A stretch of DNA of 64,000 nucleotides from positions 62,001 through 126,000 of the forward strand of contig DASWRM010000037.1 of assembly GCA_036403155.1 (NCBI GenBank). The letters run 5' to 3'. This document shows, piece by piece, positions 1-64,000 of this stretch. The notes beneath the pieces were generated by a model. That model was not told the origin of the DNA. It was given only the letters and a program-made list of their open reading frames with translations, and did not search any database. Position 1 is the first letter of the stretch. Each line of letters begins with the position of its first letter. Position numbers and translations under genes: made by a program. This DNA is from Gaiellales bacterium (GTDB lineage: Bacteria; Actinomycetota; Thermoleophilia; Gaiellales; JAICJC01).

Positions 1-107
1 AGGACGTCGGCGATCTCGGTGGCGAGGCGGCCGAGCGTCTCGCCCTCGGCGTCCACCACATACCAGCTCTGCTCGATCTCGCGCGGCTTTGCGCTGTAGG
101 TCTTCAT
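1..107 (-). CDS. rplM: 50S ribosomal protein L13, N-terminal part (cut by window start)
   Basis: The minus-strand frame opens with [20 protein letters not shown] followed by [16 protein letters not shown], the canonical start of bacterial L13, an early-assembling protein of the large ribosomal subunit. The ATG at 105-107 is preceded by GAGG at good Shine-Dalgarno spacing (gcaacgaggatcg ATG). The rest of the gene, and probably rpsI after it, lies outside the window. The 76 bp between this start and the next gene should carry its promoter and leader, but I could not identify a regulatory structure there. Confidence 0.95.
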
Positions 108-183
108 CGATCCTCGTTGCGTGGGAACTGTCGGCGTCGGGCGCATGCAGCGGCCCGCAGCCGGAACGACGGCGAATGGTAGC

Positions 184-1263
184 TCAGATCGCCGCGACGC
201 GAAGGCGCACGGTGGAAGCGACGCCGTCGCGGTGGATCGTGCGCAGGGCGACGGCCACGACCTCCGGGTCGAACTGCGTGCCCGCGCCGCCGTCCAGCTC
301 GGCGACCGCCTGCTCGTGGAGCAGCGGCCGGCGGCGGGCGTTCCCGCGGCGCATGACCACGTACGCAGCGCACACCGCAACGATGCGTGAGGTGAGCGGG
401 ATCGCCTCGCCACGGAGCCCGTGCGGATACCCGCTTCCGTCCCACCACTCGCGGATCGCCCCCACGCCGGCAACGGCGTCCTGCAGCTCCGGGATGCCCG
501 CCAGCATGCGCTGGCCGATCAGCGTGTGCCGCTGCACGACCGCCCGCTCGACGGGAGTCAGCGGCCCGCGCTTCGCTCGGAGCGGAGCGGGGATGTGCGA
601 GATGCCCGCCTCGTGCACCAGGGCAACCAGGCGCACCTGCCGCAGGCCGGCCTCGTCGAGGCACAGCCCCTCGCCCACGGCCGCCGCCAGCACCGGGAGC
701 TCCAGGTCGGCTGCGCCGATCTCCCGCGCATGGTCGGCCGCCCGAAGGAAGGCCATGGCCTCGTCGAAATCCCTGCCGGCCGCGGCCGGGAGCAGGCGCC
801 CGGCGGCGCGCACGATCCGCCGCGCGCGGCGGACCTCGCCCCGCCCGAACGCCGAGGAGCGCATGTCCGACCACACCTCGACGAGGTAGGGCCCGCCCGC
901 GCCGTCGAGGCGAAGCAGCAATGCGGCCCGCTCGCCGATCGCATCGAGGAACGCAGGCTCGGCCCGGTCACCACCCCGGTCCCCGACCCAGGTCGTATAC
1001 GGGCGGCCATCGTCGATGACGGCGCGAGTGGCCGGATAGCCCTCGAGCGCGCGCTCACCCGCATGCCGGCGCCACCGCTCCGGTGACCGCGTGAACGCGG
1101 CCAGCTCGGCGGCGACGCGGCGATCGAGGTCGACCCAGGAGACGAGGCAGCCGGACGCCCCGAGGTCGCGGGCGAGCACCTCGCACAGCGCGGAGAGCAG
1201 CTCCCGGCTGCCCGTCCCGGTGGGGAGCTCCTCTCCACCGACCATACGCGGCACGGCGATCAT
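184..1263 (-). CDS. HD-GYP-like output protein with degenerate catalytic residues
   Basis: About 359 aa. The N-terminal half (roughly residues 15-150) resembles a GAF-type sensory module; the C-terminal half aligns with HD-GYP cyclic-di-GMP phosphodiesterases, with [19 protein letters not shown] matching the signature GYP block. Several metal-site positions differ: the usual HD in LLHDxGK reads HEAG ([10 protein letters not shown]), the HHE.WDGSGYP block lacks its two histidines ([13 protein letters not shown]), and the usual VxDxxDA reads VCAAYVVM. It may therefore bind but not hydrolyse its ligand. The ATG at 1261-1263 is chosen; an internal ATG at 1243-1245 is possible, and neither has a good ribosome site. 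It stands alone, downstream of the divergent XdhC-like gene. Confidence 0.75.
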
Positions 1264-1362
1264 GCGGGCAGGATGCCCGAGCCGGCTGAGCGTGGACATC
1301 CCCGATTTGTGGTGCCCGGGATCCCCGTCTGCGGGAGTGCGGTCGCCCGCTGGCACCACGGA

Positions 1363-1376
1363 TAAGCTTCCAGGCA
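1363..1376 (+). promoter_or_regulatory. -10 box of a leaderless promoter for the XdhC-like gene
   Basis: TAAGCT at 1363-1368 is followed by 7 nt and then the ATG at 1376. This spacing would put transcription start at or next to the start codon. There is no Shine-Dalgarno sequence, which agrees with a leaderless mRNA. Confidence 0.55.
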
Positions 1377-2371
1377 TGCGAGACGTGCTGCGCGACGCCC
1401 AGGAACTGCTTGCCGCCGGCGAGCCGGTCGCGGTCGCGATGGTGGTCGACAGCAAGCGCTCCGCGCCCCGCCCGCTCGGCTCGCGGCTGCTCGTGACCGC
1501 CGGCGGGGAGATGCGCGGCTCGGTGTCCGGCGGATGCGTCGAGAGCGACGTCGTGCTCCGCGCACAGGAGGTGCTCTCGACCGGCGAGCCGCAGCTCGTG
1601 CCGTACGGCATCACCGACGACGACGCATTCGACGTGGGGCTGCCCTGCGGCGGAGAGATCGAGGTGTTCATCGCGCCGCTCGACGCCGATGAGGTGGCCC
1701 GAGTGGAGCGGGCGATCGAGCGCGGCGAGCGCCTCGCCGTGACCACCACGCTGGCAGGGCCGGACGCGGGGGGCAAACGCTACGACGAGGGAGAGGCGCA
1801 CTCCAGCGCGTCGCGCGAGAGCGCCGACACCTTCGTCGAGCACCATGCACCGGCCCCGGTGCTGATGGTGTTCGGTGCCGTCGACACCGCTCAGGAGCTG
1901 TGCCGGATGGCCCGGCAGGCGGGCTTCCGCACGGTCGTCTCGGACGCGCGCACGAAGTTCGCACGGCCCGAGCGGCTGCCGGACGCCGATGAGATCGTGG
2001 TCGGCTGGCCGGCGATGGCCTATGACGTGCATCCGCCGGACGAGGCGACGTACGTGGTCGTGCTGACGCACGACGCGCGGTTCGACGAGCCGGCTCTGGG
2101 GCCCGCGATCCGCAGCTCCGCCCCGTACATCGGCGCGTTGGGGAGCCGCCGTGCACAGGAACGGCGCCGCGAGCGGATGCTGAACGCGGGCTACTCGGAG
2201 GGGGAGCTTGCGCGCATCTCCGGCCCGCTGGGCCTGGACATCGGCGCGCTGACGCCGGCCGAGACGGCGGTCTCGATCCTGGCCGAGGTGATCGCGACGC
2301 GGCGCGGCCGCGACGGCGGGCGGCTGTCACAGTCGCCGGGGCGGATCCATCCCGAGCACGTCGCCTCGTAG
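1376..2371 (+). CDS. XdhC/CoxI family protein (molybdoenzyme maturation)
   Basis: 331 aa with the two-part XdhC/CoxI layout: an N-terminal domain (about 10-105, with GSVSGGCVESDVV and GLPCGGEIEVF) and a C-terminal Rossmann-like domain (about 165-310, with VLMVFGAVDTA, VVVLTHDARFDEPAL, YIGALGSRR). Family members bind molybdenum cofactor and help its sulfuration and insertion into xanthine-dehydrogenase or CO-dehydrogenase-type enzymes. The usual GAG motif of the nucleotide fold reads GAV. No molybdoenzyme subunit is in the window, so its partner is elsewhere. The start follows from the TAAGCT box 7 nt upstream. The next gene starts 9 nt after the stop, so the two are probably co-transcribed. 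Confidence 0.85.
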   Translation: MRDVLRDAQELLAAGEPVAVAMVVDSKRSAPRPLGSRLLVTAGGEMRGSVSGGCVESDVVLRAQEVLSTGEPQLVPYGITDDDAFDVGLPCGGEIEVFIAPLDADEVARVERAIERGERLAVTTTLAGPDAGGKRYDEGEAHSSASRESADTFVEHHAPAPVLMVFGAVDTAQELCRMARQAGFRTVVSDARTKFARPERLPDADEIVVGWPAMAYDVHPPDEATYVVVLTHDARFDEPALGPAIRSSAPYIGALGSRRAQERRRERMLNAGYSEGELARISGPLGLDIGALTPAETAVSILAEVIATRRGRDGGRLSQSPGRIHPEHVAS

Positions 2372-2380
2372 CGAGGGCCG

Positions 2381-3085
2381 GTGCGCACCGCGCTGATCGC
2401 GGACATCCACGGGAACGTGGTCGCGCTGCGCGCGGTGCTCGACGACGTCCGCTCCCACGCCGACCGCGTCGTCTGCCTGGGCGACGTCGCGGCCACGGGG
2501 CCGCAGCCGGCGGAGGCTGTCGAGGCGGTGGCGGAGCTCGGCTGCGACGTGGTCATGGGCAATACCGACGAGTGGCTGCTCTCGCCGACCGACGAGGCGA
2601 TCGAGGACGACGACACCCGCCGGATCGCCGAAATCGACCTGTGGGCTCGCGAGCAGCTCACGCCGGACCACCTGGCGGAGCTTCGGCGCTACCAGCCCCG
2701 GGTCGAGCTGGACGGTGTGCTCTGTTACCACGGGTCCCCTCGGTCGAACACCGAGGTCATCCTCTCCACCACGCCCGATCCCGAGCTCGCGCAGATGGTG
2801 GCCGGCTACGAGCGCCGGGTGCTCGCGGGCGGCCACACGCACGTGGCGATGCTGCGCCGGTTCCGCGGGTCGCTGGTGGTCAATCCGGGCTCCGTCGGCA
2901 TGCCGTTCGAGCAGACCGCTCCCGAGACGTTCCGCAACCCGCCGTGGGCGGAGTACGCCGTGGTCGACGGAACCGACGTCGACTTCCGGCGCGTGGCCGT
3001 GGACGTGGGGGCGGTCACCGAGGCCGCACGCGCCAGCGGCATGCCGAACGCGGGATGGTGGGTCAAGGACTGGGCCTGGGGCTGA
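2381..3085 (+). CDS. Calcineurin-like metallophosphoesterase (YfcE/MJ0936 type)
   Basis: 234 aa, starting at GTG 2381. Metal-ligand motifs appear in the expected order: ADIHGN near residue 8, GDVAATGP near 34, MGNTDE near 59, then YHGSPRS and AGGHTHV, and the closing NPGSVGMP that marks YfcE-like phosphodiesterases. The length suits this small two-metal group. It probably cleaves a phosphodiester; the substrate cannot be read from sequence. It follows the XdhC-like gene by 9 nt in the same direction. Confidence 0.88.
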   Translation: MRTALIADIHGNVVALRAVLDDVRSHADRVVCLGDVAATGPQPAEAVEAVAELGCDVVMGNTDEWLLSPTDEAIEDDDTRRIAEIDLWAREQLTPDHLAELRRYQPRVELDGVLCYHGSPRSNTEVILSTTPDPELAQMVAGYERRVLAGGHTHVAMLRRFRGSLVVNPGSVGMPFEQTAPETFRNPPWAEYAVVDGTDVDFRRVAVDVGAVTEAARASGMPNAGWWVKDWAWG

Positions 3086-3145
3086 CGGCCTCACCCTTCC
3101 TCGCCATCTATCCAGCGCGCGCACAGCCCGATACATCTCTCAGCG

Positions 3146-4528
3146 ATGCAGCGGCGGGTCCTGCTTGTCCTGGCCCTGGCGGCCGTGGCACCCGGTCAGG
3201 CGGCGGACGCGCTGGCCGGCGGGGCGACGGTCCAGACGACGCATGACCGCTACCGGCCGGCCGTCGTGTTCACGTATCCGGCGCCGGTGACGCTGACCGA
3301 CCCGTCCACGCAGGTGGCGTTGACCCGCGTCAGCACGGGCGCGGCTGTGCCTTTCACCGTGTCCGGGTCCGGCACGACAACCATCACCGTCTCGGTGGGC
3401 GCGACGCTCGCCTCCGGGGCGCAGTACACCGCGATGGTGTCACCGCCGCTCGACACGCCGGACACGGCGCTCTGGACGACTCGCGCCGCGCCGAGCCATC
3501 CGGCCCTGCAGGCCGTCGTCGTCGCCGCGGCGGCGCCGGACGCCGTCGACGACATCCTCCACCAGATCGACCGGGCGAACGTGCTGGCCGTGCCCCGCGC
3601 CTCGGATATCGTCGACATCTCGGCCGCCGGCCTGCACGCGCTGACGGCGGCCGATCTCCGCGGCTACCAAGCTGCCCTGGTCGTGACCGATGAGGACGTG
3701 TTCGACCAGAGCGCCGCGTCCGCCGTGCTGAGCGCGTACGCGGGAGCGGGCCACGGGGTCGTCCTGGCCGGCCAGACGCACTGGCCGAACGCGGGCGCCT
3801 GGGGGAACAGCTCGATCGGCGACCTGAACGGCACCTGGGCGGCGAACTGGAGCCCGCTCGGCTACGCGGCGCCGCCGGCCGTGGAGGGCGGGACGCTGAA
3901 CGCGGGCGGCATGACTGCGCACTTCCTGACGCAGAACCTGAGCGGCTTCACCGTGCACGGCCCGGGATCGGGTGCCGAGTCGTCGCACAACAGCTGGCAG
4001 GAGGCGGTGCTCGCCCGGCTGCACACGACGTCGGCGTACCACGTCGCGGGACAGTCGTTCATTGCGGTGCACTGGGAGGCGAAGGGCCAGCCGGGGCGCG
4101 TGGTCGACCTCGGCTTCGACCCCTGGTCCACCGACATCCCGAGCGGGGGCGGCGGGTACGACCCCGGCGAGGCCGGGCAGGCCGCAGCGCTGCTCTCGCG
4201 GGCGCTCTGGTGGGCGACCGACCGGATCCCGCCCACGCACACGCACTTCACGTCGAAGCCGAAGAACCCGTCGCCCTACCGGACGGTGTTCTTCACGATG
4301 GCTGCGAAGGATGCGGACCCCGGCTCGGCGTTCTCGACGCTGCGGTTCCAGTACCGGGTGAACAGCGGCCGGTGGAAGTGGGCGCCGGGCGGCGCGTCGT
4401 TCGCGCTCTACCACCTGCCCGCCGGGCACACCTACACGATCCGCGCTCGGGCCGTCGACTTCGCGGGGAACCGCGACGCGCACGCGGCGGTGTACCGATT
4501 CAGGGTGCCGGGCGGGGCGACGGGGTAG
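3146..4528 (+). CDS. Secreted protein, Rossmann-like domain plus C-terminal Ig/FnIII-like domain
   Basis: 460 aa. A signal peptide is evident (MQRR, then a hydrophobic Leu/Ala run, cleavage probably after the Ala-rich segment near residue 25). Residues 30-115 look like a beta-sandwich. Residues 120-355 carry an alternating pattern with ALVVTDEDVFDQ, GVVLAGQTHWP and VVDLGFDPWSTDI that recalls glutamine-amidotransferase-like or ThuA-like folds without catalytic residues I can name. The C-terminus (LRFQYRVNSGRWKWAPGG, YTIRARAVDFAGNRD) is the sugar-binding/FnIII-like module often attached to secreted enzymes. Function unknown; probably extracellular. Confidence 0.6.
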   Translation: MQRRVLLVLALAAVAPGQAADALAGGATVQTTHDRYRPAVVFTYPAPVTLTDPSTQVALTRVSTGAAVPFTVSGSGTTTITVSVGATLASGAQYTAMVSPPLDTPDTALWTTRAAPSHPALQAVVVAAAAPDAVDDILHQIDRANVLAVPRASDIVDISAAGLHALTAADLRGYQAALVVTDEDVFDQSAASAVLSAYAGAGHGVVLAGQTHWPNAGAWGNSSIGDLNGTWAANWSPLGYAAPPAVEGGTLNAGGMTAHFLTQNLSGFTVHGPGSGAESSHNSWQEAVLARLHTTSAYHVAGQSFIAVHWEAKGQPGRVVDLGFDPWSTDIPSGGGGYDPGEAGQAAALLSRALWWATDRIPPTHTHFTSKPKNPSPYRTVFFTMAAKDADPGSAFSTLRFQYRVNSGRWKWAPGGASFALYHLPAGHTYTIRARAVDFAGNRDAHAAVYRFRVPGGATG

Positions 4529-4551
4529 CGACGGATCTGCCCGCCCGCCGG

Positions 4552-4709
4552 GTGATGGCCGGCGGGGTCAGCCCCTCGCGGGGCAGACCCCTTCGCCACG
4601 GGTCTGCCCCAACGGGGAGACCCGCCAGTCAACAGATCGCCAGGTGATGGCCGGCGGGGTAGCCCCCTCGCGGGGCAGACCCCTTCGCCACGGGTCTGCC
4701 CCAACGGGG
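4552..4709. repeat. Pair of direct repeats, each with a perfect 11-bp stem-loop
   Basis: Two nearly identical 66-bp copies lie at 4552-4617 and 4644-4709, separated by 26 bp, in the gap between two convergent genes. Each contains GGGGCAGACCC, a 9-nt loop (CTTCGCCAC) and GGGTCTGCCCC, an uninterrupted inverted repeat. They could act as bidirectional terminators, but there is no T-run, and the duplication of the whole unit suggests a REP-like extragenic palindrome. The core GGGTCTGCC recurs in hairpins at 11926-11947. Confidence 0.8.
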
Positions 4710-4776
4710 CTGACCCGGCAGGCCCGCGTCCGGCGTCAGTTTGTTGGCCGGCCGGTACCCATCGCGGGGCACACGA

Positions 4777-6371
<1,595 letters not shown>

Positions 6372-6375
<4 letters not shown>

Positions 6376-7532
6376 CGGCTCATTCCGATCGCCTGCTCGC
6401 GCTGCAGCTTCTTGCCCTCCGTCTGGAGCGCCGGCGCGAACATGATCTCGGCCTTCTGGAAGGCCTGGATCGTGTCGTAGCCGGTTGTCGCCATCGACGT
6501 GCGCAGCGCGCCCATCAGGTTCAGCGTGCCGTCGTTCTCCTTGGCCGGGCCGACGACGATCTCCTCGAGCGTGGCGACCTGGTCGGTCTGCACGCGGGCT
6601 CCGCGCGGGAGGCTGGGATGGAACGTGGCCATGCCCCAGTGATAGCCGTGGCCGGGCGCCTCGACGGCGCGTGCGAGCGGCGAACCGACCATCACGGCGT
6701 CGGCCCCGCAGGCGATCGCCTTGGAGATGTCGCCTCCCGTGCGCATGCCGCCGTCGGCGATCACGTTGACGTACTGACCCGTCTCGAGCAGGTGCTGGAC
6801 GCGCGCCGCGGCGGCGTCCGCGATCGCCGTCGCCTGCGGGACGCCGACGCCGAGCACGCCGCGCGTCGTGCAGGCAGCGCCAGGCCCGACGCCGACCAGG
6901 ACGCCGGCGGCTCCCGTGCGCATGAGGTGGAGCGCCGCCTGGTAGGACGCGCAGCCGCCGACGATCACCGGCACGGGCATCGAGGCGATGAACTCCTTGA
7001 GGTTGAGCGGCTCGACCACCGTCGAGACGTGCTCCGCCGAGACGACCGTGCCCTGGATGACGAGCACGTCGAGGCCGGCGTCGAGCGCCAGCTGCCAGTG
7101 CTCGCGGACGCGCTGCGGCGTCAGCGACGCGGCGGCCAGCACGCCGGCATCCTTGATCTCCCTGATCCGCTTGCCGATCAGCTCCGGCTTCAGCGGCTCG
7201 GCGTAGATCGTCTGCATCTCACGCGTCGCCTCGGCCTTGTCGAACGTCGCGATCCGGGCGAGGATCTCGTCCGCATCCTCGTAGCGGGCCCAGATGCCCT
7301 CGAGGTTGAGCACGCCGAGGCCGCCGAGCCGGCCCAGCTCGATCGCGGTTGCCGGCGACACGACGCCGTCCATGGCCGATGCGAGCAGCGGCAGCTCCAG
7401 CAGATGCGGCCCCAGCCGCCAGGCGATGTCGACGTCCTCGGCATCGCGCGTCCGCCTGCTGGGGACGATCGCGATGTCGTCGAACCCGTAGGCGCGGCGC
7501 GCCTTCTTGCCGCGTCCGATCTCAATCTCCAA
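6372..7532 (-). CDS. guaB3: IMP dehydrogenase-type oxidoreductase of the GuaB3 subfamily (no CBS domains)
   Basis: 386 aa. The TIM-barrel IMPDH core is present without the CBS pair: substrate/NAD motifs [13 protein letters not shown] and [14 protein letters not shown], and an active-site loop containing [15 protein letters not shown] with the catalytic Cys. Actinobacteria carry such CBS-less paralogues next to guaA. The start is TTG at 7530-7532, fixed by a strong GAAGGGGG ribosome site on the minus strand about 9 nt upstream and by the typical beginning [19 protein letters not shown]. It reads into guaA by a 4-nt overlap, so the pair makes XMP then GMP, though a separate canonical guaB may exist elsewhere. 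Confidence 0.9.
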
Positions 7533-7549
7533 CCCGTACGACCCCCTTC

Positions 7550-7576
7550 AAAAACACACGCGGCCCTTGCGGGCCG
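7550..7576 (-). terminator. Possible terminator or attenuator in the guaB3 leader
   Basis: Read on the minus strand, CGGCCC-GCAA-GGGCCG (7561-7576) is followed by CGTGTG and then TTTTTG, directly before the guaB3 ribosome site. It could end the pfkB transcript or act as an attenuator ahead of the guanine-nucleotide genes. The 6-nt gap between stem and T-run makes it weaker than a standard intrinsic terminator. I saw no recognisable purine riboswitch in the 129-bp gap. A second palindrome (CGTGCC-CC-GGCACG) lies at about 7642-7655, just after the pfkB stop. Confidence 0.35.
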
Positions 7577-7661
7577 GGAGAGGAAAACCACCTGTCAGCA
7601 CGAACACTCAATGTCCGATGCAGTCTATCAACGAGGTCGGTCGTGCCCCGGCACGGACCGC

Positions 7662-8627
7662 CTACGACGCCCGCGCCGCGGTGCCGGTGATCTCCTGCAC
7701 CTCGACCATGGCGGCGTAGCGCGGCACGTCGCGGGGGTCGAAGACGCCCGCGCCGACCGCCTGGGTGTTGGCGGCGCCGCAGGCCAGCGCCGTGCGCAGC
7801 GCCTGCTCGGGGCCGTGGCCGGCCTGGTGTGCGGCCAGGAACCCGGCCAGGAACGCGTCGCCCGAGCCGACCGCCGAGACCGCCTCGACGCGCGGGATCC
7901 AGGCGCGGTACATCTGCCTGCGCCCCTTGCCCTCCGAGAGCAGCGCATAGCAGCCCGTCTTGAGGGTGACCAGCACGCCCCCCGCGCCCATGGCCGCGAT
8001 CGTGGCGAGACCCGCCTGGAAGTCCTCGTCGGTCTGGAACTCGTTGCCGACCAGCGCCTCGGCCTCCCGCTGGTTCGGGAACACGAGCGACGGCTCGGCG
8101 GCCAGGGCGAGCCGCAGCGGCTCGCCCTCGGTGTCGATCACCGTGCGCACCTTGCGGCGGCTCAGCTCCCGGATCAGGTCGGCGTAGAACGACGTCTCGA
8201 CCCTGCGCGGCAGGCTGCCGGCGAGCACCACCGTCGACACCGCCCCCGCCAGGTACCTGACCTTCTCGAGCAGCGCCGCCACCTCGTCCGCGGTCACCTC
8301 GGGCCCGTACTCGTTGATCTCGGTCTGGAGGCCGCTGGTCGGGTCGACGACGGCCGTCGACGTGCGGGACTCCGCCCCGATGCGGACGAAGTCGTTCACG
8401 ATCCCCTCGGCGTCGAGGCCGTCGGTGATCTGCGTGCCCGCGCGGCCCCCGGCCAGCCCGGTCGCGATCACCGGCTCGGACAGCCGGCGCAGCGAGCGCG
8501 CCACGTTGATGCCCTTGCCGCCCGGCATGACGAGTCCCTGCTGAGCGCGGTGGCGCCTGCCCAGCTGAAGGTTCGCCACCGTCAGTGTCTTGTCGACCGC
8601 GGCGTTGACGGTAACCGTGAGGATCAT
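7662..8627 (-). CDS. PfkB-family sugar kinase (1-phosphofructokinase/tagatose-6-phosphate kinase type)
   Basis: 321 aa from the ATG at 8625-8627, where the fold begins (MILTVTVNAAVDKTLTV); an upstream extension in the same frame looks non-coding. The first PfkB signature GGKGINVARSL lies near residue 38 and the second, VSAVGSGDAFLAGFLA, near 250, with the catalytic Asp in GSGDAF. The N-terminal T.T.NPAVD-like pattern belongs to the FruK/LacC branch that phosphorylates sugar phosphates rather than ribokinase. No PTS or other fructose gene is adjacent, so the substrate is open. Confidence 0.85.
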   Translation of the reverse strand: MILTVTVNAAVDKTLTVANLQLGRRHRAQQGLVMPGGKGINVARSLRRLSEPVIATGLAGGRAGTQITDGLDAEGIVNDFVRIGAESRTSTAVVDPTSGLQTEINEYGPEVTADEVAALLEKVRYLAGAVSTVVLAGSLPRRVETSFYADLIRELSRRKVRTVIDTEGEPLRLALAAEPSLVFPNQREAEALVGNEFQTDEDFQAGLATIAAMGAGGVLVTLKTGCYALLSEGKGRRQMYRAWIPRVEAVSAVGSGDAFLAGFLAAHQAGHGPEQALRTALACGAANTQAVGAGVFDPRDVPRYAAMVEVQEITGTAARAS

Positions 8628-8743
8628 TCCGGAAGCCCGAGGCTGGTCGTGCGGTGGCGGGTCGAGAGCCGGTGTCGGCACCGGCGCCCGTCGGCCCCGT
8701 AGCTTACACTTGACCGCCCCGCCCGGCCCCGTACATTGGAGGC

Positions 8744-9064
8744 ATGTTCGGCAGCCGCACCCGCTGCGTGGTCACCCTGACCGCGGTGATCGAGGCCACG
8801 CTGGCGGGCTGGGCGCTCGGCCGGCCGCTCGAGGCGCTGCTGCTGATGGTGCTGGCGGTGACGGCCGCGGACACCATCTGGGGCATGACGCGGCGGGGCA
8901 TGATCGGCGACCTGGCCGGCGTCGAGCTGGCGGCGGCGCTCGGGCTGCTGCTGGCGGTTCGGGCGGACGGCATCCTGACCGCGCTGGTCGCCTGCTGCTG
9001 CGCGGCGTGGCTCGTCAGACCGCAGCGGCAGGAGCCGTTCGTGCGCCCCACCGGCGCGCGCTGA
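8744..9064 (+). CDS. Small membrane protein, function unknown
   Basis: 106 aa with about three hydrophobic segments (residues 9-25, 29-45 and 60-90) and a basic tail ending RPTGAR. The ATG at 8744 is preceded by GGAGG, a real ribosome site, and a TACATT box at 8732-8737 also fits a leaderless start, so the start is well supported either way. It is divergent from the PfkB gene and convergent with pyrF. I recognise no family. Confidence 0.6.
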   Translation: MFGSRTRCVVTLTAVIEATLAGWALGRPLEALLLMVLAVTAADTIWGMTRRGMIGDLAGVELAAALGLLLAVRADGILTALVACCCAAWLVRPQRQEPFVRPTGAR

Positions 9065-9092
9065 CGCGCGACCGCGGATCCCGCGCCGGCGT

Positions 9093-9971
9093 TCAGCCCG
9101 TGGGAGTCGCCTCCCGCAGCTCCGCGGCGGCCGCGCGGACGGACTGCTGCCAGTCGCCCCGCCGCTCCCGCCAGGCATAGATCACGGAGCGGGCGGCGAC
9201 GACCAGGCCGCCCGCGGGATGGTCGCGGAACGCGGCCGCAAGCGTCGAGGCGCTCCCGCCCTGGGCGCCGACGCCGGGGAGCAGGAGGATCTGCTCGGGC
9301 ATCAGCTCGCGGGCCCGCTCGACAGCCTCGGGATAGGTCGCCCCGAGCACCGCCCCGACGCTCGAGAGACCGCGTTCGCCGACCAGGCCGGCACCCCACC
9401 CGGCGATCAGCTCGGCGGTGCGCTCCCAGACCGGACGGCCGTCGGCGAGCAGCTGCTCCTGAATGTCGGCACCCCCCGGGTTCGACGTGCGAGCGAGCAC
9501 GAACAGGCCGGCGCCCTCGCCGCACGCCCGCAGAAACGGCTCGAGCGAGTCGCCGCCCATGTAGGGGTTGACCGTGACGGCGTCGGCGACGGGGCGATCG
9601 CCGTCGCGCGGCGCGAGCCAGGCCTCGGCGTAGGCCTGTGCGGTCGAGCCGATGTCGCCGCGCTTGGCGTCGGCGATCACGATCAGCCCGTGCTCCGCGG
9701 CCGTCGCGCAGACGTGCTCGAGCGCGGTGATCCCGTAACCGCCGAGGGCCTCGAAGAACGCAACCTGCGGCTTGACGGCGACCGCCTCGTCCGCGACGGA
9801 CTCGATCAGGCCCTCGCAGAAGCGCTGGTAGGCGCGCGCGCGGCCCGCGCGGCCGGGCTTCAGGCCCGTGACCAGCTCGGGCGGAAGCAGGTCGATGCGG
9901 GGGTCGAGGCCGACGCACACGCTGCTGCCCTTGGCGGACACCGCGGCAGCGACGCGATCGGCGAAGTTCAT
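9093..9971 (-). CDS. pyrF: Orotidine 5'-phosphate decarboxylase (type 2)
   Basis: 292 aa. The active-site block IADAKRGDIGSTAQAYAEA (about residues 97-115) with Lys and Asp ligands is that of the longer type 2 enzymes found in actinobacteria. CVGLDPRIDLLP near the N-terminus, ADAVTVNPYMG and the phosphate-binding LLPGVGAQGG near residue 242 complete the barrel. It makes UMP from OMP. The ATG at 9969-9971 overlaps the stop of the upstream nuclease gene by ATGA, an unusual operon partner. pyrE lies 2.5 kb upstream in a different unit. Confidence 0.95.
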   Translation of the reverse strand: MNFADRVAAAVSAKGSSVCVGLDPRIDLLPPELVTGLKPGRAGRARAYQRFCEGLIESVADEAVAVKPQVAFFEALGGYGITALEHVCATAAEHGLIVIADAKRGDIGSTAQAYAEAWLAPRDGDRPVADAVTVNPYMGGDSLEPFLRACGEGAGLFVLARTSNPGGADIQEQLLADGRPVWERTAELIAGWGAGLVGERGLSSVGAVLGATYPEAVERARELMPEQILLLPGVGAQGGSASTLAAAFRDHPAGGLVVAARSVIYAWRERRGDWQQSVRAAAAELREATPTG

Positions 9972-11866
9972 CGGCGACAGGGTACCCGCTCGCGGGCCGC
10001 GGCGATGCGGCGCACGACCCCGTCGATGTCGCCGGGCCGGACGGCGACCGTCGCCAGATCGCGCCCGGGCCGGGCGAGCGCCGCCGCCACGACATGGGCC
10101 ACGTCCGCCTGCCCGGGCTCCAGGGGAGGCGCCGGCCCGTCGAGCGCCGCGCCCAGCGAGGCGACGAGCGGGGCGGCCTCGAGCACGGCATCGCCGGCGC
10201 GGGGCAGGCGGCGCCGCGCGACCACCCGGCCGCCGGCGCAGGCAAAGGCCTGCACGAACCGGTCGTCGAGGTCGGCGGCCAGCACGACGCCCGAGCGCTG
10301 GACGGCACGGCGCACCCGTGCCAGCGCCGTCCACACGGACTCCAGCGCGTCCAGCCCGTCGCGGATCTCCGCCGCCTGCTCGAAGCGGCGCTCGGCGCCG
10401 AGGGCCGCCATCCGCGCCCGCATCGCCGCGACCGCTCCGCCGTCGGGCCCGCCGGCGAGCCAGGCGGCGGCCGCGGCCACCGCGGCATCGTGGTCTGCGG
10501 CCGAGTCCCCGCCCCGGCACGGCGCCGCGCAGCGGCCGAGCAGTCCGGCCAGGCAGCTGCCGTCATCCTCGGGAAGCGCCGGCCGGCAGGTCCGCAGCCG
10601 GAACGCCTGGCGCACCGCGGCCGCGGCCGCCTGTGCCTGGCCCCGGCTGCGGAGCGGGCCGACGCTGACCGCGCCCGGGTGGGGTCGAGCCGTGACCGAG
10701 AGCCTCGGGACGCGCTCGTCGGTGGTCAGCGTCAGGTAGCAGGATCGCTCGGGATGCGCCGAGCGGCGGTTCGCGTCCGGGCGCAGCCGCAGGATCAGCT
10801 CGATCTCGAGCAGCGCGGCCTCGAACTCGCTGCCCAGCGGCCGCGTCTCGATCCGCTCGGTCGCCTCCAGCGCGTGCTCGACCCGCTTGCGAAGCTCCGA
10901 TCCCGCGAAGTAGGAGCGCACGCGCGCGCGCAGATCGGTCGCCTTGCCGACGTACAGCACGCGGTCGTCCCGGTCGTGGAAGAGATAGACGCCGGGGCCG
11001 GCCGGCACGTCGCGGGCGAGCTCGCGCCGGAGGCGGACGCGCCGGCGAACCGGGGCGGCGAACGCGACGGCCTCGGCCACCGTGGTTACCCCGTGCTCCT
11101 GCGCCATGCCGAGCAGCTGCACCAGCACCTCCGCGGTCGCCTGGGCGTCGGGCAGCGCCCGGTGGCAGGGACGCACCTCGGTGTCGAACCGCTCCGCGAG
11201 CGTGCCGAGGTTCATGCGCGGCAGGCGGCCCTCCAGCAGCCGCCGGGCGAGGGCGACCGTATCCAGCACCGGGGCCGCGAGCCGCCGCCCCTCGAGGCGC
11301 GACAGCTCGGCGTCGACGAAGCCGACGTCGAACCGGGCATTATGGGCGACCAGCACCGCACCCTGCGCGAAGGCCAGGAACCGCGGCAGCGCCTGGGCGA
11401 TCCGGGGCGACCGGCGGACGTCGCGGGTCTCGATCCCGGTGATGGCGGTGATCGTGGCCGGGACGGGAACTCCCGGGTTCACCAGCTGCTCGTGCAGGCC
11501 CACCTGCTCGAACCCCTGCAGCCGCACCGCGCCGATCTCGACGATGCGCGAGACGCCCGGTCGGGTGCCGGTGGTCTCGAGGTCGAACACCACGAACGGC
11601 GCCTGGTCGATGGGAACGTCGTGGAGCGACGCGACCTCCTCCCACTCGGCGAGCGCCACCTCGGTGGGAGATCGCCAGACCAGGCGCCCGTCAGCGCGCA
11701 CGACCTCGTCGACAAGCTGGTGCACCAGCGCGGACGGCGGCTGGCCGCGCAGCGCGAACAGGCTGGCGGCGGCCTCCGACATGGCGACCGGCGCCCGGCG
11801 TTCGGCAAGCTGCGCGACCAGGCGATCGGCCCCGTCGAGCGACAGTTGGGCAGCGGCCGCACGCAT
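9968..11866 (-). CDS. DnaQ-type DEDD exonuclease fused to a GIY-YIG (UvrC/Cho-like) nuclease
   Basis: About 632 aa. The 3'-5' exonuclease domain (about residues 85-255) shows VVFDLETTGTRPG, LVAHNARFDVGF and HRALPDAQATAEV. A GIY-YIG domain follows (about 285-365) with GPGVYLFHDRDDRVLYVGKA and LRARVRSYF, then a UvrC-like middle region with a Cys-containing segment (CLAGLLGRCAAPC). This fusion is known in actinobacteria and is thought to act in nucleotide-excision-type DNA repair. An ATG at 11882-11884 would put a LexA operator inside codons 2-6, so the ATG at 11864-11866 just after the operator is preferred. It is translationally coupled to pyrF. Confidence 0.88.
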   Translation of the reverse strand: MRAAAAQLSLDGADRLVAQLAERRAPVAMSEAAASLFALRGQPPSALVHQLVDEVVRADGRLVWRSPTEVALAEWEEVASLHDVPIDQAPFVVFDLETTGTRPGVSRIVEIGAVRLQGFEQVGLHEQLVNPGVPVPATITAITGIETRDVRRSPRIAQALPRFLAFAQGAVLVAHNARFDVGFVDAELSRLEGRRLAAPVLDTVALARRLLEGRLPRMNLGTLAERFDTEVRPCHRALPDAQATAEVLVQLLGMAQEHGVTTVAEAVAFAAPVRRRVRLRRELARDVPAGPGVYLFHDRDDRVLYVGKATDLRARVRSYFAGSELRKRVEHALEATERIETRPLGSEFEAALLEIELILRLRPDANRRSAHPERSCYLTLTTDERVPRLSVTARPHPGAVSVGPLRSRGQAQAAAAAVRQAFRLRTCRPALPEDDGSCLAGLLGRCAAPCRGGDSAADHDAAVAAAAAWLAGGPDGGAVAAMRARMAALGAERRFEQAAEIRDGLDALESVWTALARVRRAVQRSGVVLAADLDDRFVQAFACAGGRVVARRRLPRAGDAVLEAAPLVASLGAALDGPAPPLEPGQADVAHVVAAALARPGRDLATVAVRPGDIDGVVRRIAAARERVPCRR

Positions 11867-11867
11867 C

Positions 11868-11881
11868 CGAACGTATGTTCG
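11868..11881. promoter_or_regulatory. LexA (SOS) box controlling the DnaQ-GIY-YIG gene
   Basis: CGAACGTATGTTCG is a match to the Gram-positive/actinobacterial SOS operator CGAAC-N4-GTTCG with perfect flanking half-sites. It lies immediately before the preferred start codon of the repair nuclease gene and overlaps the alternative start, as expected for a repressor site over a promoter. I infer DNA-damage induction through LexA; lexA itself is not in the window. Confidence 0.8.
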
Positions 11882-11925
11882 CATACGGGGCGGACGGACG
11901 CCGGGAAGCCTGCCGCCACGCAGCG

Positions 11926-11981
11926 GGGTCTGCCTTCAGGCAGACCCGGGTTCAACCGGGGGCAGGCTGAAGCCTGCCCCC
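11926..11981. repeat. Two adjacent long palindromes (REP-like hairpins)
   Basis: Two perfect inverted repeats sit between the nuclease and HU genes: GGGTCTGCCT-TC-AGGCAGACCC at 11926-11947 and GGGGGCAGGCT-GA-AGCCTGCCCCC at 11958-11981. Both have 10-11 bp stems and only 2-nt loops. The first shares GGGTCTGCC with the repeats at 4552-4709. They lie upstream of the nuclease gene and downstream of hupB. Confidence 0.7.
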
Positions 11982-11995
11982 TGCCCTCGAAACGG

Positions 11996-12032
11996 CGGAC
12001 GCCCGCCGCCCTCGTGGGGCGGCGGGCGTCCG
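11996..12032 (-). terminator. Terminator-like hairpin after hupB
   Basis: A 15-bp perfect stem (CGGACGCCCGCCGCC at 11996-12010, complement at 12018-12032) with a 7-nt loop starts 24 nt after the HU stop codon. On the minus strand it is followed by CCGTTTCG, a short T-run. Strong stem and position make it the likely end of the hupB transcript. Confidence 0.65.
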
Positions 12033-12055
12033 CGAGAAACCTCCGGGGGCCCGAG

Positions 12056-12331
12056 TTACTTGACGGCGGCCTTCAGCTGGCTGCCCGCCGAGAACTTCGG
12101 CACCTTGCTGGCCGGGATCAGCACCTTCTGGCCAGGATTGCGGGGATTCACACCGGTGCGCTCCTTGCGGTTCTGCACCGAGAACTTGCCGAAGCCCGTG
12201 AAGACGACGTCCTCACCCTTCGACAATGCGTCCTTGAGGGACTCGAGCACCGCGTCGACGGCGGTCCCTGCATCCTTCTTGGACAGGTTCGACTTGGTCG
12301 CGACCGCGTCGATGAAATCGCTCTTCGTCAC
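12056..12331 (-). CDS. hupB: HU-family nucleoid DNA-binding protein
   Basis: 91 aa, the standard HU length. It starts MTKSDFIDAVA, has the helix-turn region with VVFTGFGKFSVQNRKER and the conserved beta-arm GVNPRNPGQKVLIPA with the intercalating Pro, and ends VPKFSAGSQLKAAVK. It lacks the Lys/Ala-rich C-terminal tail of mycobacterial HupB. The GTG at 12329-12331 is set by AGGAGGA 6 nt upstream. It has its own promoter and terminator, so it is monocistronic. Confidence 0.97.
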   Translation of the reverse strand: MTKSDFIDAVATKSNLSKKDAGTAVDAVLESLKDALSKGEDVVFTGFGKFSVQNRKERTGVNPRNPGQKVLIPASKVPKFSAGSQLKAAVK

Positions 12332-12379
12332 CCTGATTCCTCCTGGTCGTTTTCGGGGCCGGAATGGGTCAATCGAGCT

Positions 12380-12408
12380 ACCCTAGCACGGTCGTCGGAC
12401 GGCAACAA
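12380..12408 (-). promoter_or_regulatory. Sigma-A type promoter of hupB
   Basis: On the minus strand TTGTTG (12403-12408) and TAGGGT (12380-12385) are separated by exactly 17 bp. Transcription should begin near 12373, giving a leader of about 40 nt with the AGGAGGA ribosome site. This is one of few leadered promoters in the window. Confidence 0.6.
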
Positions 12409-12427
12409 TCCGCTTGTCCATGGGGAT

Positions 12428-12976
12428 TCAGGCGTTCGCGGAGGCGGTGCCGACGCCGAGGCCCGACGAGGTGAAGAGCGCCGTGAACGCGACCCCCGCG
12501 GCGGTGATCGCTTCGGCTCCACCCTCCTCGCGGTCGACCACGCAAATTGCAGCGGAAACGTCGAGCCCGGCCGCTCGCAGGGCATCCACCGCAGACAGCA
12601 GCGCACCCCCCGACGTGACCACATCCTCGACCACGCAGACGCGCTGGCCGGGCTCGTGTACGCCCTCGAGGCGCTTGGCCGTGCCGTACTCCTTCGCCTC
12701 CTTGCGGACGATCAGATACGGCAACCCGGTCTCGACCGCGGTCACGGCGGCGAGCGGCACCGCTCCCAGCTCCGGCCCGGCCAGCAGGTCGGGATCCCCG
12801 CCCGCGGATCGCACGAGCTCGCCCAGCTCGCGGCCGAGGCCTGCCAGCAGCGCCGGGTCGGTCTCGAACCGGTACTTGTCCAGGTAGTAGCGGCTGCGGC
12901 GCCCGGAGCGCAGCACGAAGTCGCCCTCGAGGTAGGCGCGGCGCACGAGCGCGGCGCCGAGCTGCTCGCGGTTCAC
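12428..12976 (-). CDS. pyrE: Orotate phosphoribosyltransferase
   Basis: 182 aa. The PRPP-binding loop VCVVEDVVTSGGALLSAVDA (near residue 112) and YLIVRKEAKEYGTAKRLEG (near 87) are diagnostic, and the N-terminus has FVLRSGRRSRYYLDKY. It transfers phosphoribosyl to orotate in pyrimidine synthesis. The GTG at 12974-12976 overlaps the preceding stop as GTGA, so it is the last gene of a three-gene operon with a small membrane-anchored protein and a roadblock protein. Confidence 0.92.
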   Translation of the reverse strand: MNREQLGAALVRRAYLEGDFVLRSGRRSRYYLDKYRFETDPALLAGLGRELGELVRSAGGDPDLLAGPELGAVPLAAVTAVETGLPYLIVRKEAKEYGTAKRLEGVHEPGQRVCVVEDVVTSGGALLSAVDALRAAGLDVSAAICVVDREEGGAEAITAAGVAFTALFTSSGLGVGTASANA

Positions 12977-13188
12977 GCGTCCTCGCGGGCGGCCGCGAGC
13001 ACCTGCTCGGCGTGCGGCAGCAGCCCGTCCGCGTCGGGCGCGCCCGCTGCCAGCGAGACCATCGAGCCGTCGTCGAAGTAGACGTCGAGCCGCGTGCGGT
13101 TGCGCACGGCGCGGCGACGGTAGAGCAGCGTCCCCAGGAAGGACCCCGCACCGATCACGACCGGGATGACGAGCTTACGCCGCGCCAT
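12973..13188 (-). CDS. Small membrane-anchored protein upstream of pyrE
   Basis: 71 aa. One short hydrophobic segment near the start (LVIPVVIGAGSFLGTLLY) is followed by a basic stretch RRRAVRNRTRL and a soluble part with VYFDDGSMVSLAAG. No family recognised. It overlaps the roadblock gene by 14 nt and pyrE by 4 nt, so all three are made together. Confidence 0.65.
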   Translation of the reverse strand: MARRKLVIPVVIGAGSFLGTLLYRRRAVRNRTRLDVYFDDGSMVSLAAGAPDADGLLPHAEQVLAAAREDA

Positions 13189-13549
13189 CGCCCTCCGGTG
13201 CGCCGTCGATCTGGCGCAGCAGCGTCTTCAGATCGTAGAACACGAGCCCCACGGTCGGGTCGGTGCCCGTCGTCGCGACGGCCATGCGTCCGCCGTCGAC
13301 GACCACGAACACGCTTCCCTCCGGGGTCGCGGCCTGCAGCTGCGCGAGCGCGTCCCGGCCCAGGTCGCTGCGCACCTGGTCAGCGCCGTCGGCGAGCGCC
13401 TGCGCGGCCCTGGCGATCCGCTCGGCGGGCTCGTCGCGGAGGCTGGAGGCGATCACGGAACCGTCCCGCCCGGCCACGACCACCGCCTCGATCTGGGTGG
13501 AGAGCTCCCGGAGCTCGGCGATGGCGGCGGTGGCGTCCAACGAAATCAC
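13175..13549 (-). CDS. Roadblock/LC7 domain protein
   Basis: 124 aa. The pattern of a predicted N-terminal helix, then EAVVVAGRDGSVIAS, a helix, and SVFVVVDGGRMAVATTG with a final helix matches the roadblock/LC7 fold used in small-GTPase (MglB-like) regulatory complexes. No Ras-like GTPase is next to it. GTG start at 13547-13549. It is the first gene of the pyrE operon. Its promoter was not found in the 37 bp shared with the divergent BrkB gene. Confidence 0.7.
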   Translation of the reverse strand: MISLDATAAIAELRELSTQIEAVVVAGRDGSVIASSLRDEPAERIARAAQALADGADQVRSDLGRDALAQLQAATPEGSVFVVVDGGRMAVATTGTDPTVGLVFYDLKTLLRQIDGAPEGDGAA

Positions 13550-13573
13550 GCTAGCACAGACGATGGCTGCCGA

Positions 13574-13587
13574 TATTCTGGTTCACA
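13574..13587 (+). promoter_or_regulatory. -10 box of a leaderless promoter for the BrkB gene
   Basis: TATTCT at 13574-13579, 7 nt before ATG 13587. This favours 13587 over the in-frame ATG at 13563, which would lie upstream of the -10 box. Confidence 0.55.
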
Positions 13588-14459
13588 TGGCGAATGACTC
13601 CGCGGCCCCGCTGCTCGCTCCGTACCGGCGCGTCGCCAGCCAGACCGGCTCCGTGCTCGGCAAGTACCTGGCCGACCGCGGCCCGCATCTGGCCGCCATG
13701 GTGGCGTACTACGCGCTGCTGTCGCTGTTCCCGTTCCTGTTCCTCGTGCTGTCGACGCTCGGCCTCGCCGGCCAGATGTCGAAGTCGAGCTACATCGTGC
13801 GGGAGCTGGAGCGCATCCTCCCCCACCAGTCGGTCGACGACCTCGTGCACCTGGTCACCCAGGTGCAGGCGAACGCCGGCACGTTCTTCGCGATCGGCCT
13901 GATCGGCATCATCTGGTCGTCGCTCGGCTTCTACTCAGCGCTGGAATCTGCGCTCAACATCGTCTTTCGCGCGAACAACCGCGGATTCGTGCGGGGCAAG
14001 TGGATCAGCTTCCTGCTGGTGCTCAGCTCGCTCGCCGTGCTGTTCAGCTCGCTGCTCGCGGCGACGCTGGCCAACGGGTGGCTGCACCGCCACGAGCCGG
14101 GCGTGCTCACCACCGGCTTCGTGCCCTATCTGGTATCCGTGGCACTTTCGAGCGTCGGCTCGTTCGCGTTCCTGCTCGTCACCTACCGGGTGCTCACGAA
14201 CGTCGACCTGCACCGGGGAGACGTCTGGCCCGGCGCACTGTTTGCGACCGTGCTGTTCCAGGTCTCGTTCCAGGCGGTGCCGATCTACCTGCAGCGCGCC
14301 GACGTGCTGATCGCGCTGCGCGCGTTCGGCGGGCTCGTCCTGCTGCTGGTGTGGCTGTACCTGATGGCGAACGTGATCGTGCTCGGCGCGGAGATCAACT
14401 GGCGCCACTGGTCGCGCCACCAGCCGGCGGACGACGACCGGCCGGCCGGCCTGGCATAG
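13587..14459 (+). CDS. YihY/BrkB family inner-membrane protein
   Basis: 290 aa with about six membrane helices. The family opening is clear: ADRGPHLAAMVAYYALLSLF, then IIWSSLGFYSALESALN and a C-terminal WLYLMANVIVLGAEINW. The family includes E. coli YihY (once misannotated RNase BN) and eukaryotic-type BrkB; exact transport function is unknown. The last 65 nt overlap the 3' end of the opposite-strand phosphotransferase gene. Confidence 0.88.
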   Translation: MANDSAAPLLAPYRRVASQTGSVLGKYLADRGPHLAAMVAYYALLSLFPFLFLVLSTLGLAGQMSKSSYIVRELERILPHQSVDDLVHLVTQVQANAGTFFAIGLIGIIWSSLGFYSALESALNIVFRANNRGFVRGKWISFLLVLSSLAVLFSSLLAATLANGWLHRHEPGVLTTGFVPYLVSVALSSVGSFAFLLVTYRVLTNVDLHRGDVWPGALFATVLFQVSFQAVPIYLQRADVLIALRAFGGLVLLLVWLYLMANVIVLGAEINWRHWSRHQPADDDRPAGLA

Positions 14460-15324
14460 AGCGGTCGAGCCATCCCCCGGCATGCGCAATCCAGCGGCCC
14501 GCCGTCGCGTCGTCGTGATGGACGATCGACCAGCTCGCCAGGCGCAGCGCCATGTGCGCCAGATAGGCGCGCAGCACCGGTAGAGCGCGGAGGGCACGGA
14601 GCTGCCGCCACAGCCGCTCCTCCGCCTCGGCGCCGAGCCGGGCCTCGCGACTGCAGAAGAGAAGCGTGACCAGGTCGAAGACGCGGTCCCCCGGGCGGAT
14701 CCCCTCGCAGTCCACCACGCCCGTGATGCGGTCGCCGTCGGCGAGCACGTTGAGGTGATGGAAGTCGAGGTGCACCAGATCGCCGCCCGGGAGCACCGCG
14801 GGATCCGTCGCCCGGCCGACCTCCACCACCCGCTCGAGCAGCGCGGCGGACGCCGCGGAGTGCCGGCGCATCGGCTCGTGCAGGCAGTACCCGTCCGCGC
14901 CCTGCAGCAGCGTGCCGGCCAGATAGGCGCCCCACGCGCCGTCGTCCTGCTGCGTCCCGGCCTGCAGCTCGTTCAAGCGGACCAGCTCATCGACATGGCC
15001 TGCGCCGAGCGGCACCGGCGGCGTGCCGGGTAGGAGCTGTTGGATGACCGCAAGCAGGCCGTGCTCCTCGGCGATCAGCTGGTAGTGAGGAGCGGGGTAG
15101 CCGCGGTCGCGGAGCCTCGCAACGCGCGACGCCGCACGCTCCACCCACGCCCGGGAGTCTTGCTCGCCGCTCGCCTGCGGCCACCACTTGAGCACCCACC
15201 TGGTGCCGGCCTCGTCCGCCACGACCGCGGCGTGGCTGACCTCCCCGGCCTGCAGGACGGCGACCTCGTCGAAGCGGGCGCCGGCCGCATGGCCGACCAC
15301 CGCGATCGCGTCGTCCGTCGTCAT
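14395..15324 (-). CDS. Aminoglycoside-phosphotransferase (APH/choline-kinase-like) family protein
   Basis: 309 aa. VLKWWPQASGEQ carries the ATP-binding Lys; LVHLDFHHLNVLADGDRIT gives the catalytic H.D....N motif; VVDCEGIRPGDRVFDLV supplies the metal-binding Asp. The acceptor may be a small molecule or sugar; resistance should not be assumed. ATG 15322-15324 overlaps the rdgB stop (ATGA). Its C-terminal 22 codons run antisense into the BrkB gene, an unusually long convergent overlap. Confidence 0.8.
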   Translation of the reverse strand: MTTDDAIAVVGHAAGARFDEVAVLQAGEVSHAAVVADEAGTRWVLKWWPQASGEQDSRAWVERAASRVARLRDRGYPAPHYQLIAEEHGLLAVIQQLLPGTPPVPLGAGHVDELVRLNELQAGTQQDDGAWGAYLAGTLLQGADGYCLHEPMRRHSAASAALLERVVEVGRATDPAVLPGGDLVHLDFHHLNVLADGDRITGVVDCEGIRPGDRVFDLVTLLFCSREARLGAEAEERLWRQLRALRALPVLRAYLAHMALRLASWSIVHHDDATAGRWIAHAGGWLDRSMPGRPAGRRPPAGGATSGAS

Positions 15325-15893
15325 CCCGGCCGGGGCAGCGTGTCGCGCAGCCGGGCCGCCGCACGCGCCCGGTGCGAGATCGCATCCTTCTCCTCGGGCG
15401 CCATCTCGCCGACCGTCCTGCGTTCGCCCTCCGGGACGAAGGCGGGGTCGTACCCGAACCCGCCCGCTCCGCGCGGCTCGGCTGCAAGCGTCCCACGCAG
15501 CTCGCCCCGGGCATGCAGCTCCCGGCCGTCCGGCGCAATGGCGACCAGCTCGGCCACGTAGGCGACGCGCCGGTCGTCCGCCTCCTCGAGCGCTTGCAGC
15601 AGCGCGGCCAGGTTCTCCTCGTCCGTGGCGTGCTCACCGGCGAAGCGCGCCGACCGGACGCCGGGACGGCCGCCCAGCGCCGTCGCCTCGATCCCGGAGT
15701 CGTCGGCAAGCACCCAGGCCGTCCCGCCGAGCGCCCGGTGCACGTGGCGCGCCTTCAGCAGGGCGTTGTCGCGAAACGTCTGCCCCGTCTCCTCGGGCAG
15801 CTCGCCCGCGAACGCCTCCACCTCCCAACCGGGCAGCAGCCGGGCGAACTCGCGCGCCTTGTGAGCGTTGTGGGACGCCAGGACGAGCCGCAC
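15321..15893 (-). CDS. rdgB: dITP/XTP pyrophosphatase (Ham1/RdgB)
   Basis: 190 aa. It opens LVLASHNAHKAREFARLL, has TFRDNALLKARHV, LADDSGIEATALGGRPGV and GGFGYDPAFVPEGE, all invariant in the family, and ends SHRARAAARL. It hydrolyses non-canonical purine NTPs such as dITP and XTP, keeping them out of DNA. GTG start at 15891-15893, three bases after the rph stop. Gene order murI-rph-rdgB is common. Confidence 0.95.
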   Translation of the reverse strand: MRLVLASHNAHKAREFARLLPGWEVEAFAGELPEETGQTFRDNALLKARHVHRALGGTAWVLADDSGIEATALGGRPGVRSARFAGEHATDEENLAALLQALEEADDRRVAYVAELVAIAPDGRELHARGELRGTLAAEPRGAGGFGYDPAFVPEGERRTVGEMAPEEKDAISHRARAAARLRDTLPRPG

Positions 15894-15896
15894 GCG

Positions 15897-16643
15897 TCAC
15901 GCACCCGTGGCTGCGGCCGCGCGCGCCTCGTGCAGCACGCGCGTCTGCAGCGCGGCGATCTCGTCGATGCCGGCGGCCGCAAGCTCGAGCAGGTCGTCCA
16001 GCGAGGCGCGGCCGAACGGCGTTCGCTCCGCGGTCGCCTGCACCTCGATGAGACGGCCGCTGCCCGCGATCACCACGTTCATGTCGACGTCGGCCCGCGA
16101 GTCCTCTACGTATGCCAGATCGAGCAGCGGTGTCCCGCCGACGATGCCGACCGACACGGCCGCGACGGAGTCGCTCAGCGGCAGCTCCTTCAGCCGCCCG
16201 GCGTCGACCAACCGGGCGAGGGCCAGGTGCAGCGCGACGTACCCGCCGCAGATCGCCGCGCAGCGCGTGCCCCCGTCCGCCTGCAGCACGTCGCAGTCGA
16301 TCCACACCGTGCGCTCGCCGAGGCCCTTGAAGTCCACGACCGACCGCAGAGACCGGCCGATCAGCCGCTGGATCTCGACCGTCCGGCCGTCCAGCTTGCC
16401 GCGTGACGCGTCACGTGACTTGCGCTCCGACGTGGAGCCCGGGAGCATCCCGTACTCCGACGTGACCCAGCCGGTGCCCCGCCCGCGCATCCAGCCGGGA
16501 ACCGACTCTTCGATCATCGCGGTGCAGACCAGCCGCGTGCGGCCGATCGAGAACAGCACGGAGCCGTGCGCGCTGTCGATGAACCCCGGCTCGATCGTGA
16601 CCCGGCGCAGCTGGTCGTGCGCGCGGGCGTCCTGGCGCTTCAC
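15897..16643 (-). CDS. rph: Ribonuclease PH
   Basis: 248 aa. R.D.R.HDQLRRVTIEPGF at the start, SVLFSIGRTRLVCTAM, YGMLPGSTSERKSRD with the phosphate-binding Arg residues, and DCDVLQADGGTRCAAICGG are RNase PH signatures. It trims tRNA 3' ends by phosphorolysis. GTG at 16641-16643 overlaps the murI stop as GTGA. Confidence 0.96.
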   Translation of the reverse strand: MKRQDARAHDQLRRVTIEPGFIDSAHGSVLFSIGRTRLVCTAMIEESVPGWMRGRGTGWVTSEYGMLPGSTSERKSRDASRGKLDGRTVEIQRLIGRSLRSVVDFKGLGERTVWIDCDVLQADGGTRCAAICGGYVALHLALARLVDAGRLKELPLSDSVAAVSVGIVGGTPLLDLAYVEDSRADVDMNVVIAGSGRLIEVQATAERTPFGRASLDDLLELAAAGIDEIAALQTRVLHEARAAAATGA

Positions 16644-17464
16644 GCCGCCAGCTCCAGCCGGGCCGGGTCGACCCGCTCCACCTCGGTCAGCGGAAGCTGC
16701 AGGAACCGACCCGCGACCTCCGTGAACGCGACCTCGTCACCCGTGCAGAGGAATCGGTAGCCGCCGTCACGCGCCTGGTCGCTGCCGACGCCGCGGCGCT
16801 CGAGGGTGGCCGCGACCTCTCGGGCGATCTCCTCGGCGGACGTGATCAGCGTGACGCCGCGGCCGAAGATGCGCTGGAGCATGGGCCGGATCAGCGGGTA
16901 GTGCGTGCAGCCGAGGATCACGGTGTCGACGCCCGCCTGCTTGAGCGGGGCCGCGTAGCGCTTCGCCGCCTCGTGCAGCGCGTGGCCGCTGGTGTCGCCG
17001 GCCTGGATCAGCGGGACGAGCTCGGGACACGCCACCTGCGTCACCGCGACCCCGGCGTCGAGCACCGCGATCGCCGCGGGGTACCTGCCGCTGCGGACCG
17101 TCGCCTCGGTCGCCATCACGCCGACGCGGCGCGCACGCGTCGCCTGCACGGCGGCGTGCGCCTCGGGCGCGATCACGCCGATCAGCGGCACGTCGAACTC
17201 GCGCTGCAGCTCCGGCAGCGCCGCGGCGGTCGCAGAGTTGCACGCGACCACGAGCAGCTTGACGCCGCGCTCGATCAGGTGCTGGGCGATCTCGTGCGCA
17301 TAGCGGCGGATCGTGACCGCCGGCTTGGTGCCGTACGGGAAGCGATCGGGGGAGGAATCCCCGAAGTAGACGAAGTCCTCGTGGGGCAGCGTGACCAGAC
17401 ACTCGTGGAGCACCGTCAGCCCACCCACGCCGGAGTCGAACACGCCGATCGGACGCTCGTCCAT
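16640..17464 (-). CDS. murI: Glutamate racemase
   Basis: 274 aa. It begins PIGVFDSGVGGLTVL with the substrate Asp/Ser, and has both catalytic cysteines, VVACNSATAAALPEL (about 75) and VILGCTHYPLIRPML (about 186). It supplies D-glutamate for peptidoglycan. It is the first gene of murI-rph-rdgB-phosphotransferase. Its ATG lies 7 nt after a TACACT box, so the operon mRNA is probably leaderless. Confidence 0.96.
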   Translation of the reverse strand: MDERPIGVFDSGVGGLTVLHECLVTLPHEDFVYFGDSSPDRFPYGTKPAVTIRRYAHEIAQHLIERGVKLLVVACNSATAAALPELQREFDVPLIGVIAPEAHAAVQATRARRVGVMATEATVRSGRYPAAIAVLDAGVAVTQVACPELVPLIQAGDTSGHALHEAAKRYAAPLKQAGVDTVILGCTHYPLIRPMLQRIFGRGVTLITSAEEIAREVAATLERRGVGSDQARDGGYRFLCTGDEVAFTEVAGRFLQLPLTEVERVDPARLELAA

Positions 17465-17477
17465 GCGCCGGAGTGTA
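17462..17477 (-). promoter_or_regulatory. -10 box of a leaderless promoter for the murI operon
   Basis: On the minus strand TACACT (17472-17477) is followed by 7 nt and the murI ATG (17462-17464). Confidence 0.55.
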
Positions 17478-17486
17478 GGGCGGCCG

Positions 17487-18254
17487 TCAGTCGGCCCGGA
17501 TCACGGCCTGGAAGTCCGACCGCCCGAGGATGCGCCCACTGCGCTTCGACCGGAGCAGGATCGTGGGGCGCTCCTTGCCGGAGCGCAGCGTGCCGTTGCC
17601 CGTGGCGAACCAGAGCGCCGAATCGACCGTGACGCGGGTGTACCGCGCCGGGAAGGAGCTCGTCTCCGTCGTCGTGCGCTTCGCGAACGGGCAGCCGCGC
17701 GACGTGTCGCAGTACTCGCGCACCTGATGCACCTCGATCACCATGGCATGCGTCCCCGGCAGGGTGGCGGTGATGTGGATCGCCCCGAGCGTCACCCGGT
17801 CGACGGACGCGTGGAGAGCCTGACGCCACCGCACCACGGCGCCGTTTGATGCGGTGAACCCGCCGGTGACGGTGAGGGCTCCGGTCCCGTGCAGCCGGCG
17901 CTTCGGCGTGGCCTTGACCCTCACCGCGAGCCCGGCGCCGCTCCCGCGCGCCGACCACGCCGGCTTCAGCGTGAGCGAGCGCGGCACGCGCAGGTGGAGC
18001 GTCGCGGCGGCGTACTCGAGCGTGAACGGGGTGCTCCCGTGGATCCGCGGCCACTGCGCGAATCGCAGCGTGCCGGTCGCCGTGCCGGTGGCGGGGCAGC
18101 CGGAGGACAGATGGACGTGGAGCACCTGCGTGCGGGCGTGCGCGCCGGTTGCGGTCGCGGTGCACGAGGCGGCCGCCGCACCGGGCCGCACGTCCGCAGA
18201 CAGCAGGGCCGCAAGCGCCGCCGCCACGGCACCGAGGAGGAGCCTGCCGCGCAT
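17487..18254 (-). CDS. Secreted protein of unknown function
   Basis: 255 aa with a signal peptide (MRGRLLLGAVAAALAALL, Ala-rich cleavage region near 28). The mature part is rich in Thr, Ala and beta-strand patterns (VLHVHLSSGCPATGTATG, SLTLKPAW) with cysteines in EYCDTSRGCPF, compatible with an extracellular beta-sandwich. No family recognised. ATG at 18252-18254 follows TAGGAT by 6 nt. It stops 22 bp from the murI start. Confidence 0.6.
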   Translation of the reverse strand: MRGRLLLGAVAAALAALLSADVRPGAAAASCTATATGAHARTQVLHVHLSSGCPATGTATGTLRFAQWPRIHGSTPFTLEYAAATLHLRVPRSLTLKPAWSARGSGAGLAVRVKATPKRRLHGTGALTVTGGFTASNGAVVRWRQALHASVDRVTLGAIHITATLPGTHAMVIEVHQVREYCDTSRGCPFAKRTTTETSSFPARYTRVTVDSALWFATGNGTLRSGKERPTILLRSKRSGRILGRSDFQAVIRAD

Positions 18255-18266
18255 CGGGCGATCCTA
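18252..18266 (-). promoter_or_regulatory. -10 box of a leaderless promoter for the secreted protein
   Basis: On the minus strand TAGGAT (18261-18266), 6 nt, then ATG 18252-18254. Confidence 0.5.
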
Positions 18267-18319
18267 CAACGTGTCCGGTTCCCCAGCCACCGGCGCCGGC
18301 CCGGCGTGTGCGTGACAAC

Positions 18320-18333
18320 TACACTCGTGCGGA
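18320..18333 (+). promoter_or_regulatory. -10 box of a leaderless promoter for the SIS/amidotransferase pair
   Basis: TACACT at 18320-18325, 7 nt, then ATG 18333. Confidence 0.55.
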
Positions 18334-19409
18334 TGAACCGCCCAGCCTGGCACACGGACGACTTCCCGGAGCTGCGCCCCGCCCCGCCGTGGGTGATGCA
18401 GGAGATGATCGAGGCGCAGCCCGAGCTGCTCGAGCGCATCGCGACCGCCTCCGACGTGTCGTCCCTCGCCCTCACGATGCGGGTGCCGGGACCGCTCACC
18501 ATCGTCGGCTGCGGCACCAGCGAGCACGCCGCGCTTGCGGCCGCCGAGATCCTCACGGAGTCCGGGGCGGCGGCGTCCTCGGCGCAGGCGTTCGAGGCCG
18601 CGCTCGCCCCGCAGGAGGGCGGCGCGGTGCTCGGGATCTCACACGAGGGCGGCACCTGGGCGACCGTCGAGGCGCTCGAGGCGGCCAGGCGGGCGGGCTC
18701 GGCAACCGGCCTGATCACGGCGGTCGCCGAGAGCCGCGCCACCGCCGAGGCGGACGCCGTGCTCGTCACGCCGATGGTCGACCGCAGCTGGTGCCACACC
18801 GTGGGGTACACCTCGCCGATCGCAGCCGCACTCGCGCTCGCCGGCCGGCCGAAGGCCGGCGTCGTCCGCGGGCTGATCGCGTCCGGCGTGGCGAGCCGCC
18901 CTGCCGCGACCGCCGCCGCGCGGGCGCTCGCCGCGTGCGACCACCTGATCGTGGTCGGCTCGGGGGCCGACCGGATCGCCGCGCGCGAGCTGACCCTGAA
19001 GATCGAGGAGGCCTGCCATATTCCGACCGCGATGCGCGACGTCGAGACATTCCTGCACGGCCATCTTCCGGCATGCGACGAGCGCACCGGCCTGGTGCTG
19101 ATCCAGCACGACCGGCGGCGAGCCGGCCCCCGCCGGGAGCGCGGCGAGACGCTGCTGCGTGCGGCCGCCCGCGTCGGCGTGCGCGCCGCCGTGATCGGCC
19201 GCGAGGCGCCGGATCCCGCGCTTGCGCCGGCCGGGCACATCCCCACTCCCTCGGCCGACGGACTGCCCGCGGCGGCCGAGGCGATGCTGGCCACGGCCCC
19301 TGCCCTGCAGTGGCTCGCGCACGAGCTGGCCGTCGCACGCGGCGTCAACCCCGACCTGATCCGCAGGGAGGAGCAGCCGTACCGCGAAGCGGCCGCCATC
19401 CATGGCTAG
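18333..19409 (+). CDS. SIS-domain protein resembling the GlmS isomerase half
   Basis: 358 aa with two sugar-isomerase (SIS) repeats. The first has LTIVGCGTSEHAALAAAEIL and VLGISHEGGTWATVEAL, the second LIVVGSGADRIAARELTLKI and EEACHIPTAMRDVETFLHG, in the order of the isomerase domain of glucosamine-6-phosphate synthase. No class II glutaminase domain is attached. The next gene, overlapping by 8 nt, is a class I glutamine amidotransferase, so the pair may form a two-subunit amidating enzyme; that is inference. It may also be a deaminase or isomerase of an unusual sugar phosphate. Confidence 0.8.
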   Translation: MNRPAWHTDDFPELRPAPPWVMQEMIEAQPELLERIATASDVSSLALTMRVPGPLTIVGCGTSEHAALAAAEILTESGAAASSAQAFEAALAPQEGGAVLGISHEGGTWATVEALEAARRAGSATGLITAVAESRATAEADAVLVTPMVDRSWCHTVGYTSPIAAALALAGRPKAGVVRGLIASGVASRPAATAAARALAACDHLIVVGSGADRIAARELTLKIEEACHIPTAMRDVETFLHGHLPACDERTGLVLIQHDRRRAGPRRERGETLLRAAARVGVRAAVIGREAPDPALAPAGHIPTPSADGLPAAAEAMLATAPALQWLAHELAVARGVNPDLIRREEQPYREAAAIHG

Positions 19410-20136
19410 AGCACTGCACATCCAGAACGAGTCCACCGACCCGGCCGTCCCCTTCGTCGAGGCGCTCGAGCAGCACGGATTCGAGGTGCAGACGCTGCAC
19501 CCCTACCGCGGGGACGCGCTGCCCGAGACGCTCGACGGCGTCGACGCGATGGTGGCAGGCGGCGGGCTCGTGGACACGCACCAGGCCGGCGAGGTTCCGT
19601 GGCTGTTCCGGGAGATCCAGCTCGTGCGCGAGGCGCTGGTGCGGGGGACGCCCTACATGGGGTTGTGCCTCGGCGCGCAGATCCTGACCGAGGCGGCCGG
19701 CGGGACGGTCTACCGCTCCGAGCCGCACGAGGTCGGCTGGCACGACGTCGAGCTGCTGCCGCCCGCGGGCGAGGACCGCCTGTTCGGAGGGTTGCCGAAC
19801 CGGTTTCCCGCGATGCAGTGGCACTACTACGCGTGCCGGCCGAACGAGCAGATGGTCGAGCTCGCGCGCAACGAGACCGCCGTGCAGGCCATGCGGGTGG
19901 GAGATGCCGCGTGGGGCACCCAGTTCCATATCGAGGTCACGCGGCCCGTGCTGATGATGTGGCTGGACATGGGCGGCGACGACCTGGCCCGCAACGGCTA
20001 CCCGCGCGACCGGTTCCTGGCCTCGATCGACGAGCACCTGGAGGACCATCTCGAGATCGGCCGCACGCTCGCAGACCGCTTCGCCGGCCTGGCCGCCACG
20101 CGAGCAGGCGAGTCGCCGGCCCCCTCGTCCGGGTAG
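19402..20136 (+). CDS. Class I glutamine amidotransferase (GuaA-type domain protein)
   Basis: 244 aa. Catalytic Cys lies in YMGLCLGAQILTEAAGG (about residue 92), and the His/Glu pair in WGTQFHIEVTRPV (about 175). The fold matches stand-alone GATase-1 proteins such as those annotated as GMP synthase-like amidotransferases. Overlap of 8 nt with the SIS gene indicates coupled translation. It may release ammonia for the SIS partner, or act as a gamma-glutamyl hydrolase. Confidence 0.82.
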   Translation: MARALHIQNESTDPAVPFVEALEQHGFEVQTLHPYRGDALPETLDGVDAMVAGGGLVDTHQAGEVPWLFREIQLVREALVRGTPYMGLCLGAQILTEAAGGTVYRSEPHEVGWHDVELLPPAGEDRLFGGLPNRFPAMQWHYYACRPNEQMVELARNETAVQAMRVGDAAWGTQFHIEVTRPVLMMWLDMGGDDLARNGYPRDRFLASIDEHLEDHLEIGRTLADRFAGLAATRAGESPAPSSG

Positions 20137-20142
20137 CGGAAG

Positions 20143-20715
20143 CTATCCGCCCAGGGCGCGGATCTCGGCCGAGTACTCCGGCCGCGAGGCAAGGCGCCGG
20201 CTCCATGCGGCAACGGCAGGATGTCTCTCGACATCGACTCCGACGCGGTGCATCCGCGCGATCCACGGCCACCAGCCCGGATCCGCGAGCGTGTAGGCGT
20301 CGCCCGCGAGGTACTCGCGCCCGGCGAGCAAGCGGTCGAGCGACGCCAGCTCCGCCTCCAGGGCGTCGCGCGCGCCGGGCTCGTCACGGCGGGCAGCGTA
20401 GTAGGCGTCGGACAGGTCGTCGAAGCGCCGCATCAGCAGCCTGACGTGCGCGCGACCGGCCGGGTCCGGCGGCATCATCGCCGGATCGGGGTGCGTCTCG
20501 TCCAGGTACTCGTTGAGCGCCTCCGACTCGTACAGCACCGACCCGCCGTCGTCGAGCACCGGGACGCGGTTGCGCGGATTCAGGTCGCGGAGCCACGCCG
20601 GCTTGTCGCGGAGGTCGATCTCGACGACGTCGTGGACGATCCGCTTGCCGTCCAGCACCAGGCGCGTCCGCACGCAGAACGGACACTCGATCGCCGAGTA
20701 GAGCGTCAGGGGCAC
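20143..20715 (-). CDS. Glutathione S-transferase-like protein
   Basis: 190 aa. A thioredoxin-like N-domain has LTLYSAIECPFCVRTRLVL with CPFC, then NPRNRVPVLDDGG with cis-Pro and LYESEALNEYLDETHP; the helical C-domain follows (YLAGDAYTLADPGWWPWI). Actinobacteria often lack glutathione, so the real thiol partner is uncertain. The GTG start is 7 nt after TACAGT. It is divergent from the cupin gene across 40 bp. Confidence 0.85.
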   Translation of the reverse strand: MPLTLYSAIECPFCVRTRLVLDGKRIVHDVVEIDLRDKPAWLRDLNPRNRVPVLDDGGSVLYESEALNEYLDETHPDPAMMPPDPAGRAHVRLLMRRFDDLSDAYYAARRDEPGARDALEAELASLDRLLAGREYLAGDAYTLADPGWWPWIARMHRVGVDVERHPAVAAWSRRLASRPEYSAEIRALGG

Positions 20716-20756
20716 GGCCGGAACTGTAGAGCAGGGGCGGTGTACCGTAGGCGTCG
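20713..20756. promoter_or_regulatory. Overlapping divergent leaderless promoters (GST/cupin)
   Basis: Minus strand: TACAGT at 20723-20728, 7 nt, GTG at 20713-20715. Plus strand: TACCGT at 20743-20748, 7 nt, GTG at 20756. The two -10 boxes are 14 bp apart, so the -35 region of each must cover the -10 box of the other. Confidence 0.55.
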
Positions 20757-21400
20757 TGAGTGAGCGCTACCGGACGATCGCGATCGACGATGTGGAGCCG
20801 CTGGCTGTGGTCGGCGGAACGCTCCAGTGGCGGCCGCTGCGGCGGACGCTCGGCGTGCGCGCCTTCGGCATCAACGCATACACGGCGGCCGCGGCAGGCG
20901 ACGAGGTGGTCGAGGACCACACCGAGGAGAGCCTGGGGCACGAGGAGATCTACATCGTGCTCTCGGGACGCGCGACGTTCACCGTCGACGGCGACACCTT
21001 CGACGTGCCGGCCCGCTCGCTCGTGCACCTGCCGGACCCCGCCGCGCGCAGGCACGCGGTGGCGGCCGAGGCCGGCACGACGGTGCTCGCGATCGGCGGC
21101 CGGCCCGGGGAGGGGTTCCGGCCGTCCGCGTGGGAGCACTACTTCGCCGCGGGGGCCGCGCAGCAGGCGGGCGACCTCGACCGCGCCATCGAGCTGACGC
21201 AGCGCGGCCTGGAGGAGCACCCCGGCAACGTCGTGCTGCTGTTCAACGCCGCCTGCTACCGGGCGCTCGCCGGTCAGGCGGGCGAGGCAGTCGCCTTCCT
21301 GCGCAGCGCGTATGCGGCCGATCCCGACCGCGTGCGTGAGTTCGCAAGCGATCCCGACCTCGACTCCATCCGCGACCGTCCGGACTGGCCGCTGCCCTGA
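20756..21400 (+). CDS. Cupin-domain protein with a C-terminal TPR-like helical part
   Basis: 214 aa. The cupin barrel spans about residues 35-115: HTEESLGHEEIYIVLSGRAT supplies the first metal motif and VPARSLVHLPDPAARRHAV the second. The C-terminal 80 residues (AAQQAGDLDRAIELTQRGL, NAACYRALAGQAGEAVAFL) form one or two TPR-like helix pairs. The ligand is unknown; divergent pairing with a GST suggests small-molecule stress or detoxification, which is only an inference. Confidence 0.75.
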   Translation: MSERYRTIAIDDVEPLAVVGGTLQWRPLRRTLGVRAFGINAYTAAAAGDEVVEDHTEESLGHEEIYIVLSGRATFTVDGDTFDVPARSLVHLPDPAARRHAVAAEAGTTVLAIGGRPGEGFRPSAWEHYFAAGAAQQAGDLDRAIELTQRGLEEHPGNVVLLFNAACYRALAGQAGEAVAFLRSAYAADPDRVREFASDPDLDSIRDRPDWPLP

Positions 21401-21425
21401 GCCCGGCGCCGGCGTGGAGCGGCGC

Positions 21426-22058
21426 TCACAGGCCGAGCGCGGCGCGCACGCTGACGAAGTCGTCGAACGGCTCGTACGGCACGCCATCGCCGTCCAGGTA
21501 GCGCGCAAGCTCCCGGCGCGCGAACACCCGGTCGGCCGCAAGCGACGCGCACCGGTCGGAGTAGCCGTCACCGATGTAGACAACATGCTCGTCGCGGCGC
21601 AGCTCGGTCACCACCGAGCGCTTGCACTCCTCCTGGCACACGGCGCACGGCCGCCCGTGGCGGAAGTCGACGACCGAGCCCGCGGAGTGGAAGGCAACCT
21701 CGTTCGCGACGATGTGGACGTCCGGCACACCGGCTCGCTCGAGCACGGGCCGGATGATCGTCTCGAACCCGCTCGAGACGACGACCACGCGATGGCCCGC
21801 GGCCTCCGCCGACGCGACCAGCTCCGCGAACCCGTGCCGCACGCGCGCGCGGCCGACCGCCCGGGCGACGATGTCGGCATGCACGCCCCGCACGGCCTCG
21901 AACTCGCGCCGGATGCACTCGCGGAGCGTGATCCGCCCGGCGTCGAGGTCCTCCTCGACCTGGCGGAACACGTCGGGCGCCTGCTCCTGGACGATGTCGA
22001 CGAGCGTGTCGCGCTCGGTGATCGTGCCGTCGAAGTCGACGACGATCAGCATCCGCAT
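21426..22058 (-). CDS. HAD-superfamily phosphatase (SerB/MtnX-like)
   Basis: 210 aa. The four HAD motifs are present: VDFDGTITERDT, VVVSSGFETII, the Lys in CKRSVV, and YIGDGYSDRCAS. The layout with a small helical cap after motif I resembles phosphoserine phosphatase and the MtnX phosphatase of methionine salvage. A CxxC (CAVCQEEC) in the C-terminal third could bind a metal. An alternative ATG lies two codons in. It follows a small gene by 4 bp. Confidence 0.82.
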   Translation of the reverse strand: MRMLIVVDFDGTITERDTLVDIVQEQAPDVFRQVEEDLDAGRITLRECIRREFEAVRGVHADIVARAVGRARVRHGFAELVASAEAAGHRVVVVSSGFETIIRPVLERAGVPDVHIVANEVAFHSAGSVVDFRHGRPCAVCQEECKRSVVTELRRDEHVVYIGDGYSDRCASLAADRVFARRELARYLDGDGVPYEPFDDFVSVRAALGL

Positions 22059-22062
22059 GGGG

Positions 22063-22347
22063 TCAGTGAGAGCCGTGCCAGCGCGCGACGGTCTGGGCGT
22101 CGTGGCCGACCGCGATCAGCTGGTACAGCGGCTTGGGGCTCTTGAGCGTCTTCATCGTGTCCATGCGGCCGACCGAGATGCCCTGGCGCTGGCAGAACGT
22201 CAGCAGCGTCTGGCGGTCGGACGAGAGCACGCGCCAGACCGTCTCCTGGCGATGCCGGTCGAAGTCCGGGTACACGCCGACGCCGCCGGAGACGGCCCGT
22301 GCGATGGCGTCGTTGTACTGCTCGCGGTAGTCGTGCTCTTCGCTCAT
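22063..22347 (-). CDS. Small conserved-looking protein, unknown function
   Basis: 94 aa, rich in charged and aromatic residues with no signal or membrane segment (contains VGVYPDFDRHRQETVWRVLS and ends VARWHGSH). No family recognised. It lies 4 bp before the HAD phosphatase on the same strand, probably one operon, and is divergent from the amidinohydrolase gene with only 30 bp between the starts. Confidence 0.55.
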   Translation of the reverse strand: MSEEHDYREQYNDAIARAVSGGVGVYPDFDRHRQETVWRVLSSDRQTLLTFCQRQGISVGRMDTMKTLKSPKPLYQLIAVGHDAQTVARWHGSH

Positions 22348-22364
22348 GGCCTGGCCGGAGAGTC

Positions 22365-22378
22365 TACTGTTCGCGCCA
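22365..22378 (+). promoter_or_regulatory. -10 box of a leaderless promoter for the DDAH-like/M20 operon
   Basis: TACTGT at 22365-22370, 7 nt, then ATG 22378. Confidence 0.55.
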
Positions 22379-23241
22379 TGAGCACACGGACGTTCGGCGC
22401 CCAGAGCATGAGCGCGCAGCTGCGCGACGTGCTGGTCAAGCGCCCGTCCGCCGCGTTCGGCGCCGCGTTCGACGATCCGGCGGTCGGCTTCCTCCACGCC
22501 GTCGATCTGACGGCAGCACAGCGAGAGCACGACGCCTTCACGGCGCTGCTGTCCGACCTCGGGGCGACGGTGCACGAGCTCGGCGACGAGCACGACCCCG
22601 ACCTGACGTACACCTTCGACCCGGCGCTCGTGACCGACGGCGGCGTCGTGCCGCTCCGCCCCGGCAAGCCGAATCGCATGGGCGAGGAGCTCGTGATCGA
22701 GCGATGGTGCAACGCGCACGGCATCCCCACCCTGGGGCGCATCGAGGCGCCCGGCACGGCCGAGGGCGGCGACACCTTCTGGCTGGACGACCGGACGCTC
22801 TGCGTCGGACGCACCCTCCGCACGAACCGGGCCGGCGTCGCCCAGCTGGTCGACATACTTCAACCTGAAGTTGAGGTCGAGGTATTCGACGTCCCCTACT
22901 GGAAGGGCGCCGCGGAGCTCGTGCATCTGATGAGCGTCATCTCGCCGATCGCGGACGATCTCGCCGTGGTCTTCATGCCGCTCCTGCCGTGCGGCCTCCT
23001 GGAGCTGCTCCAGCAGCGCGGCGTGCGCCTGGTCGAGGTTCCGGAGGAGGAGTACCTCTCGCTCGGCTGCAACGTGCTCGCGGTCAGCCCGGGGGTCGCC
23101 GTGATGGCGGACGGCAACCCGGTGACGCGCGCACGGCTCGAGGCGGCGGGCGCGGACGTGCGCGTCTTCCCGGCGGGCGAGGTGGGCGTGAACGGCAGCG
23201 GCGGGCCGACCTGCCTGACGCGCCCGATCCTGCGCGGATGA
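22378..23241 (+). CDS. Amidinohydrolase of the dimethylargininase/arginine deiminase superfamily
   Basis: 287 aa, the usual length of dimethylarginine dimethylaminohydrolases. It has the substrate-binding TAEGGDTFWLD, the catalytic His in AELVHLMSVISP, the C-terminal nucleophile in GGPTCLTRP, and a typical early FDPALVTDGG segment. It should hydrolyse an arginine-like guanidine to citrulline plus an amine. Overlap of 4 nt with an M20 peptidase suggests one catabolic route. Confidence 0.85.
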   Translation: MSTRTFGAQSMSAQLRDVLVKRPSAAFGAAFDDPAVGFLHAVDLTAAQREHDAFTALLSDLGATVHELGDEHDPDLTYTFDPALVTDGGVVPLRPGKPNRMGEELVIERWCNAHGIPTLGRIEAPGTAEGGDTFWLDDRTLCVGRTLRTNRAGVAQLVDILQPEVEVEVFDVPYWKGAAELVHLMSVISPIADDLAVVFMPLLPCGLLELLQQRGVRLVEVPEEEYLSLGCNVLAVSPGVAVMADGNPVTRARLEAAGADVRVFPAGEVGVNGSGGPTCLTRPILRG

Positions 23242-24509
23242 AGAACCTGGCACCCGCGGAGCTGGCCGTCGTCGCGGCGGTCGACCGCGACCGCATCGCA
23301 GACGACCTCGCTGCCCTGGTGCGCGTGCCGAGCGTCACGGGCGACGAGGGCGCGGTCCAGACCGAAGCGGCGCTGCGGATGGCGACGGCCGGACTCGAGG
23401 TCATTCGCATCGACGCCGATCCCAGCGAGCTCGCCGACGACCCGGACTTCCCCGGCATGGAGGCGCCCCGGACGGTGCTCCCCGTGGTGGCCGGCGCCGC
23501 CGGCGACCGGGACGCCGGCCGCCGCGTGATCGTCTGCGGACACATCGACACGGTCTCGCCGGGGGCGCTGGAGGACTGGACGGTCGACCCATTCGGCGGC
23601 GAGGTGCGCGACGGGCTGCTCTACGGCCGCGGCTCGCTGGACATGAAGGCCGGGATCGTCGCCGGCCTGGCGGCGCTGCGCGCGCTGGCCGAGTCCGGCG
23701 TCGAGCTGGGCGGCGAGGCGGTGCTCCTGACGGTGCCGTCGGAGGAGGACGGCGGAGCGGGGATGCTGGCGGCCATTCGCGCCGGATACGTCGCGGAGAT
23801 GGCGGTCATCACCGAGCCGACGCGTCTCGAGATCGTCACGGCACAGGCGGGCGCGATCACGTTCCGTATGACGGTCAGCGGGCGGGCCGCCCACGCGGCA
23901 TACCGGCTGCACGGCGTCTCTGCGCTGGAGAAGCTGGAGGTCATCCACGCCGCGCTGCTCGAGGACGAGCGCATCCGGAACGCCGAGGAGGAGAGCCCGG
24001 CGATGCGCGCCCTGGGGCTGCCGTACCCGACCAACATCGGCATCGTGGCCGGCGGTGACTGGTCGTCGACCGTGCCCGACCGGGTGGTCGTGGAAGGCCG
24101 GTACGGCGTGCGGATCGGCGAGACCCCGGAGCAGGCGGCGGCCTCGCTGCGCAGGGCGGTTGCCGGTGCGTGCGAGGCCGACGACTGGCTGCGCGACCAT
24201 CCGGCGACGGTGGAGATCACCGGCGGCCGCTTCGCCTCGGCGTCCGTGCCGCACACCCACGCGCTCCCGTGGGGGCTGGGTGAGGCGGCGCGGGACGTGC
24301 TCGGCCGGCTTCCGGACTTCGCCGGCGTTCCCTACGGGGCCGACATGCGGCTGCTGGTGAACGAGGGCGCGACGCCGACGGTGCTCTACGGGCCGGGCGA
24401 CCCCTTCCTCGCCCACGCGCCGGACGAGCACGTCGAGCTCGAGGAGATCGCCCGCTGCGCGCGGGTGCTCGCCGTGTGGATCATGCGGACGCTGGCACCC
24501 GCGGGCTGA
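23238..24509 (+). CDS. M20-family metallopeptidase/deacylase (ArgE/DapE type)
   Basis: 423 aa. Metal ligands appear in VIVCGHIDTVSPG, YGRGSLDMKAGI and TVPSEEDGGAG, followed by the dimerisation insert with SGRAAHAAYRLHG and the final His in FLAHAPDEHVELEE. Such enzymes cleave N-acyl or peptide bonds of amino acids. The ATG overlaps the amidinohydrolase stop (ATGA). Together they could free and open an N-acylated or methylated arginine; substrate not provable from sequence. Confidence 0.88.
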   Translation: MKNLAPAELAVVAAVDRDRIADDLAALVRVPSVTGDEGAVQTEAALRMATAGLEVIRIDADPSELADDPDFPGMEAPRTVLPVVAGAAGDRDAGRRVIVCGHIDTVSPGALEDWTVDPFGGEVRDGLLYGRGSLDMKAGIVAGLAALRALAESGVELGGEAVLLTVPSEEDGGAGMLAAIRAGYVAEMAVITEPTRLEIVTAQAGAITFRMTVSGRAAHAAYRLHGVSALEKLEVIHAALLEDERIRNAEEESPAMRALGLPYPTNIGIVAGGDWSSTVPDRVVVEGRYGVRIGETPEQAAASLRRAVAGACEADDWLRDHPATVEITGGRFASASVPHTHALPWGLGEAARDVLGRLPDFAGVPYGADMRLLVNEGATPTVLYGPGDPFLAHAPDEHVELEEIARCARVLAVWIMRTLAPAG

Positions 24510-24745
24510 CCCAACCCCTGGCGCGCGAACGTCACGGCCGGCGTGACGTACCCGTAACGCGCGGGGGTGTCACGGGCGCCCGACGGCGCCGCGCCGCCGC
24601 CCGCGACGGGGTTGGTCACCGGACGTGTGGGTGTGACGCCGCCGACGCACGTTTGTGACCGGTCGCCCGCCTTGTTGAGCGGCTCCCGCCAGCACCCCAA
24701 TTCTTGGAGCCCAACCCCGGTCGGGTGGGTGTGACCGTCGTGTCG
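24510..24745. repeat. REP-like short repeats in the gap between M20 and MFS genes
   Basis: The gap contains related elements with core CCAACCCC: a forward partial copy near 24511, an inverted copy near 24603-24620 (GACCAACCCCGTCG on the minus strand) and a full forward copy at 24693-24745 beginning CACCCCAATTCTTGGAGCCC. The last one closely resembles the copy at 58411 beside the tyrosine transposase. TTGG-AGC-CCAA and ACCC-CGGTC-GGGT can form two small hairpins. No gene is visible in the 275 bp. Confidence 0.65.
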
Positions 24746-24784
24746 CAGGTTCGCGACGGATTCCGCCGTCACGAAGGTGTCGCA

Positions 24785-25903
24785 TCAGCCGCGCAGCGAG
24801 GCCGGTGCGAGCGGCACGATCGCCAGCACCGCGAGGCCCGCGCACAGGAAGGCGAGTCCCGGCGACGCGTGGTACACCGGCAGCCACGCGAGCGGCGCGA
24901 CGGCCGTCCCCGAGAACTTGAACGCCGCGAACAGCGAGATCGCGCCACCCCGGTTCTCGGGAACCGCCTCGACCGCGATCGTGTTCAGCCCAGCCCACAG
25001 CAGCGCCGAGACGGCGCCGGCGGCGAACCAGAGCAGCGCCAGCGCGGTCGCCGACGGTGCGATCCCGAGCGGCGCGACGAGCACCGCGCCCGCCACCGCC
25101 GCGATCACCGCGGCGCGGCCCGGCCCCAGCCGCTCGGAACCGATACCGCCGGCGTGGCCGAAGGCGAGCCCGGCCGCCCTGTAGGTCGCGAGCAGCGCTC
25201 CGCGGCCGGTGGAGCCCAGCGCAAACGCGTCGCCGGCCCGCAGCGAGACCATGAACGCCAAGCCGGCCATGCCGATGTAGCCCGCAAAGCCGGCCGCGCA
25301 CAGCAGCATCATCGGCCTCGTCACCACCGACCGCAGGGAGGCGCGAAGGTCGGTCTCCGCACGCACCGGGTCGGGCGGCGGAAGCAGCATCAGCCCGAGC
25401 GACACCCCCGCCGGCAGCAGGAACGCGAGCCGCCAGCTGATCTCGGCGGCGAGGCCGCCGAGCAGCGGCGCCAGCGACAGGCCCCCGGCCTGCACACCGG
25501 CAAACGTGCCGACCGCGCGCCCGCGCCGGCCGGCCGGCACGGCATCGGCGAGCCCCGCCAGCAGCAACGGCGTCGTGAACGCGTTCGCGGCTCCCTGCAC
25601 CGCCCGTGAGACGAGGAACACCGCTATCGACGGCGACGCCGCCGATACCACGAGCGCAGCGGCGTAGACGAGATACGCCCCCTGCACCGTGCGGCGGCGG
25701 CCGACCCGCTCGCCCAGCGTCCCGGAGACGACCTGCAGGAGCGCGAAGGGGACGAGGTACGCCGGCACGGCGAGGGCGATCTCGCCCGTCGTCGCGCCGA
25801 ACGCGTCGCGCAGCTCGGGGATCAGCACCGCCAGCACCGCGCCGCCGAACGGCCCCAGGAACCCGCCCAGGTAGAGCGGCAGAGTCGTCCGGCGGTCGCT
25901 CAC
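24785..25903 (-). CDS. Major facilitator superfamily transporter
   Basis: 372 aa with 12 predicted membrane helices. LGERVGRRRTVQGAYLVY is the loop 2-3 motif A (G.LGER.GRR), and the repeat in the second half (GGIGSERLGPGRAAV) is recognisable. Probably a drug or metabolite exporter. The GTG at 25901-25903 overlaps the stop of the EamA gene as GTGA; a long upstream extension in frame is shadow of that gene. Confidence 0.85.
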   Translation of the reverse strand: MSDRRTTLPLYLGGFLGPFGGAVLAVLIPELRDAFGATTGEIALAVPAYLVPFALLQVVSGTLGERVGRRRTVQGAYLVYAAALVVSAASPSIAVFLVSRAVQGAANAFTTPLLLAGLADAVPAGRRGRAVGTFAGVQAGGLSLAPLLGGLAAEISWRLAFLLPAGVSLGLMLLPPPDPVRAETDLRASLRSVVTRPMMLLCAAGFAGYIGMAGLAFMVSLRAGDAFALGSTGRGALLATYRAAGLAFGHAGGIGSERLGPGRAAVIAAVAGAVLVAPLGIAPSATALALLWFAAGAVSALLWAGLNTIAVEAVPENRGGAISLFAAFKFSGTAVAPLAWLPVYHASPGLAFLCAGLAVLAIVPLAPASLRG

Positions 25904-26796
25904 TCGCGTACCGTCGCGCCCGGCATCAACCGGCCCATCGAGACGCCGCCGACGATCACCACCCCGCCCGCCACCTCGAGCGGCGTGATCCTCTCGCCCA
26001 GCAGCACGGCGGCAAACAGCGCGCCGAGGAAGGGCTGCAGGTACATGTAGAGCGTCGCGCGGGACGCGCCGATGGTTCGCAGCGCGCGGAAGTACAGCAG
26101 GTTGGTGACCAGCACGGGGAAGATCGTCGAGTATCCCCAGGAGCCCCACCGCAGGCCGTTCAGCGAGCCCCAGTCCTGGTGCACCGCCTGCGGCAGGCCG
26201 AAGGGCAGCATCATGGCGCCGCCGATCGCGACCATCAGGGCGCTGATCCGAGCCGCCGAGTAGTGCGCGAACAGCGGGCGCAGCATCACCGAGTAGGCGG
26301 CCCAGGTGACCGCCGCCCCGACCGCGAGCAGATCGCCCAGCAGGCTGACGCCCGCCACGCCCGAGCCCCCTTCGATGACGAGCGCGACTCCGGCGACCGA
26401 CACCCCGAGCGCCAGCCAGTGCCGCAGCCGGACGTACTCGTGCCCGGCGAGCGACGCGAACAGCGCGGCAAACGCCGGCGATGAGGCCAGGATCAGGGCG
26501 GTGTTCCCGGCGGTGGTCTCGTCGACCGCGTAGTTGAACGTGAGCTGGTTGCCGACGATGCCGATGGCCGCGGCCGCCACGACCAGCCGCACGTGCTCCC
26601 GGCGCACGCGCAGGCTGCCCTCACGCCACAGGACGAGCGATCCGAACGCCAGTCCTGCGACGCAGAAGCGCGTGGCCGAGAAGGCCAGCGGGCGCCACGC
26701 GCCGTCGAATGCGTACTTCGTCGTCGCGTAGTTGAGGCTCCACAGGATGTTCGCGACGACCAGCATCGCGTCCGCGGAGTCCGGTCTTCGGCGCAC
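25900..26796 (-). CDS. EamA/DMT-family transporter
   Basis: 298 aa, ten hydrophobic segments in two EamA repeats (ILWSLNYATTKYAF in the first; TWAAYSVMLRPLF and LYMYLQPFLGALFAAVLLGE in the second). A metabolite exporter of the RhaT/YdcZ superfamily is likely. The GTG at 26794-26796 follows TACCCT by 6 nt on the minus strand. It heads a two-transporter operon with the MFS gene. Confidence 0.85.
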   Translation of the reverse strand: MRRRPDSADAMLVVANILWSLNYATTKYAFDGAWRPLAFSATRFCVAGLAFGSLVLWREGSLRVRREHVRLVVAAAAIGIVGNQLTFNYAVDETTAGNTALILASSPAFAALFASLAGHEYVRLRHWLALGVSVAGVALVIEGGSGVAGVSLLGDLLAVGAAVTWAAYSVMLRPLFAHYSAARISALMVAIGGAMMLPFGLPQAVHQDWGSLNGLRWGSWGYSTIFPVLVTNLLYFRALRTIGASRATLYMYLQPFLGALFAAVLLGERITPLEVAGGVVIVGGVSMGRLMPGATVRE

Positions 26797-26808
26797 CGCA
26801 GGAGGGTA
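26794..26808 (-). promoter_or_regulatory. -10 box of a leaderless promoter for the EamA/MFS operon
   Basis: On the minus strand TACCCT (26803-26808), 6 nt, then GTG 26794-26796. Confidence 0.5.
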
Positions 26809-26843
26809 CCCGTGGACCTTGATTCGCGGCTCTCCCGAGCGGG

Positions 26844-26857
26844 TACGCTGGCCGCCA
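26844..26857 (+). promoter_or_regulatory. -10 box of a leaderless promoter
   Basis: TACGCT at 26844-26849, 7 nt, then ATG 26857. Confidence 0.5.
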
Positions 26858-27597
26858 TGCGCGCCGCCCATCTTTCCGCCGACGATCTGCTGCCGCTCTG
26901 CGGCACGGCGCAGCGAGCGGTGTCCGAGCTGCGCGGGCTGTCCCCGGCGCCGCGGGTCGAGACGCTCAGCCGGCTGGGCGCGTTCGTGACCGCGCGGATG
27001 ACCGACGCGGCGCTCGCCTACGAGCGCGATACGGCCGGCGAGGAGCACCAGGCCGGGCTGCTCGATGCCGCCGAGGCGCTGGCCTACGCAGACGCGCTCC
27101 AGGACATCGGCGTCGACGGCCGCGGCTACGTGGGCGGCTCGTCCGCGGCCGGCCCTGTCGAGGCGCCGGACGGCGACGAACGCGACGCGCATGCGCGGTT
27201 CGTCGACGCCACCTCCGGCCTCGCCGGTGCCCTCCGCGTCATCGCCGAGCACCTGGACGAGCCGCCCGCGACACGGCCCGTCGAGGCTGCCGAGGACGTG
27301 CTGTTCGACCTCGCCGACGAGGCGCTGGCCCGGCTGCGCGAGGGCACGGCCACGGCGCCGCCCACCGGCCGGGCCGAGCGCGAGGCGGCGATGGTGTGGC
27401 TGTCGTTCTGCGGGCTGGTGCTCGATCGCGCGCTTGCCGCCCAGTCCGCCCTGGAGGGAACGCGCGATGAAGCCGAGATCGCCGAGGCGGTGTGGCGCGT
27501 CCCGCGCCTGCCCCACCTCTACCGGGCGATCGCCGAGCCGGTCGCGGGATCGTCGCGCCTGCTCGACCTGGCCGGGCGTGCAGCCGGCGGCCGCTGA
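26857..27597 (+). CDS. Hypothetical helical protein
   Basis: 246 aa, soluble, Ala/Leu/Glu/Asp-rich and probably mostly helical (LDAAEALAYADALQDIG, RFVDATSGLAGALRVIAEHL). No catalytic motif or family recognised. The ATG is supported by the TACGCT box 7 nt upstream. It is followed by an acetyltransferase with its own promoter. Confidence 0.6.
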   Translation: MRAAHLSADDLLPLCGTAQRAVSELRGLSPAPRVETLSRLGAFVTARMTDAALAYERDTAGEEHQAGLLDAAEALAYADALQDIGVDGRGYVGGSSAAGPVEAPDGDERDAHARFVDATSGLAGALRVIAEHLDEPPATRPVEAAEDVLFDLADEALARLREGTATAPPTGRAEREAAMVWLSFCGLVLDRALAAQSALEGTRDEAEIAEAVWRVPRLPHLYRAIAEPVAGSSRLLDLAGRAAGGR

Positions 27598-27618
27598 CCA
27601 CACGGCGGCTCTCCCTCC

Positions 27619-27631
27619 TATGCTTTCGCGA
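27619..27631 (+). promoter_or_regulatory. -10 box of a leaderless promoter ahead of the leader ORF
   Basis: TATGCT at 27619-27624, 6 nt, then ATG 27631, which opens a 12-codon ORF and not the acetyltransferase gene itself. Confidence 0.5.
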
Positions 27632-27669
27632 TGGCGCTCGACCATCCGATGCGGCTGCGCGTGCGGTGA
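27631..27669 (+). CDS. Leaderless 12-aa leader peptide coupled to the acetyltransferase gene
   Basis: ATG 27631 lies 6 nt after a TATGCT box and opens the frame MALDHPMRLRVR, ending at TGA 27667-27669. That stop overlaps the GTG start of the acetyltransferase (GTGA). Since the acetyltransferase start has no ribosome site, ribosomes that load at the leaderless ATG may reach it by termination-reinitiation. Three of the last five codons are Arg, which might allow attenuation; this is inference. Confidence 0.4.
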   Translation: MALDHPMRLRVR

Positions 27670-28202
27670 GAGCGCCGGACCCCCCGCTGACCGACGAGCG
27701 GGTCTCCCTGCGGGCGTGGACGCCGGGCGACGTCGCGGACATCGTCCGCTGCTGCAACGACCCGCTGATCGCGAGGTACGTCGCGGTCCTCCCGGTGCCC
27801 TACACCGACGAGGACGCGCGCGCGTACATCGCCCAGAACGATCCCCGGAAGCTCGACCTGGCGATCACCGACGCGGACGGCGGGCGCATGCTGGGCGCCG
27901 TCGGCGTCGGGCGACGGCACGAGGACCCGGCGGTGGCCGAGATCGGCTACTGGCTCGGCGCGGACGCACGCGGCCGCGGCGCCGCGACGTGCGCGCTGCA
28001 CCTGCTCTCGGCGTGGGTGCTGCGCGAGCTGCCGGTCGCACGCCTGCAGCTGACCACGGACGCCGAGAACGAGGCATCGCAGCGCGTCGCGATCCGTGCC
28101 GGGTTCACACGCGAGGGGCTGCTGCGCGCCTGGTACGACCGGCGCGGCGAGCGCCGCGACGCGGTCATGTTCTCGCTGCTTCCCGGGGATCCGCAGGCGT
28201 GA
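27666..28202 (+). CDS. GNAT acetyltransferase, RimJ/RimL type
   Basis: 178 aa. It opens LTDERVSLRAWTPGDVADI, typical of the RimJ/RimL branch; the acetyl-CoA binding region reads IGYWLGADARGRGAATCAL and is followed by LTTDAENEASQRVAIRAGF. It should acetylate a protein N-terminus or small amine. The GTG at 27666 overlaps the stop of a 12-codon leader ORF. The next gene overlaps by 4 nt. Confidence 0.85.
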   Translation: MRAPDPPLTDERVSLRAWTPGDVADIVRCCNDPLIARYVAVLPVPYTDEDARAYIAQNDPRKLDLAITDADGGRMLGAVGVGRRHEDPAVAEIGYWLGADARGRGAATCALHLLSAWVLRELPVARLQLTTDAENEASQRVAIRAGFTREGLLRAWYDRRGERRDAVMFSLLPGDPQA

Positions 28203-28942
28203 TCCTGCGGCCCCACCCGGACGGGACGCTACTGATCGGCCAGCCGGCGCACGCCCTGCTGTCCGGACGCATGGCCGACGAGTGGGCCTGGCCGTACCAG
28301 CCGCGCGACGACGTCCGCCTGGCCGCGCTCCAGCACGACATCGGGATGGCTGCCTGGGACGCTGCGCCCGTGCTCGACCCTGAGCGCGGCCTCCCCTACT
28401 CCTTCACCTCGATGCCGCGCGAGACGCACGTCCGGCTGTGGAGCCAGGCGGCGCGGCTGGTGGTGGCGCAGAGCCCGTACGCCGCCCTGCTCGTGTCGCT
28501 CCACGGCACCGGGCTGTACGAGCGCTACGTCCCGAAGGAGCAGCACGCCGTCGAGCCGGTACGAGGCTACCTGGACGCGGAGCGCGGGTTCCAGGATCGG
28601 ATCGTGGCCGCGCTCGGCGCGGATCGCGACGAGGTCGACCGAAACACGGCGCTGCTTCGCTGCTGGGACTGGCTGTCGCTGTTCGCGTGCACGGCCTCCG
28701 CGGACGACGGATCGCTCGACGGCGTGCCGTCCGCCGGCGGGACGTCGACGCTGCGGGCGCACATGCCCGGCGGCGATCCGGCAGCGGTGACCGTGAACCC
28801 GTGGCCGTTCCTGCCGGACGAGGTCACGGTGGAGCTGCGGGGCCGGCTCCTCGCGCGCCCATGCGACTCGCAGGCTGCACTCGAGCAGGCGCTGGCGGCG
28901 GCGCCGATCGAGGCGATCAGCGTGACGCTGCGGCCGGCGTGA
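28199..28942 (+). CDS. DUF3891-family protein (HD-like metal motif)
   Basis: 247 aa. The start ILRPHPDGTLLIGQPAHALL and the block VRLAALQHDIGMAAWD, with an HD pair, match the uncharacterised DUF3891 family. MPRETHVRLWSQAARL, SLHGTGLYERY and DRNTALLRCWDWLSLF follow. A metal-dependent hydrolase-like role is possible, unproven. GTG at 28199 is coupled to the acetyltransferase (GTGA). Its 3' end overlaps the opposite GH4 gene by 26 nt. Confidence 0.75.
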   Translation: MILRPHPDGTLLIGQPAHALLSGRMADEWAWPYQPRDDVRLAALQHDIGMAAWDAAPVLDPERGLPYSFTSMPRETHVRLWSQAARLVVAQSPYAALLVSLHGTGLYERYVPKEQHAVEPVRGYLDAERGFQDRIVAALGADRDEVDRNTALLRCWDWLSLFACTASADDGSLDGVPSAGGTSTLRAHMPGGDPAAVTVNPWPFLPDEVTVELRGRLLARPCDSQAALEQALAAAPIEAISVTLRPA

Positions 28943-30191
28943 GCAGCCGGTCGAGCATCGCCTCCGCCGCCGAGACGTCGTTGACCAGGGGGTGCGCCAT
29001 CAGCGCGCGGAGCGCCAGCATGCGGTCACCCGTGACCACGGCCTCCGACGCGAGCCGCGCGTGGGCGGTCAGCTGCCGCACGAGGCCGGCGACCTGCTCG
29101 GGCATCGGCCCCATCGCGTGCCGCTCCACCTCGCGCCCGCGGACGGTGCACGGGACCTCGACGATCGCGTCGTCCGGCAGCCCGTCGATCGCCCCCCGGT
29201 TCTCGACGTTCAGCACGAAGCGGTGCGGCTCTCCCGAGAGCACGGCCGCCATCATGCCGACCGCGAAGTCGCCGTGCTCGGCGCTGAACCTCCCGCCCAG
29301 CGGCCGGGGGTCGTCGCTGTCCGCCTGCTCCCGGTAGCTCTCCAGGATCGGGGGCAGCGAGTCCATGATCTCCTGAGCGCGCGTCCTGCCCGACCGGCGG
29401 TAGCGCTCGAGCATCTCGTCGTGCATGGCGTAGTAGCCGAGATACCGGCTGCAGACCATCCCGTAGAGCGGGAACAGGCGCACGACCGGCACCCAGTAGT
29501 CGTCGTCCACGTCGGCCGGGTCGAGGGCGCCCAGGATCTCGCCGACCAGCTCGGTCACGTCCTCGCCGCGGACGCGGACGGCGCGCGTCCAGGTGAGATG
29601 GTTCGTCCCCCAGATGTCCGTCTCGATCTCGTCCGGGTCGGCCCCGATCAGGCCCGCGATGAAGCTGATCTCGCCGCGGTGCTGGTCGCAGAGGCCGATC
29701 GCGTCGACCCCGCCGTGGCGGACGAGCGCATCGGTGACCAGCTGCACGGGATTGGTGTAGTTCAGCAGCATCGCCCCCGGGGCGGCCGAACGGCGCATCG
29801 TCTCGGCGATCTCGAGCACCGCGGGGATCGAGCGCAGCGCCATCGCAAACCCGCCCGGGCCGGTCGTCTCCTGGCCGACGATCCCGTACTCCGGCGGAAT
29901 CGACTCGTCACGGTGCCGCGCCTCGAAGCCACCCGGCCGGAACGTCGTCAGGACGAAGTCCGCACCCTCGACCGCGCGCTCGAGGTCACCGGTCGCCTCC
30001 ACGGCGAGCGGCTGCGACGAGCGTGCGCGGAGGATCGAGCGGGTGAGGCGCTCCTGCACGTCGAGCGATTCGCTGTTGATGTCGTGCAGGACGAGCGTGG
30101 CGTCGGAGAAGCGCTCGGCCTCGCGGGCGAAGCTGAACGCCAGCCCGGGCATGTACGCCGAGCCACCCCCGATGATGGCGATCCGGGTCAC
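28917..30191 (-). CDS. Glycoside hydrolase family 4 enzyme, unusual CDQH signature
   Basis: 424 aa. The NAD-binding start ITRIAIIGGGSAYMPG-like glycine motif, FRPGGFEARHRDE, GQETTGPGGFAMALRSIP, and the Mn2+-site Cys and His (GLCDQHRGE, GTNHLTW) identify GH4, whose members cleave glycosides by an NAD/Mn-dependent redox mechanism. The four-residue signature after Gly-Leu reads CDQH and not CNIP (6-phospho-beta-glucosidases), CHS (alpha-glucosidase/galactosidase) or CDMP (6-phospho-alpha-glucosidase), so specificity is open. GTG at 30189-30191 follows TACGAT by 6 nt. It is outside the main sugar island. Confidence 0.85.
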   Translation of the reverse strand: MTRIAIIGGGSAYMPGLAFSFAREAERFSDATLVLHDINSESLDVQERLTRSILRARSSQPLAVEATGDLERAVEGADFVLTTFRPGGFEARHRDESIPPEYGIVGQETTGPGGFAMALRSIPAVLEIAETMRRSAAPGAMLLNYTNPVQLVTDALVRHGGVDAIGLCDQHRGEISFIAGLIGADPDEIETDIWGTNHLTWTRAVRVRGEDVTELVGEILGALDPADVDDDYWVPVVRLFPLYGMVCSRYLGYYAMHDEMLERYRRSGRTRAQEIMDSLPPILESYREQADSDDPRPLGGRFSAEHGDFAVGMMAAVLSGEPHRFVLNVENRGAIDGLPDDAIVEVPCTVRGREVERHAMGPMPEQVAGLVRQLTAHARLASEAVVTGDRMLALRALMAHPLVNDVSAAEAMLDRLLTPAAASR

Positions 30192-30203
30192 AGCCACATC
30201 GTA
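30189..30203 (-). promoter_or_regulatory. -10 box of a leaderless promoter for the GH4 gene
   Basis: On the minus strand TACGAT (30198-30203), 6 nt, then GTG 30189-30191. Confidence 0.5.
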
Positions 30204-30250
30204 GACCGACGTGGATCCACGGGAACGGGCGCTGGTGGAACAATCGGGCG

Positions 30251-31051
30251 GTGAAGCACCAGCTGCCCGTCCCCCACCCGTACGACTTCGAGCGGTCGAC
30301 GTTCCGCTTCCGGCTGTTCGGCGACGACCTCGCAAGCCGCTGGCAGCGCGGCGGCCTGCATCGCGTGCTCTCCTCGGGCCTGCCCGTCCGGATCGAAGCT
30401 GACGGCCTCATCGCATACGGCCGGTACACCGAGGCCGACGAGCAGGAGGTGCGCCACCTGCTCGGCGGCGCGTTCGACCTGGAAGCATTCGCGCGCAGAC
30501 ATCCCGAGCTGGCCGCCCGCGCCCCCGGCTTTCGGCCGCCCCTGCTGGCCGATCCGTTCGAGATGCTGGTCACCTCGGTGACCGCGCAGCAGATCTCGCT
30601 GCGCGCGGCCGCCGTCATGCGCGGCCTTGTCGTCCGCCGGTTCGGGGAGCCCGTCCGCCACGACGGCGTGGAATGGTGGCGATTCCCGCGGCCGGAGGAC
30701 GTCCGCGGCGCGGATCTCACGGGCCTCAAGCTGTCGCGCATGAAGATGCGGACGATCGCGGCGCTCGCGGAGGCCGACCTCGACGTCCACCGGCTGGACG
30801 ACGACGCGGTGATCGCGCGCCTGACGGAGCTGCCCGGCGTGGGACGCTGGACGGCGGAGTGGTTCCTGGCCCGGTGTCTCGGCCGGCCGGCGGTCGTTGC
30901 GGCCGGCGACCTGGGCGTCCGCAAAGCGGTGGCCGCCTGGTTCTCGGGAGGCCCCATCTGGCCGGAGCAGCGGGTGCGAGAGGCGATGGCGCCCTTCGGC
31001 GAGCACACGAATCTTGCGGTGCACCACATGCTCACCCCGGCGGGCGGCTGA
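30251..31051 (+). CDS. AlkA-like DNA-3-methyladenine glycosylase (HhH-GPD)
   Basis: 266 aa. The helix-hairpin-helix LTELPGVGRWTAEWFLARCL and the catalytic Asp in VVAAGDLGVRKAV are in the right order, and LVTSVTAQQISLRAAA is typical of the superfamily. It excises alkylated bases. The N-terminal 90 residues form the AlkA-type beta domain (YDFERSTFRFRLFG). GTG start at 30251; an AACAAT box ends 6 nt upstream. It stands alone, divergent from the GH4 gene. Confidence 0.88.
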   Translation: MKHQLPVPHPYDFERSTFRFRLFGDDLASRWQRGGLHRVLSSGLPVRIEADGLIAYGRYTEADEQEVRHLLGGAFDLEAFARRHPELAARAPGFRPPLLADPFEMLVTSVTAQQISLRAAAVMRGLVVRRFGEPVRHDGVEWWRFPRPEDVRGADLTGLKLSRMKMRTIAALAEADLDVHRLDDDAVIARLTELPGVGRWTAEWFLARCLGRPAVVAAGDLGVRKAVAAWFSGGPIWPEQRVREAMAPFGEHTNLAVHHMLTPAGG

Positions 31052-31082
31052 GCGGCTCGTTCACTACTCCGCCACGGTGCTG

Positions 31083-31118
31083 TAGCATCCCGGCTCACCG
31101 GGCAAGGCTTCAGCCCGG
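31083..31118 (+). promoter_or_regulatory. -10 box and 5' leader hairpin of the LCP-like gene
   Basis: TAGCAT at 31083-31088 is a plausible -10 box. The roughly 50-nt leader holds CCGGGC (31098-31103) and GCCCGG (31113-31118) around a 9-nt loop. It differs from the leaderless units around it; I could not match it to a known riboswitch. Confidence 0.35.
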
Positions 31119-31144
31119 AGAGCAGTCCGATGGGGGTCGGGTAG

Positions 31145-32341
31145 ATGAGAGGGGACAACCGCCTGCAGGCCAGGCTGGTTCAGGTGTCGGCGATCATGCT
31201 GGTCGCCGGGCTCGCCCTTGCCGCCGGCGTCCTGGCATGGATCGGTGTGGAGCTCAGGCACCTCTCCGGTGACATCTCGCAGTCCCGATCCCGCCTGCCC
31301 GCAACCGTGAGCGTCGTGCTGCCGAAGAACACGAACGTCCTCTCAGAGCCACAGGTGACCCTCGTCCGCTACACCAGGGGCGTGTCACGCGGCGCGGCCG
31401 TCCTGTTCGCAACCGTCCCCGACCGGCACCTGGCCTCCTTCCTCGTGCTGCCCCCGAGCACGGTCGTTGGCGGCTCGGAGCTGGGCTCCCTGCCGGTTCC
31501 CGGCGCCATCGCAGCGCTCCGCGCGGAGCGCATCCCGGTGACGCACGTGGCGCTGATCGACCCTGACAGGGTGCCGTCGCTGGTCGACGAGGTCGGCGGC
31601 GTGGACGTCGTCAACCGCATCCCCTTCGCCGTGCAGGACAGCGACGGTCATACCGTCGACTTCCCCTCGGGCGTGATCCACATGGACGGCCGCAAGGCGG
31701 GCCTGTACGTGCAGGCTGCCACGACGCAGGAGCCGCTCGAGAGCGCCAGCTCGGCGCTGCTGTCCGCGCTGGTGCACGAGCTGCTGCAGCCGACCGGGTT
31801 CGACCAGGTGCAGTCGGTGGGGTCGGCATTCGCCGGGGCGGCGTCGACCGATCTGAAGCCGGCGGACGTGCTCGGCCTCGTCGACCTGCGCCTTCGCGGC
31901 GGAAGCGCCGTCCAGTGCCGGTTGCCGCGAAAGACCGAGCTCGCGTCGGCGACCGCCGCGATCGACGCGGCGCTGGGGACGTCGACCCGGATCGTGCGGC
32001 CCTGTCACCGTCGACCGCTCGACTCGACGGGACCCACGCCGCCGGTCGCGGTCGTGCGGGTCGTCCAGCACTACGGCTGGCGGCTGTTCATCGGGTCGGC
32101 GGCCGCCCTCGGCATGCTCGCTACGCTGGTCGCCGTGCTGCTGGCCGCACGCTGGCCGCGCGCGCGATCCCCGCGCCAGAGCGCGTGGCCGCCGCTCGCC
32201 CCCCCGGCGAGCGACTCTGCAGACATCGTCTGGTCGGGTGGGCCGCTGCGCGGCGAGGCCGAGGCGCCGGAGGCGGGGGCGCCTGAGCCCGAGGCCGAGG
32301 CGTCCGAGCAGCCCGAGCCGCAGCGCCAGACACCCGGCTGA
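31145..32341 (+). CDS. Membrane protein related to LytR-CpsA-Psr (LCP) proteins
   Basis: 398 aa. A membrane helix near residues 13-35 is followed by an extracellular part, a second helix near 315-338 and a cytoplasmic Pro/Glu-rich tail. SLVDEVGGVDVVNRIP and FPSGVIHMDGRKAGLYV match the core of LCP glycopolymer transferases. The usual SIPRDT block reads VLPPST, lacking the Arg/Asp that bind polyprenyl phosphate, so catalysis is doubtful. The extra C-terminal helix and tail are unusual for the family. No ribosome site is evident before ATG 31145. Confidence 0.6.
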   Translation: MRGDNRLQARLVQVSAIMLVAGLALAAGVLAWIGVELRHLSGDISQSRSRLPATVSVVLPKNTNVLSEPQVTLVRYTRGVSRGAAVLFATVPDRHLASFLVLPPSTVVGGSELGSLPVPGAIAALRAERIPVTHVALIDPDRVPSLVDEVGGVDVVNRIPFAVQDSDGHTVDFPSGVIHMDGRKAGLYVQAATTQEPLESASSALLSALVHELLQPTGFDQVQSVGSAFAGAASTDLKPADVLGLVDLRLRGGSAVQCRLPRKTELASATAAIDAALGTSTRIVRPCHRRPLDSTGPTPPVAVVRVVQHYGWRLFIGSAAALGMLATLVAVLLAARWPRARSPRQSAWPPLAPPASDSADIVWSGGPLRGEAEAPEAGAPEPEAEASEQPEPQRQTPG

Positions 32342-32359
32342 CCGGCCGATCGAGCGGCA

Positions 32360-33322
32360 TCAGCGGAACGCGTTGAGCAGACTGCGGGTGATCCTGTCGT
32401 GCACCTCGGATGCCGGCCGGTCGCCGAGCTGCTCGAGTGCCGTCAGCAACGCGCCGGCGACCGGGGGCGCCTCGAGGCGCGTCAGCAGCGCGGAGGGGAC
32501 CCGCTGCGATATGGCCCTCTCGAGCAGATCGCTCGCGCCATGGAACAGCCCGCCCGCCAGCACCAGCTCATAGGGCTCCCCGTCCATGCCGAGGTTGCGG
32601 GCGACGGTTGCGGCCGCGCACCCCAGCTCCTCCCCGGCCCACTCGACGATCCCGGCGGCCACGCGGTCACCCCGGGCGGCATGCGCGAGGACGACCGGTG
32701 CGGCATTGATCTCCGGCTCACCGCCGCGGCTGTACTCCTCGAGCAGCTGCGGCACGCTCGATGCGCCGCGCAGCTCGCAGAGGCCCTCGCTCAGCGTGGT
32801 CGCCGGGCCCCGCCCGGTGAACGCGCGCGCGACGGCGCGCAGCGCGCGCTCTGACACGTCCGACGCGCTGCCCTCGTCGCCGAGCACGCGGCCCAGCCCG
32901 AGCGTGCGCGATGTCCTGCCGTCGCGGCTGCGACCCGCCGCGACCGTGCCCGTCCCCGCGATGACGACGACGCCCCACGGCGCGGTGACGCCCGCGCGGA
33001 GTGCGATGAAGGAGTCGTTCACAAGCCGCGGGTGGCACCCGAGCTGGAGCGGCTCGAACGCCGACTCGAGCCTGCTGATGTCCGACGGCCAGTCAACCCC
33101 GGCCAGTCCGAACACCGCCGCCCGAAGATCGGCCCGGCGGACATCGGTCCCCGCCAGGGCGCGGTCGATCGCGTCGCCGACGCTGTCGCAGGCGCCGCGG
33201 AGTCCGACGGTCTCCCAGTTCGCGGGGCCCGCCGTGCCCCAGCCGATCAGCGCACCGGACGTGTCGCACACCGCCGCGTGCGTCTTGGACCCTCCGCCGT
33301 CGACGCCGAGCACGACCGTCAT
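32360..33322 (-). CDS. BadF/BadG-type ATPase, N-acetylglucosamine kinase-like
   Basis: 320 aa. The actin-fold phosphate loops are VVLGVDGGGSKTHAAVCD near the start, VVVIAGTGTVAAGR near 115-130, GRVLGDEGSAS and LVLAGGLFHGA. This pattern is shared by eukaryotic-type GlcNAc kinase and bacterial BadF-like kinases. In this operon it most likely phosphorylates the imported sugar. ATG 33320-33322 overlaps the oxidoreductase stop (ATGA). It is the last gene of the minus-strand sugar operon. Confidence 0.82.
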   Translation of the reverse strand: MTVVLGVDGGGSKTHAAVCDTSGALIGWGTAGPANWETVGLRGACDSVGDAIDRALAGTDVRRADLRAAVFGLAGVDWPSDISRLESAFEPLQLGCHPRLVNDSFIALRAGVTAPWGVVVIAGTGTVAAGRSRDGRTSRTLGLGRVLGDEGSASDVSERALRAVARAFTGRGPATTLSEGLCELRGASSVPQLLEEYSRGGEPEINAAPVVLAHAARGDRVAAGIVEWAGEELGCAAATVARNLGMDGEPYELVLAGGLFHGASDLLERAISQRVPSALLTRLEAPPVAGALLTALEQLGDRPASEVHDRITRSLLNAFR

Positions 33323-34257
33323 CGCAACCCCGCCGACCGGTATGCCTGCTCGACCACGTCCATCACCACGGCGCCATCCTCCCCGCTCGGCCGCGGCTGC
33401 CTGCCCTCGCGGACGGCGTCGATGAACTCGGCCATCTGGGCCGTGTACATCGGCTGCGTGCAGTGCTCATAGCCCTCCGGCTCCTCGGTGAAGTCCCAGA
33501 TGCGGGCGTACCCGCCGGTCCCGTAGACCTCGGTTTCGGCCTCGAGCCCCCCGCGATGGGGATGCCACCAGCCCGACTCGACAAGCGAGCTGGCGCCGTC
33601 CGACCACCGGATCAGGAGGATGCCGTCGTCGTCCACGAGGTAGTCGCCGTAGCGCGTGCCGATGGTCGCGCAGACCCGCTGTGGCGCCGGATCGCCGAGC
33701 AGGAACCGTGCCGTGTCGATCGCATGCACCCCCATGTCGAGCAGCGCCCCACCGCCCGCGAGGTCCGGGTCCACGAACCAGCCCGACGGCCCCCACCCGG
33801 CGTGCACGCCGTACCCGCGCGTCTTCGTCACCTCGCCCAGCGCCCCGGACTCGATCTTGTCGCGCAGCCGGCGCACGTCGGCATGGAACCGCCAGCAGTG
33901 GGCGACCATCAGCAGCGCGCCGCCTTCGTCCGCCGCGGCGTTCATCGCCTCGGCCTCTGTCAGCGTGCGCGCCATCGGCTTCTCGACGAGCACGTGCTTG
34001 CCGGCGCGCAGGCAGGCGATCGCCTGCGGCGCGTGCAGCGCATTCGGCGTGCCGATCACGACCGCGTCGATCGACGGGTCGGCCGCGAGCTGCTCCCAGT
34101 CGATCGTCGTGCGCGGGATGCCATGACGCCGTGCGAGCGCGGCCAGCGACGGCTCGCGCCAGCTCGCGGCCGCGACCAGCTCCCCGCGCGGGTGCTCGAG
34201 CACCGCACGGGCGTGGAAGTCCATGATCCACCCGGATCCGAGCAGGCCGACCCGCAC
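33319..34257 (-). CDS. Gfo/Idh/MocA-family NAD(P)-dependent oxidoreductase
   Basis: 312 aa. The Rossmann start RVGLLGSGWIMDFHARAV, VVIGTPNALHAPQAI and the catalytic-lysine motif HVLVEKPMART define the family; GGGALLDMGVHAIDTARFL holds the second active-site region. Substrates are sugars, sugar acids or inositols. It lies between the permease and the kinase and starts at GTG 34255-34257, 8 bp after the permease stop. With the aminotransferase at 38.9 kb it could interconvert keto and amino forms of the substrate (inference). Confidence 0.88.
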   Translation of the reverse strand: MRVGLLGSGWIMDFHARAVLEHPRGELVAAASWREPSLAALARRHGIPRTTIDWEQLAADPSIDAVVIGTPNALHAPQAIACLRAGKHVLVEKPMARTLTEAEAMNAAADEGGALLMVAHCWRFHADVRRLRDKIESGALGEVTKTRGYGVHAGWGPSGWFVDPDLAGGGALLDMGVHAIDTARFLLGDPAPQRVCATIGTRYGDYLVDDDGILLIRWSDGASSLVESGWWHPHRGGLEAETEVYGTGGYARIWDFTEEPEGYEHCTQPMYTAQMAEFIDAVREGRQPRPSGEDGAVVMDVVEQAYRSAGLR

Positions 34258-34265
34258 CGCGGTCG

Positions 34266-35201
34266 CTAGCCCTTGACGCCCGTCAGGGTGATGCCTTCGA
34301 TGAAGACGCGCTGCGCGAGGAAGAAGATCACGATGACCGGAAGCATGAAGATCAGCGCGGCTGCCATGGTCAGATTCCAGTCGACGTGGTGCAGCCCGCG
34401 GAAGGACGACAGCGCGACCGAGAGCGTCTGGGCGTCCGGATTCGAGGCCAGGTAGACCAGCGGCCCGTAGAAATCGTTCCAGGCATAGATGAAGTTGAAC
34501 AGCGCGACCGCAACGATCGCCGGCTTCGCGAGCGGGATGATCACCCGCCAGAGGATCTGCAGCTCGCCGCCGCCGTCGACGCGGATGGCGTCGCTCAGCT
34601 CCTTGGGGATCGTCATGAAGAACTGTCGGAGCAGGAAGATCGAGAACGCATCGCCGAAGAAGCTCGGGATGATCAGCGGCCGCAGGGTGCCGATGAAGTC
34701 GATCCCCGTCCAGTCGTGGAACTGCTTCGCCCAGAGGATGTAGAGCGGGATCGACGTCACCTGGTTGGGCAACATCAGGGTCGAGAGCACGAGCAGGAAC
34801 ACGATGTTGCGTCCACGCCAGTCGATGCGCGAGAACGCGTAGGCCACGGGAACGCAGCTGCAGACGACGCCCACGGTCGAGAGCCCCGCGTAGAGGAACG
34901 TGTTCCAGAGGTACCGCGGCACGTTGATGTCCTCGAACACGGTCTTGAAGTTCGACCAGACGAACGGGTGGGGCCAGACGCTGCCCGTCAGCGCCTGGTC
35001 GTTCGACTGGACGGCCGTGAAGAACATGTAGACGACCGGGAACAGGAAGGCCGACGACACGCCGATCAGCACGGCGTGGTTGGCGACGTTCATCAGGAAC
35101 CGCCGCCGGCGAACGGCCGCCGGCCGCCGGCGAGCTGCCGGGATGTCCCGGGCGGGATGAGCGACCTGGGCTATGACAGCCCCCCGCCGTAGTGCACCCA
35201 A
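34266..35201 (-). CDS. Carbohydrate ABC transporter permease, MalG type
   Basis: About 311 aa, six helices, with the EAA motif DAIRVDGGGELQILWRVIIP that contacts the ATPase and the closing FIEGITLTGVKG usual for this subfamily. Start uncertain: TTG 35199-35201 keeps a basic cytoplasmic N-terminus (RRRPAAVRRRRF) but overlaps malF by 31 nt; ATG 35091-35093 would start almost inside helix 1. I prefer the TTG because family members keep that basic segment. No ATPase is in this operon; the one at 44.1 kb probably serves it. Confidence 0.85.
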   Translation of the reverse strand: MGALRRGAVIAQVAHPARDIPAARRRPAAVRRRRFLMNVANHAVLIGVSSAFLFPVVYMFFTAVQSNDQALTGSVWPHPFVWSNFKTVFEDINVPRYLWNTFLYAGLSTVGVVCSCVPVAYAFSRIDWRGRNIVFLLVLSTLMLPNQVTSIPLYILWAKQFHDWTGIDFIGTLRPLIIPSFFGDAFSIFLLRQFFMTIPKELSDAIRVDGGGELQILWRVIIPLAKPAIVAVALFNFIYAWNDFYGPLVYLASNPDAQTLSVALSSFRGLHHVDWNLTMAAALIFMLPVIVIFFLAQRVFIEGITLTGVKG

Positions 35202-36076
35202 CGCCGGCTCGTCAGGAGCAGGATCGCGGTCAGGATCATCGTGGCCACGAACATCACCCATGCCATGGCCGCGGCGTAGCCCATGTGGAAGTAGGTGAAC
35301 GCCTGCTGGTACAGCCAGACGGAGTAGAACAGCAGCGCGTTCTGCGGCGCGCCCACGCCGCCGCCCGCCGTGGTGGCGCTGACGTACGCCTGGTCGAAGT
35401 ACTGGAATCCGTCGATGATCCCGATGATCAGCGTGAAGAAGATGACCGGGGTCAGCATCGGCAGGGTCACGTACCGGAACCGCTGCCAGGCGTTCGCGCC
35501 CTCGATCGAGATCGCTTCATAGAGGTCGCGCGGCACGTTGAGCAGGCCCGCGAGGTAGAGCACGATCGCGTCGCCGATGCCCCACAGGCCGAGCACCAGC
35601 AGCGCGGGCTTCGCCCACGTTGGATCGAAGAACCACAGCGGGCCGTCGAAGCCGATGTGGCCGAGCAACCGGTTGATCGGGCCGGTGGTCGGGTTGAACA
35701 GGTAGACGAAGACCAGCGCCGCGCCCACCGTCGGCGCCATGGAGGGCATGAAGAAGAGCGTCCGGTAGGCGTTCACGCCCCGCTTCGGCCGCGTCAGCAG
35801 CATCGCCGTGAGGATTCCGAAGAGGATGCGCAGCGGCACCCCGAACACGATGATCCAGGCCGTGTTCCTGACCGACGTCCAGAAGTACGGGTCACCCTGG
35901 CCCGACTGTCCGTTCACGGTCAGGTGCCCGAACATGAACCGGTAGTTGTCGAGGCCGATCCAGTGCGGCGAGCTGATCAGGTCGTAGTGGGTGAAGGAGT
36001 AGTAGAGGCTGAGGATCATGGGCCCCGCCGTGAAGGCGATGAAGCCGACGATCCACGGCGAGAGGAACAGGAGCAC
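35171..36076 (-). CDS. Carbohydrate ABC transporter permease, MalF type
   Basis: At least 301 aa with six helices and the EAA loop YEAISIEGANAWQRFRYVTLP. The only ATG/GTG/TTG in frame is the GTG at 36074-36076, which places helix 1 (LLFLSPWIVGFIAF) at the very N-terminus. About 30 upstream codons continue open and encode a typical cytoplasmic start (RRRARRRGQLRKYGT), so translation may begin at a rarer codon such as CTG near 36145, or a start may have been lost. It lies between the binding protein and MalG-type genes. Confidence 0.85.
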   Translation of the reverse strand: MLLFLSPWIVGFIAFTAGPMILSLYYSFTHYDLISSPHWIGLDNYRFMFGHLTVNGQSGQGDPYFWTSVRNTAWIIVFGVPLRILFGILTAMLLTRPKRGVNAYRTLFFMPSMAPTVGAALVFVYLFNPTTGPINRLLGHIGFDGPLWFFDPTWAKPALLVLGLWGIGDAIVLYLAGLLNVPRDLYEAISIEGANAWQRFRYVTLPMLTPVIFFTLIIGIIDGFQYFDQAYVSATTAGGGVGAPQNALLFYSVWLYQQAFTYFHMGYAAAMAWVMFVATMILTAILLLTSRRWVHYGGGLS

Positions 36077-36171
36077 GGTGCCGTACTTGCGGAGCTGGCC
36101 GCGCCGCCGCGCACGCCGGCGCTCGGCCGGCGTGCGCGGCTGGTACCCCAGCGGCTGCGGGGCGGCGACCG

Positions 36172-37545
36172 CTACGGCGCGCTCCCCTGGCTGAGCTGGT
36201 TGCCGACGTCCTGATCCAGCTTCTGGAGCGCCGACTGAAGGTCGGAGTCACTGATCTTGCCGGCCTGCCACTTCTGCTCGAACGTGTCGAGCAGGTTCGC
36301 GTACCCGTTGCCCGAGGGCTGTGTCGGCGGCGCGAACGCGGACTTGTCGTTCAGCCACACGTGCAGGAACGTGTCGAACTGCGGGGGCTGCTTCAGGTCG
36401 GGTGACGTGGCCGACGCCTCGGTGGTCGGGACGTTGCCGACCGCGTTCGCCATCTGCACGAGGTAGCTCGTGTCGGACGCCAGGTACTTGACCAGCAGCC
36501 ACGCCTGGTCGGGGTGCTCGGCGCCCTTCGGGATGCCGATGATGGTGCCGCCGACGCGGCCCGATCCGTACATCTCGGGGTGATCCGACGCTGCCGGGAA
36601 CGGCACCGTCCCGTAGTTCAGCGAGGGGGTGTCGCGCTTGATGAACGCGGTGCGCCACTCGCCGTCGAACATCATCGCGACCTTGCCCTTCTCGAACGCG
36701 TTGCTCGGGTTGAACTCGTTGTTCACATTGGCCGCGTAGAACTTGGTGATGTCGTCGTAGCCGTAGAAGTCGATCAGCTGCTTCTGCCAGCGAAGCGCGG
36801 CAGCCCAGCCCGGATCCTCCGCGAACTGCGGCGTGTTGCTCGAGTCGAACCACTGCGCGCCCCAGGCGTTCGCGAGGTCGCCGGGGCCGATCTGCTCCCA
36901 GCCGTTCAGCGGCACGAACCCGGCCACCTTGATGGAGCCGTCGGCGTTCCGCTGGGTCAGCTTCTTGGCGTCCGCCATCAGCTCGTCCATGGTCTTCGGC
37001 GGCGCCGCGATTCCGGCGTTCGCCAGCAGGTCCTTGTTGTAGTAGAGGCCGTAGGCGTCGGTCAGCGACGGCAGCGCGCACTGGTGACCACCGACGTTGG
37101 TGTAGGTGATGGCCGCGGGCGCGAAATCGCCGATCGCCATGTTGTCGGCCTTCATGTACGGCGCCAGATCCTCCCAGAGACCGCTCGAGCAGTACTGACC
37201 GACGTAGTCGGGGCCGAACGGCATGGCGACGTCCGGTGGGTTGCCGCCGTTGATGGCATTCACGAGGTTCGGGTCAAACGTGTCGTTGTCCGTGTTCGGC
37301 TGCACCTGCTGCTTGATCGTGATCCAGGGGTACTTCTGCTCGAAGCCCTTCAGCGCCTGCTCGAAGGGCTTTCCCTCCTCGCCGCTCCACAGGTGCCACA
37401 TGGTGATCGTGACGGGCGTCTTGTCGATCTGGCTCGACGGCTTGGGGCCGCTGGAGCTCGAGCTGCCGCCGCCGCAGCCGGCCGCGGCCAGGAGCGCGGC
37501 CAGCGCGGCCACGGTCAGCATTCGCAATCGTCTCATCGGTTTCAT
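36172..37545 (-). CDS. Sugar-binding lipoprotein of an ABC importer (family 1 SBP)
   Basis: About 457 aa. A lipoprotein signal (MRRLRMLTVAALAALLAAAG then Cys) is followed by a Ser-rich linker and a typical solute-binding fold: VTITMWHLWSGEEGKPFEQA, NPPDVAMPFGPDYVGQY, LPSLTDAYGLYYNKDLL, GKVAMMFDGEWRTAF. ATG 37543-37545 is chosen; AGGAGGG sits just before it, and ATG 37534-37536 has better spacing, while ATG 37564-37566 overlaps the ROK stop. It captures the substrate outside the membrane; the sequence does not tell which oligosaccharide. Confidence 0.9.
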   Translation of the reverse strand: MKPMRRLRMLTVAALAALLAAAGCGGGSSSSSGPKPSSQIDKTPVTITMWHLWSGEEGKPFEQALKGFEQKYPWITIKQQVQPNTDNDTFDPNLVNAINGGNPPDVAMPFGPDYVGQYCSSGLWEDLAPYMKADNMAIGDFAPAAITYTNVGGHQCALPSLTDAYGLYYNKDLLANAGIAAPPKTMDELMADAKKLTQRNADGSIKVAGFVPLNGWEQIGPGDLANAWGAQWFDSSNTPQFAEDPGWAAALRWQKQLIDFYGYDDITKFYAANVNNEFNPSNAFEKGKVAMMFDGEWRTAFIKRDTPSLNYGTVPFPAASDHPEMYGSGRVGGTIIGIPKGAEHPDQAWLLVKYLASDTSYLVQMANAVGNVPTTEASATSPDLKQPPQFDTFLHVWLNDKSAFAPPTQPSGNGYANLLDTFEQKWQAGKISDSDLQSALQKLDQDVGNQLSQGSAP

Positions 37546-37562
37546 GCCCTCCTGAGGGTTCG

Positions 37563-38717
37563 TCATACGACGGCAGAACGGGATAGTGGTTTGCGGGTGA
37601 ACAGCTGCTCGCGAGCGGCTTCCAGAGCCGTGACGACGGCGCCGCGCAGCACGGCGTCCTCGCCCAGCTCCGACGTGGCCAGGCGCGGCGTGAACGGCGA
37701 GATGGCGCTCAGACGGCGCTCGACGGCGGGGCGCAGGTCGGGGTTGCCGCCGATCCCCCCACCCATGATGACGAGCTGCGGGTCGACCACCGGCGCGACC
37801 GCTGCGATGGCGACCGCGATCCGGCCGGCCTCGTCCTCGACGACGGCCGCAGCAGCACGGTCGCCGCGGCGGGCGGCCGCGAAGATGCCCTTGGCGGGCT
37901 GCCGAAGCGCCGAGGCGCGCGCGGCCCTGGTCACGGCCGACGCGCCCGCCCACTCCTCGAGCATGCCCCGCCGGCGGAAGCGCGGGTCGGACGGATCCCC
38001 GTCGCCGACCGGCATGTATCCGATCTCGCCGGCGGCCCCGCCCGCGCCCCGGTAGAGCTCGCCGTTGATGACGATGCCCATGCCGACGCCGGTGCCGACC
38101 CACAGGAACACGAAGTTCTCGACATTCCGGCCCGCGCCGTGCGAGCGCTCGCCGAGAGCCGCGAGGTTGACGTCGTTCTCGAAGCTGACGGCCGTGCCGA
38201 GCTCGTCGCGGATTGCCCCGACGAGCCCCTGCCGGCCCCAGCCGGGAAGGTTGGGCGCATGCGCGAGCAGCCCGCGCGATGGGTCGAGGACGCCCGAGCT
38301 GCCGACCGTCGCGTGGGTGACCTGGCTCCAGCGGAGTCCCGCCTCGCTGGCGACCTCCTGGGCGACGTGGCCGATCTGCTGAACGAGCTGACCCGCGCTT
38401 CGGGAGCGCGCTCGCTGATCCACCCGGGCGACGATCGCGCCGGTGATGTCGGCGGCAGCGGCACGCAGCCAGTGCGCGCCGACGTCGATGCCGACCACCC
38501 AGCCGGCGCCGGGATTGAGCTCGTACAGCACGGCGCTCGGGCCCTTGCCGCCGGTGGCCCGACCCACCTCATGGACGAGGCCGGCCTCGACCAGGCTGCC
38601 GAGAGCCAGCGAGACCGTCGGCTTGGAAAGGCCGCTCTTGCGGGCGATCTGCGCCCGAGACGTGGCGCCGCCATGCTGGATCAGCTCGAGCACCGTGCGT
38701 TCGTTGATGGCGCGCAA
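37563..38717 (-). CDS. ROK-family transcriptional regulator (NagC/XylR type)
   Basis: 384 aa from TTG 38715-38717. An N-terminal winged helix (TSRAQIARKSGLSKPTVSLA) is fused to a ROK kinase-like domain with IDVGAHWLRAA, VSFENDVNLAALGE, FLWVGTGVGMG and GGAAGEIGYM. The zinc motif usually rich in Cys is poorly kept. In-frame codons upstream (38718-38756) encode AETRYAAGQPRLL, a typical ROK N-terminus, but contain no ATG, GTG or TTG; GGAGGG lies at a plausible distance, so translation may begin at ATC 38754-38756 or an ACG. It heads the ABC-importer operon and probably represses it when no sugar binds. Confidence 0.88.
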   Translation of the reverse strand: MRAINERTVLELIQHGGATSRAQIARKSGLSKPTVSLALGSLVEAGLVHEVGRATGGKGPSAVLYELNPGAGWVVGIDVGAHWLRAAAADITGAIVARVDQRARSRSAGQLVQQIGHVAQEVASEAGLRWSQVTHATVGSSGVLDPSRGLLAHAPNLPGWGRQGLVGAIRDELGTAVSFENDVNLAALGERSHGAGRNVENFVFLWVGTGVGMGIVINGELYRGAGGAAGEIGYMPVGDGDPSDPRFRRRGMLEEWAGASAVTRAARASALRQPAKGIFAAARRGDRAAAAVVEDEAGRIAVAIAAVAPVVDPQLVIMGGGIGGNPDLRPAVERRLSAISPFTPRLATSELGEDAVLRGAVVTALEAAREQLFTRKPLSRSAVV

Positions 38718-38783
38718 CAGGCGCGGCTGGCCAGCGGCATACCGGGTCTCTGCGATCGCCGTCGTCGTCCCTCCTGCAAGGCG

Positions 38784-38808
38784 TATAGTAAGGAAACCTT
38801 ACTGACAG
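38784..38808. promoter_or_regulatory. Operator-promoter of the sugar island (ROK/aminotransferase)
   Basis: AGTAAGG-AAA-CCTTACT (38787-38803) is a perfect 7-bp-arm palindrome. It overlaps TATAGT on the plus strand (38784-38789) and TACTAT on the minus strand, so one bound repressor would block both divergent promoters. The 21 bp from 38788 match 17 of 21 positions at 41453-41473. The likely ligand is the adjacent ROK protein. Confidence 0.65.
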
Positions 38809-38873
38809 TGGGAAAATACGCCCTGGGCCGGACGGGTGTCAAGATAGGGGCAACCGAGATCACGGAGATATCG

Positions 38874-40118
38874 ATGAATCAGCTGGCGATGAAGGGCGGC
38901 GACCCCGTCCGCACCGAGGCGTACCCGGCCTGGCCGGAGCTCGACGAGCGTGACGCCGATGCCGTGGCCGAGGTCGTCCGCAACGGGCAGATCGGCGGCT
39001 GGCCGGAGCCCGGCCCGCGAGCCGGGGAGTTCGCATCCCGGTTCGCCGCGTACCAGGGCGCGTCGCACGGCATCGTCATGGTGAACGGCACGGTGACGAT
39101 GGAGGTCGCGCTGAAGGCCCTCGGCATCGGATGGGGTGACGAGGTGATCGTTCCGGCACTGACGTTCGCGGCCACCGCGTACGCGGCCATCGCGGCGGGC
39201 GCACTCCCCGTGATCGTGGATGTGGAACAGGAGCGCTGGACGATCGACCCCGACGCTGTCGAGGCGGCGATCACGCCGGCCACGCGCGCGATCATGCCCG
39301 TGCACCTGGGCCAGCAGATGGCCGACATGGACCGCCTGGTCGAGATCGCCGGCCGCCACGGGATCGCCATCGTCGAGGACTGCGCGCACGCGCACGGGCA
39401 GCAGTGGGACGGCCGCGGCGCGGGCTGCATCGGGGCGTTCGGCTCCTTCAGCCACCAGTCGTCGAAGATCCTGACCGCGGGTGAGGGCGGATCGCTGCTG
39501 ACCAACGACGAGGCGCTCGCGCGCCGCGCGCATTCGATCATCGACTGCGGCCGCCCGAAGGACGCCGCCGAGCGCGAGTACACGTTCGGCGCGAACTACC
39601 GTCTGGGCGAGCTGAACTGCGCCCTGCTGTGCACCCAGCTCGACCGCTTCGAGCAGCAGCGCGCCGAGCGGGAGGCGGGAGCGCGCCTGTTCGAGCAGCT
39701 GGCGGACGGGCTCGAGGGCGTACGGATCAACCCGATCCACCGGCAGATCACACGCTGGAGCTTTTACCGCTACCTGATCCGCATCGACCCGGAGGCCTTC
39801 GCCGGCGCCACGTGCGAGGCCGTCGCGGACGCCCTGGAGGCAGAGGGCGTCCCCGCCGAGGTGCAGTACCCGCCGATGAGCCGCTACGAGCTGTTCCAGC
39901 CGCGGCTGTCGCGCCTGCCCGTCTGCGTGGAGCACGCCGACCGGCTCGATCCGGCTCGGATGAGCTTCCCCGTGGCCGAGGCTGCGGGCGAGCGGGAGGC
40001 GGTGTACCTCAACGAGTGCGTGTTCCGCGCCGGGCGCACGGGTGTCGAGGACGTCGTCGCGGCCCTGGCGAAGGTGCAGGAGCACGCGCACGAGCTGACG
40101 CAGATGACCGCCGCGTAG
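38874..40118 (+). CDS. DegT/DnrJ/EryC1/StrS-family PLP aminotransferase
   Basis: 414 aa. VPALTFAATAYAAIAAGA, IVEDCAHAHGQQWDG and the PLP lysine in FGSFSHQSSKILTAGEGG are typical; ANYRLGELNCALLCTQLDR closes the active site. The family transfers amino groups to keto sugars or to keto-inositols (the StrS/scyllo-inosose branch). GGAG 6 nt before ATG 38874 sets the start. It is divergent from the ROK regulator and convergent with the GH4 gene. Confidence 0.88.
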   Translation: MNQLAMKGGDPVRTEAYPAWPELDERDADAVAEVVRNGQIGGWPEPGPRAGEFASRFAAYQGASHGIVMVNGTVTMEVALKALGIGWGDEVIVPALTFAATAYAAIAAGALPVIVDVEQERWTIDPDAVEAAITPATRAIMPVHLGQQMADMDRLVEIAGRHGIAIVEDCAHAHGQQWDGRGAGCIGAFGSFSHQSSKILTAGEGGSLLTNDEALARRAHSIIDCGRPKDAAEREYTFGANYRLGELNCALLCTQLDRFEQQRAEREAGARLFEQLADGLEGVRINPIHRQITRWSFYRYLIRIDPEAFAGATCEAVADALEAEGVPAEVQYPPMSRYELFQPRLSRLPVCVEHADRLDPARMSFPVAEAAGEREAVYLNECVFRAGRTGVEDVVAALAKVQEHAHELTQMTAA

Positions 40119-40127
40119 CGGCCGGCG

Positions 40128-41411
40128 TCAGCCCGGCCCGGGCTCGTCGCTCGGGAAGAAGGCGGGCAGGTACTCCCGGTTTCCCTCGAGCAGCGCATCC
40201 AGCAGCGGTTTCGCCACCCGGTAATCGGACGACAGCGGGTTCGCCATCAGTGCCTTCAGCGCCAGGTCGCGGTCGCCGCTGACCGCCGCGGCAACGGTCA
40301 GGCGCTCGTACGCCTTCACCTGCTCGACCAGGCCGAGCATCTCCGGGGCGAGCGGCTCGACCGGCAGCGGCGTGGCGCCGCTCGCGTCGATGCGGCAGGC
40401 GACCTCGACCACGGCGTCATCGGCGAGGTTCGGGATCGCGCCGCCGTTGCGGACGTTCACCACCTGGACGTCGCCACGGTCGGTGTGGAGCGACTCGAGC
40501 AGCATCGCCGCCGCCTCGGAGTAGAACGCGCCGCCGCGCTGCTCGAGCAGCTTCGGCTTCACGTCGAGGTCCGGATCGCTGTACATCTCCAGCAGGTTGC
40601 GCTCGATCTCCATCACCTCGTCCGCGCGCGATCGCGCCGTCCGCTGCTTCTCGAGCACCTCGCCGGTCAGATAGAAATAGCGGAGGTAGTACGACGGGAT
40701 CGACCGCGTCAGGCGCACCAGGTCGCCGGGCAGGTCGACCTCCTCGCCCAGCTGGTCGGCGTACATGTCGACGAGCTCCGGCAGCCGGTCGACGCCGTCG
40801 ACGAGGACGCGGCGCTCCCATGACAGGTGGTTGAGGCCGACGTGCTCGAGCTGCACCTGCGACGGCTCGACGCCGAGCTGCTTGGCGAGCGAGCGCTGGA
40901 AGCCGATCGGGATGTTGCAGAGGCCGATCGCGTGGTGGCCGTGGTCGGCGAGCGCCTGGGTGACCAGGCCGGCCGGGTTCGTGAAGTCGAGCAGCCATGC
41001 GCCGTCCGCTCCCAGCCGCGCGGTGTCGTCCGCAATGCCGAGCACGACGGGGATCGTCCGCAGCGCCTTGGCGAAGCCGCCCGGCCCGGTCGTCTCCTGG
41101 CCGATGCAGCCGAACTCCGGCGGGATCGTCTCGTCGCGCAGGCGCGCCTGCAGCCCGCCGACGCGCAGCTGCACGAGCACGAAGCTGGCACCGGCGATCG
41201 CCTCCCGGCGGTCGGTCGTGAGCGTCAGCTTGCCCGGGAAATCGAGCTTGCGAAGGATCCGTCCGGCCAGCCCGCCGACGATCTCGAGCCGTTGCTCGTC
41301 GATGTCGTGGAGCACCAGCTCCTCCACCGGGAGGACGTCGCGGCGCAGCCCGAAGCCCTCGATCAGCTCGGGCGTATAGGTGCTCCCGCCTCCGATCACC
41401 GCCACTTTCAC
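40128..41411 (-). CDS. Glycoside hydrolase family 4, 6-phospho-beta-glucosidase type
   Basis: 427 aa. It opens VAVIGGGSTYTPELIEG (NAD loop); GQETTGPGGFAKALRTIP, the metal-site GLCNIPIGFQRS (Cys, with the CNIP signature of 6-phospho-beta-glucosidases) and GLNHLSWERRV (His) follow. It should cleave a phosphorylated beta-glycoside through NAD/Mn-dependent oxidation at C3. As the island has an ABC importer and not a PTS, phosphorylation must come from the neighbouring kinases. GTG at 41409-41411. Confidence 0.9.
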   Translation of the reverse strand: MKVAVIGGGSTYTPELIEGFGLRRDVLPVEELVLHDIDEQRLEIVGGLAGRILRKLDFPGKLTLTTDRREAIAGASFVLVQLRVGGLQARLRDETIPPEFGCIGQETTGPGGFAKALRTIPVVLGIADDTARLGADGAWLLDFTNPAGLVTQALADHGHHAIGLCNIPIGFQRSLAKQLGVEPSQVQLEHVGLNHLSWERRVLVDGVDRLPELVDMYADQLGEEVDLPGDLVRLTRSIPSYYLRYFYLTGEVLEKQRTARSRADEVMEIERNLLEMYSDPDLDVKPKLLEQRGGAFYSEAAAMLLESLHTDRGDVQVVNVRNGGAIPNLADDAVVEVACRIDASGATPLPVEPLAPEMLGLVEQVKAYERLTVAAAVSGDRDLALKALMANPLSSDYRVAKPLLDALLEGNREYLPAFFPSDEPGPG

Positions 41412-41420
41412 AACCGCCGC

Positions 41421-41473
41421 ATCCTACGGTATCCTGGCGTCGAAGTGAAATCGTTAGGAAAGTTTCCTGACAG
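41421..41473. promoter_or_regulatory. Divergent promoters with a second copy of the island operator
   Basis: TAGGAT on the minus strand (41421-41426) and TATCCT on the plus strand (41430-41435) lie back to back, each 9 nt from its GTG start. TTAGGAAAGTTTCCTGA (41454-41470) is a near-perfect palindrome falling within the first codons of the SIS gene; it matches the operator at 38788. A repressor here would block the plus-strand transcript just after its start. Confidence 0.6.
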
Positions 41474-42473
41474 ATTCGTCGCGGAGATAGCGGGCCAGCC
41501 CGAGGCGGTGCGGCGGGCGGGGCGGGCGCTCGAGGTTCAGGCGCCCGCGGTCGGCCGCCTGCGCGAGTCGGTCGAGTCCGGCGGCCTGATCGTCTTCACC
41601 GGCATGGGCAGCTCGTATGACGCCTGCTACCCGGTCGTCACGACGCTGGCGGGCCGCGGCGTGGACTGCTGGATGCTCGACACGGCCGAGCTGCTGCACT
41701 TCCGCATGGCGGCGCTGCGACCGGGCGGCCTGCTGGTCTGCGTCAGCCAGTCCGGCGAGAGCGCGGAGCTCGTTCGCCTGGTCGAGCAGCTGCCGCAGCC
41801 GCGGCCGATCCTGGCAACGGTCACGAACGGGCCGTCCAACACCCTGGCGCATGCCGCCGACATCCCACTCGACACCGGCGCGGGCGAGGAGCACGGCCCG
41901 TCGACGATGACCTTCGCCGCAGCCCTCGCGGTGCTCGACGCGGTCACCGGCGATCCACCGGTCGAGCGCGCGGCGCGTGAGATGGAGCGGCTGCTCGCCG
42001 AGCCGGACGCCCTCGCCGAACGGCTGGCGGCGTGGATCGACGGCCGCCCCACGCTCGCACTGGTGGGGCGCGGATCGGCTCGCGCAGCGGCCGAGATGGG
42101 GGCGTTGACACTGAAGGAGGCAGCCCGCTTCCCGGCTGAGTCGCTCCAGGCCGCGCAGTTCCGCCACGGACCGCTCGAGCTCGCCGGCCCCCGGCTCGCG
42201 GTGATGGTGATCGCCACGGAGCCGCGCACGCGCGACCTCGAGCTTGGCCTGGCCAGGGAGCTTGGGGGTGCCGGCGCGGCGGTGCTCGTCGTGAGCCAGG
42301 ACGGCGAGGCGCCGGACGGCTGCGAGTCGGTCGCCGTCGGGCCGCTCGAGGAGGGCCTGGCCGCCGCCGCGGCGACGATCCCGGCGCAGCTGCTCGCATG
42401 GCGGCTCGCGCGCTCCCGCGGCCTGACCCCGGGAGAGTTCGCGATCGCGGGAAAGGTGACCACGCGGGAATGA
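41445..42473 (+). CDS. SIS-domain sugar isomerase/deaminase (GlmS isomerase-like)
   Basis: 342 aa. FVAEIAGQPEAVRRAGRAL begins the isomerase fold; two SIS halves follow (IVFTGMGSSYDACYPVVTTL with LVCVSQSGESAELVRLVEQL, and TLALVGRGSARAAAEMGALT with KEAARFPAESLQAAQFRHG). There is no glutaminase domain, so it fits AgaS/FrlB-like deaminases or ketose-amine isomerases. The operator covers codons 3-9. It overlaps the deacetylase by 4 nt. Confidence 0.85.
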   Translation: MKSLGKFPDRFVAEIAGQPEAVRRAGRALEVQAPAVGRLRESVESGGLIVFTGMGSSYDACYPVVTTLAGRGVDCWMLDTAELLHFRMAALRPGGLLVCVSQSGESAELVRLVEQLPQPRPILATVTNGPSNTLAHAADIPLDTGAGEEHGPSTMTFAAALAVLDAVTGDPPVERAAREMERLLAEPDALAERLAAWIDGRPTLALVGRGSARAAAEMGALTLKEAARFPAESLQAAQFRHGPLELAGPRLAVMVIATEPRTRDLELGLARELGGAGAAVLVVSQDGEAPDGCESVAVGPLEEGLAAAAATIPAQLLAWRLARSRGLTPGEFAIAGKVTTRE

Positions 42474-43066
42474 GCATGCGCGTTGCGCTGACGGTCGACA
42501 CGGAGCACCCGGATCACCCGGCCGCCCAGGGGAACCTGGAGCGCCAGCTCGACGAGCTCGCGCGCCGCGATGCCAGAGCCACGTTCTTCGTCCAGGGGCG
42601 CTGGGCCGCGTCGAATCCGGCGCTCGCCCGGCGCATCGCCGAATCGGGGCACGCGATCGGCAACCACTCGAAGTCCCACGCGCCGATGGACATGCTGACG
42701 GACGAGGGGATCGCGGCGTCGTTGCGCGACGCCGAGGACATGATCGTCCGTGCGTCCGGCGTCAACCCCCGTCCCTGGTTCCGGTGCCCGTATGGGGACG
42801 GTGCCGACGACCCGCGCGTCCTCGCCGCGATCGAGCGGGCGGGCTACCGCCACGTCGGCTGGGACGTCGACACGAACGACTGGGAGCCCGGGCGCACGCC
42901 GGCGGAGATGATCGTCACGGTGCTCGACGGCGTGCGCGCGAACGGCGACGGTGCCATCGTGCTGACGCACAGCTGGCCGGACGTGACGGCCGCCGCGATC
43001 GGCGAGCTGGTCGACCGGCTGCACGGGGACGGGAGCGTGCTGGTGGGGGTGGACGAGCTTGGCTAG
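42470..43066 (+). CDS. Polysaccharide deacetylase (NodB domain), cytoplasmic
   Basis: 198 aa. TVDTEHPDHP supplies the early Asp, AIGNHSKSHAPMDML the metal-binding H-x3-H, WFRCPYGDGADD the Arg/Pro motif, and VLTHSWPDVT the C-terminal His. There is no signal peptide, so it probably removes an N-acetyl group from an imported sugar inside the cell. ATG 42470 overlaps the SIS stop and the next gene overlaps by 8 nt. Confidence 0.85.
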   Translation: MSMRVALTVDTEHPDHPAAQGNLERQLDELARRDARATFFVQGRWAASNPALARRIAESGHAIGNHSKSHAPMDMLTDEGIAASLRDAEDMIVRASGVNPRPWFRCPYGDGADDPRVLAAIERAGYRHVGWDVDTNDWEPGRTPAEMIVTVLDGVRANGDGAIVLTHSWPDVTAAAIGELVDRLHGDGSVLVGVDELG

Positions 43067-44071
43067 GGCTGCCGTACTGGCGGTCGACGGGGGCAACTCG
43101 AAGCTGGACGCGGTGCTGCTGAGCCGCGGCGGGCGGGTGCTGGGCGCGGCGCGCGGCGGCGGCGCCAGCTTCTCCCCCGATGTCCACGAGCAGTCGTTCG
43201 CCGAGCTTGCCGCCACCGTCGGGCGCGCATGCCGGGCGGCCGGGATCACGCCGGGCACAGGGCCGATCGCCGACGTGTCGGTGCTGTGCCTGGCGGGCGC
43301 TGACCTGCCGGTGGACGACCGGCGGCTGATGAGGACTCTGCGCGCCCTGGGATGGGCCGAGCGGGTCGTGCTGCGCAACGACACGTTCGCCGTGCTCCGG
43401 GCGGGCACCGACCGCCCATGGGGCGTCGGCGTCGTCTGCGGGACCGGCCTGAACTGCTCGGCGGTCTCGCCGGCCGGCCGGATCGTCCGCTACGCGGCGA
43501 TCGGCGACATCTCCGGCGACGGCGGCGGCGGGGACTGGATGGGTCTGCAGGCGCTTCGTGCAGCGATCCGCGGGCGCGACCGGCGAGCAGCGCACACCGT
43601 GCTGGAACGCGACGTCCCGGCGTTCTTCGGCCTGTCATCGCCGAAGCAGGTGATGGAGGCGGTCTACCTGGGCTCGCTGGACCGCCACCGGCTGACCGAG
43701 CTGCCGCCCGTCGTGTTCAGAGCCTCGGCGGCCGGCGACCGCGCCGCGCAGGCGATCGTGGACGGCCTGGCCGAGGAGATCGTGGCGATGGTCGCCTCAG
43801 GGATGCGCCGGCTGCGCATGACGCAGACAGATGCCGACGTGGTGCTGGGCGGCGGCGTCGCGCGCAGCCGCGACCCCAGGCTGCTTGCGCACATCGAGGA
43901 GGGCGTTCGCGCCGTCGCGCCGGCCGCCAGGGTCGTGGTGCTGGACGCGCCGCCGGTGCTGGGCGCCGCATACCTCGGGCTTGACGAGATCGCCGCCCGG
44001 CGGCGAGCATACGGGGAGGTGCGCGGATCGATCACGCACGACCGCCTGACACCGCCAGGAAGGAAGAGGAC

Positions 44072-44075
<4 letters not shown>
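43059..44075 (+). CDS. BadF/BadG-type ATPase, second GlcNAc kinase-like protein
   Basis: 338 aa. VLAVDGGNSKLDAVLLSRGG, VGVVCGTGLNCSAVSPAG, GDISGDGGGGDWMGLQAL and VVLGGGVARSRDP are the actin-fold phosphate loops. It differs clearly from the kinase at 32.4 kb, so the island has two kinases, perhaps for two parts of a disaccharide. TTG start at 43059, inside the end of the deacetylase gene; the ATPase gene overlaps its stop by 4 nt. Confidence 0.8.
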
Positions 44076-45273
<1,198 letters not shown>

Positions 45274-45277
<4 letters not shown>

Positions 45278-46011
45278 GCGGGCTCCGCAGCGACCGCGCC
45301 GGACGCCGCCCCACGGGGCTCGGCATCGAACCGGTAGCCGACGCCGTAGTGGGTGTGGATGTAGCTGTACGTGCCCGAGCGCTGGTCGAGCTTCTCGCGG
45401 AGCTTGCGCACGCAGACGTCGACCGAGCGGTCGCGCGGGCGATAGGGCGTCCCCCAGACGCGCTGCTGGAGCTGGTCACGGGTCATCACGCGTCCCCGCT
45501 CGGCGGCGAGCGCGGCCAGCAGCCGGAACTCGGTCCGCGTCAGCTCCGCGTCGGTGCCGTCCAGGATGGCCCGGTGGAGGTCGGGGTCGATCACGAGCCC
45601 CGGCACCTCGACGCGGTCGCGGCCGGCGGCACCGCGTACCAGGCCGACCCGCCGGATTGCCGCCTGCACCCGTGCGACGAGCTCGTTCATCCCGAACGGC
45701 TTGGCGAGATAGTCGTCCCCTCCGATGCCGAGCGCGTGCACCTTGTCCTGCTCGGTGCCCCGTGCGCTCACCACGATCAGGGGGATGGCGACGCCATCGG
45801 CTCGAAGCGCCTCGATCATCCGCCAGCCGTCCATGCCGGGAAGCATCAGGTCGATGATGGCGGCGTCCGGCCGCTCGAAGCGCAGCTTCTTCATCGCGCG
45901 GTCGCCACGGTCCGACCACTCGACGTGCAGGCCCGCATGGCGCAGGTGCGTGGCCATGGCGTTCGCGATGACGACGTCGTCCTCGACGATCAACACGCGC
46001 GCACCGGTCAT
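45274..46011 (-). CDS. OmpR-family response regulator (orphan)
   Basis: 245 aa. Receiver domain: acidic pocket VLIVEDDVVIAN, phospho-acceptor AIIDLMLPGMDGW, VVSARGTEQDK and DDYLAKPFG. The winged helix ends VDVCVRKLREKLDQRSGTYS and YGVGYRFD. No histidine kinase is next to it. The ATG at 46009-46011 begins the family core; longer starts exist but would add an unusual extension. It stops in the CTAG shared with the MsmX-type gene. Confidence 0.9.
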
Positions 46012-46126
46012 GGCGGAGAGTGTCGCGGCGTGTGCGCCCATGCGGGGTCTCGCACCGGTGTCGAACGGGTGAAGAAGCGGTGAAGGGCCGCCGTGCAGCC
46101 GGCTGTGATCTACACTGGCCGCCGTC

Positions 46127-46330
46127 ATGGCGACCGTCACCAAGCGCGACATCGACGCCCTGTGGGGCCCGGCAACGCCACAGTTCGCCTACCAGATCGC
46201 GAACCGGATCCGCGACCTGATCCAGGATCTGCCCTCGCGGGACCCGGTTCGCCAGTACGGCATGGAGCGGCTGGCCGACCTCGACCGCCTGGCGCAGGGC
46301 ACCACGAAGGGCGCAGAGCGCGGGCACTGA
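46127..46330 (+). CDS. Small protein of unknown function
   Basis: 67 aa: TKRDIDALWGPATPQFAYQI, then a helix with basic and acidic residues and a tail TTKGAERGH. TACACT lies at 46111-46116, 10 nt before the ATG, a credible -10 with a very short leader. No known family. It is divergent from the orphan regulator. Confidence 0.5.
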   Translation: MATVTKRDIDALWGPATPQFAYQIANRIRDLIQDLPSRDPVRQYGMERLADLDRLAQGTTKGAERGH

Positions 46331-46360
46331 GGGCCCGGGCCTCCGCGCGGGGCACGGACG

Positions 46361-47275
46361 CTACGCGCGGCCGGCCAGGCCGCGAACGACGTCGCGGGCA
46401 ACGTAGCCGGCGATGCTCGGGTTCTCCTTCAGGCGCCGGAGCGAGTACCCGTACCAGGCCTCGCCGTACGGCGTGTAGATGCGCACGCGATGGCCGGCGG
46501 CGATCAGACGGTCGCGAAGCTGCTCCTTGACGCCGAGCAAGAGCTGGAACTCGTACCGGTCGGGCGTCAGGCGCCGCTGGTCGGCGATCCGCCGCGCCTC
46601 GCCCACGAGCGCATCGTCATGGGTCGCGACGGCGACGCGGCAGCCGAGATCGACGAGCTCCCGCAGCAGCGCGACGAAGTTCCGGTTGACAAGCGTGCGC
46701 TCGGTATAGGCGATCTCAGGCGGCTCGATGTAGATGCCCTTGACCAGGCGCACGCTGGGCATCAGCTCGGCGAGCGCGCGGACGTCGTCGAACGTCCGGC
46801 GCAGGTATGCCTGCAGCACGATGCCGACGTTGTCGTGCCCGCGCTCGCGGAGCGTGCGGTAGACCGCCAGCGTCGCGTCGGTGAGGCCGCTGTGCTCCAT
46901 GTCGATGCGGACGCGGTTGCCGTGCCCCGCGGCCACCTCGACCACGCGGGTCACCAGCTCCAGCGCGAGATCGGGGTCGAACTCGAGCCCGAGCGCCGAG
47001 AGCTTGACCGAGACGGTCGAGTCGAGCCGCTCGCGGGCGATCGCGTCGAGCACGGCGACGTACTCGTCCGCGGTGCGCAGCGCCTGCTCCCGCTCGTGGA
47101 TGAACTCGCCGAGGACGTCGACCGTCGCAACGGCGCCCGCGCGGTTCAGCGAGGCGACGGTGGCGAGAGCGTCGTCGAGCGTCTCACCGGCCATGTAGCG
47201 GTCGGCGAAGTGCCGCACCAGCGGCTTCGGCACGACGGGGAGCGAGGTGGCGATGAGGCGGTCGACGATACGCAC
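46361..47275 (-). CDS. putB: Proline dehydrogenase
   Basis: 304 aa, the size of stand-alone PRODH. VSVKLSALGLEFD, RIDMEHSGLTDATLAVY, VRLVKGIYIEPPEIAY, VAVATHDDALV and EFQLLLGVKEQLRDRL form the FAD-dependent TIM barrel, ending YGYSLRRLKENP. It oxidises proline to pyrroline-5-carboxylate. No P5C dehydrogenase is adjacent. GTG at 47273-47275, with TATGAT 11 nt upstream on the minus strand. Confidence 0.92.
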   Translation of the reverse strand: MRIVDRLIATSLPVVPKPLVRHFADRYMAGETLDDALATVASLNRAGAVATVDVLGEFIHEREQALRTADEYVAVLDAIARERLDSTVSVKLSALGLEFDPDLALELVTRVVEVAAGHGNRVRIDMEHSGLTDATLAVYRTLRERGHDNVGIVLQAYLRRTFDDVRALAELMPSVRLVKGIYIEPPEIAYTERTLVNRNFVALLRELVDLGCRVAVATHDDALVGEARRIADQRRLTPDRYEFQLLLGVKEQLRDRLIAAGHRVRIYTPYGEAWYGYSLRRLKENPSIAGYVARDVVRGLAGRA

Positions 47276-47287
47276 GGCCGCACCGAA

Positions 47288-47950
47288 TCATACGGCGCGC
47301 AGGCGCTCCAGCACATCGTCGGCGAGTGCCTCGATGGCGGCGGTGGAGGACGTCATCGCGTGCGAGAAGTTGGCGGGATCGCCCGCCGCGGCGGCGATCG
47401 ACAGCGCGCGCCAGGCGGCCTCCGCCTCCGGCGGCGGATCGCCCTCCGCCGGGTCGGTGAGAAGCTCTGCGAGATCGCCGTAGCCATTCAAGGCAACGGC
47501 CAGCCGGCCGCTGGCCGTTCCCAGCCGGTCGAGGTACTCGGGCGTCGCCACGCGCGGACCCTGTGCGGCCGCCGAGAGGGCGGCGAGGGCGTCGCGGACA
47601 TCGCCGGCGGCCCCCGCCTGCTGCGTGCGGCCGGCCCGCTCGAGCAGTTCCTGGACGGCGGCGAACTCCTCGTCCAGCCGGTCGGCATGGACGGCAACCG
47701 ACGCCTCCTCGGCATGCTCGGCGAGCGCCAGCATGACGACCGCGTCGCGGATCAGGCGGCGGTCGGCGAGCGGAGCGAACGACCCGTCGAGCGCGAGATA
47801 CGCGAGGTCGTCCGCGGCTCCCAGCGCAACGAGGTAGACACGGTCCGAGCGGCCGGGCTGCGCCGCCATCACCGCGGCCACGGGCTCGCCGTCCGAGGCG
47901 TGGGCAAGCGCGGCGTCGCGCGCGGCCTCGAGCTCCTGCTCGAGCGTCAC
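47288..47950 (-). CDS. Hypothetical protein coupled to a UbiA prenyltransferase
   Basis: 220 aa, soluble and helix-rich (LAAVQELLERAG-like repeats, DVRDALAALSAAAQ, LADDVLERLRAV at the end). No family recognised. GTG 47948-47950 overlaps the UbiA stop as GTGA, so it may assist or regulate quinone synthesis; this rests on context only. Confidence 0.6.
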   Translation of the reverse strand: MTLEQELEAARDAALAHASDGEPVAAVMAAQPGRSDRVYLVALGAADDLAYLALDGSFAPLADRRLIRDAVVMLALAEHAEEASVAVHADRLDEEFAAVQELLERAGRTQQAGAAGDVRDALAALSAAAQGPRVATPEYLDRLGTASGRLAVALNGYGDLAELLTDPAEGDPPPEAEAAWRALSIAAAAGDPANFSHAMTSSTAAIEALADDVLERLRAV

Positions 47951-48924
47951 GCGGCCGGCGTCTCCGCGGGCTGGACGGCGAGGCGCATCTCGAGAGCGAC
48001 GAGCGCCGCGGCGGCGAGCGCCGACCAGGCGAGCGCGGGGACGATCAGCGCGGCCGAGACGAGGGCGCCGGCGATGCCGAAGAAGATGACGGCGAGCTCG
48101 CTGGTGGTCACCGACGAGACGTCGGACGGGCGGCAGCGAAGGTGGCAGGCGAGGCCGGCGGCGTAGGCGGCGACCAGCGGCAGCAGCTGGGCGTGGACCA
48201 GCGCGGCGCATGTGGCGGCAACGAGGGCAAGGGCGCTCCACCCGACGGCGTAGCGGTGGCCGCGGACGAGGCCGAGGCGGACGATCGTGGTTGTCTTTGC
48301 AGGCGACGCCGAGCGGTCGGCGTCGTGGTCGAGGTAGTGGTGCATCATCAGCATGCCGACGGCGTAGGCGGCGACGGCGAGCCCGGCCAGGGCCAGCGAG
48401 GGAGTGATACGCGCGCCCTGGAGCACGGCGGCGCCGGTGACGCAGAGCCACAGGCAGGTGCAGGCGATCGCCTCGCCGGCGAAGGGGCGGTAGGCGGCGC
48501 GGATGGGCGGCTGGGTGTAGATGACAGCGCCGGCCACGCCGGCGAGGCCGAAGGGCAGCATCACCAGGCCGCGGGACGCGACGAGGGCGAGGCCGATCAC
48601 GGTCGTCAGCCCGAAGGCGGCGGCGAAGAGCAGGCGCAGGGCGCGCTGGGTGAGCAGGCCGGCGACGAGCACCTTGCTGCCGCCGGAGATGACCCGGGGG
48701 GAGGCGTGGCGGTCGGTGCCGGAGCGCCAGTCCTCGAGCTCGTTGACGGTGTGGGCGAGGACGCCCTGGATGAGGACGCCGAGCGCGACGGCGCCCAGGT
48801 AGTACCAGCCGCGCACCTGGTCGCCGGCGCCGAGCGCGGTGCCGAGGGTGATCGCCGAGAAGCTCCACAGCAGCACCGGGATGACCCGCACCTCGAGCCA
48901 CAGGCCTCGTAGCAGAGGGCTCAT
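47947..48924 (-). CDS. UbiA-family prenyltransferase (MenA-like)
   Basis: 325 aa with about nine helices. The first Asp-rich motif reads HTVNELEDWRSGTDR (N-x3-D-x5-D) and the second MMHHYLDHDADRSASP, both needed to bind prenyl diphosphate and Mg2+. MenA-type enzymes attach the polyprenyl tail to 1,4-dihydroxy-2-naphthoate in menaquinone synthesis, plausible here, but no other men gene is near. TATCGT lies 8 nt before the ATG. Confidence 0.82.
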   Translation of the reverse strand: MSPLLRGLWLEVRVIPVLLWSFSAITLGTALGAGDQVRGWYYLGAVALGVLIQGVLAHTVNELEDWRSGTDRHASPRVISGGSKVLVAGLLTQRALRLLFAAAFGLTTVIGLALVASRGLVMLPFGLAGVAGAVIYTQPPIRAAYRPFAGEAIACTCLWLCVTGAAVLQGARITPSLALAGLAVAAYAVGMLMMHHYLDHDADRSASPAKTTTIVRLGLVRGHRYAVGWSALALVAATCAALVHAQLLPLVAAYAAGLACHLRCRPSDVSSVTTSELAVIFFGIAGALVSAALIVPALAWSALAAAALVALEMRLAVQPAETPAA

Positions 48925-49039
48925 GGAAGGCCACGATACCAGCGTGATCGGGACGTTCTCCCGTCCGGCGCGACCATGAACGGACCCAGGGAATCTGTCG
49001 AGCCGATCAGCCGCGGCCTCGTGACGGACCGGGCCGCGT

Positions 49040-50221
49040 CTAGTTGAACGGTACGGTGACAGGCCCGGGAAGGCGTCGGTAGATCGCGAAGAAGTCGCGG
49101 TCGTCGGGAACGAGGTATCGGGTCGACGGTTGCTGGTAGTTCGGCACGATCTTGACCGGGTCGAGTGCTCCCTGGTGTGCGTAGGTGATCAGGGTCGGCC
49201 ACTCGGGGTTGATGTCGAGCTCCATCGCGCGTACGGCGCCCGCGCGCTGCAGGATCTTTGCGAGCGTTGTGACGGTCTGGTAGTCGGCGGCGGCATAGAT
49301 CAGGTTGCCGTGCCGGTCGATCCCTGCCCCGGTGCGCCATACACGGACAGCGTTGCCCAGGGTGTAGCCCCATTGCGTGCTGTCGTTGAGAGCGGGGCTG
49401 AGGCGGCCGTGGTCGACGATGAGCGGCAGGCTCTGGCGCGCGAATGCCACCTGCGGGCCGGCAACCGTACCGCCCGTCCAGCGCTTGACGTCGACTCGCC
49501 CGTCGCTGTAGGCGACGAGGGTGGCCAGGCCTCGCTTGAGCGGCTCATACGACGTCCCGCCGATTGACGATCCGTTGTTGCCGTCGCTGTAGATGAACCC
49601 GCCGTTGAATGTCGCCAGGAGACGCCAGCGCTGGTCGTTGGGCACCGACATCGGGCCGCGCACGGGTGCGTGCGGTGGCTCGTAGCGGCCCGGATACCAC
49701 GCGACGGACGTGCGCGTGTGGTCGAACCAGGCAACGTAGGCCACTATGCGTGGATAGAGGGTCTCTGTACGGAACGTCGTCAGCAGCACCGGCGGGTGGC
49801 CCCGCACCCTCGGACCGGTGCCCCTCCATACTCCTTCGCCGGGTAGTGGATGGGCGAAGACGGGCGTGATCCGTGGCGGCGCGTACGCCGGCTGCTGCTT
49901 CCCGGCCGGCTTGGTGGAGGGGGTGCCGACCCCCACGCTGGGAAGGCTCGTCAGCCGTGGGCCGCCCGGGTCCGGCGCCTTCCAGCTGTAGTAGTAATGC
50001 TCCACCTGATCGACCAGCCAGTTGCCATGGTGCGCTCTCAGCCACTCGACGCTGCGGGGCCAGAGCGGCAGGCTCGACGGCTCCATCATGGTGGTCGCGT
50101 AGGAGTACGCCACGGGTGCCAACAGCATCAGCAGTGCCAGCGCCGCGACGGTACGCACGCGCCACCGGCGTCCTCTGCGGCGGTGCTGCCGCGGACGGGA
50201 GCCGGTCGGCTCCGGTCTCAT
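49040..50221 (-). CDS. Membrane-anchored phosphodiester glycosidase-like (NAGPA/DUF2233) protein
   Basis: 393 aa. A basic N-terminus and one membrane helix (about 23-43) are followed by a linker and an extracellular domain. LLATFNGGFIYSDGNNGSSI, PLIVDHGRL, RTGAGIDRHGNLIYAAAD and RAMELDINPEW follow the NAGPA order, the last replacing the usual LDGGGS, so activity is uncertain. NAGPA-type enzymes remove GlcNAc from phosphodiesters, e.g. in wall polymers. ATG at 50219-50221. Confidence 0.75.
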   Translation of the reverse strand: MRPEPTGSRPRQHRRRGRRWRVRTVAALALLMLLAPVAYSYATTMMEPSSLPLWPRSVEWLRAHHGNWLVDQVEHYYYSWKAPDPGGPRLTSLPSVGVGTPSTKPAGKQQPAYAPPRITPVFAHPLPGEGVWRGTGPRVRGHPPVLLTTFRTETLYPRIVAYVAWFDHTRTSVAWYPGRYEPPHAPVRGPMSVPNDQRWRLLATFNGGFIYSDGNNGSSIGGTSYEPLKRGLATLVAYSDGRVDVKRWTGGTVAGPQVAFARQSLPLIVDHGRLSPALNDSTQWGYTLGNAVRVWRTGAGIDRHGNLIYAAADYQTVTTLAKILQRAGAVRAMELDINPEWPTLITYAHQGALDPVKIVPNYQQPSTRYLVPDDRDFFAIYRRLPGPVTVPFN

Positions 50222-50334
50222 CGCGCGATCCTCATGCGCGGCTCGCTCACGAGGCGGGAGACTCGCTCGTGAATGTCAGAGCACGCATGGGGACTCCTGT
50301 GAGTTGCCTGCGAACTGGCACCGCGTGTGGGGCG

Positions 50335-51630
50335 CTACGCCGGCCGGAAGCGCACGACCGCCGCCGTACCGCCGCCGGGGGCGTCCTCGAGGCGGATGCC
50401 TGCATGGTGCTGCTCGGCGATCGACCCGGCGATCGCAAGGCCAAGGCCGCTCCCGCCAACCCCGCGGGAAGCCGATCCGCGATAGAACCGGTCGAACGCG
50501 TGCGCCCGGTCCTCATCGCTGAATCCAGCGCCGTGGTCGCGGACCTCCAGCCTGGCGCCGTCCGGCGAATCTGCGACAGAGATGGATACGGGCTGATCGG
50601 CTGAGCTGTACTTGATCGCATTGTCGAGGAGGATGCGCACGAGCTCTCCCAGCCGGCGAGGCTCGCCGTCGACCGTGGCCTCGCTCAGCTGAGCGTCGAC
50701 TCGCCGCCCGGGGTGCGCCGCCTGAAGCTCGGCGCAGGCCTCGCCGGCGATCCGGTCCAGGCGCTGTGGCCGCAGCGGGTCGCCCCCTCCCCCGGCGCCC
50801 GCGGCGAGAGTCAGCAGCTCGCTCAGCGTGCGGGCCAGCCGAGCACTGGTCTGGGCCACGATCAGGGCCGATTCGCGCGCTTGCTCGAGATCCCCGCGTT
50901 GCGCCGCGCGGTCGACGATGCGTGCATGACCTTGCAGCGCGGTGACCGGTGTCCGCAGCTCGTGAGATGCGTCGGCGATGAACCGCTGCTGCTCCTCGGT
51001 TGCCCGCTGGGCCCGTGCCAGCAGGCGGTTGAACGCTGCCGCCAGACGACCCAGCTCATCGGGCCGGCCCTCGCCGATGCGGCGGTCGAGCTCATCGCCG
51101 GGGATGGCGTCCACCTGGCGCCGCATCCGGTCGACCGGCTCCAGCACGCGCCGTGCAAGGAGCGCACCGGCCAGCGCCGACGCCGCCACCATGGCAAGCC
51201 CGACGGCGATCAGCGTCGACAACAGCGTGGAGAGGCTGGAGTCGAGGGTCGGGTTCGCCAGCAGGACGATCGCACTGCCGCCGTGGCGGCGAGGGGCGCG
51301 CGCCGCGGTCGAACCGCCGGGCGCATTCGCGATGGCCCTGTTGACGTCGGACAGCCTCGCTGTGCGAGGCCCGGCCGCATGGTTCTGCGCCACCACGGCA
51401 CCGGATCCGTTCGTCAGCCAGACGCGCGCGCCCGGCCCGGCGATCCGGTCGAGTGAGATCTCGTGGATATCCTCGAGCGAGGCCGCCGTCCGCGCGAGCG
51501 TTACCGCGTCACCGCGAGCGGTCGACCGCAGGCTGGAGCGCACCACCACATAGGTGATGGAGCAGGTGGCGATGACGAGCATCGTGACGGCAGCCGCGAA
51601 CAGCAAGGCCAGGCGGGTGCGAACCGTCAT
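50335..51630 (-). CDS. Sensor histidine kinase
   Basis: 431 aa. Two membrane helices (about 8-30 and 138-160) flank a short extracellular sensor of about 105 residues. HAMP follows, then H-box DASHELRTPVTALQG, N-box ILLDNAIKYSS, G1 VRDHGAGFSDEDRAH and G2 GVGGSGLGLAIA. The ATG overlaps the stop of the response regulator (ATGA), giving one RR-HK operon. Divergence from the ApbE redox operon suggests it controls that operon (inference). Confidence 0.92.
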   Translation of the reverse strand: MTVRTRLALLFAAAVTMLVIATCSITYVVVRSSLRSTARGDAVTLARTAASLEDIHEISLDRIAGPGARVWLTNGSGAVVAQNHAAGPRTARLSDVNRAIANAPGGSTAARAPRRHGGSAIVLLANPTLDSSLSTLLSTLIAVGLAMVAASALAGALLARRVLEPVDRMRRQVDAIPGDELDRRIGEGRPDELGRLAAAFNRLLARAQRATEEQQRFIADASHELRTPVTALQGHARIVDRAAQRGDLEQARESALIVAQTSARLARTLSELLTLAAGAGGGGDPLRPQRLDRIAGEACAELQAAHPGRRVDAQLSEATVDGEPRRLGELVRILLDNAIKYSSADQPVSISVADSPDGARLEVRDHGAGFSDEDRAHAFDRFYRGSASRGVGGSGLGLAIAGSIAEQHHAGIRLEDAPGGGTAAVVRFRPA

Positions 51631-52307
51631 GGCTTGACGGTGTAGCCGACCCCGCGCACGGTGCGGATCGGGGGATCGTCCGTGCCGGCTCCGAGCTTTC
51701 GCCGCAGTGTGGAGATGAAGTAGTCGATCACCTTCGAGTCGCCCAGGTAGCTGTAGCCCCAGACGCCTTCATAGATCTGCTCGCGGGTGAACACGCGGCC
51801 CGGGGCGTGCATCAGGAACGCCAGCAGGTCGAACTCCCGCGCGGTCAGGTCGAGCTCGCGACCGCCGAAGCTGGCCTCCCGCGTGTCGGGGTCGAGGCGC
51901 AGGCCGCCCGTCTCGAGCTCCGGCCCGTCGTCTCCCGCGCGGCGATGGAGCGCCCGCAGGCGCGCCAGCAGCTCCTCGATCGCGAAGGGTTTCGCCAGAT
52001 AGTCGTCGGCCCCCGCATCCAGCCCGATCACCCGGTCGCCTACACGATCGAGCGCCGTCAACATCAGGATCGGCATCGAGCGCCCGGAGCGGCGCGCCGC
52101 CCGGCAGACGCTGAGGCCGTCCGTGTCAGGGAGGCGTACATCGAGGATGACCGCGTCGGGCTGCTGCCGCTCGAGCGCAGCCAGGCCCTCCTGTCCCGTG
52201 CCCGCGACCTCGACCCGGTAGCCGGCCTCGAGCAGCTCCACCTCGAGCAGGCGCGCGATCGCCGGGTCGTCCTCGATCACAAGCAATCGCTGAGAGCCCT
52301 CGGCCAT
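51627..52307 (-). CDS. OmpR-family response regulator
   Basis: 226 aa. LLVIEDDPAIARLLE, phospho-acceptor VILDVRLPDTDGLS, LTALDRVGDRV and DDYLAKPFAIEE form the receiver; the winged helix has PGRVFTREQIYEGVWGYSY and VIDYFISTLRRKLG. ATG 52305-52307 lies 6 nt after TATGGT on the minus strand, so the mRNA is probably leaderless. It pairs with the overlapping histidine kinase. Confidence 0.93.
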   Translation of the reverse strand: MAEGSQRLLVIEDDPAIARLLEVELLEAGYRVEVAGTGQEGLAALERQQPDAVILDVRLPDTDGLSVCRAARRSGRSMPILMLTALDRVGDRVIGLDAGADDYLAKPFAIEELLARLRALHRRAGDDGPELETGGLRLDPDTREASFGGRELDLTAREFDLLAFLMHAPGRVFTREQIYEGVWGYSYLGDSKVIDYFISTLRRKLGAGTDDPPIRTVRGVGYTVKP

Positions 52308-52319
52308 GGGTCAACCATA
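52305..52319 (-). promoter_or_regulatory. -10 box of a leaderless promoter for the RR-HK operon
   Basis: On the minus strand TATGGT (52314-52319), 6 nt, then ATG 52305-52307. Confidence 0.5.
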
Positions 52320-52369
52320 GCCACGCGGGTCGGCCCTATCCGAATCCTTACCGAAGCCACGAACACTCC

Positions 52370-52426
52370 TCAACCGGCGCGCAGCTTCCCCCAAACCGAA
52401 CTGCCTACCGTGGGCTCATCAACCGG
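52370..52426. promoter_or_regulatory. Control region of the ApbE redox operon
   Basis: TACCGT at 52406-52411 is a possible -10 box, about 30 nt ahead of the first gene. TCAACCGG occurs twice in direct orientation (52370-52377 and 52419-52426), flanking it. These might be half-sites for the divergent response regulator; evidence is thin. Confidence 0.3.
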
Positions 52427-52440
52427 AAAGGACACCACCG

Positions 52441-52635
52441 ATGCTCACCCAGAAGCGTCACATACTCACCGTCGCCGCCATCGTCACCACGCTCACCATG
52501 GCGAGCGGTGTCGGCGCGGTCGCATTCCAGGCGGACCATGGCCCCGCGCAGATCGCGCATGGCTCGCAGGTCGTCACCACCGTCACGACTCCGGCGCCGA
52601 CGTACGTCGACGACATCGGCGGAGGGGATCGGTGA
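52441..52635 (+). CDS. Small exported protein, first gene of the ApbE redox operon
   Basis: 64 aa. MLTQKRHI then a hydrophobic run (TVAAIVTTLTMASGVGAVAF) make a signal anchor; the short exported part is rich in His, Gln, Thr and Val and ends YVDDIGGGDR. GGAAAGGA lies 8 nt before the ATG. No family known. It may be an accessory or target protein of the redox system. Confidence 0.55.
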   Translation: MLTQKRHILTVAAIVTTLTMASGVGAVAFQADHGPAQIAHGSQVVTTVTTPAPTYVDDIGGGDR

Positions 52636-52943
52636 TGATGCAGCGCATCTGGGCGGCGATCGCCGCGACCTGGGCCGTCATCGCGATCTTCGCGGTGCTG
52701 GCCTTCTCACACCGCGCCCCCGCTCCCTCGGGCGGAGCCGTCGTGCTGACGCGAAGCCCCAGCGGGAAGCTCGTCCCGGCCTCCCCGTCAACCGGTGCTT
52801 CGCACGCCACCACCGGGAGCTCGGGCGTTGCCACCGGGGCCGGCGTAGGCCAGACCGCGACCTATGTCAGAACCGCCTCCGGCGCCTACGTGCCGGTCTC
52901 ATCCGCCCCGACCACCGCAGCTGCGGTCACAAGGAGTTCCTGA
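52635..52943 (+). CDS. Small exported Ser/Thr-rich protein with an internal duplication
   Basis: 102 aa. A signal anchor (WAAIAATWAVIAIFAVLAF) is followed by an extracellular, low-complexity part containing two related blocks: LTRSPSGKLVPASPS and YVRTASGAYVPVSSA. The linker STGASHATTGSS resembles the small residues around flavinylated Thr sites but lacks the usual Asp. ATG 52635 overlaps the previous stop; GGAGGGG 7 nt upstream supports it. It may be a redox or flavin-carrying partner of ApbE, unproven. Confidence 0.5.
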   Translation: MMQRIWAAIAATWAVIAIFAVLAFSHRAPAPSGGAVVLTRSPSGKLVPASPSTGASHATTGSSGVATGAGVGQTATYVRTASGAYVPVSSAPTTAAAVTRSS

Positions 52944-53902
52944 TGCTCACGCTTCTCCGACACCGATTCGACGCCATGGGCACCGAGTGCTCCGTGGCGG
53001 TCACCGCTCCGATCTGGGCCGCAGGACGCGGCCGCATCGCAATCGCGGCCGCGCTGGTCGAGGTGGCGGCGCAGGAACGGTCGCTGTCTCGGTTCGATCC
53101 CGGCAGCGACCTGACCGCCCTGAACGCGAGGGCCGGCGGCTGGCATGCCGCAAGTGAGCGGCTGTACGCCGCCGTCGAGGCGGCCGTGCGGGCCCGCGAG
53201 GCCACCGGCGGCCGCTATGACCCAACCGTCCTGCCGGCCCTGATCGCGGCAGGCTACGACGGCTCTTACCGGGATCTTCACCCGCACGAACCCGGCAGGC
53301 TTGCCGGCTGGCGAGCGGGGGCGGTGATCGAACTGGACCCGGCGCAACGGCGAATCCGACTAGCGCCTGGCACGTCGGTCGACCTCGGCGGCATCGGGAA
53401 GGGCATGTCAGCCGCGGTGGCGCTCGATGCCATGCGCGATGCCTGGCCGGAGCTTCCGGGCGCGCTTGTTGACCTTGGAGGCGACATCGCCGTCACCGGG
53501 TCGCCGCCCGACCGCGGCGCGTGGCGCATAGACATCGCCGATCCACGGGCCCGAGGCCGGTGTCTCGGCACGATCGCACTGGCCACAGGCGGCGTTGCCA
53601 GCTCTGGACGCGACCGCCGGCGACTGGGCCGCGACGGCGCGGGCCACCACTTGATCGACCCCCGCACCGGCGGGCCGGCCGTGCCGGGGCCACTCGCCGT
53701 GACCGTGATCGGCCCGGGCGCCGGCGAAGCGGAGGCGCACGCAACCGCTCTGGCAATCACGCCCACGGAGCAGGCCACCTTCTATCTCGCGCCACACCCG
53801 CGGTTCTCGGCCATCATCGTCCCGAGCGCGGAGCCTCCCTTCACCGTCAATCACCCGCCGCTCGTTGCATGGGCCCCCGATTCACGGGAGACGGCGGCAT
53901 GA
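52943..53902 (+). CDS. apbE: ApbE: FAD:protein FMN transferase
   Basis: 319 aa. It starts FDAMGTECSVAVTAP; SRFDPGSDLTALNARAG, SVDLGGIGKGMSAAVALDAM, ALVDLGGDIAVTG and HHLIDPRTGGPAVPG follow in family order with the Mg/FAD-binding Asp and Gly residues. Family enzymes attach FMN to a Thr/Ser of extracytoplasmic redox proteins. No signal peptide is obvious here. AAGGAG 6 nt upstream sets ATG 52943, which shares a base with the previous stop. Confidence 0.92.
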   Translation: MLTLLRHRFDAMGTECSVAVTAPIWAAGRGRIAIAAALVEVAAQERSLSRFDPGSDLTALNARAGGWHAASERLYAAVEAAVRAREATGGRYDPTVLPALIAAGYDGSYRDLHPHEPGRLAGWRAGAVIELDPAQRRIRLAPGTSVDLGGIGKGMSAAVALDAMRDAWPELPGALVDLGGDIAVTGSPPDRGAWRIDIADPRARGRCLGTIALATGGVASSGRDRRRLGRDGAGHHLIDPRTGGPAVPGPLAVTVIGPGAGEAEAHATALAITPTEQATFYLAPHPRFSAIIVPSAEPPFTVNHPPLVAWAPDSRETAA

Positions 53903-54474
53903 CCATTGCAGCGGGGCTACCCGTGGCCTGGCTCGTGGCACGCGCCGCGGGACTGGTCGCCTTCGGCGTCCTGACGCTCTCGACCTGGCTCGGGCTGGGC
54001 ATGAGCACGCGGCTGCTGGGGCCGCGGTATCAGGCCCGGCTGATGGGCTGGCATCGCACGCTTGCATGGACCGGTCTGACAATGATCGGCCTGCATGTCG
54101 GGGCGGTGCTGGCCGACCCGGTGCTCGGGTTCGGTCTGCCGGCCGTCCTCGTCCCGTTCGCCGCACCCTGGCGGCCAGCGGCCATCGCCGCCGGTGTCAT
54201 CGCCGGCTGGCTGACGCTGATGCTGGTGATCTCCTTCCGGATGCGCCGCCGGATCGGCCAGCGCGGCTGGCGCACGCTCCACTATGCGAGCTTCGCGGCA
54301 TGGGTGCTGGCGCTCGGCCACGCGCTCGCGTCCGGCACCGACCTGGCCGGCATCGGCGGCCCCGTGTTGGTCGTGGTCGCCGGCGCCCCGGTGCTCTGGC
54401 TGAGCATCGTCCGCATCCTCACCCCGCGCGGCCGGTCGCGCACGCAGACGGCCGGGCAACCGGCGGCATCCTGA
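53899..54474 (+). CDS. Ferric-reductase-like transmembrane protein (haem b)
   Basis: 191 aa with five to six helices. Candidate haem-ligand histidines are in LMGWHRTLAWTG, MIGLHVGAVLA, RTLHYASFAAWVLALGHALA, the pattern of small ferric-reductase-like (MsrQ/YedZ-like) membrane domains. It can pass electrons across the membrane. ATG 53899 overlaps the apbE stop (ATGA). Next to ApbE and ferredoxin it is the likely membrane step. Confidence 0.78.
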   Translation: MTIAAGLPVAWLVARAAGLVAFGVLTLSTWLGLGMSTRLLGPRYQARLMGWHRTLAWTGLTMIGLHVGAVLADPVLGFGLPAVLVPFAAPWRPAAIAAGVIAGWLTLMLVISFRMRRRIGQRGWRTLHYASFAAWVLALGHALASGTDLAGIGGPVLVVVAGAPVLWLSIVRILTPRGRSRTQTAGQPAAS

Positions 54475-54516
54475 TTCCCCCACGAAGCAATCACCACCAC
54501 GACACTGGAGACGACC

Positions 54517-54726
54517 ATGAGCTGCACCATCATCATCGACCGCAACGTGTGCTCCGGCTTCGGAGCCTGCGTCGACGCCGCACCCGACATCTTCGCGATA
54601 GGGGTCGACGGCATCGCCACCGGGCCGCCGCAGACCGACGATCGCGACGCGGCACTGCGGGCAGCCCTCGAGTGCCCGATGGGCGCGATCACCGTGCTCG
54701 AGGACGACGGAGGGGAGGCACGATGA
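54517..54726 (+). CDS. Three-cysteine ferredoxin ([3Fe-4S]-type or variant [4Fe-4S])
   Basis: 69 aa. Cysteines 12, 18 and 53 are set as CSGFGACVDAAPDIF and ECPMGAI, the pattern of small ferredoxins that serve cytochrome P450s and similar oxidoreductases; the middle ligand position is Gly. GGAG 5 nt before the ATG. It overlaps the reductase gene by 4 nt and should carry electrons from it. Confidence 0.9.
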   Translation: MSCTIIIDRNVCSGFGACVDAAPDIFAIGVDGIATGPPQTDDRDAALRAALECPMGAITVLEDDGGEAR

Positions 54727-55901
54727 GCGCGATGCGCACAGACGTGCTGATCGTCGGCGGCGGTCTGGCCGGCGCCCGCACCGGCGAAAGCCTGCGGGCC
54801 GCCGGGTTCGACGGCACGGTCACGATCGCCGGAGCGGAGCCCCACGCCCCCTATGAACGGCCCGCGCTCTCGAAGGAGTACCTGCTGGGCGACCGGCCGG
54901 CCGCAGACCTCGCCCTGCGGCCGGCCGGCTTCTGGGACGAGGCCGCGATAGAGCTCTTGACCGACACAGCCGTGGTGAGCGTCGATATCCATGGGCGGGA
55001 GGCGCACGCCGGCAACCGGGTCATCCGCTGGCGTCACCTGGTGCTGGCTACTGGCGCGAGCGTTCGCCGCCTGCCGGCACTCGAGGGCGGCGGCAATGTC
55101 CACCACCTGCGCACCCTCGATGACGCCGGCCGCCTGGGCGACGCCCTCGCAAGCGCGTCGCGGCTGGCAATCGTCGGCGCCGGCTTTGTCGGCCTCGAGG
55201 TGGCCTCCTCCGCCCGGCGCCTGGGCGCGTCGGTCACGGTGATCGACCTCTCACCGATCCCCTTCGCGGCCGCACTCGGCCCGCTTGTCGGGACGCGAAT
55301 GGCCGCTTTCGCCCGCGACTCGGGCGTCGACCTACAGCTGGGCCGAACGATCGCGTCGGTCCGGCGTGACGGCAACCGCGTGCGACGACTGGTGCTCGAC
55401 AACGGCACAGAGATCGACTGCGACGCCGTGCTGGTGGGGATCGGCGCCCGGCCGACCAGCGACCTGGTGGCCCGCCAGTTGCCGCTGGAAGGCGACGGGT
55501 CCGTTGCTGTGGATGCGGCGGGTCGCACGGCGGCCGAGTGTGTCTTCGCCTGTGGCGATGTCGCATGCGTCAGCAGAGGGGCGACGCCGTCGGGCCGTGT
55601 CGAGCACTGGACGGCAGCGGCCGCGGGCGCGAGAGCTGTGGCCTCCGCCATCACCGGGACACCACAGCCGCCGCCGTTGCCCGCCTACTTCTGGACAGAC
55701 CAGTTCGACAGCCGGCTGCAGGTGCTCGGACGCATCGAACGGGGCGTCGAACCGGAGCTGCAATCCGGGGATGGCTGGTTCGTCGCCCGCTACCTCGGTC
55801 GTGACAAACGGCTGCAAGCGGTGGCACTGCTGAACCGCCCGGACCTTCTGCAAACGGCGAGGCATGAGCTGGCCGGTCGGCCGATAGCCGATGCCGCCTG
55901 A
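54723..55901 (+). CDS. NAD(P)H-ferredoxin reductase (FAD, putidaredoxin-reductase type)
   Basis: 392 aa. FAD loop VLIVGGGLAGARTGESL, ERPALSKEYLLG, ATG motif VLATGASVRRLP, NAD loop LAIVGAGFVGLEVASSA, and VFACGDVACV as the second FAD motif; the C-terminal domain contains YFWTDQFDSRLQVLG. This is the PdR/RhuA-type reductase. No P450 is adjacent; the operon instead supplies a membrane haem protein and ApbE. Confidence 0.92.
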   Translation: MSAMRTDVLIVGGGLAGARTGESLRAAGFDGTVTIAGAEPHAPYERPALSKEYLLGDRPAADLALRPAGFWDEAAIELLTDTAVVSVDIHGREAHAGNRVIRWRHLVLATGASVRRLPALEGGGNVHHLRTLDDAGRLGDALASASRLAIVGAGFVGLEVASSARRLGASVTVIDLSPIPFAAALGPLVGTRMAAFARDSGVDLQLGRTIASVRRDGNRVRRLVLDNGTEIDCDAVLVGIGARPTSDLVARQLPLEGDGSVAVDAAGRTAAECVFACGDVACVSRGATPSGRVEHWTAAAAGARAVASAITGTPQPPPLPAYFWTDQFDSRLQVLGRIERGVEPELQSGDGWFVARYLGRDKRLQAVALLNRPDLLQTARHELAGRPIADAA

Positions 55902-55992
55902 CCGGTCATCCGATGATCCGGCGTTGATCGGGTTCTCGACTGTGTGCGGCCGATCCTCTATCGACGCCTTCTGGTCCGTCCGACAACGTCCG

Positions 55993-56005
55993 TACGATCT
56001 CAGGA
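55993..56005 (+). promoter_or_regulatory. -10 box of a leaderless promoter for the 66-aa gene
   Basis: TACGAT at 55993-55998, 6 nt, then ATG 56005. Confidence 0.5.
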
Positions 56006-56205
56006 TGACTGCAGCACAGCTGATCGAGCCGCGGCAGGGCACGTCCGCGGAGGTCGAGGCGTGGAGGCTGCACGTCCTGCTGCAGGCCGGGTACCCGCTC
56101 AAGCTTGCCGAGCGGATCGCGTGCACGACGGCCGACCTGCACCAGGCCGTGCAGATCCTCGAGCGTGGATGCGCGCCGCAGACCGCGGCGCAGATCCTGA
56201 CCTAG
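56005..56205 (+). CDS. Small protein with a predicted helical DNA-binding-like layout
   Basis: 66 aa. Contains WRLHVLLQAGYPLKLAERI and DLHQAVQILERGCAPQTAA, a helix pattern seen in small conserved actinobacterial proteins. I do not know its family. The leaderless box supports the start. It lies 54 bp before xseA. Confidence 0.5.
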   Translation: MTAAQLIEPRQGTSAEVEAWRLHVLLQAGYPLKLAERIACTTADLHQAVQILERGCAPQTAAQILT

Positions 56206-56259
56206 ACCGCGCGGATCCCGAACCGAGCGCCAGCCGCTGAGGGCGGCGATACTTCCGCC

Positions 56260-57492
56260 ATGAGCGCGAATCCGCAGCCGACCCAGTACGGGGACCGCCC
56301 GGTGTACTCGGTGGCCGGGTTCAACCAGGGCGTCGGCGGGTGGTTGCAGCGCCTGCCTGAGGTGTGGGTGGAGGGCGAGATCGCGGAGCTGAAGCACCAG
56401 GACAGGTGGGCCTTCGCGTACATGACGCTGAAGGATCCGGCGAACGGCGCGTGCCTGCCGGCGCTGATCGCGCGGACGAAGCTGGACGCGATCCAGCCGC
56501 AGCTGCGGGCGGGCGACAGGGTGCACGCGCTGGGACGGGCGGAGATGTATGCGAAGAAGGGGGAGCTGCGGTTCCGGGTGAGCGCGATCGAGCAGTTCGG
56601 GCTGGGGCTGGTGCTGCGGCAGATCGAGGAGCTGAAGCAGAGGCTCGCGGCCGAGGGGCTCTTCGCGGCGGAGCGGAAACGGGCGCTGCCGTTCCTGCCG
56701 AGGGTGGTCGGGCTGATCTGCGGGACGGACGCGGCGGCGAAGCGGGATGTGATCGAGACGGCGGAGCGGAGATATCCGCCGGCACGGTTCCGGGTGGCGG
56801 AGTCGGCGGTCCAGGGGGCGGGCGCGGTGCCGCAGATCCTGGCGGCGCTGCACAGGCTCGACCGCGACCCGGAGGTGGACGTGATCGTGCTCGCCCGGGG
56901 AGGTGGGTCGTTCGAGGACCTGCTGCCGTTCTCGGACGAGCGGCTGGTGCGGGCGGTGGCGGCGTGCGGGACGCCGGTGGTCTCGGCGGTCGGACACGAG
57001 CAGGACACGCCGCTCGTCGACCACGCGGCGGACGTGCGGGCGGGGACGCCCAGCCTGGCGGCGAAGCTGGTCGTTCCTGACCACGAGGCGGTGCGGGCTG
57101 AGCTGGACGGATTGGCAGGGCGGGCGGGACGGTCGCTGCAGGGCCGGGCGCACCGGTGTCGAGAGTCGCTGGAGCTGCTGGTGTCGCGGCCGGCGTTCGC
57201 GGACCCGGGATCGTGGATCACGGTGCGACGCGAGTCGGTGCGGCGATCCCGGGAGGCGCTGCAGCGCTGGCCGGTGCAGCGGCTGGAGCGCGAGCGGATC
57301 CACGTGCGCCACGCGCACGACAGGCTGCGGCTGCTGGGGCCGGCGGCGACGCTGGAGCGCGGGTACGCGATCGTGCAGGACGCGACGGGCCGAGTGGTGA
57401 CGCGGGCGGAGGCGGCCGGGCAGGGAGACCGGATCGCGATCCGGCTCGCGCAGGGCAGGCTCGGGGCGACCGTCGAGGAGGTGACGGAGTGA
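56260..57492 (+). CDS. xseA: Exodeoxyribonuclease VII large subunit
   Basis: 410 aa. An OB-fold N-terminus (VWVEGEIAELKHQDRWAFAY) precedes the catalytic domain: VVGLICGTDAAAKRDV, VIVLARGGGSFEDLLPFSDE, VVSAVGHEQDTPLVDHAADV and the closing LERGYAIVQDATGRVV. With XseB it degrades single-stranded DNA. The xseB GTG overlaps its stop (GTGA). Confidence 0.96.
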   Translation: MSANPQPTQYGDRPVYSVAGFNQGVGGWLQRLPEVWVEGEIAELKHQDRWAFAYMTLKDPANGACLPALIARTKLDAIQPQLRAGDRVHALGRAEMYAKKGELRFRVSAIEQFGLGLVLRQIEELKQRLAAEGLFAAERKRALPFLPRVVGLICGTDAAAKRDVIETAERRYPPARFRVAESAVQGAGAVPQILAALHRLDRDPEVDVIVLARGGGSFEDLLPFSDERLVRAVAACGTPVVSAVGHEQDTPLVDHAADVRAGTPSLAAKLVVPDHEAVRAELDGLAGRAGRSLQGRAHRCRESLELLVSRPAFADPGSWITVRRESVRRSREALQRWPVQRLERERIHVRHAHDRLRLLGPAATLERGYAIVQDATGRVVTRAEAAGQGDRIAIRLAQGRLGATVEEVTE

Positions 57493-57704
57493 GCGAGGAG
57501 ATGACCTTCGAGCAGGCGCGTGCGGAGCTCGAGGAGATCGTGCGGCGGCTGGAGGACGGACAGACGTCGCTCGACGAGTCGCTGCGGTTGTGGGAGCGCG
57601 GCGAGCAGCTGCATGCGCTGTGCCTCGCGCGGCTCGACCAGGCCGAGGAGCGGGTCACGGAGCTGCTGGCGCGGATGGGCCGCGCACCGGACGCGGGAAG
57701 CTAG
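57489..57704 (+). CDS. xseB: Exodeoxyribonuclease VII small subunit
   Basis: 71 aa. TFEQARAELEEIVRRLEDGQ and SLDESLRLWERGEQL are the two helices of the family. Coupled to xseA. Its TAG lies within CTAG, which is also the stop of the opposite gene. Confidence 0.95.
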   Translation: MSEEMTFEQARAELEEIVRRLEDGQTSLDESLRLWERGEQLHALCLARLDQAEERVTELLARMGRAPDAGS

Positions 57705-58225
57705 GCCCCGGCGAGCCAGGCCGAGACCTGGGCCGGAGAGCGCAGGCGGACGATGGTCGTGTTCTCGTACTCGGGGCGGGCGAACAGCTCCGGCAGTTCG
57801 CGCCGGTACCCGCGATGCCGGGCGGCCGCCCACCAGACGAGCGACTCGCGGCCCCAGAAGACGCCTCGCAGGGATTCGCGGTTGCCGTTCCAGAGCTCGG
57901 TGCGGCGGGCGAGCCGAACGGCGGTGCGAGCGCCGAGGCGGCGGAGCACGACGGGCAGGGGCAGGTCGAGCCAGACGATGGTGTCGGCCGCCCGGGGAAC
58001 GAGATCGCCGAGCTTGGAGCGGTAGCTGCCGTCGATCACCCAGCCGTCGCGGGCGATCTCGGCCACGACGGAGGCGCGAAACTGCTCGGGATCGGGCTCG
58101 GCCCAGTCGGGGCCGTGATGGAGGGCATCGAGCTCGACGTGCGGGACGCCCAGACGGCCGGCGAGCGCGGCAGCGAGGGTGGTCTTCCCGGAGCCGCTCG
58201 CACCGGTGACCCAGACCTTCCGCAT
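57701..58225 (-). CDS. P-loop nucleoside/adenylate kinase-like protein
   Basis: 174 aa. Walker A VTGASGSGKTTLAAAL is followed by VPHVELDALHHGPDW and a segment WVIDGSYRSKLGDL with Asp, then a lid-like Arg-rich part (RRLGARTAVRLARR). The order matches small FlaR/AAA_17-type kinases whose substrate is unknown. ATG 58223-58225 is 6 nt after GATAAT on the minus strand. Confidence 0.8.
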   Translation of the reverse strand: MRKVWVTGASGSGKTTLAAALAGRLGVPHVELDALHHGPDWAEPDPEQFRASVVAEIARDGWVIDGSYRSKLGDLVPRAADTIVWLDLPLPVVLRRLGARTAVRLARRTELWNGNRESLRGVFWGRESLVWWAAARHRGYRRELPELFARPEYENTTIVRLRSPAQVSAWLAGA

Positions 58226-58332
58226 GGGGCCATTATCCGTCACGCCGGTCGACGACGGCCTCAGCTGGTTCCCCTTCCTCGGTCGAGCTTGACCCCGGTA
58301 GAGCGAAGCCGTTGCCTCGGCCGGCACGCCCA

Positions 58333-58560
58333 CCCCATTTGCGTCAACCCCCTTGCTCAGCCGGACCGCTCACCCCTATCGCGTCAACCCCCTCTGTCGG
58401 CGGACGGCTCACCCCAATTATTGGAGACCAACCCCTGTGCCTGGGGTGGGGCCGTCTGTGACGGTGTTGTGACGCGTCGTTGGCGTGGTTGAGCGAAGTG
58501 TTGTGATCCGCCGATTATTGGAGTCCGACTCCAGTCGTGTGGCCGTGACGACTCGTTGTC
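58333..58560. repeat. Cluster of REP-like units upstream of the tyrosine transposase
   Basis: Two tandem units of 39-40 bp (58333-58372 and 58373-58411; each CCCC, A/T-rich spacer, GCGTCAACCCCC, ending GGCTCA or CGCTCA) run into a unit beginning CCCCAATTATTGGAGACCAA at 58412, and a further copy ATTATTGGAGTCCGACTCC lies at 58514. In the last two, TTGG-AGN-CC(A/G)A and a second stem can fold, with base changes that keep pairing. Copies related to the third unit occur at 24.5-24.7 kb. The rest of the 390-bp gap shows no gene. Confidence 0.7.
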
Positions 58561-58603
58561 AGACTTGCGACTGTCCATAGCCTCGCTGTGAGCTCCGGGC
58601 CCG

Positions 58604-58616
58604 TACGCTGAGACCG
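58604..58616 (+). promoter_or_regulatory. -10 box of a leaderless promoter for the transposase
   Basis: TACGCT at 58604-58609, 6 nt, then GTG 58616. Confidence 0.5.
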
Positions 58617-59173
58617 TGCCCCGAAAGCCTCGCATAGACTATGCCGGAGCGCTCCAGCATGTTGCCGTAAACGGCAACAACCGAGAGCCCATGTTCGTCG
58701 ACGCCATCGACCGCATGAACCTCCTCGCCCTTCTTCGCGGCACCGCGGAGCGATACCAGTGGCAGGTCTGGTCGTTCTGCCTGATGGACACCCACTGGCA
58801 CATGCTGCTGCGGACGCCGCGAACGCTCTCGCTCGGGATGCAGCGCCTGAACACGTGCTACTCGCGGACATTCAACGGGCGTCACGGACGGTCGGGCCAC
58901 TCGATCCGCCACAAGTTCATGTCGGTCCCCGTAGAGACCGACGTGCATCTGCGCGAGCTGACGCGCTACATCCCGCTCAACCCCGTCCGAGCGGGACTCG
59001 CAAGCCATCCGGAGGACTGGCCCTGGTCGAGCTACCGCGCCGAGCTCGGGCTGGAACCGGCACCCGACTGGACGGACGCCGGTTGGGCTTCGACGGTGCA
59101 CGGCGGCACCGACCGACTGCGCAGCTTCGTGGACGCCGGCATGGCCGCTGACGCCCCTGCACTCAGCGCGTGA
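58616..59173 (+). CDS. REP-associated tyrosine transposase (RAYT, Y1_Tnp domain)
   Basis: 185 aa. GALQHVAVNGNNREPMFVD, SFCLMDTHWHMLLRTP (the HUH-type His pair) and the C-terminal TRYIPLNPVRAGL with the candidate Tyr, followed by WPWSSYRAELGL, are classic for the Y1 single-strand transposase group related to IS200/IS605 TnpA. RAYTs are chromosomal, single copy and lack IS ends; they are linked with REP palindromes. A cluster of short repeats lies directly upstream. It converges on the acyl-CoA dehydrogenase gene with 11 nt overlap. Confidence 0.9.
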   Translation: MPRKPRIDYAGALQHVAVNGNNREPMFVDAIDRMNLLALLRGTAERYQWQVWSFCLMDTHWHMLLRTPRTLSLGMQRLNTCYSRTFNGRHGRSGHSIRHKFMSVPVETDVHLRELTRYIPLNPVRAGLASHPEDWPWSSYRAELGLEPAPDWTDAGWASTVHGGTDRLRSFVDAGMAADAPALSA

Positions 59174-60353
59174 CGTCGAGCAGCGCCTCGACCCCGCGCC
59201 GCTCGAGGCCCCGTGCGACGATCAGCCGCTGGATCTCGCTCGTGCCCTCCCAGATCCGGTCGACGCGCAGCTCGCGCAGGAAGCGCTCCGCAACGTTCGT
59301 CCGCATGTAACCGCGCCCGCCGAAGGACTGCACCGCCCGGTCGGCGCAGCGGTTCGCCGCCTCGCTCGCAAACAGCTTCGCCGCGCTCGCGCGATGGTGC
59401 ACCAGCTTTCGGTCCGCGGAAGGGTCGTCGGCGAGCACCGCGACGTTGTACGTCAGCAGCCGCGCCGCGAGGCAGTCGCAGGCCGAGTCCGCGAGCGGGA
59501 AGCTGACCCCCTGGAAGTCGAAGATCCGCGACCCGAACTGCTCCCGATCCAGCGTCCACCCCACCGTCTCGGCCAGCAGCCGCCGCATCGCCCCGACACA
59601 CCGCGCCGCGATGTGAATCCGCTCCTCCACGAACCACTCGTTCTGCAGCTCGTCGCCGCGCCCCACCATCTCCTCGCCGCCGAGCACCGCCTCGCGTGGC
59701 AGCAGGCAGTCGAACCGAATCGTGGGATGCCCGTGCGGGTAGTTGTGCGTGAACGGCGGGTCCTCCACGAACTCGATCCCCGGCACGTCGCGGTCCACCA
59801 GAAACAGCGTCGGCAGCCGCGCACCGCCCTGCCCCACGACGTTCACCATCACGATGTAGTAGTCCGCGATGTCGCCGCTCGTCACGAACCACTTCTCCGC
59901 GCGCAGCCGCCAGCCGCCGTCCTCCTCGACCGCCGTCCCCTCCACCGCTCCCGCGTCCGACCCCGCCCCGCCCTCCGTCACCGCGTAGGCGTCGGCCCGC
60001 TCGCCCCGCAGCGTCGGCAGCAGGTACCGCTCGATCTGCTCCGCCGTCCCCCGCGACAGCACGTTGTACCCGCCGCCCATGTTCCACCAGACCGCGTTCG
60101 TGTTCCGGCCCAGCTCCTCGTGGACGAGCACCTGCTCGATGTTCGTCCATCCCCGCCCGCCCAGCTCCACCGGGTGGTTCCCGCTGTCCAGCTCACGCCG
60201 CCGCGCTTCGTCCCGCACTCGCGCGCGGTCCTCGTCGCCGAGCCGCCCGCTCGCCAGCTCCGCCGTCACCTCGAGCGGGATCAGCACCTCGTCCACGAAC
60301 CCCGCCGCCCGCGCGCGCAGCGCACGCTGCGCCTCCGTCAGTCCAAAGTCCAC
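59163..60353 (-). CDS. Acyl-CoA dehydrogenase
   Basis: 396 aa. DFGLTEAQRALRARAAGFV starts the fold; AYAVTEGGAGSDAGAVEGTA and KWFVTSGDIADYYIVMV form the FAD/substrate region, and QSFGGRGYMRTNVAERFLRE and IWEGTSEIQRLIVARGL the C-terminal part. The catalytic Glu position is compatible but not certain. GTG at 60351-60353 overlaps the preceding small gene. Substrate is probably an acyl-CoA released by this operon. Confidence 0.9.
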   Translation of the reverse strand: MDFGLTEAQRALRARAAGFVDEVLIPLEVTAELASGRLGDEDRARVRDEARRRELDSGNHPVELGGRGWTNIEQVLVHEELGRNTNAVWWNMGGGYNVLSRGTAEQIERYLLPTLRGERADAYAVTEGGAGSDAGAVEGTAVEEDGGWRLRAEKWFVTSGDIADYYIVMVNVVGQGGARLPTLFLVDRDVPGIEFVEDPPFTHNYPHGHPTIRFDCLLPREAVLGGEEMVGRGDELQNEWFVEERIHIAARCVGAMRRLLAETVGWTLDREQFGSRIFDFQGVSFPLADSACDCLAARLLTYNVAVLADDPSADRKLVHHRASAAKLFASEAANRCADRAVQSFGGRGYMRTNVAERFLRELRVDRIWEGTSEIQRLIVARGLERRGVEALLDVTR

Positions 60354-60685
60354 ACCAGCTCCTCGAGTCGGCGCCGCTCCGGCGCGTCGTGCTCCTCGTC
60401 CTCCCGCAGCGCCGGCACCAGCAGGTACTGCTCGCGCAGCACCGCCGCCAGCCGCTCCGCCACCGGCCGCAGGTCGTCGTCGACCGCCGCGCGCTCCAGC
60501 CGGGCCCTGCAGTCCCGCAGGTACCCGAACCACTCGTCGATCCCGCCGCGATGGATCAGCCGCTCGATGCGGGCCTGCTCCGCCGCACCGTCAGCAGCCC
60601 CGAGCGCCGCCAGCAAGCCGGGAACCTCCCGCTCGATCTCCGGCGTCAGGAACAGCCACCGGTCGTCGCCGTGGATCAGCCTCAC
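60338..60685 (-). CDS. Small protein between Rieske oxygenase and acyl-CoA dehydrogenase genes
   Basis: 115 aa, helical and charged, with DDRWLFLTPEIEREVPGLL at the start and LEELVWTLD at the end. Unknown family. GTG 60683-60685 overlaps the Rieske stop (GTGA), and its end overlaps the dehydrogenase start by 16 nt, so it is clearly part of the operon, perhaps a stability or specificity factor. Confidence 0.6.
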   Translation of the reverse strand: MRLIHGDDRWLFLTPEIEREVPGLLAALGAADGAAEQARIERLIHRGGIDEWFGYLRDCRARLERAAVDDDLRPVAERLAAVLREQYLLVPALREDEEHDAPERRRLEELVWTLD

Positions 60686-61794
60686 GGCTCGTCGATGCCC
60701 GGCACGGCGGCGCGCAGCATGTCGTGAAACGCGAGCACCCCGTTCTCGTTGCGGTTCAGCACGCCGCGCTCGTAGGTCCGCGACTCGAGTCCCAGCTGCA
60801 CCTGGTCGCACAGCTCGACGTCCTCGTCCATCACCTTCTTGTTGAACCGCCAGTTGACCGCGCGCACCAAACGGTCGCGGATCGCGCCGGAGCCGGTGTG
60901 GTACACCCGCGCCTCCGTCCTGGTCCGCCGCAGCCCGTCGGGGAACAGCTGCCACGTGTCGATCTGGTCGGGATAGATGTCGATGAACGTACACGGCCAC
61001 AGGTGCACGTACGTCCACGAGCCCTGCAGCTCCTCGGGGAAGCCCGGCATCGGCCGCAGAAGCTTCTGGTACAGCCGCTCCTGGTAGTGCCGGGACTGCT
61101 TCTCCCGGAACGGCCCGTCGATCCAGGTGTGGTGCTTCGCCGGATGCGCCAGGTAGCGCTTGTAGTCCAGCATCCGCAGCAGGCCCGGATGGCCGACCGG
61201 GATGTGGTACCCCTCGAGGTAGTTGTCCGCGATCACCTTCCAGTTGTGGTCGTACGCGGCGGGGTGCCGCTCGCTGGCCTGCAGTTCCGCGAGGCGCAGG
61301 CGCCCGAGCTTCTCCGCGAGGTCCCCGAAGTAGGCGTCCAGCGGCTCCGTCTCCTCGCTCATGCAGACGAACACGAGCCCGCACAGCTCGCCGACCCGGA
61401 ACTGCGGCAGCTTGACCGCCTCCCGGTCCAGGTTCTCGAAGCCCCGCGCCTCAGGCACCGCCGCGAGCTGCCCGTCGTGCCGGTACGTCCAGCCGTGGTA
61501 CGGGCAGCGCAGCACCTTCGGGCACGCCCCCTCGCCGCTCAGGATCCGCGCGGCGCGGTGACGGCAGACGTTCGAGAGCGCACGCAACTGGCCGTCGCTG
61601 TCTCGGAGGATCGCAACCGGCTCGCCGGCAATCGTCGTCGTCCAGTACCGGCCGGGCTCCGACACGTCGCTGACGTGGCAGGCGAAGTTCCACGCCTTCA
61701 GGAACACCTCGCGCATCTCGGTCTCGTAGATCTCCGGCGACGTGTACGCCCGCGCCGGCAAGGTCTTGCCCCTCGTGTCGCCAACCACGCTCAT
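60682..61794 (-). CDS. Rieske non-haem iron oxygenase, alpha subunit
   Basis: 370 aa. Rieske centre: NVCRHRAARIL and CPYHGWTYRHDGQ (C-x-H, C-x2-H). Mononuclear iron site: VIADNYLEGYHIPVGHPG. The layout resembles ring-hydroxylating and quaternary-amine (betaine/carnitine-type) oxygenases; no reductase or beta subunit is near, so it may borrow the ferredoxin reductase elsewhere. ATG 61792-61794 overlaps the TetR stop (ATGA). Confidence 0.9.
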   Translation of the reverse strand: MSVVGDTRGKTLPARAYTSPEIYETEMREVFLKAWNFACHVSDVSEPGRYWTTTIAGEPVAILRDSDGQLRALSNVCRHRAARILSGEGACPKVLRCPYHGWTYRHDGQLAAVPEARGFENLDREAVKLPQFRVGELCGLVFVCMSEETEPLDAYFGDLAEKLGRLRLAELQASERHPAAYDHNWKVIADNYLEGYHIPVGHPGLLRMLDYKRYLAHPAKHHTWIDGPFREKQSRHYQERLYQKLLRPMPGFPEELQGSWTYVHLWPCTFIDIYPDQIDTWQLFPDGLRRTRTEARVYHTGSGAIRDRLVRAVNWRFNKKVMDEDVELCDQVQLGLESRTYERGVLNRNENGVLAFHDMLRAAVPGIDEP

Positions 61795-62387
61795 ACCGTG
61801 CTCCTTGCGATCAGTGGAATTCCAAGCTCGTTCGTCAGGGCACCGAGGATCAGGTCGGCCGCCCGCTCGTGGGTCGTCACGCCCGACAGGATCTGCAGGC
61901 CGAGCCCGTCGACCAGCGCCGCCAGCCGCTGCGTGGCGTCGGCGACCGGTACCTCGAGCCGCACCGACCCCTCGTCGCGCGCTTGCTCGATCAGCCCCTG
62001 GATCTGCTCGATCCACGTCGTCGAGGAGCGCCGCACGCTGGCCGCGAGCCGCTCGTCGAAGATGGAGCTGCGCCACATCTCGACCCACAGCACCCAGTCG
62101 TCGCGGAAGACGGCGTCCGCGCCCGCGTAGATCAGCAGCAGCCGCCTGAGCCGGTCGACCGCGCTGGGGATGTCCGCGATCGCCTCCTCCGCCGCCTCGT
62201 CCGCCTTGACGTCGGCATGCTCGAACGCCTGCATCAGCAGGTCGGCGCGCGTGTCGAAGTAGTAGTGCAGCAGCGCGCTGGACACGCCCGCCTCGCGGGC
62301 GACGGTGCCCATGCGAAGGCCGTCCGCGCCCTCGCGGGCGATGACACGGCAGGTTGCGTCGAGGATCTCGGTCTTGCGGTCGGCCAT
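61791..62387 (-). CDS. TetR-family regulator of the Rieske operon
   Basis: 198 aa. The N-terminal helix-turn-helix LRMGTVAREAGVSSALLHYY is typical, with a BetI-like C-terminal part (WVLWVEMWRSSIFDERLA). ATG 62385-62387 lies 9 bp from a perfect 20-bp palindrome. It probably represses its own operon until a ligand related to the oxygenase substrate binds. Confidence 0.9.
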   Translation of the reverse strand: MADRKTEILDATCRVIAREGADGLRMGTVAREAGVSSALLHYYFDTRADLLMQAFEHADVKADEAAEEAIADIPSAVDRLRRLLLIYAGADAVFRDDWVLWVEMWRSSIFDERLAASVRRSSTTWIEQIQGLIEQARDEGSVRLEVPVADATQRLAALVDGLGLQILSGVTTHERAADLILGALTNELGIPLIARSTV

Positions 62388-62396
62388 GGCGCGCGA

Positions 62397-62416
62397 CTGA
62401 CTGACTAGTCAGTCAG
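62397..62416. promoter_or_regulatory. Perfect 20-bp palindromic operator for the TetR regulator
   Basis: CTGACTGACTAGTCAGTCAG is identical to its reverse complement. It lies just upstream of the tetR start and fits the operator symmetry of TetR dimers, including the TGACTGACTAG half often seen in this family. Confidence 0.8.
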
Positions 62417-62470
62417 AGGCCCAGCATAGCGGACGAGGCGGCCCGCGTGAAGGCCTTACACCAGGCGCCG

Positions 62471-63142
62471 TTACTCCGTGCTGGCCGCTTCCGCGTCGCC
62501 CTCGAGCTTCTCGGCGGGGAGCACGTACAGGAACGTGGCCGCTGCCGCGGCGGCGCCGAGCAGCTCCGCGATCACGTAGATCCAGATGTTGCTCCACTCG
62601 AACAGGCCCGTGACCATGCCGCCGACGGCGATCGCCGGGTTGAACACCCCACCGGAGATACCACCGACCGCGAAGGCGCCGGCCACCACGGTGAACCCGA
62701 TCGCCAGTCCGTAGAAGGAGTTGCCGAGCGTGCCCCGGGCGGTGGCAACGTGCAGGACCACCCACGCGAGTGCGAACGTGAACAGGAACTCGGCGACCAG
62801 CATCTTTCCCGAGCTCGCGACCGGAGCGGCCGACTCACGCCCGCCGACCCAGCGGACGACGAGGCCCGCGAGCGCGGCCGCTATCACCTGCGTGGCCGCG
62901 TAGGCCGCCCATTCGACGGGCGCCATCCTGCCTCGCACCAGCACCGCGGTGCTCACCGCGGGGTTGTAGTGCCCGCCGGAGACGTGACCGCCCGCGAACA
63001 CCATCACCATCAGCACTGCGCCGATCGCAAGCGGCGCCAGCGCGCCGGCGCCGGCCTTGTTGGTGACCATGCCAACGGTGAACATGAAGATGAACATTCC
63101 GATGAACTCGACGACGAGCTTGCGGTCAAGCGGATAGGTCAT
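62471..63142 (-). CDS. Aquaporin/MIP-family channel
   Basis: 223 aa, six helices. Both NPA boxes are present: GHVSGGHYNPAVSTAV near residue 60 and GISGGVFNPAIAVGG near 175, set in inverted repeats. VEFIGMFIFMFTVG is the usual helix 1. Water or small neutral solutes such as glycerol can pass; selectivity residues not resolved. GGAGGA precedes ATG 63140-63142. Confidence 0.93.
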   Translation of the reverse strand: MTYPLDRKLVVEFIGMFIFMFTVGMVTNKAGAGALAPLAIGAVLMVMVFAGGHVSGGHYNPAVSTAVLVRGRMAPVEWAAYAATQVIAAALAGLVVRWVGGRESAAPVASSGKMLVAEFLFTFALAWVVLHVATARGTLGNSFYGLAIGFTVVAGAFAVGGISGGVFNPAIAVGGMVTGLFEWSNIWIYVIAELLGAAAAAATFLYVLPAEKLEGDAEAASTE

Positions 63143-63255
63143 GGTGGTCCTCCCACACGGTGCCAGTACGGCCGCAGCGGTTCGGCGGTGGCGCCACCCT
63201 AGCGTTCGCCCCGGTCGGCAGGACTTCCCGAGCCGCCCGCGAATTGGTGCTGTCC

Positions 63256-64000
63256 ATGCGTCGATTCCGACAGCTGCTCCTGCTTGCCCCGGCGGCGCTC
63301 GCGCTGGCAGGGCCGTCCTCGGCCCAGGCCGCGGGGCGCTACACCGTTCGCTGGGGCGATACGCTGACCTGGATCGCCCAGGCGCACCACGTGTCCCTCC
63401 AGCGGCTGGCACGGACGAACGGCATCGACCCGCTCGGGATCCTGGTCGAAGGCACCGTCCTGCGCATCCCCGGCCACCACGCGATGGAGACGCACGCCGA
63501 CGTCCTGCGCCGTGCACACGGGCGCCGCATCACCGTCGAGTGGGGCGACACGTTGAGCGGGATCGCCGCGCGGTACGGCACGACGTTCACCCACCTTGCC
63601 GAGATGAACGGGCTCGACCCGAACGGCGTGCTGCTGGCCGGCTCGACGCTGGTCGTGCCGCGCGGCCATGCGGCCGCGGCCGCGCCGCCGGCGAGCGCCG
63701 GATCGGCCGGCTTCGACGCCCAGCGCTCCATCGACCGCTGGTCGGCCCACTACGGCGTCGACCCGCACCTCGCGCGCGCGGTCGCCTGGATGGAGTCCGG
63801 CTACCACACGGGCGTCGTCTCGCCGGTCGGCGCCTGGGGTGTGATGCAGATCATGCCCGACACGTGGCGCTTCGTGGAGCGTTTGATCGGCCATCCGGTC
63901 GCGCGCACGCCGGACGGCAACGTCCGCATCGGCGTCGCCTACCTCCACCACCTGCTGAACGCCTTCGGCGGCAGCGAGCGCCTGGCTCTGGCCGCGTACT
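63256..64000 (+). CDS. Secreted LysM/lytic transglycosylase (3' end beyond window)
   Basis: 248 codons are visible and the frame is still open at the window edge. A signal peptide (MRRFRQLLLLAPAALALAG, ending SSAQA) is followed by two LysM domains (YTVRWGDTLTWIAQAH and ITVEWGDTLSGIAARYGTT) that bind peptidoglycan. An Ala/Pro linker leads to a transglycosylase SLT domain with the catalytic Glu in AWMESGYHTGVVS and GAWGVMQIMPDTW. It cleaves glycan strands outside the cell. ATG 63256. Confidence 0.9.
   Translation, partial: MRRFRQLLLLAPAALALAGPSSAQAAGRYTVRWGDTLTWIAQAHHVSLQRLARTNGIDPLGILVEGTVLRIPGHHAMETHADVLRRAHGRRITVEWGDTLSGIAARYGTTFTHLAEMNGLDPNGVLLAGSTLVVPRGHAAAAAPPASAGSAGFDAQRSIDRWSAHYGVDPHLARAVAWMESGYHTGVVSPVGAWGVMQIMPDTWRFVERLIGHPVARTPDGNVRIGVAYLHHLLNAFGGSERLALAAY

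Follow-up and report, generated by a model that had tools for sequence, protein, structure and literature searches.

A candidate C-terminal flavin attachment site on a small exported protein encoded beside apbE in a Gaiellales operon

The window, which is the whole stretch of Gaiellales DNA analysed here (64,000 nucleotides), carries an operon for the FAD:protein FMN transferase ApbE, a membrane cytochrome and a ferredoxin system. The question raised by this locus is which protein ApbE modifies, as a first-pass annotation had seen no FMN-binding domain and had pointed to two small exported proteins instead.

An apbE operon lacking known substrates

All of the genes listed in the first-pass annotation were found at the places given there. 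On the plus strand they encode S1, a membrane-anchored or exported protein of 64 aa (52441..52635); S2, of 102 aa, the candidate acceptor (52635..52943); ApbE (52943..53902; PF02424, E = 4e-48); FRD, a membrane cytochrome b of the MsrQ/STEAP/NOX type with four His and five long helices (53899..54474; PF01794); a 3-Cys ferredoxin with CX5C and CP cysteines (54517..54726; Fer4_15/Fer4_13); and an NAD(P)H-dependent ferredoxin reductase (54723..55901; Pyr_redox_2 and Reductase_C). The reductase is of the rubredoxin/putidaredoxin/dioxygenase reductase type, and its nearest solved structures are the rubredoxin, putidaredoxin and toluene-dioxygenase ferredoxin reductases. The tight spacing noted earlier was borne out, with overlaps at four of the five plus-strand junctions; the sole exception is the 42-base gap between cytochrome and ferredoxin. 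The apbE start codon overlaps the stop codon of S2, and third-codon-position G+C is high in the S1 and S2 reading frames, matching the neighbouring genes. A promoter and terminator scan found no element.

Divergent from the operon, on the minus strand, lie an OmpR/PhoB-type response regulator (51627..52307; Response_reg and Trans_reg_C) and a sensor histidine kinase (50335..51630; HAMP, HisKA and HATPase_c). The kinase falls outside the region 51627-55901 covered by the first-pass annotation. Among relatives the operon gene order is kept, and many have a divergent response regulator and kinase at the equivalent position. Apart from ApbE, FRD and the two-component system, no conserved neighbour naming a terminal acceptor was recognised.

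The absence of FMN_bind (PF04205) was confirmed for the operon and extends to the whole genome, a 79-contig draft that is 98.4% complete. DUF2271, DUF3570 and NqrB/RnfD are likewise absent from the genome. A substrate from any of these four families, encoded elsewhere in the genome, was rejected on these grounds. The genome has three apbE genes, each preceded by an S2-type gene, and the encoded S2-type proteins end in TRSS, TRTS and TSQS.

By fold and catalytic residues the ApbE of this operon is predicted to be an active FAD:protein FMN transferase. It matches solved FMN transferases (PDB profiles, E = 6e-47), and in the alignment of S2/FRD-type loci the catalytic Ser and His are invariant (101/101), as are D147, K153 and D181. 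The triad Asp position is Glu in the window and Glu, Asp or Asn among S2-linked ApbEs, in which the conserved-Thr position is often Lys. A signal peptide or lipobox is usual for ApbE but not universal, and cytosolic ApbEs exist. Neither feature was found in the window or in relatives, where the ApbE domain begins at the first residues; FMN_bind-linked ApbEs from the same order of bacteria likewise have no signal peptide.

FRD scored 27.9 bits against PF01794, slightly below the 28-bit cut-off. Its haem-type His residues 51, 65, 127 and 140 (numbering after Met) are kept in 95-96 of 96 relatives, and its AlphaFold2 model matches the STEAP and NOX folds (Foldseek probability 1.00, E about 0.06). 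FRD is a stand-alone protein with no flavin domain. It was also considered as the flavinylated protein and rejected, as the Thr of its only candidate motif, [S/A]G[T/A]D, is variable.

The C-terminal Ser/Thr motif of S2

Neither S1 nor S2 matched any Pfam or NCBIfam family at E 0.01, PF04205 included, and S2 had no match at 0.1 either. Homologues of S2 adjoin apbE. In S2, residues 2-25 form a membrane helix at the N-terminus, followed by a linker of low complexity and a C-terminal end that is conserved; the AlphaFold2 model of the protein contains one helix and is of low confidence elsewhere. An N-in/C-out orientation was predicted for 57 of 73 S2 proteins.

The conserved Thr/Ser block that the first-pass annotation had suggested looking for exists, and is located at the extreme C-terminus. 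In the window it is the terminal TRSS (residues 99-102; 52929..52940, plus strand), the proposed FMN site. The ending [S/T]xx[S/T](R/K) was found in 63 of 91 membrane reading frames upstream of apbE, compared with 6.0 ± 2.3 expected from shuffled tails (largest value 14 in 2000 shuffles), in 12 of 402 background reading frames and in none of 11 FMN_bind proteins. After thinning to 34 clusters the motif count was 23.1 versus 2.5 in shuffled tails (largest 8 in 1000), and loci retrieved after the pattern was first noticed carried it in 26 of 34 cases. The position profile of 50 tails gave S/T at -1 in 38, S/T at -4 in 42 and Pro at -8 in 33. The motif occurs in Actinomycetota, Chloroflexota, Bacillota and Myxococcota; two S2 proteins (L040 and L206) do not have it.

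A Shine-Dalgarno or start-overlap artefact was considered and rejected. The codon of the final Ser varies across six codons, and the motif is therefore not a product of the ribosome-binding site. Moreover, where S2 lies downstream rather than upstream of apbE (L045, L183, L186 and L179) the tails still read SGGS, and in L211 ApbE is fused to a membrane helix with an S2-like tail ending in SGGS.

The full canonical motif DxxS/T-G-A-S/T is not conserved in S2. A canonical-looking TGAS at residues 53-56 (52791..52802, plus strand) lacks the Asp of this consensus in the window and is not conserved among homologues, and strict [S/T]GA[S/T] is not enriched across S2 linkers (4/82 versus 3.7 shuffled). 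A second internal site, TGSS at residues 60-63 (52812..52823, plus strand), lies within HATTGSS, which is homologous to HATTATS, HATTQTS and HATTRTS of five relatives, there near the C-terminus. Internal duplication in S2 is weak, with 0.45% of shuffles scoring equally high.

Of the two small exported proteins proposed as acceptors, the 102-aa S2 emerged as the candidate rather than the 64-aa S1. The window S1 ends in VDDIGGGDR, and its relatives have acidic tails rich in Asp, Glu and His, often ending in DD, among which no conserved Ser/Thr block was found. With acidic tails in place of a conserved Ser/Thr motif, S1 is probably not an acceptor.

S2 takes the place of FMN_bind. The loci compared comprised 72 with S2 and FRD and 23 with FMN_bind, and S2 and FMN_bind never occurred together. 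The ApbE tree places the enzymes of the two kinds of locus on opposite sides, and tail type follows this tree with 12 changes versus at least 32 when shuffled. Conservation of the small proteins beside apbE, on which the first-pass annotation had made its proposal depend, was seen in many genomes of several phyla, and supports the view that ApbE here has a substrate of another kind than the FMN-binding domain.

Proposed electron route and competing explanations

Gene content, conservation, the motif, the mutual exclusion with FMN_bind and the conserved catalytic and haem residues were established from the sequences. On balance they favour a reading in which S2 is the likely ApbE acceptor: a membrane-anchored disordered leash carrying FMN on a C-terminal Ser/Thr in an MsrQ-like electron-export system. 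We infer that ApbE would attach FMN to the Ser/Thr closing the C-terminal [S/T]-x-x-[S/T], in the window at the terminal TRSS and possibly at TGSS (60-63) as well. ApbE is known to modify 7-residue tags, best at termini (PMC12052999). Because ApbE has no signal peptide and S2 looks N-in/C-out, FMN addition would have to precede export of S2.

A plausible order of electron flow, inferred from the gene set, is from NAD(P)H through the ferredoxin reductase and the 3-Cys ferredoxin to the two haems b of FRD. From there electrons would pass to FMN at the S2 tip and on to an acceptor outside the cytosol, which may be a metal ion bound by the acidic S1 tail. The two-component system probably regulates the operon.

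It is less likely, though worth weighing, that the tail of S2 serves in recognition or docking (of ApbE, FRD or S1) without being flavinylated, and that the ApbE substrate is a different protein, such as FRD or one encoded elsewhere. Such a role would suit a tail that is missing the canonical G-A and Asp and is probably outside, while ApbE has no signal peptide. However, the genome lacks every known substrate family tested, the one candidate site in FRD has a variable Thr, and gene position and mutual exclusion put S2 in the role of FMN_bind. In addition, the conserved last residue of S2 carries a hydroxyl group and is spaced as in the ApbE motif.

Less probable again is that ApbE supplies or trims FAD/FMN, much as an FAD pyrophosphatase would, and that FRD works with free flavin, in the way that MsrQ works with flavin reductase, with S1 and S2 as structural or metal-binding partners. 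The altered triad Asp and conserved Thr of many S2-linked ApbEs and the lone FRD would fit this, but the catalytic His and Ser of ApbE are invariant, and the constraint on the C-terminal Ser/Thr and its co-divergence with ApbE would be left unexplained. A further alternative is a standard MsrQ-like cluster for which the assembly lacks the FMN-binding gene, the small reading frames being incidental or products of the apbE ribosome-binding site. The draft state of the genome and the AAGGAG within the TRSS codons of the window might suggest it. It is refuted, barring a systematic error in ORF calling, by genome completeness, by the absence of FMN_bind near all 72 S2 clusters in many genomes, by tail codons that differ and in many cases contain no ribosome-site sequence, and by tails kept when S2 lies elsewhere than upstream of apbE.

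Relation to known flavinylation systems

The operon belongs to the MsrQ-like flavinylation systems (Meheust et al. 2021, PMC8238504), with which it shares an ApbE adjoining a PF01794 cytochrome, NAD(P)H as the likely donor and a lineage, Actinobacteria, in which these systems are widespread. NuoF-linked and NAD-domain variants, as in those systems, occur among its relatives. The route as a whole, which the first-pass annotation had suggested might be new, is thus a known one, with an unusual candidate substrate and a detachable ferredoxin/reductase input. An FMN-binding gene in the cluster is typical of MsrQ-like systems, if not strictly required (PMC8238504), whereas here S2 lies directly upstream of apbE and no FMN-binding domain is present. 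The gene order is S2-apbE-FRD instead of FRD-FMN_bind-apbE, and, unlike in the published MsrQ-like systems, electrons would enter through a ferredoxin and a reductase that are proteins of their own.

Substrates of the FMN_bind type, among them NqrC/RnfG and PplA, resemble S2 in being exported or membrane-anchored and in being encoded directly upstream of apbE in the same bacterial order. FMN_bind is, however, a folded domain of ~120 aa with SGATxTS, whereas S2 has no recognisable fold and its motif is C-terminal. The FMN_red substrate described in 2024 (PMC11334425) likewise bears its motif on an unstructured C-terminal extension, but the substrates of that study keep a flavodoxin-like flavin site and S2 has none. 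A further parallel is the artificial flavin-tag (reviewed in PMC12052999), in which ApbE recognises a short terminal peptide; that tag is engineered and uses the canonical DxxSGAT, whereas S2 would be its equivalent in nature, with another motif.

The S2-type arrangement, present in several phyla, appears to be undescribed so far. In the 2021 survey 4% of flavinylation-positive genomes (670) had ApbE without a recognised substrate, and less prevalent substrates were still to be identified (PMC8238504). Domain searches would miss S2, which is short, of low complexity and without a Pfam or NCBIfam model. The chances seem about even that such proteins form a widespread class of minimal flavoproteins with no flavin-binding fold. 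Each would consist of a membrane helix and a disordered leash, a dedicated ApbE subfamily would flavinylate the Ser/Thr at its C-terminus, and the FMN would then swing between the membrane cytochrome and envelope acceptors. If so, some of the apbE genes that are now orphans in Actinomycetota, Chloroflexota, Bacillota and Myxococcota would be explained. Should the S2 tip carry FMN, a flavin could carry electrons without a surrounding protein pocket, ApbE would have a second mode of recognition directed at a hydroxyl residue at the C-terminus, and a flavin-tag with its own ApbE subfamily would exist in nature.

Gene order and the alternative FMN_bind layout

The plus-strand operon begins with S1 (52441-52635) and S2 (52635-52943), proteins of 64 and 102 residues that match no Pfam or NCBIfam family. 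Next come apbE (52943-53902) and the gene for FRD, a membrane protein resembling ferric reductases (53899-54474); the last two genes encode a 3-Cys ferredoxin (54517-54726) and a ferredoxin reductase of the rubredoxin/putidaredoxin/aromatic-dioxygenase type (54723-55901). Adjacent genes overlap, the sole exception being a gap of 42 bases between FRD and the ferredoxin. A response regulator and a histidine kinase are encoded divergently upstream of S1; a phosphodiester glycosidase (NAGPA) domain is present in a membrane-anchored protein encoded just downstream of the kinase (49040-50221, minus strand). After the operon, inspection by eye gave candidate ORFs resembling the large subunit (56260-57492, plus strand) and then the small subunit of exodeoxyribonuclease VII, and a candidate REP-associated (TnpA-like) transposase (58616-59173, plus strand).

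FRD is predicted to fold into five long helices, and His 51, 65, 127 and 140 (numbered after Met) are conserved. Its best PDB matches were the membrane domains of STEAP and NOX, with a probability of 1.00 yet E ~0.06. At loci L180, L174 and L052 (the last being the window's own genome), FRD carries a Pfam-unmatched C-terminal extension of ~150-180 residues that ends in GSLHG or GTLDV-like segments.

Searching for ApbE across the window's bacterial order and in named genomes yielded about 160 loci with flanking DNA, many of them from metagenome assemblies and with small-ORF starts that are predictions. Two layouts predominate among loci with FRD. The first, FRD-FMN_bind-apbE, is the known arrangement of MsrQ-like systems, from which the window differs; the second, that of the window, is (S1)-S2-apbE-FRD, with FRD starting ~900 bases past the apbE start. 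Among classified loci, S2 plus FRD occurred in 72, FMN_bind in 23 and both in none. In a quick ApbE tree, all 23 FMN_bind-linked enzymes fell into a single clade (SH-aLRT 99, 49 rows) devoid of S2-linked enzymes.

S2-ApbE-FRD is the invariable core of the S2 clusters, and the input modules differ: a separate ferredoxin and reductase in the window, a NuoF-like fusion at L046 and an NAD-binding plus 2Fe-2S module at L069. The L046 fusion (3544-5826) joins a NADH-binding module (Complex1_51K + NADH_4Fe-4S) to FRD. At L203 (G008:C56), one apbE-FRD is flanked by two S1-S2 pairs, both S2 proteins ending in PASAAS.

The window's genome, a 3.2-Mb draft that is 98.4% complete and probably that of a high-GC actinobacterium, has three ApbE genes. 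A search of it for the substrate families FMN_bind, DUF2271, NqrB/RnfD and DUF3570 found none of them. Two further S2-ApbE-FRD clusters lie on contig C70 (80000-99000), with tails PVTRTS and ASTSQS; response regulators are nearby, and one cluster has its own ferredoxin and reductase.

The C-terminal motif of S2

S2 (median length 113 residues) has a single N-terminal hydrophobic helix, which in 57/73 is preceded by more positive charge than follows it, then a cysteine-free linker rich in A/S/P/T/V/G/Q and a conserved end. AlphaFold2, run on the single sequence, gave a helix at 2-25 and low confidence over the remainder, which fits a disordered linker, albeit weakly for a prediction made without an alignment.

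The observed C-termini include TRTS, TRSS, SGGS, SGGT, THVS, TSTS, TSQS, SSGS and TRSSR. The pattern [S/T]-x-x-[S/T]-COOH was spotted and then defined post hoc on 16 initial loci; it recurred in 26/34 loci of the same order fetched afterwards. Overall it was present in 63/91, compared with 6.0 +/- 2.3 for shuffled tails, and in 12/402 background ORFs; after thinning to 34 ApbE clusters (50% identity), the values were 23.1 and, for shuffled tails, 2.5. The misses are partly accounted for by L034, L172(-), L174, L210 and L173, in which HATTxxS stops a few residues short of the C-terminus. Where S2 sits downstream (L045, L183, L186 and L179), the SGGS end is retained, and at L211 a single reading frame combines ApbE, a membrane helix and an SGGS tail (G116:C340, ~3173 to 4468, ending PPVAVSGGS). 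The genuine exceptions, L040 and L206, belong to one genus; their S2 keeps the membrane segment and ends in a glycine/asparagine-rich stretch, with an internal TGAT in one and SGAQ at the same place in the other. In two actinomycetotal loci (L093 and L116), the ORF preceding apbE ends in CTGSKCP or CSGSKCP, possibly a disulphide-closed variant of the tail.

In the window, AAGGAG falls within the TRSS codons. A ribosome-site artefact was rejected because the codons vary (ACACGGACATCG, ACCCGAACCTCG or TCCGGCGGCTCG in relatives, with six serine codons in use at the last position) and because loci whose S2 lies elsewhere than upstream of apbE still have the motif.

Window S2 is homologous to S2 of the five HATTxxS loci, which end shortly after that motif (HATTRTS in one). 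It runs ~39 residues past the equivalent site to a second motif, TRSS, so that as many as three positions are candidates: TGAS 53-56, TGSS 60-63 and TRSS 99-102. A repeat between its two halves is weakly suggested by the sequence. In relatives, S1 is exported and its tail is often Asp/Glu/His-rich, ending DD; such acidic tails also occur in Chloroflexota, Acidimicrobia and Rhodococcus zopfii. S1 may bind metal, or the basic S2 tail.

S2 as a putative ApbE acceptor

Tail and enzyme change together: tail types require 12 changes on the ApbE tree, compared with at least 32 when shuffled, and multi-locus genomes (e.g. L172 and L174) carry several tail types, each fitting its own ApbE clade. The catalytic Ser and His never vary among S2-linked ApbEs, nor do D147, K153 and D181. 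Most of these enzymes have Glu, Asp or Asn at the triad Asp position (window E264, matched by alignment and by residue spacing from PMC12052999), and many have Lys in place of the next conserved Thr; FMN_bind-linked ApbEs retain both Asp and Thr.

The main weakness is the motif. The S2 tail shares the spacing and hydroxyl residues of the canonical D-x-x-[S/T]-G-A-[S/T] but lacks its G-A and Asp, and the strict motif was not enriched in S2. These deviations appear tolerable, though this is not proof, since in one ApbE substrate loss of the Asp had only minor effects and Gly or Ala changes left about half of the activity, according to the review PMC12052999. The second weakness is topology, as ApbE has no signal peptide; this is not specific to S2, because FMN_bind-linked ApbEs of the same order likewise have no room for one.

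The substrates described in PMC8238504, PMC11334425 and PMC12052999 are FMN_bind, NqrB/RnfD, DUF2271, DUF3570, Flavodoxin_4 and FMN_red, and the passages covered made no mention of S2-like C-terminal-tail substrates. The search covered open-access sources, so an earlier description elsewhere is possible.

On balance, S2 is probably the ApbE acceptor; any particular flavinylated residue or electron acceptor is proposed with less assurance. ApbE would attach FMN to the end of S2, the outer haem of FRD would pass electrons to this FMN, and S2 would carry them onward into the cell envelope.
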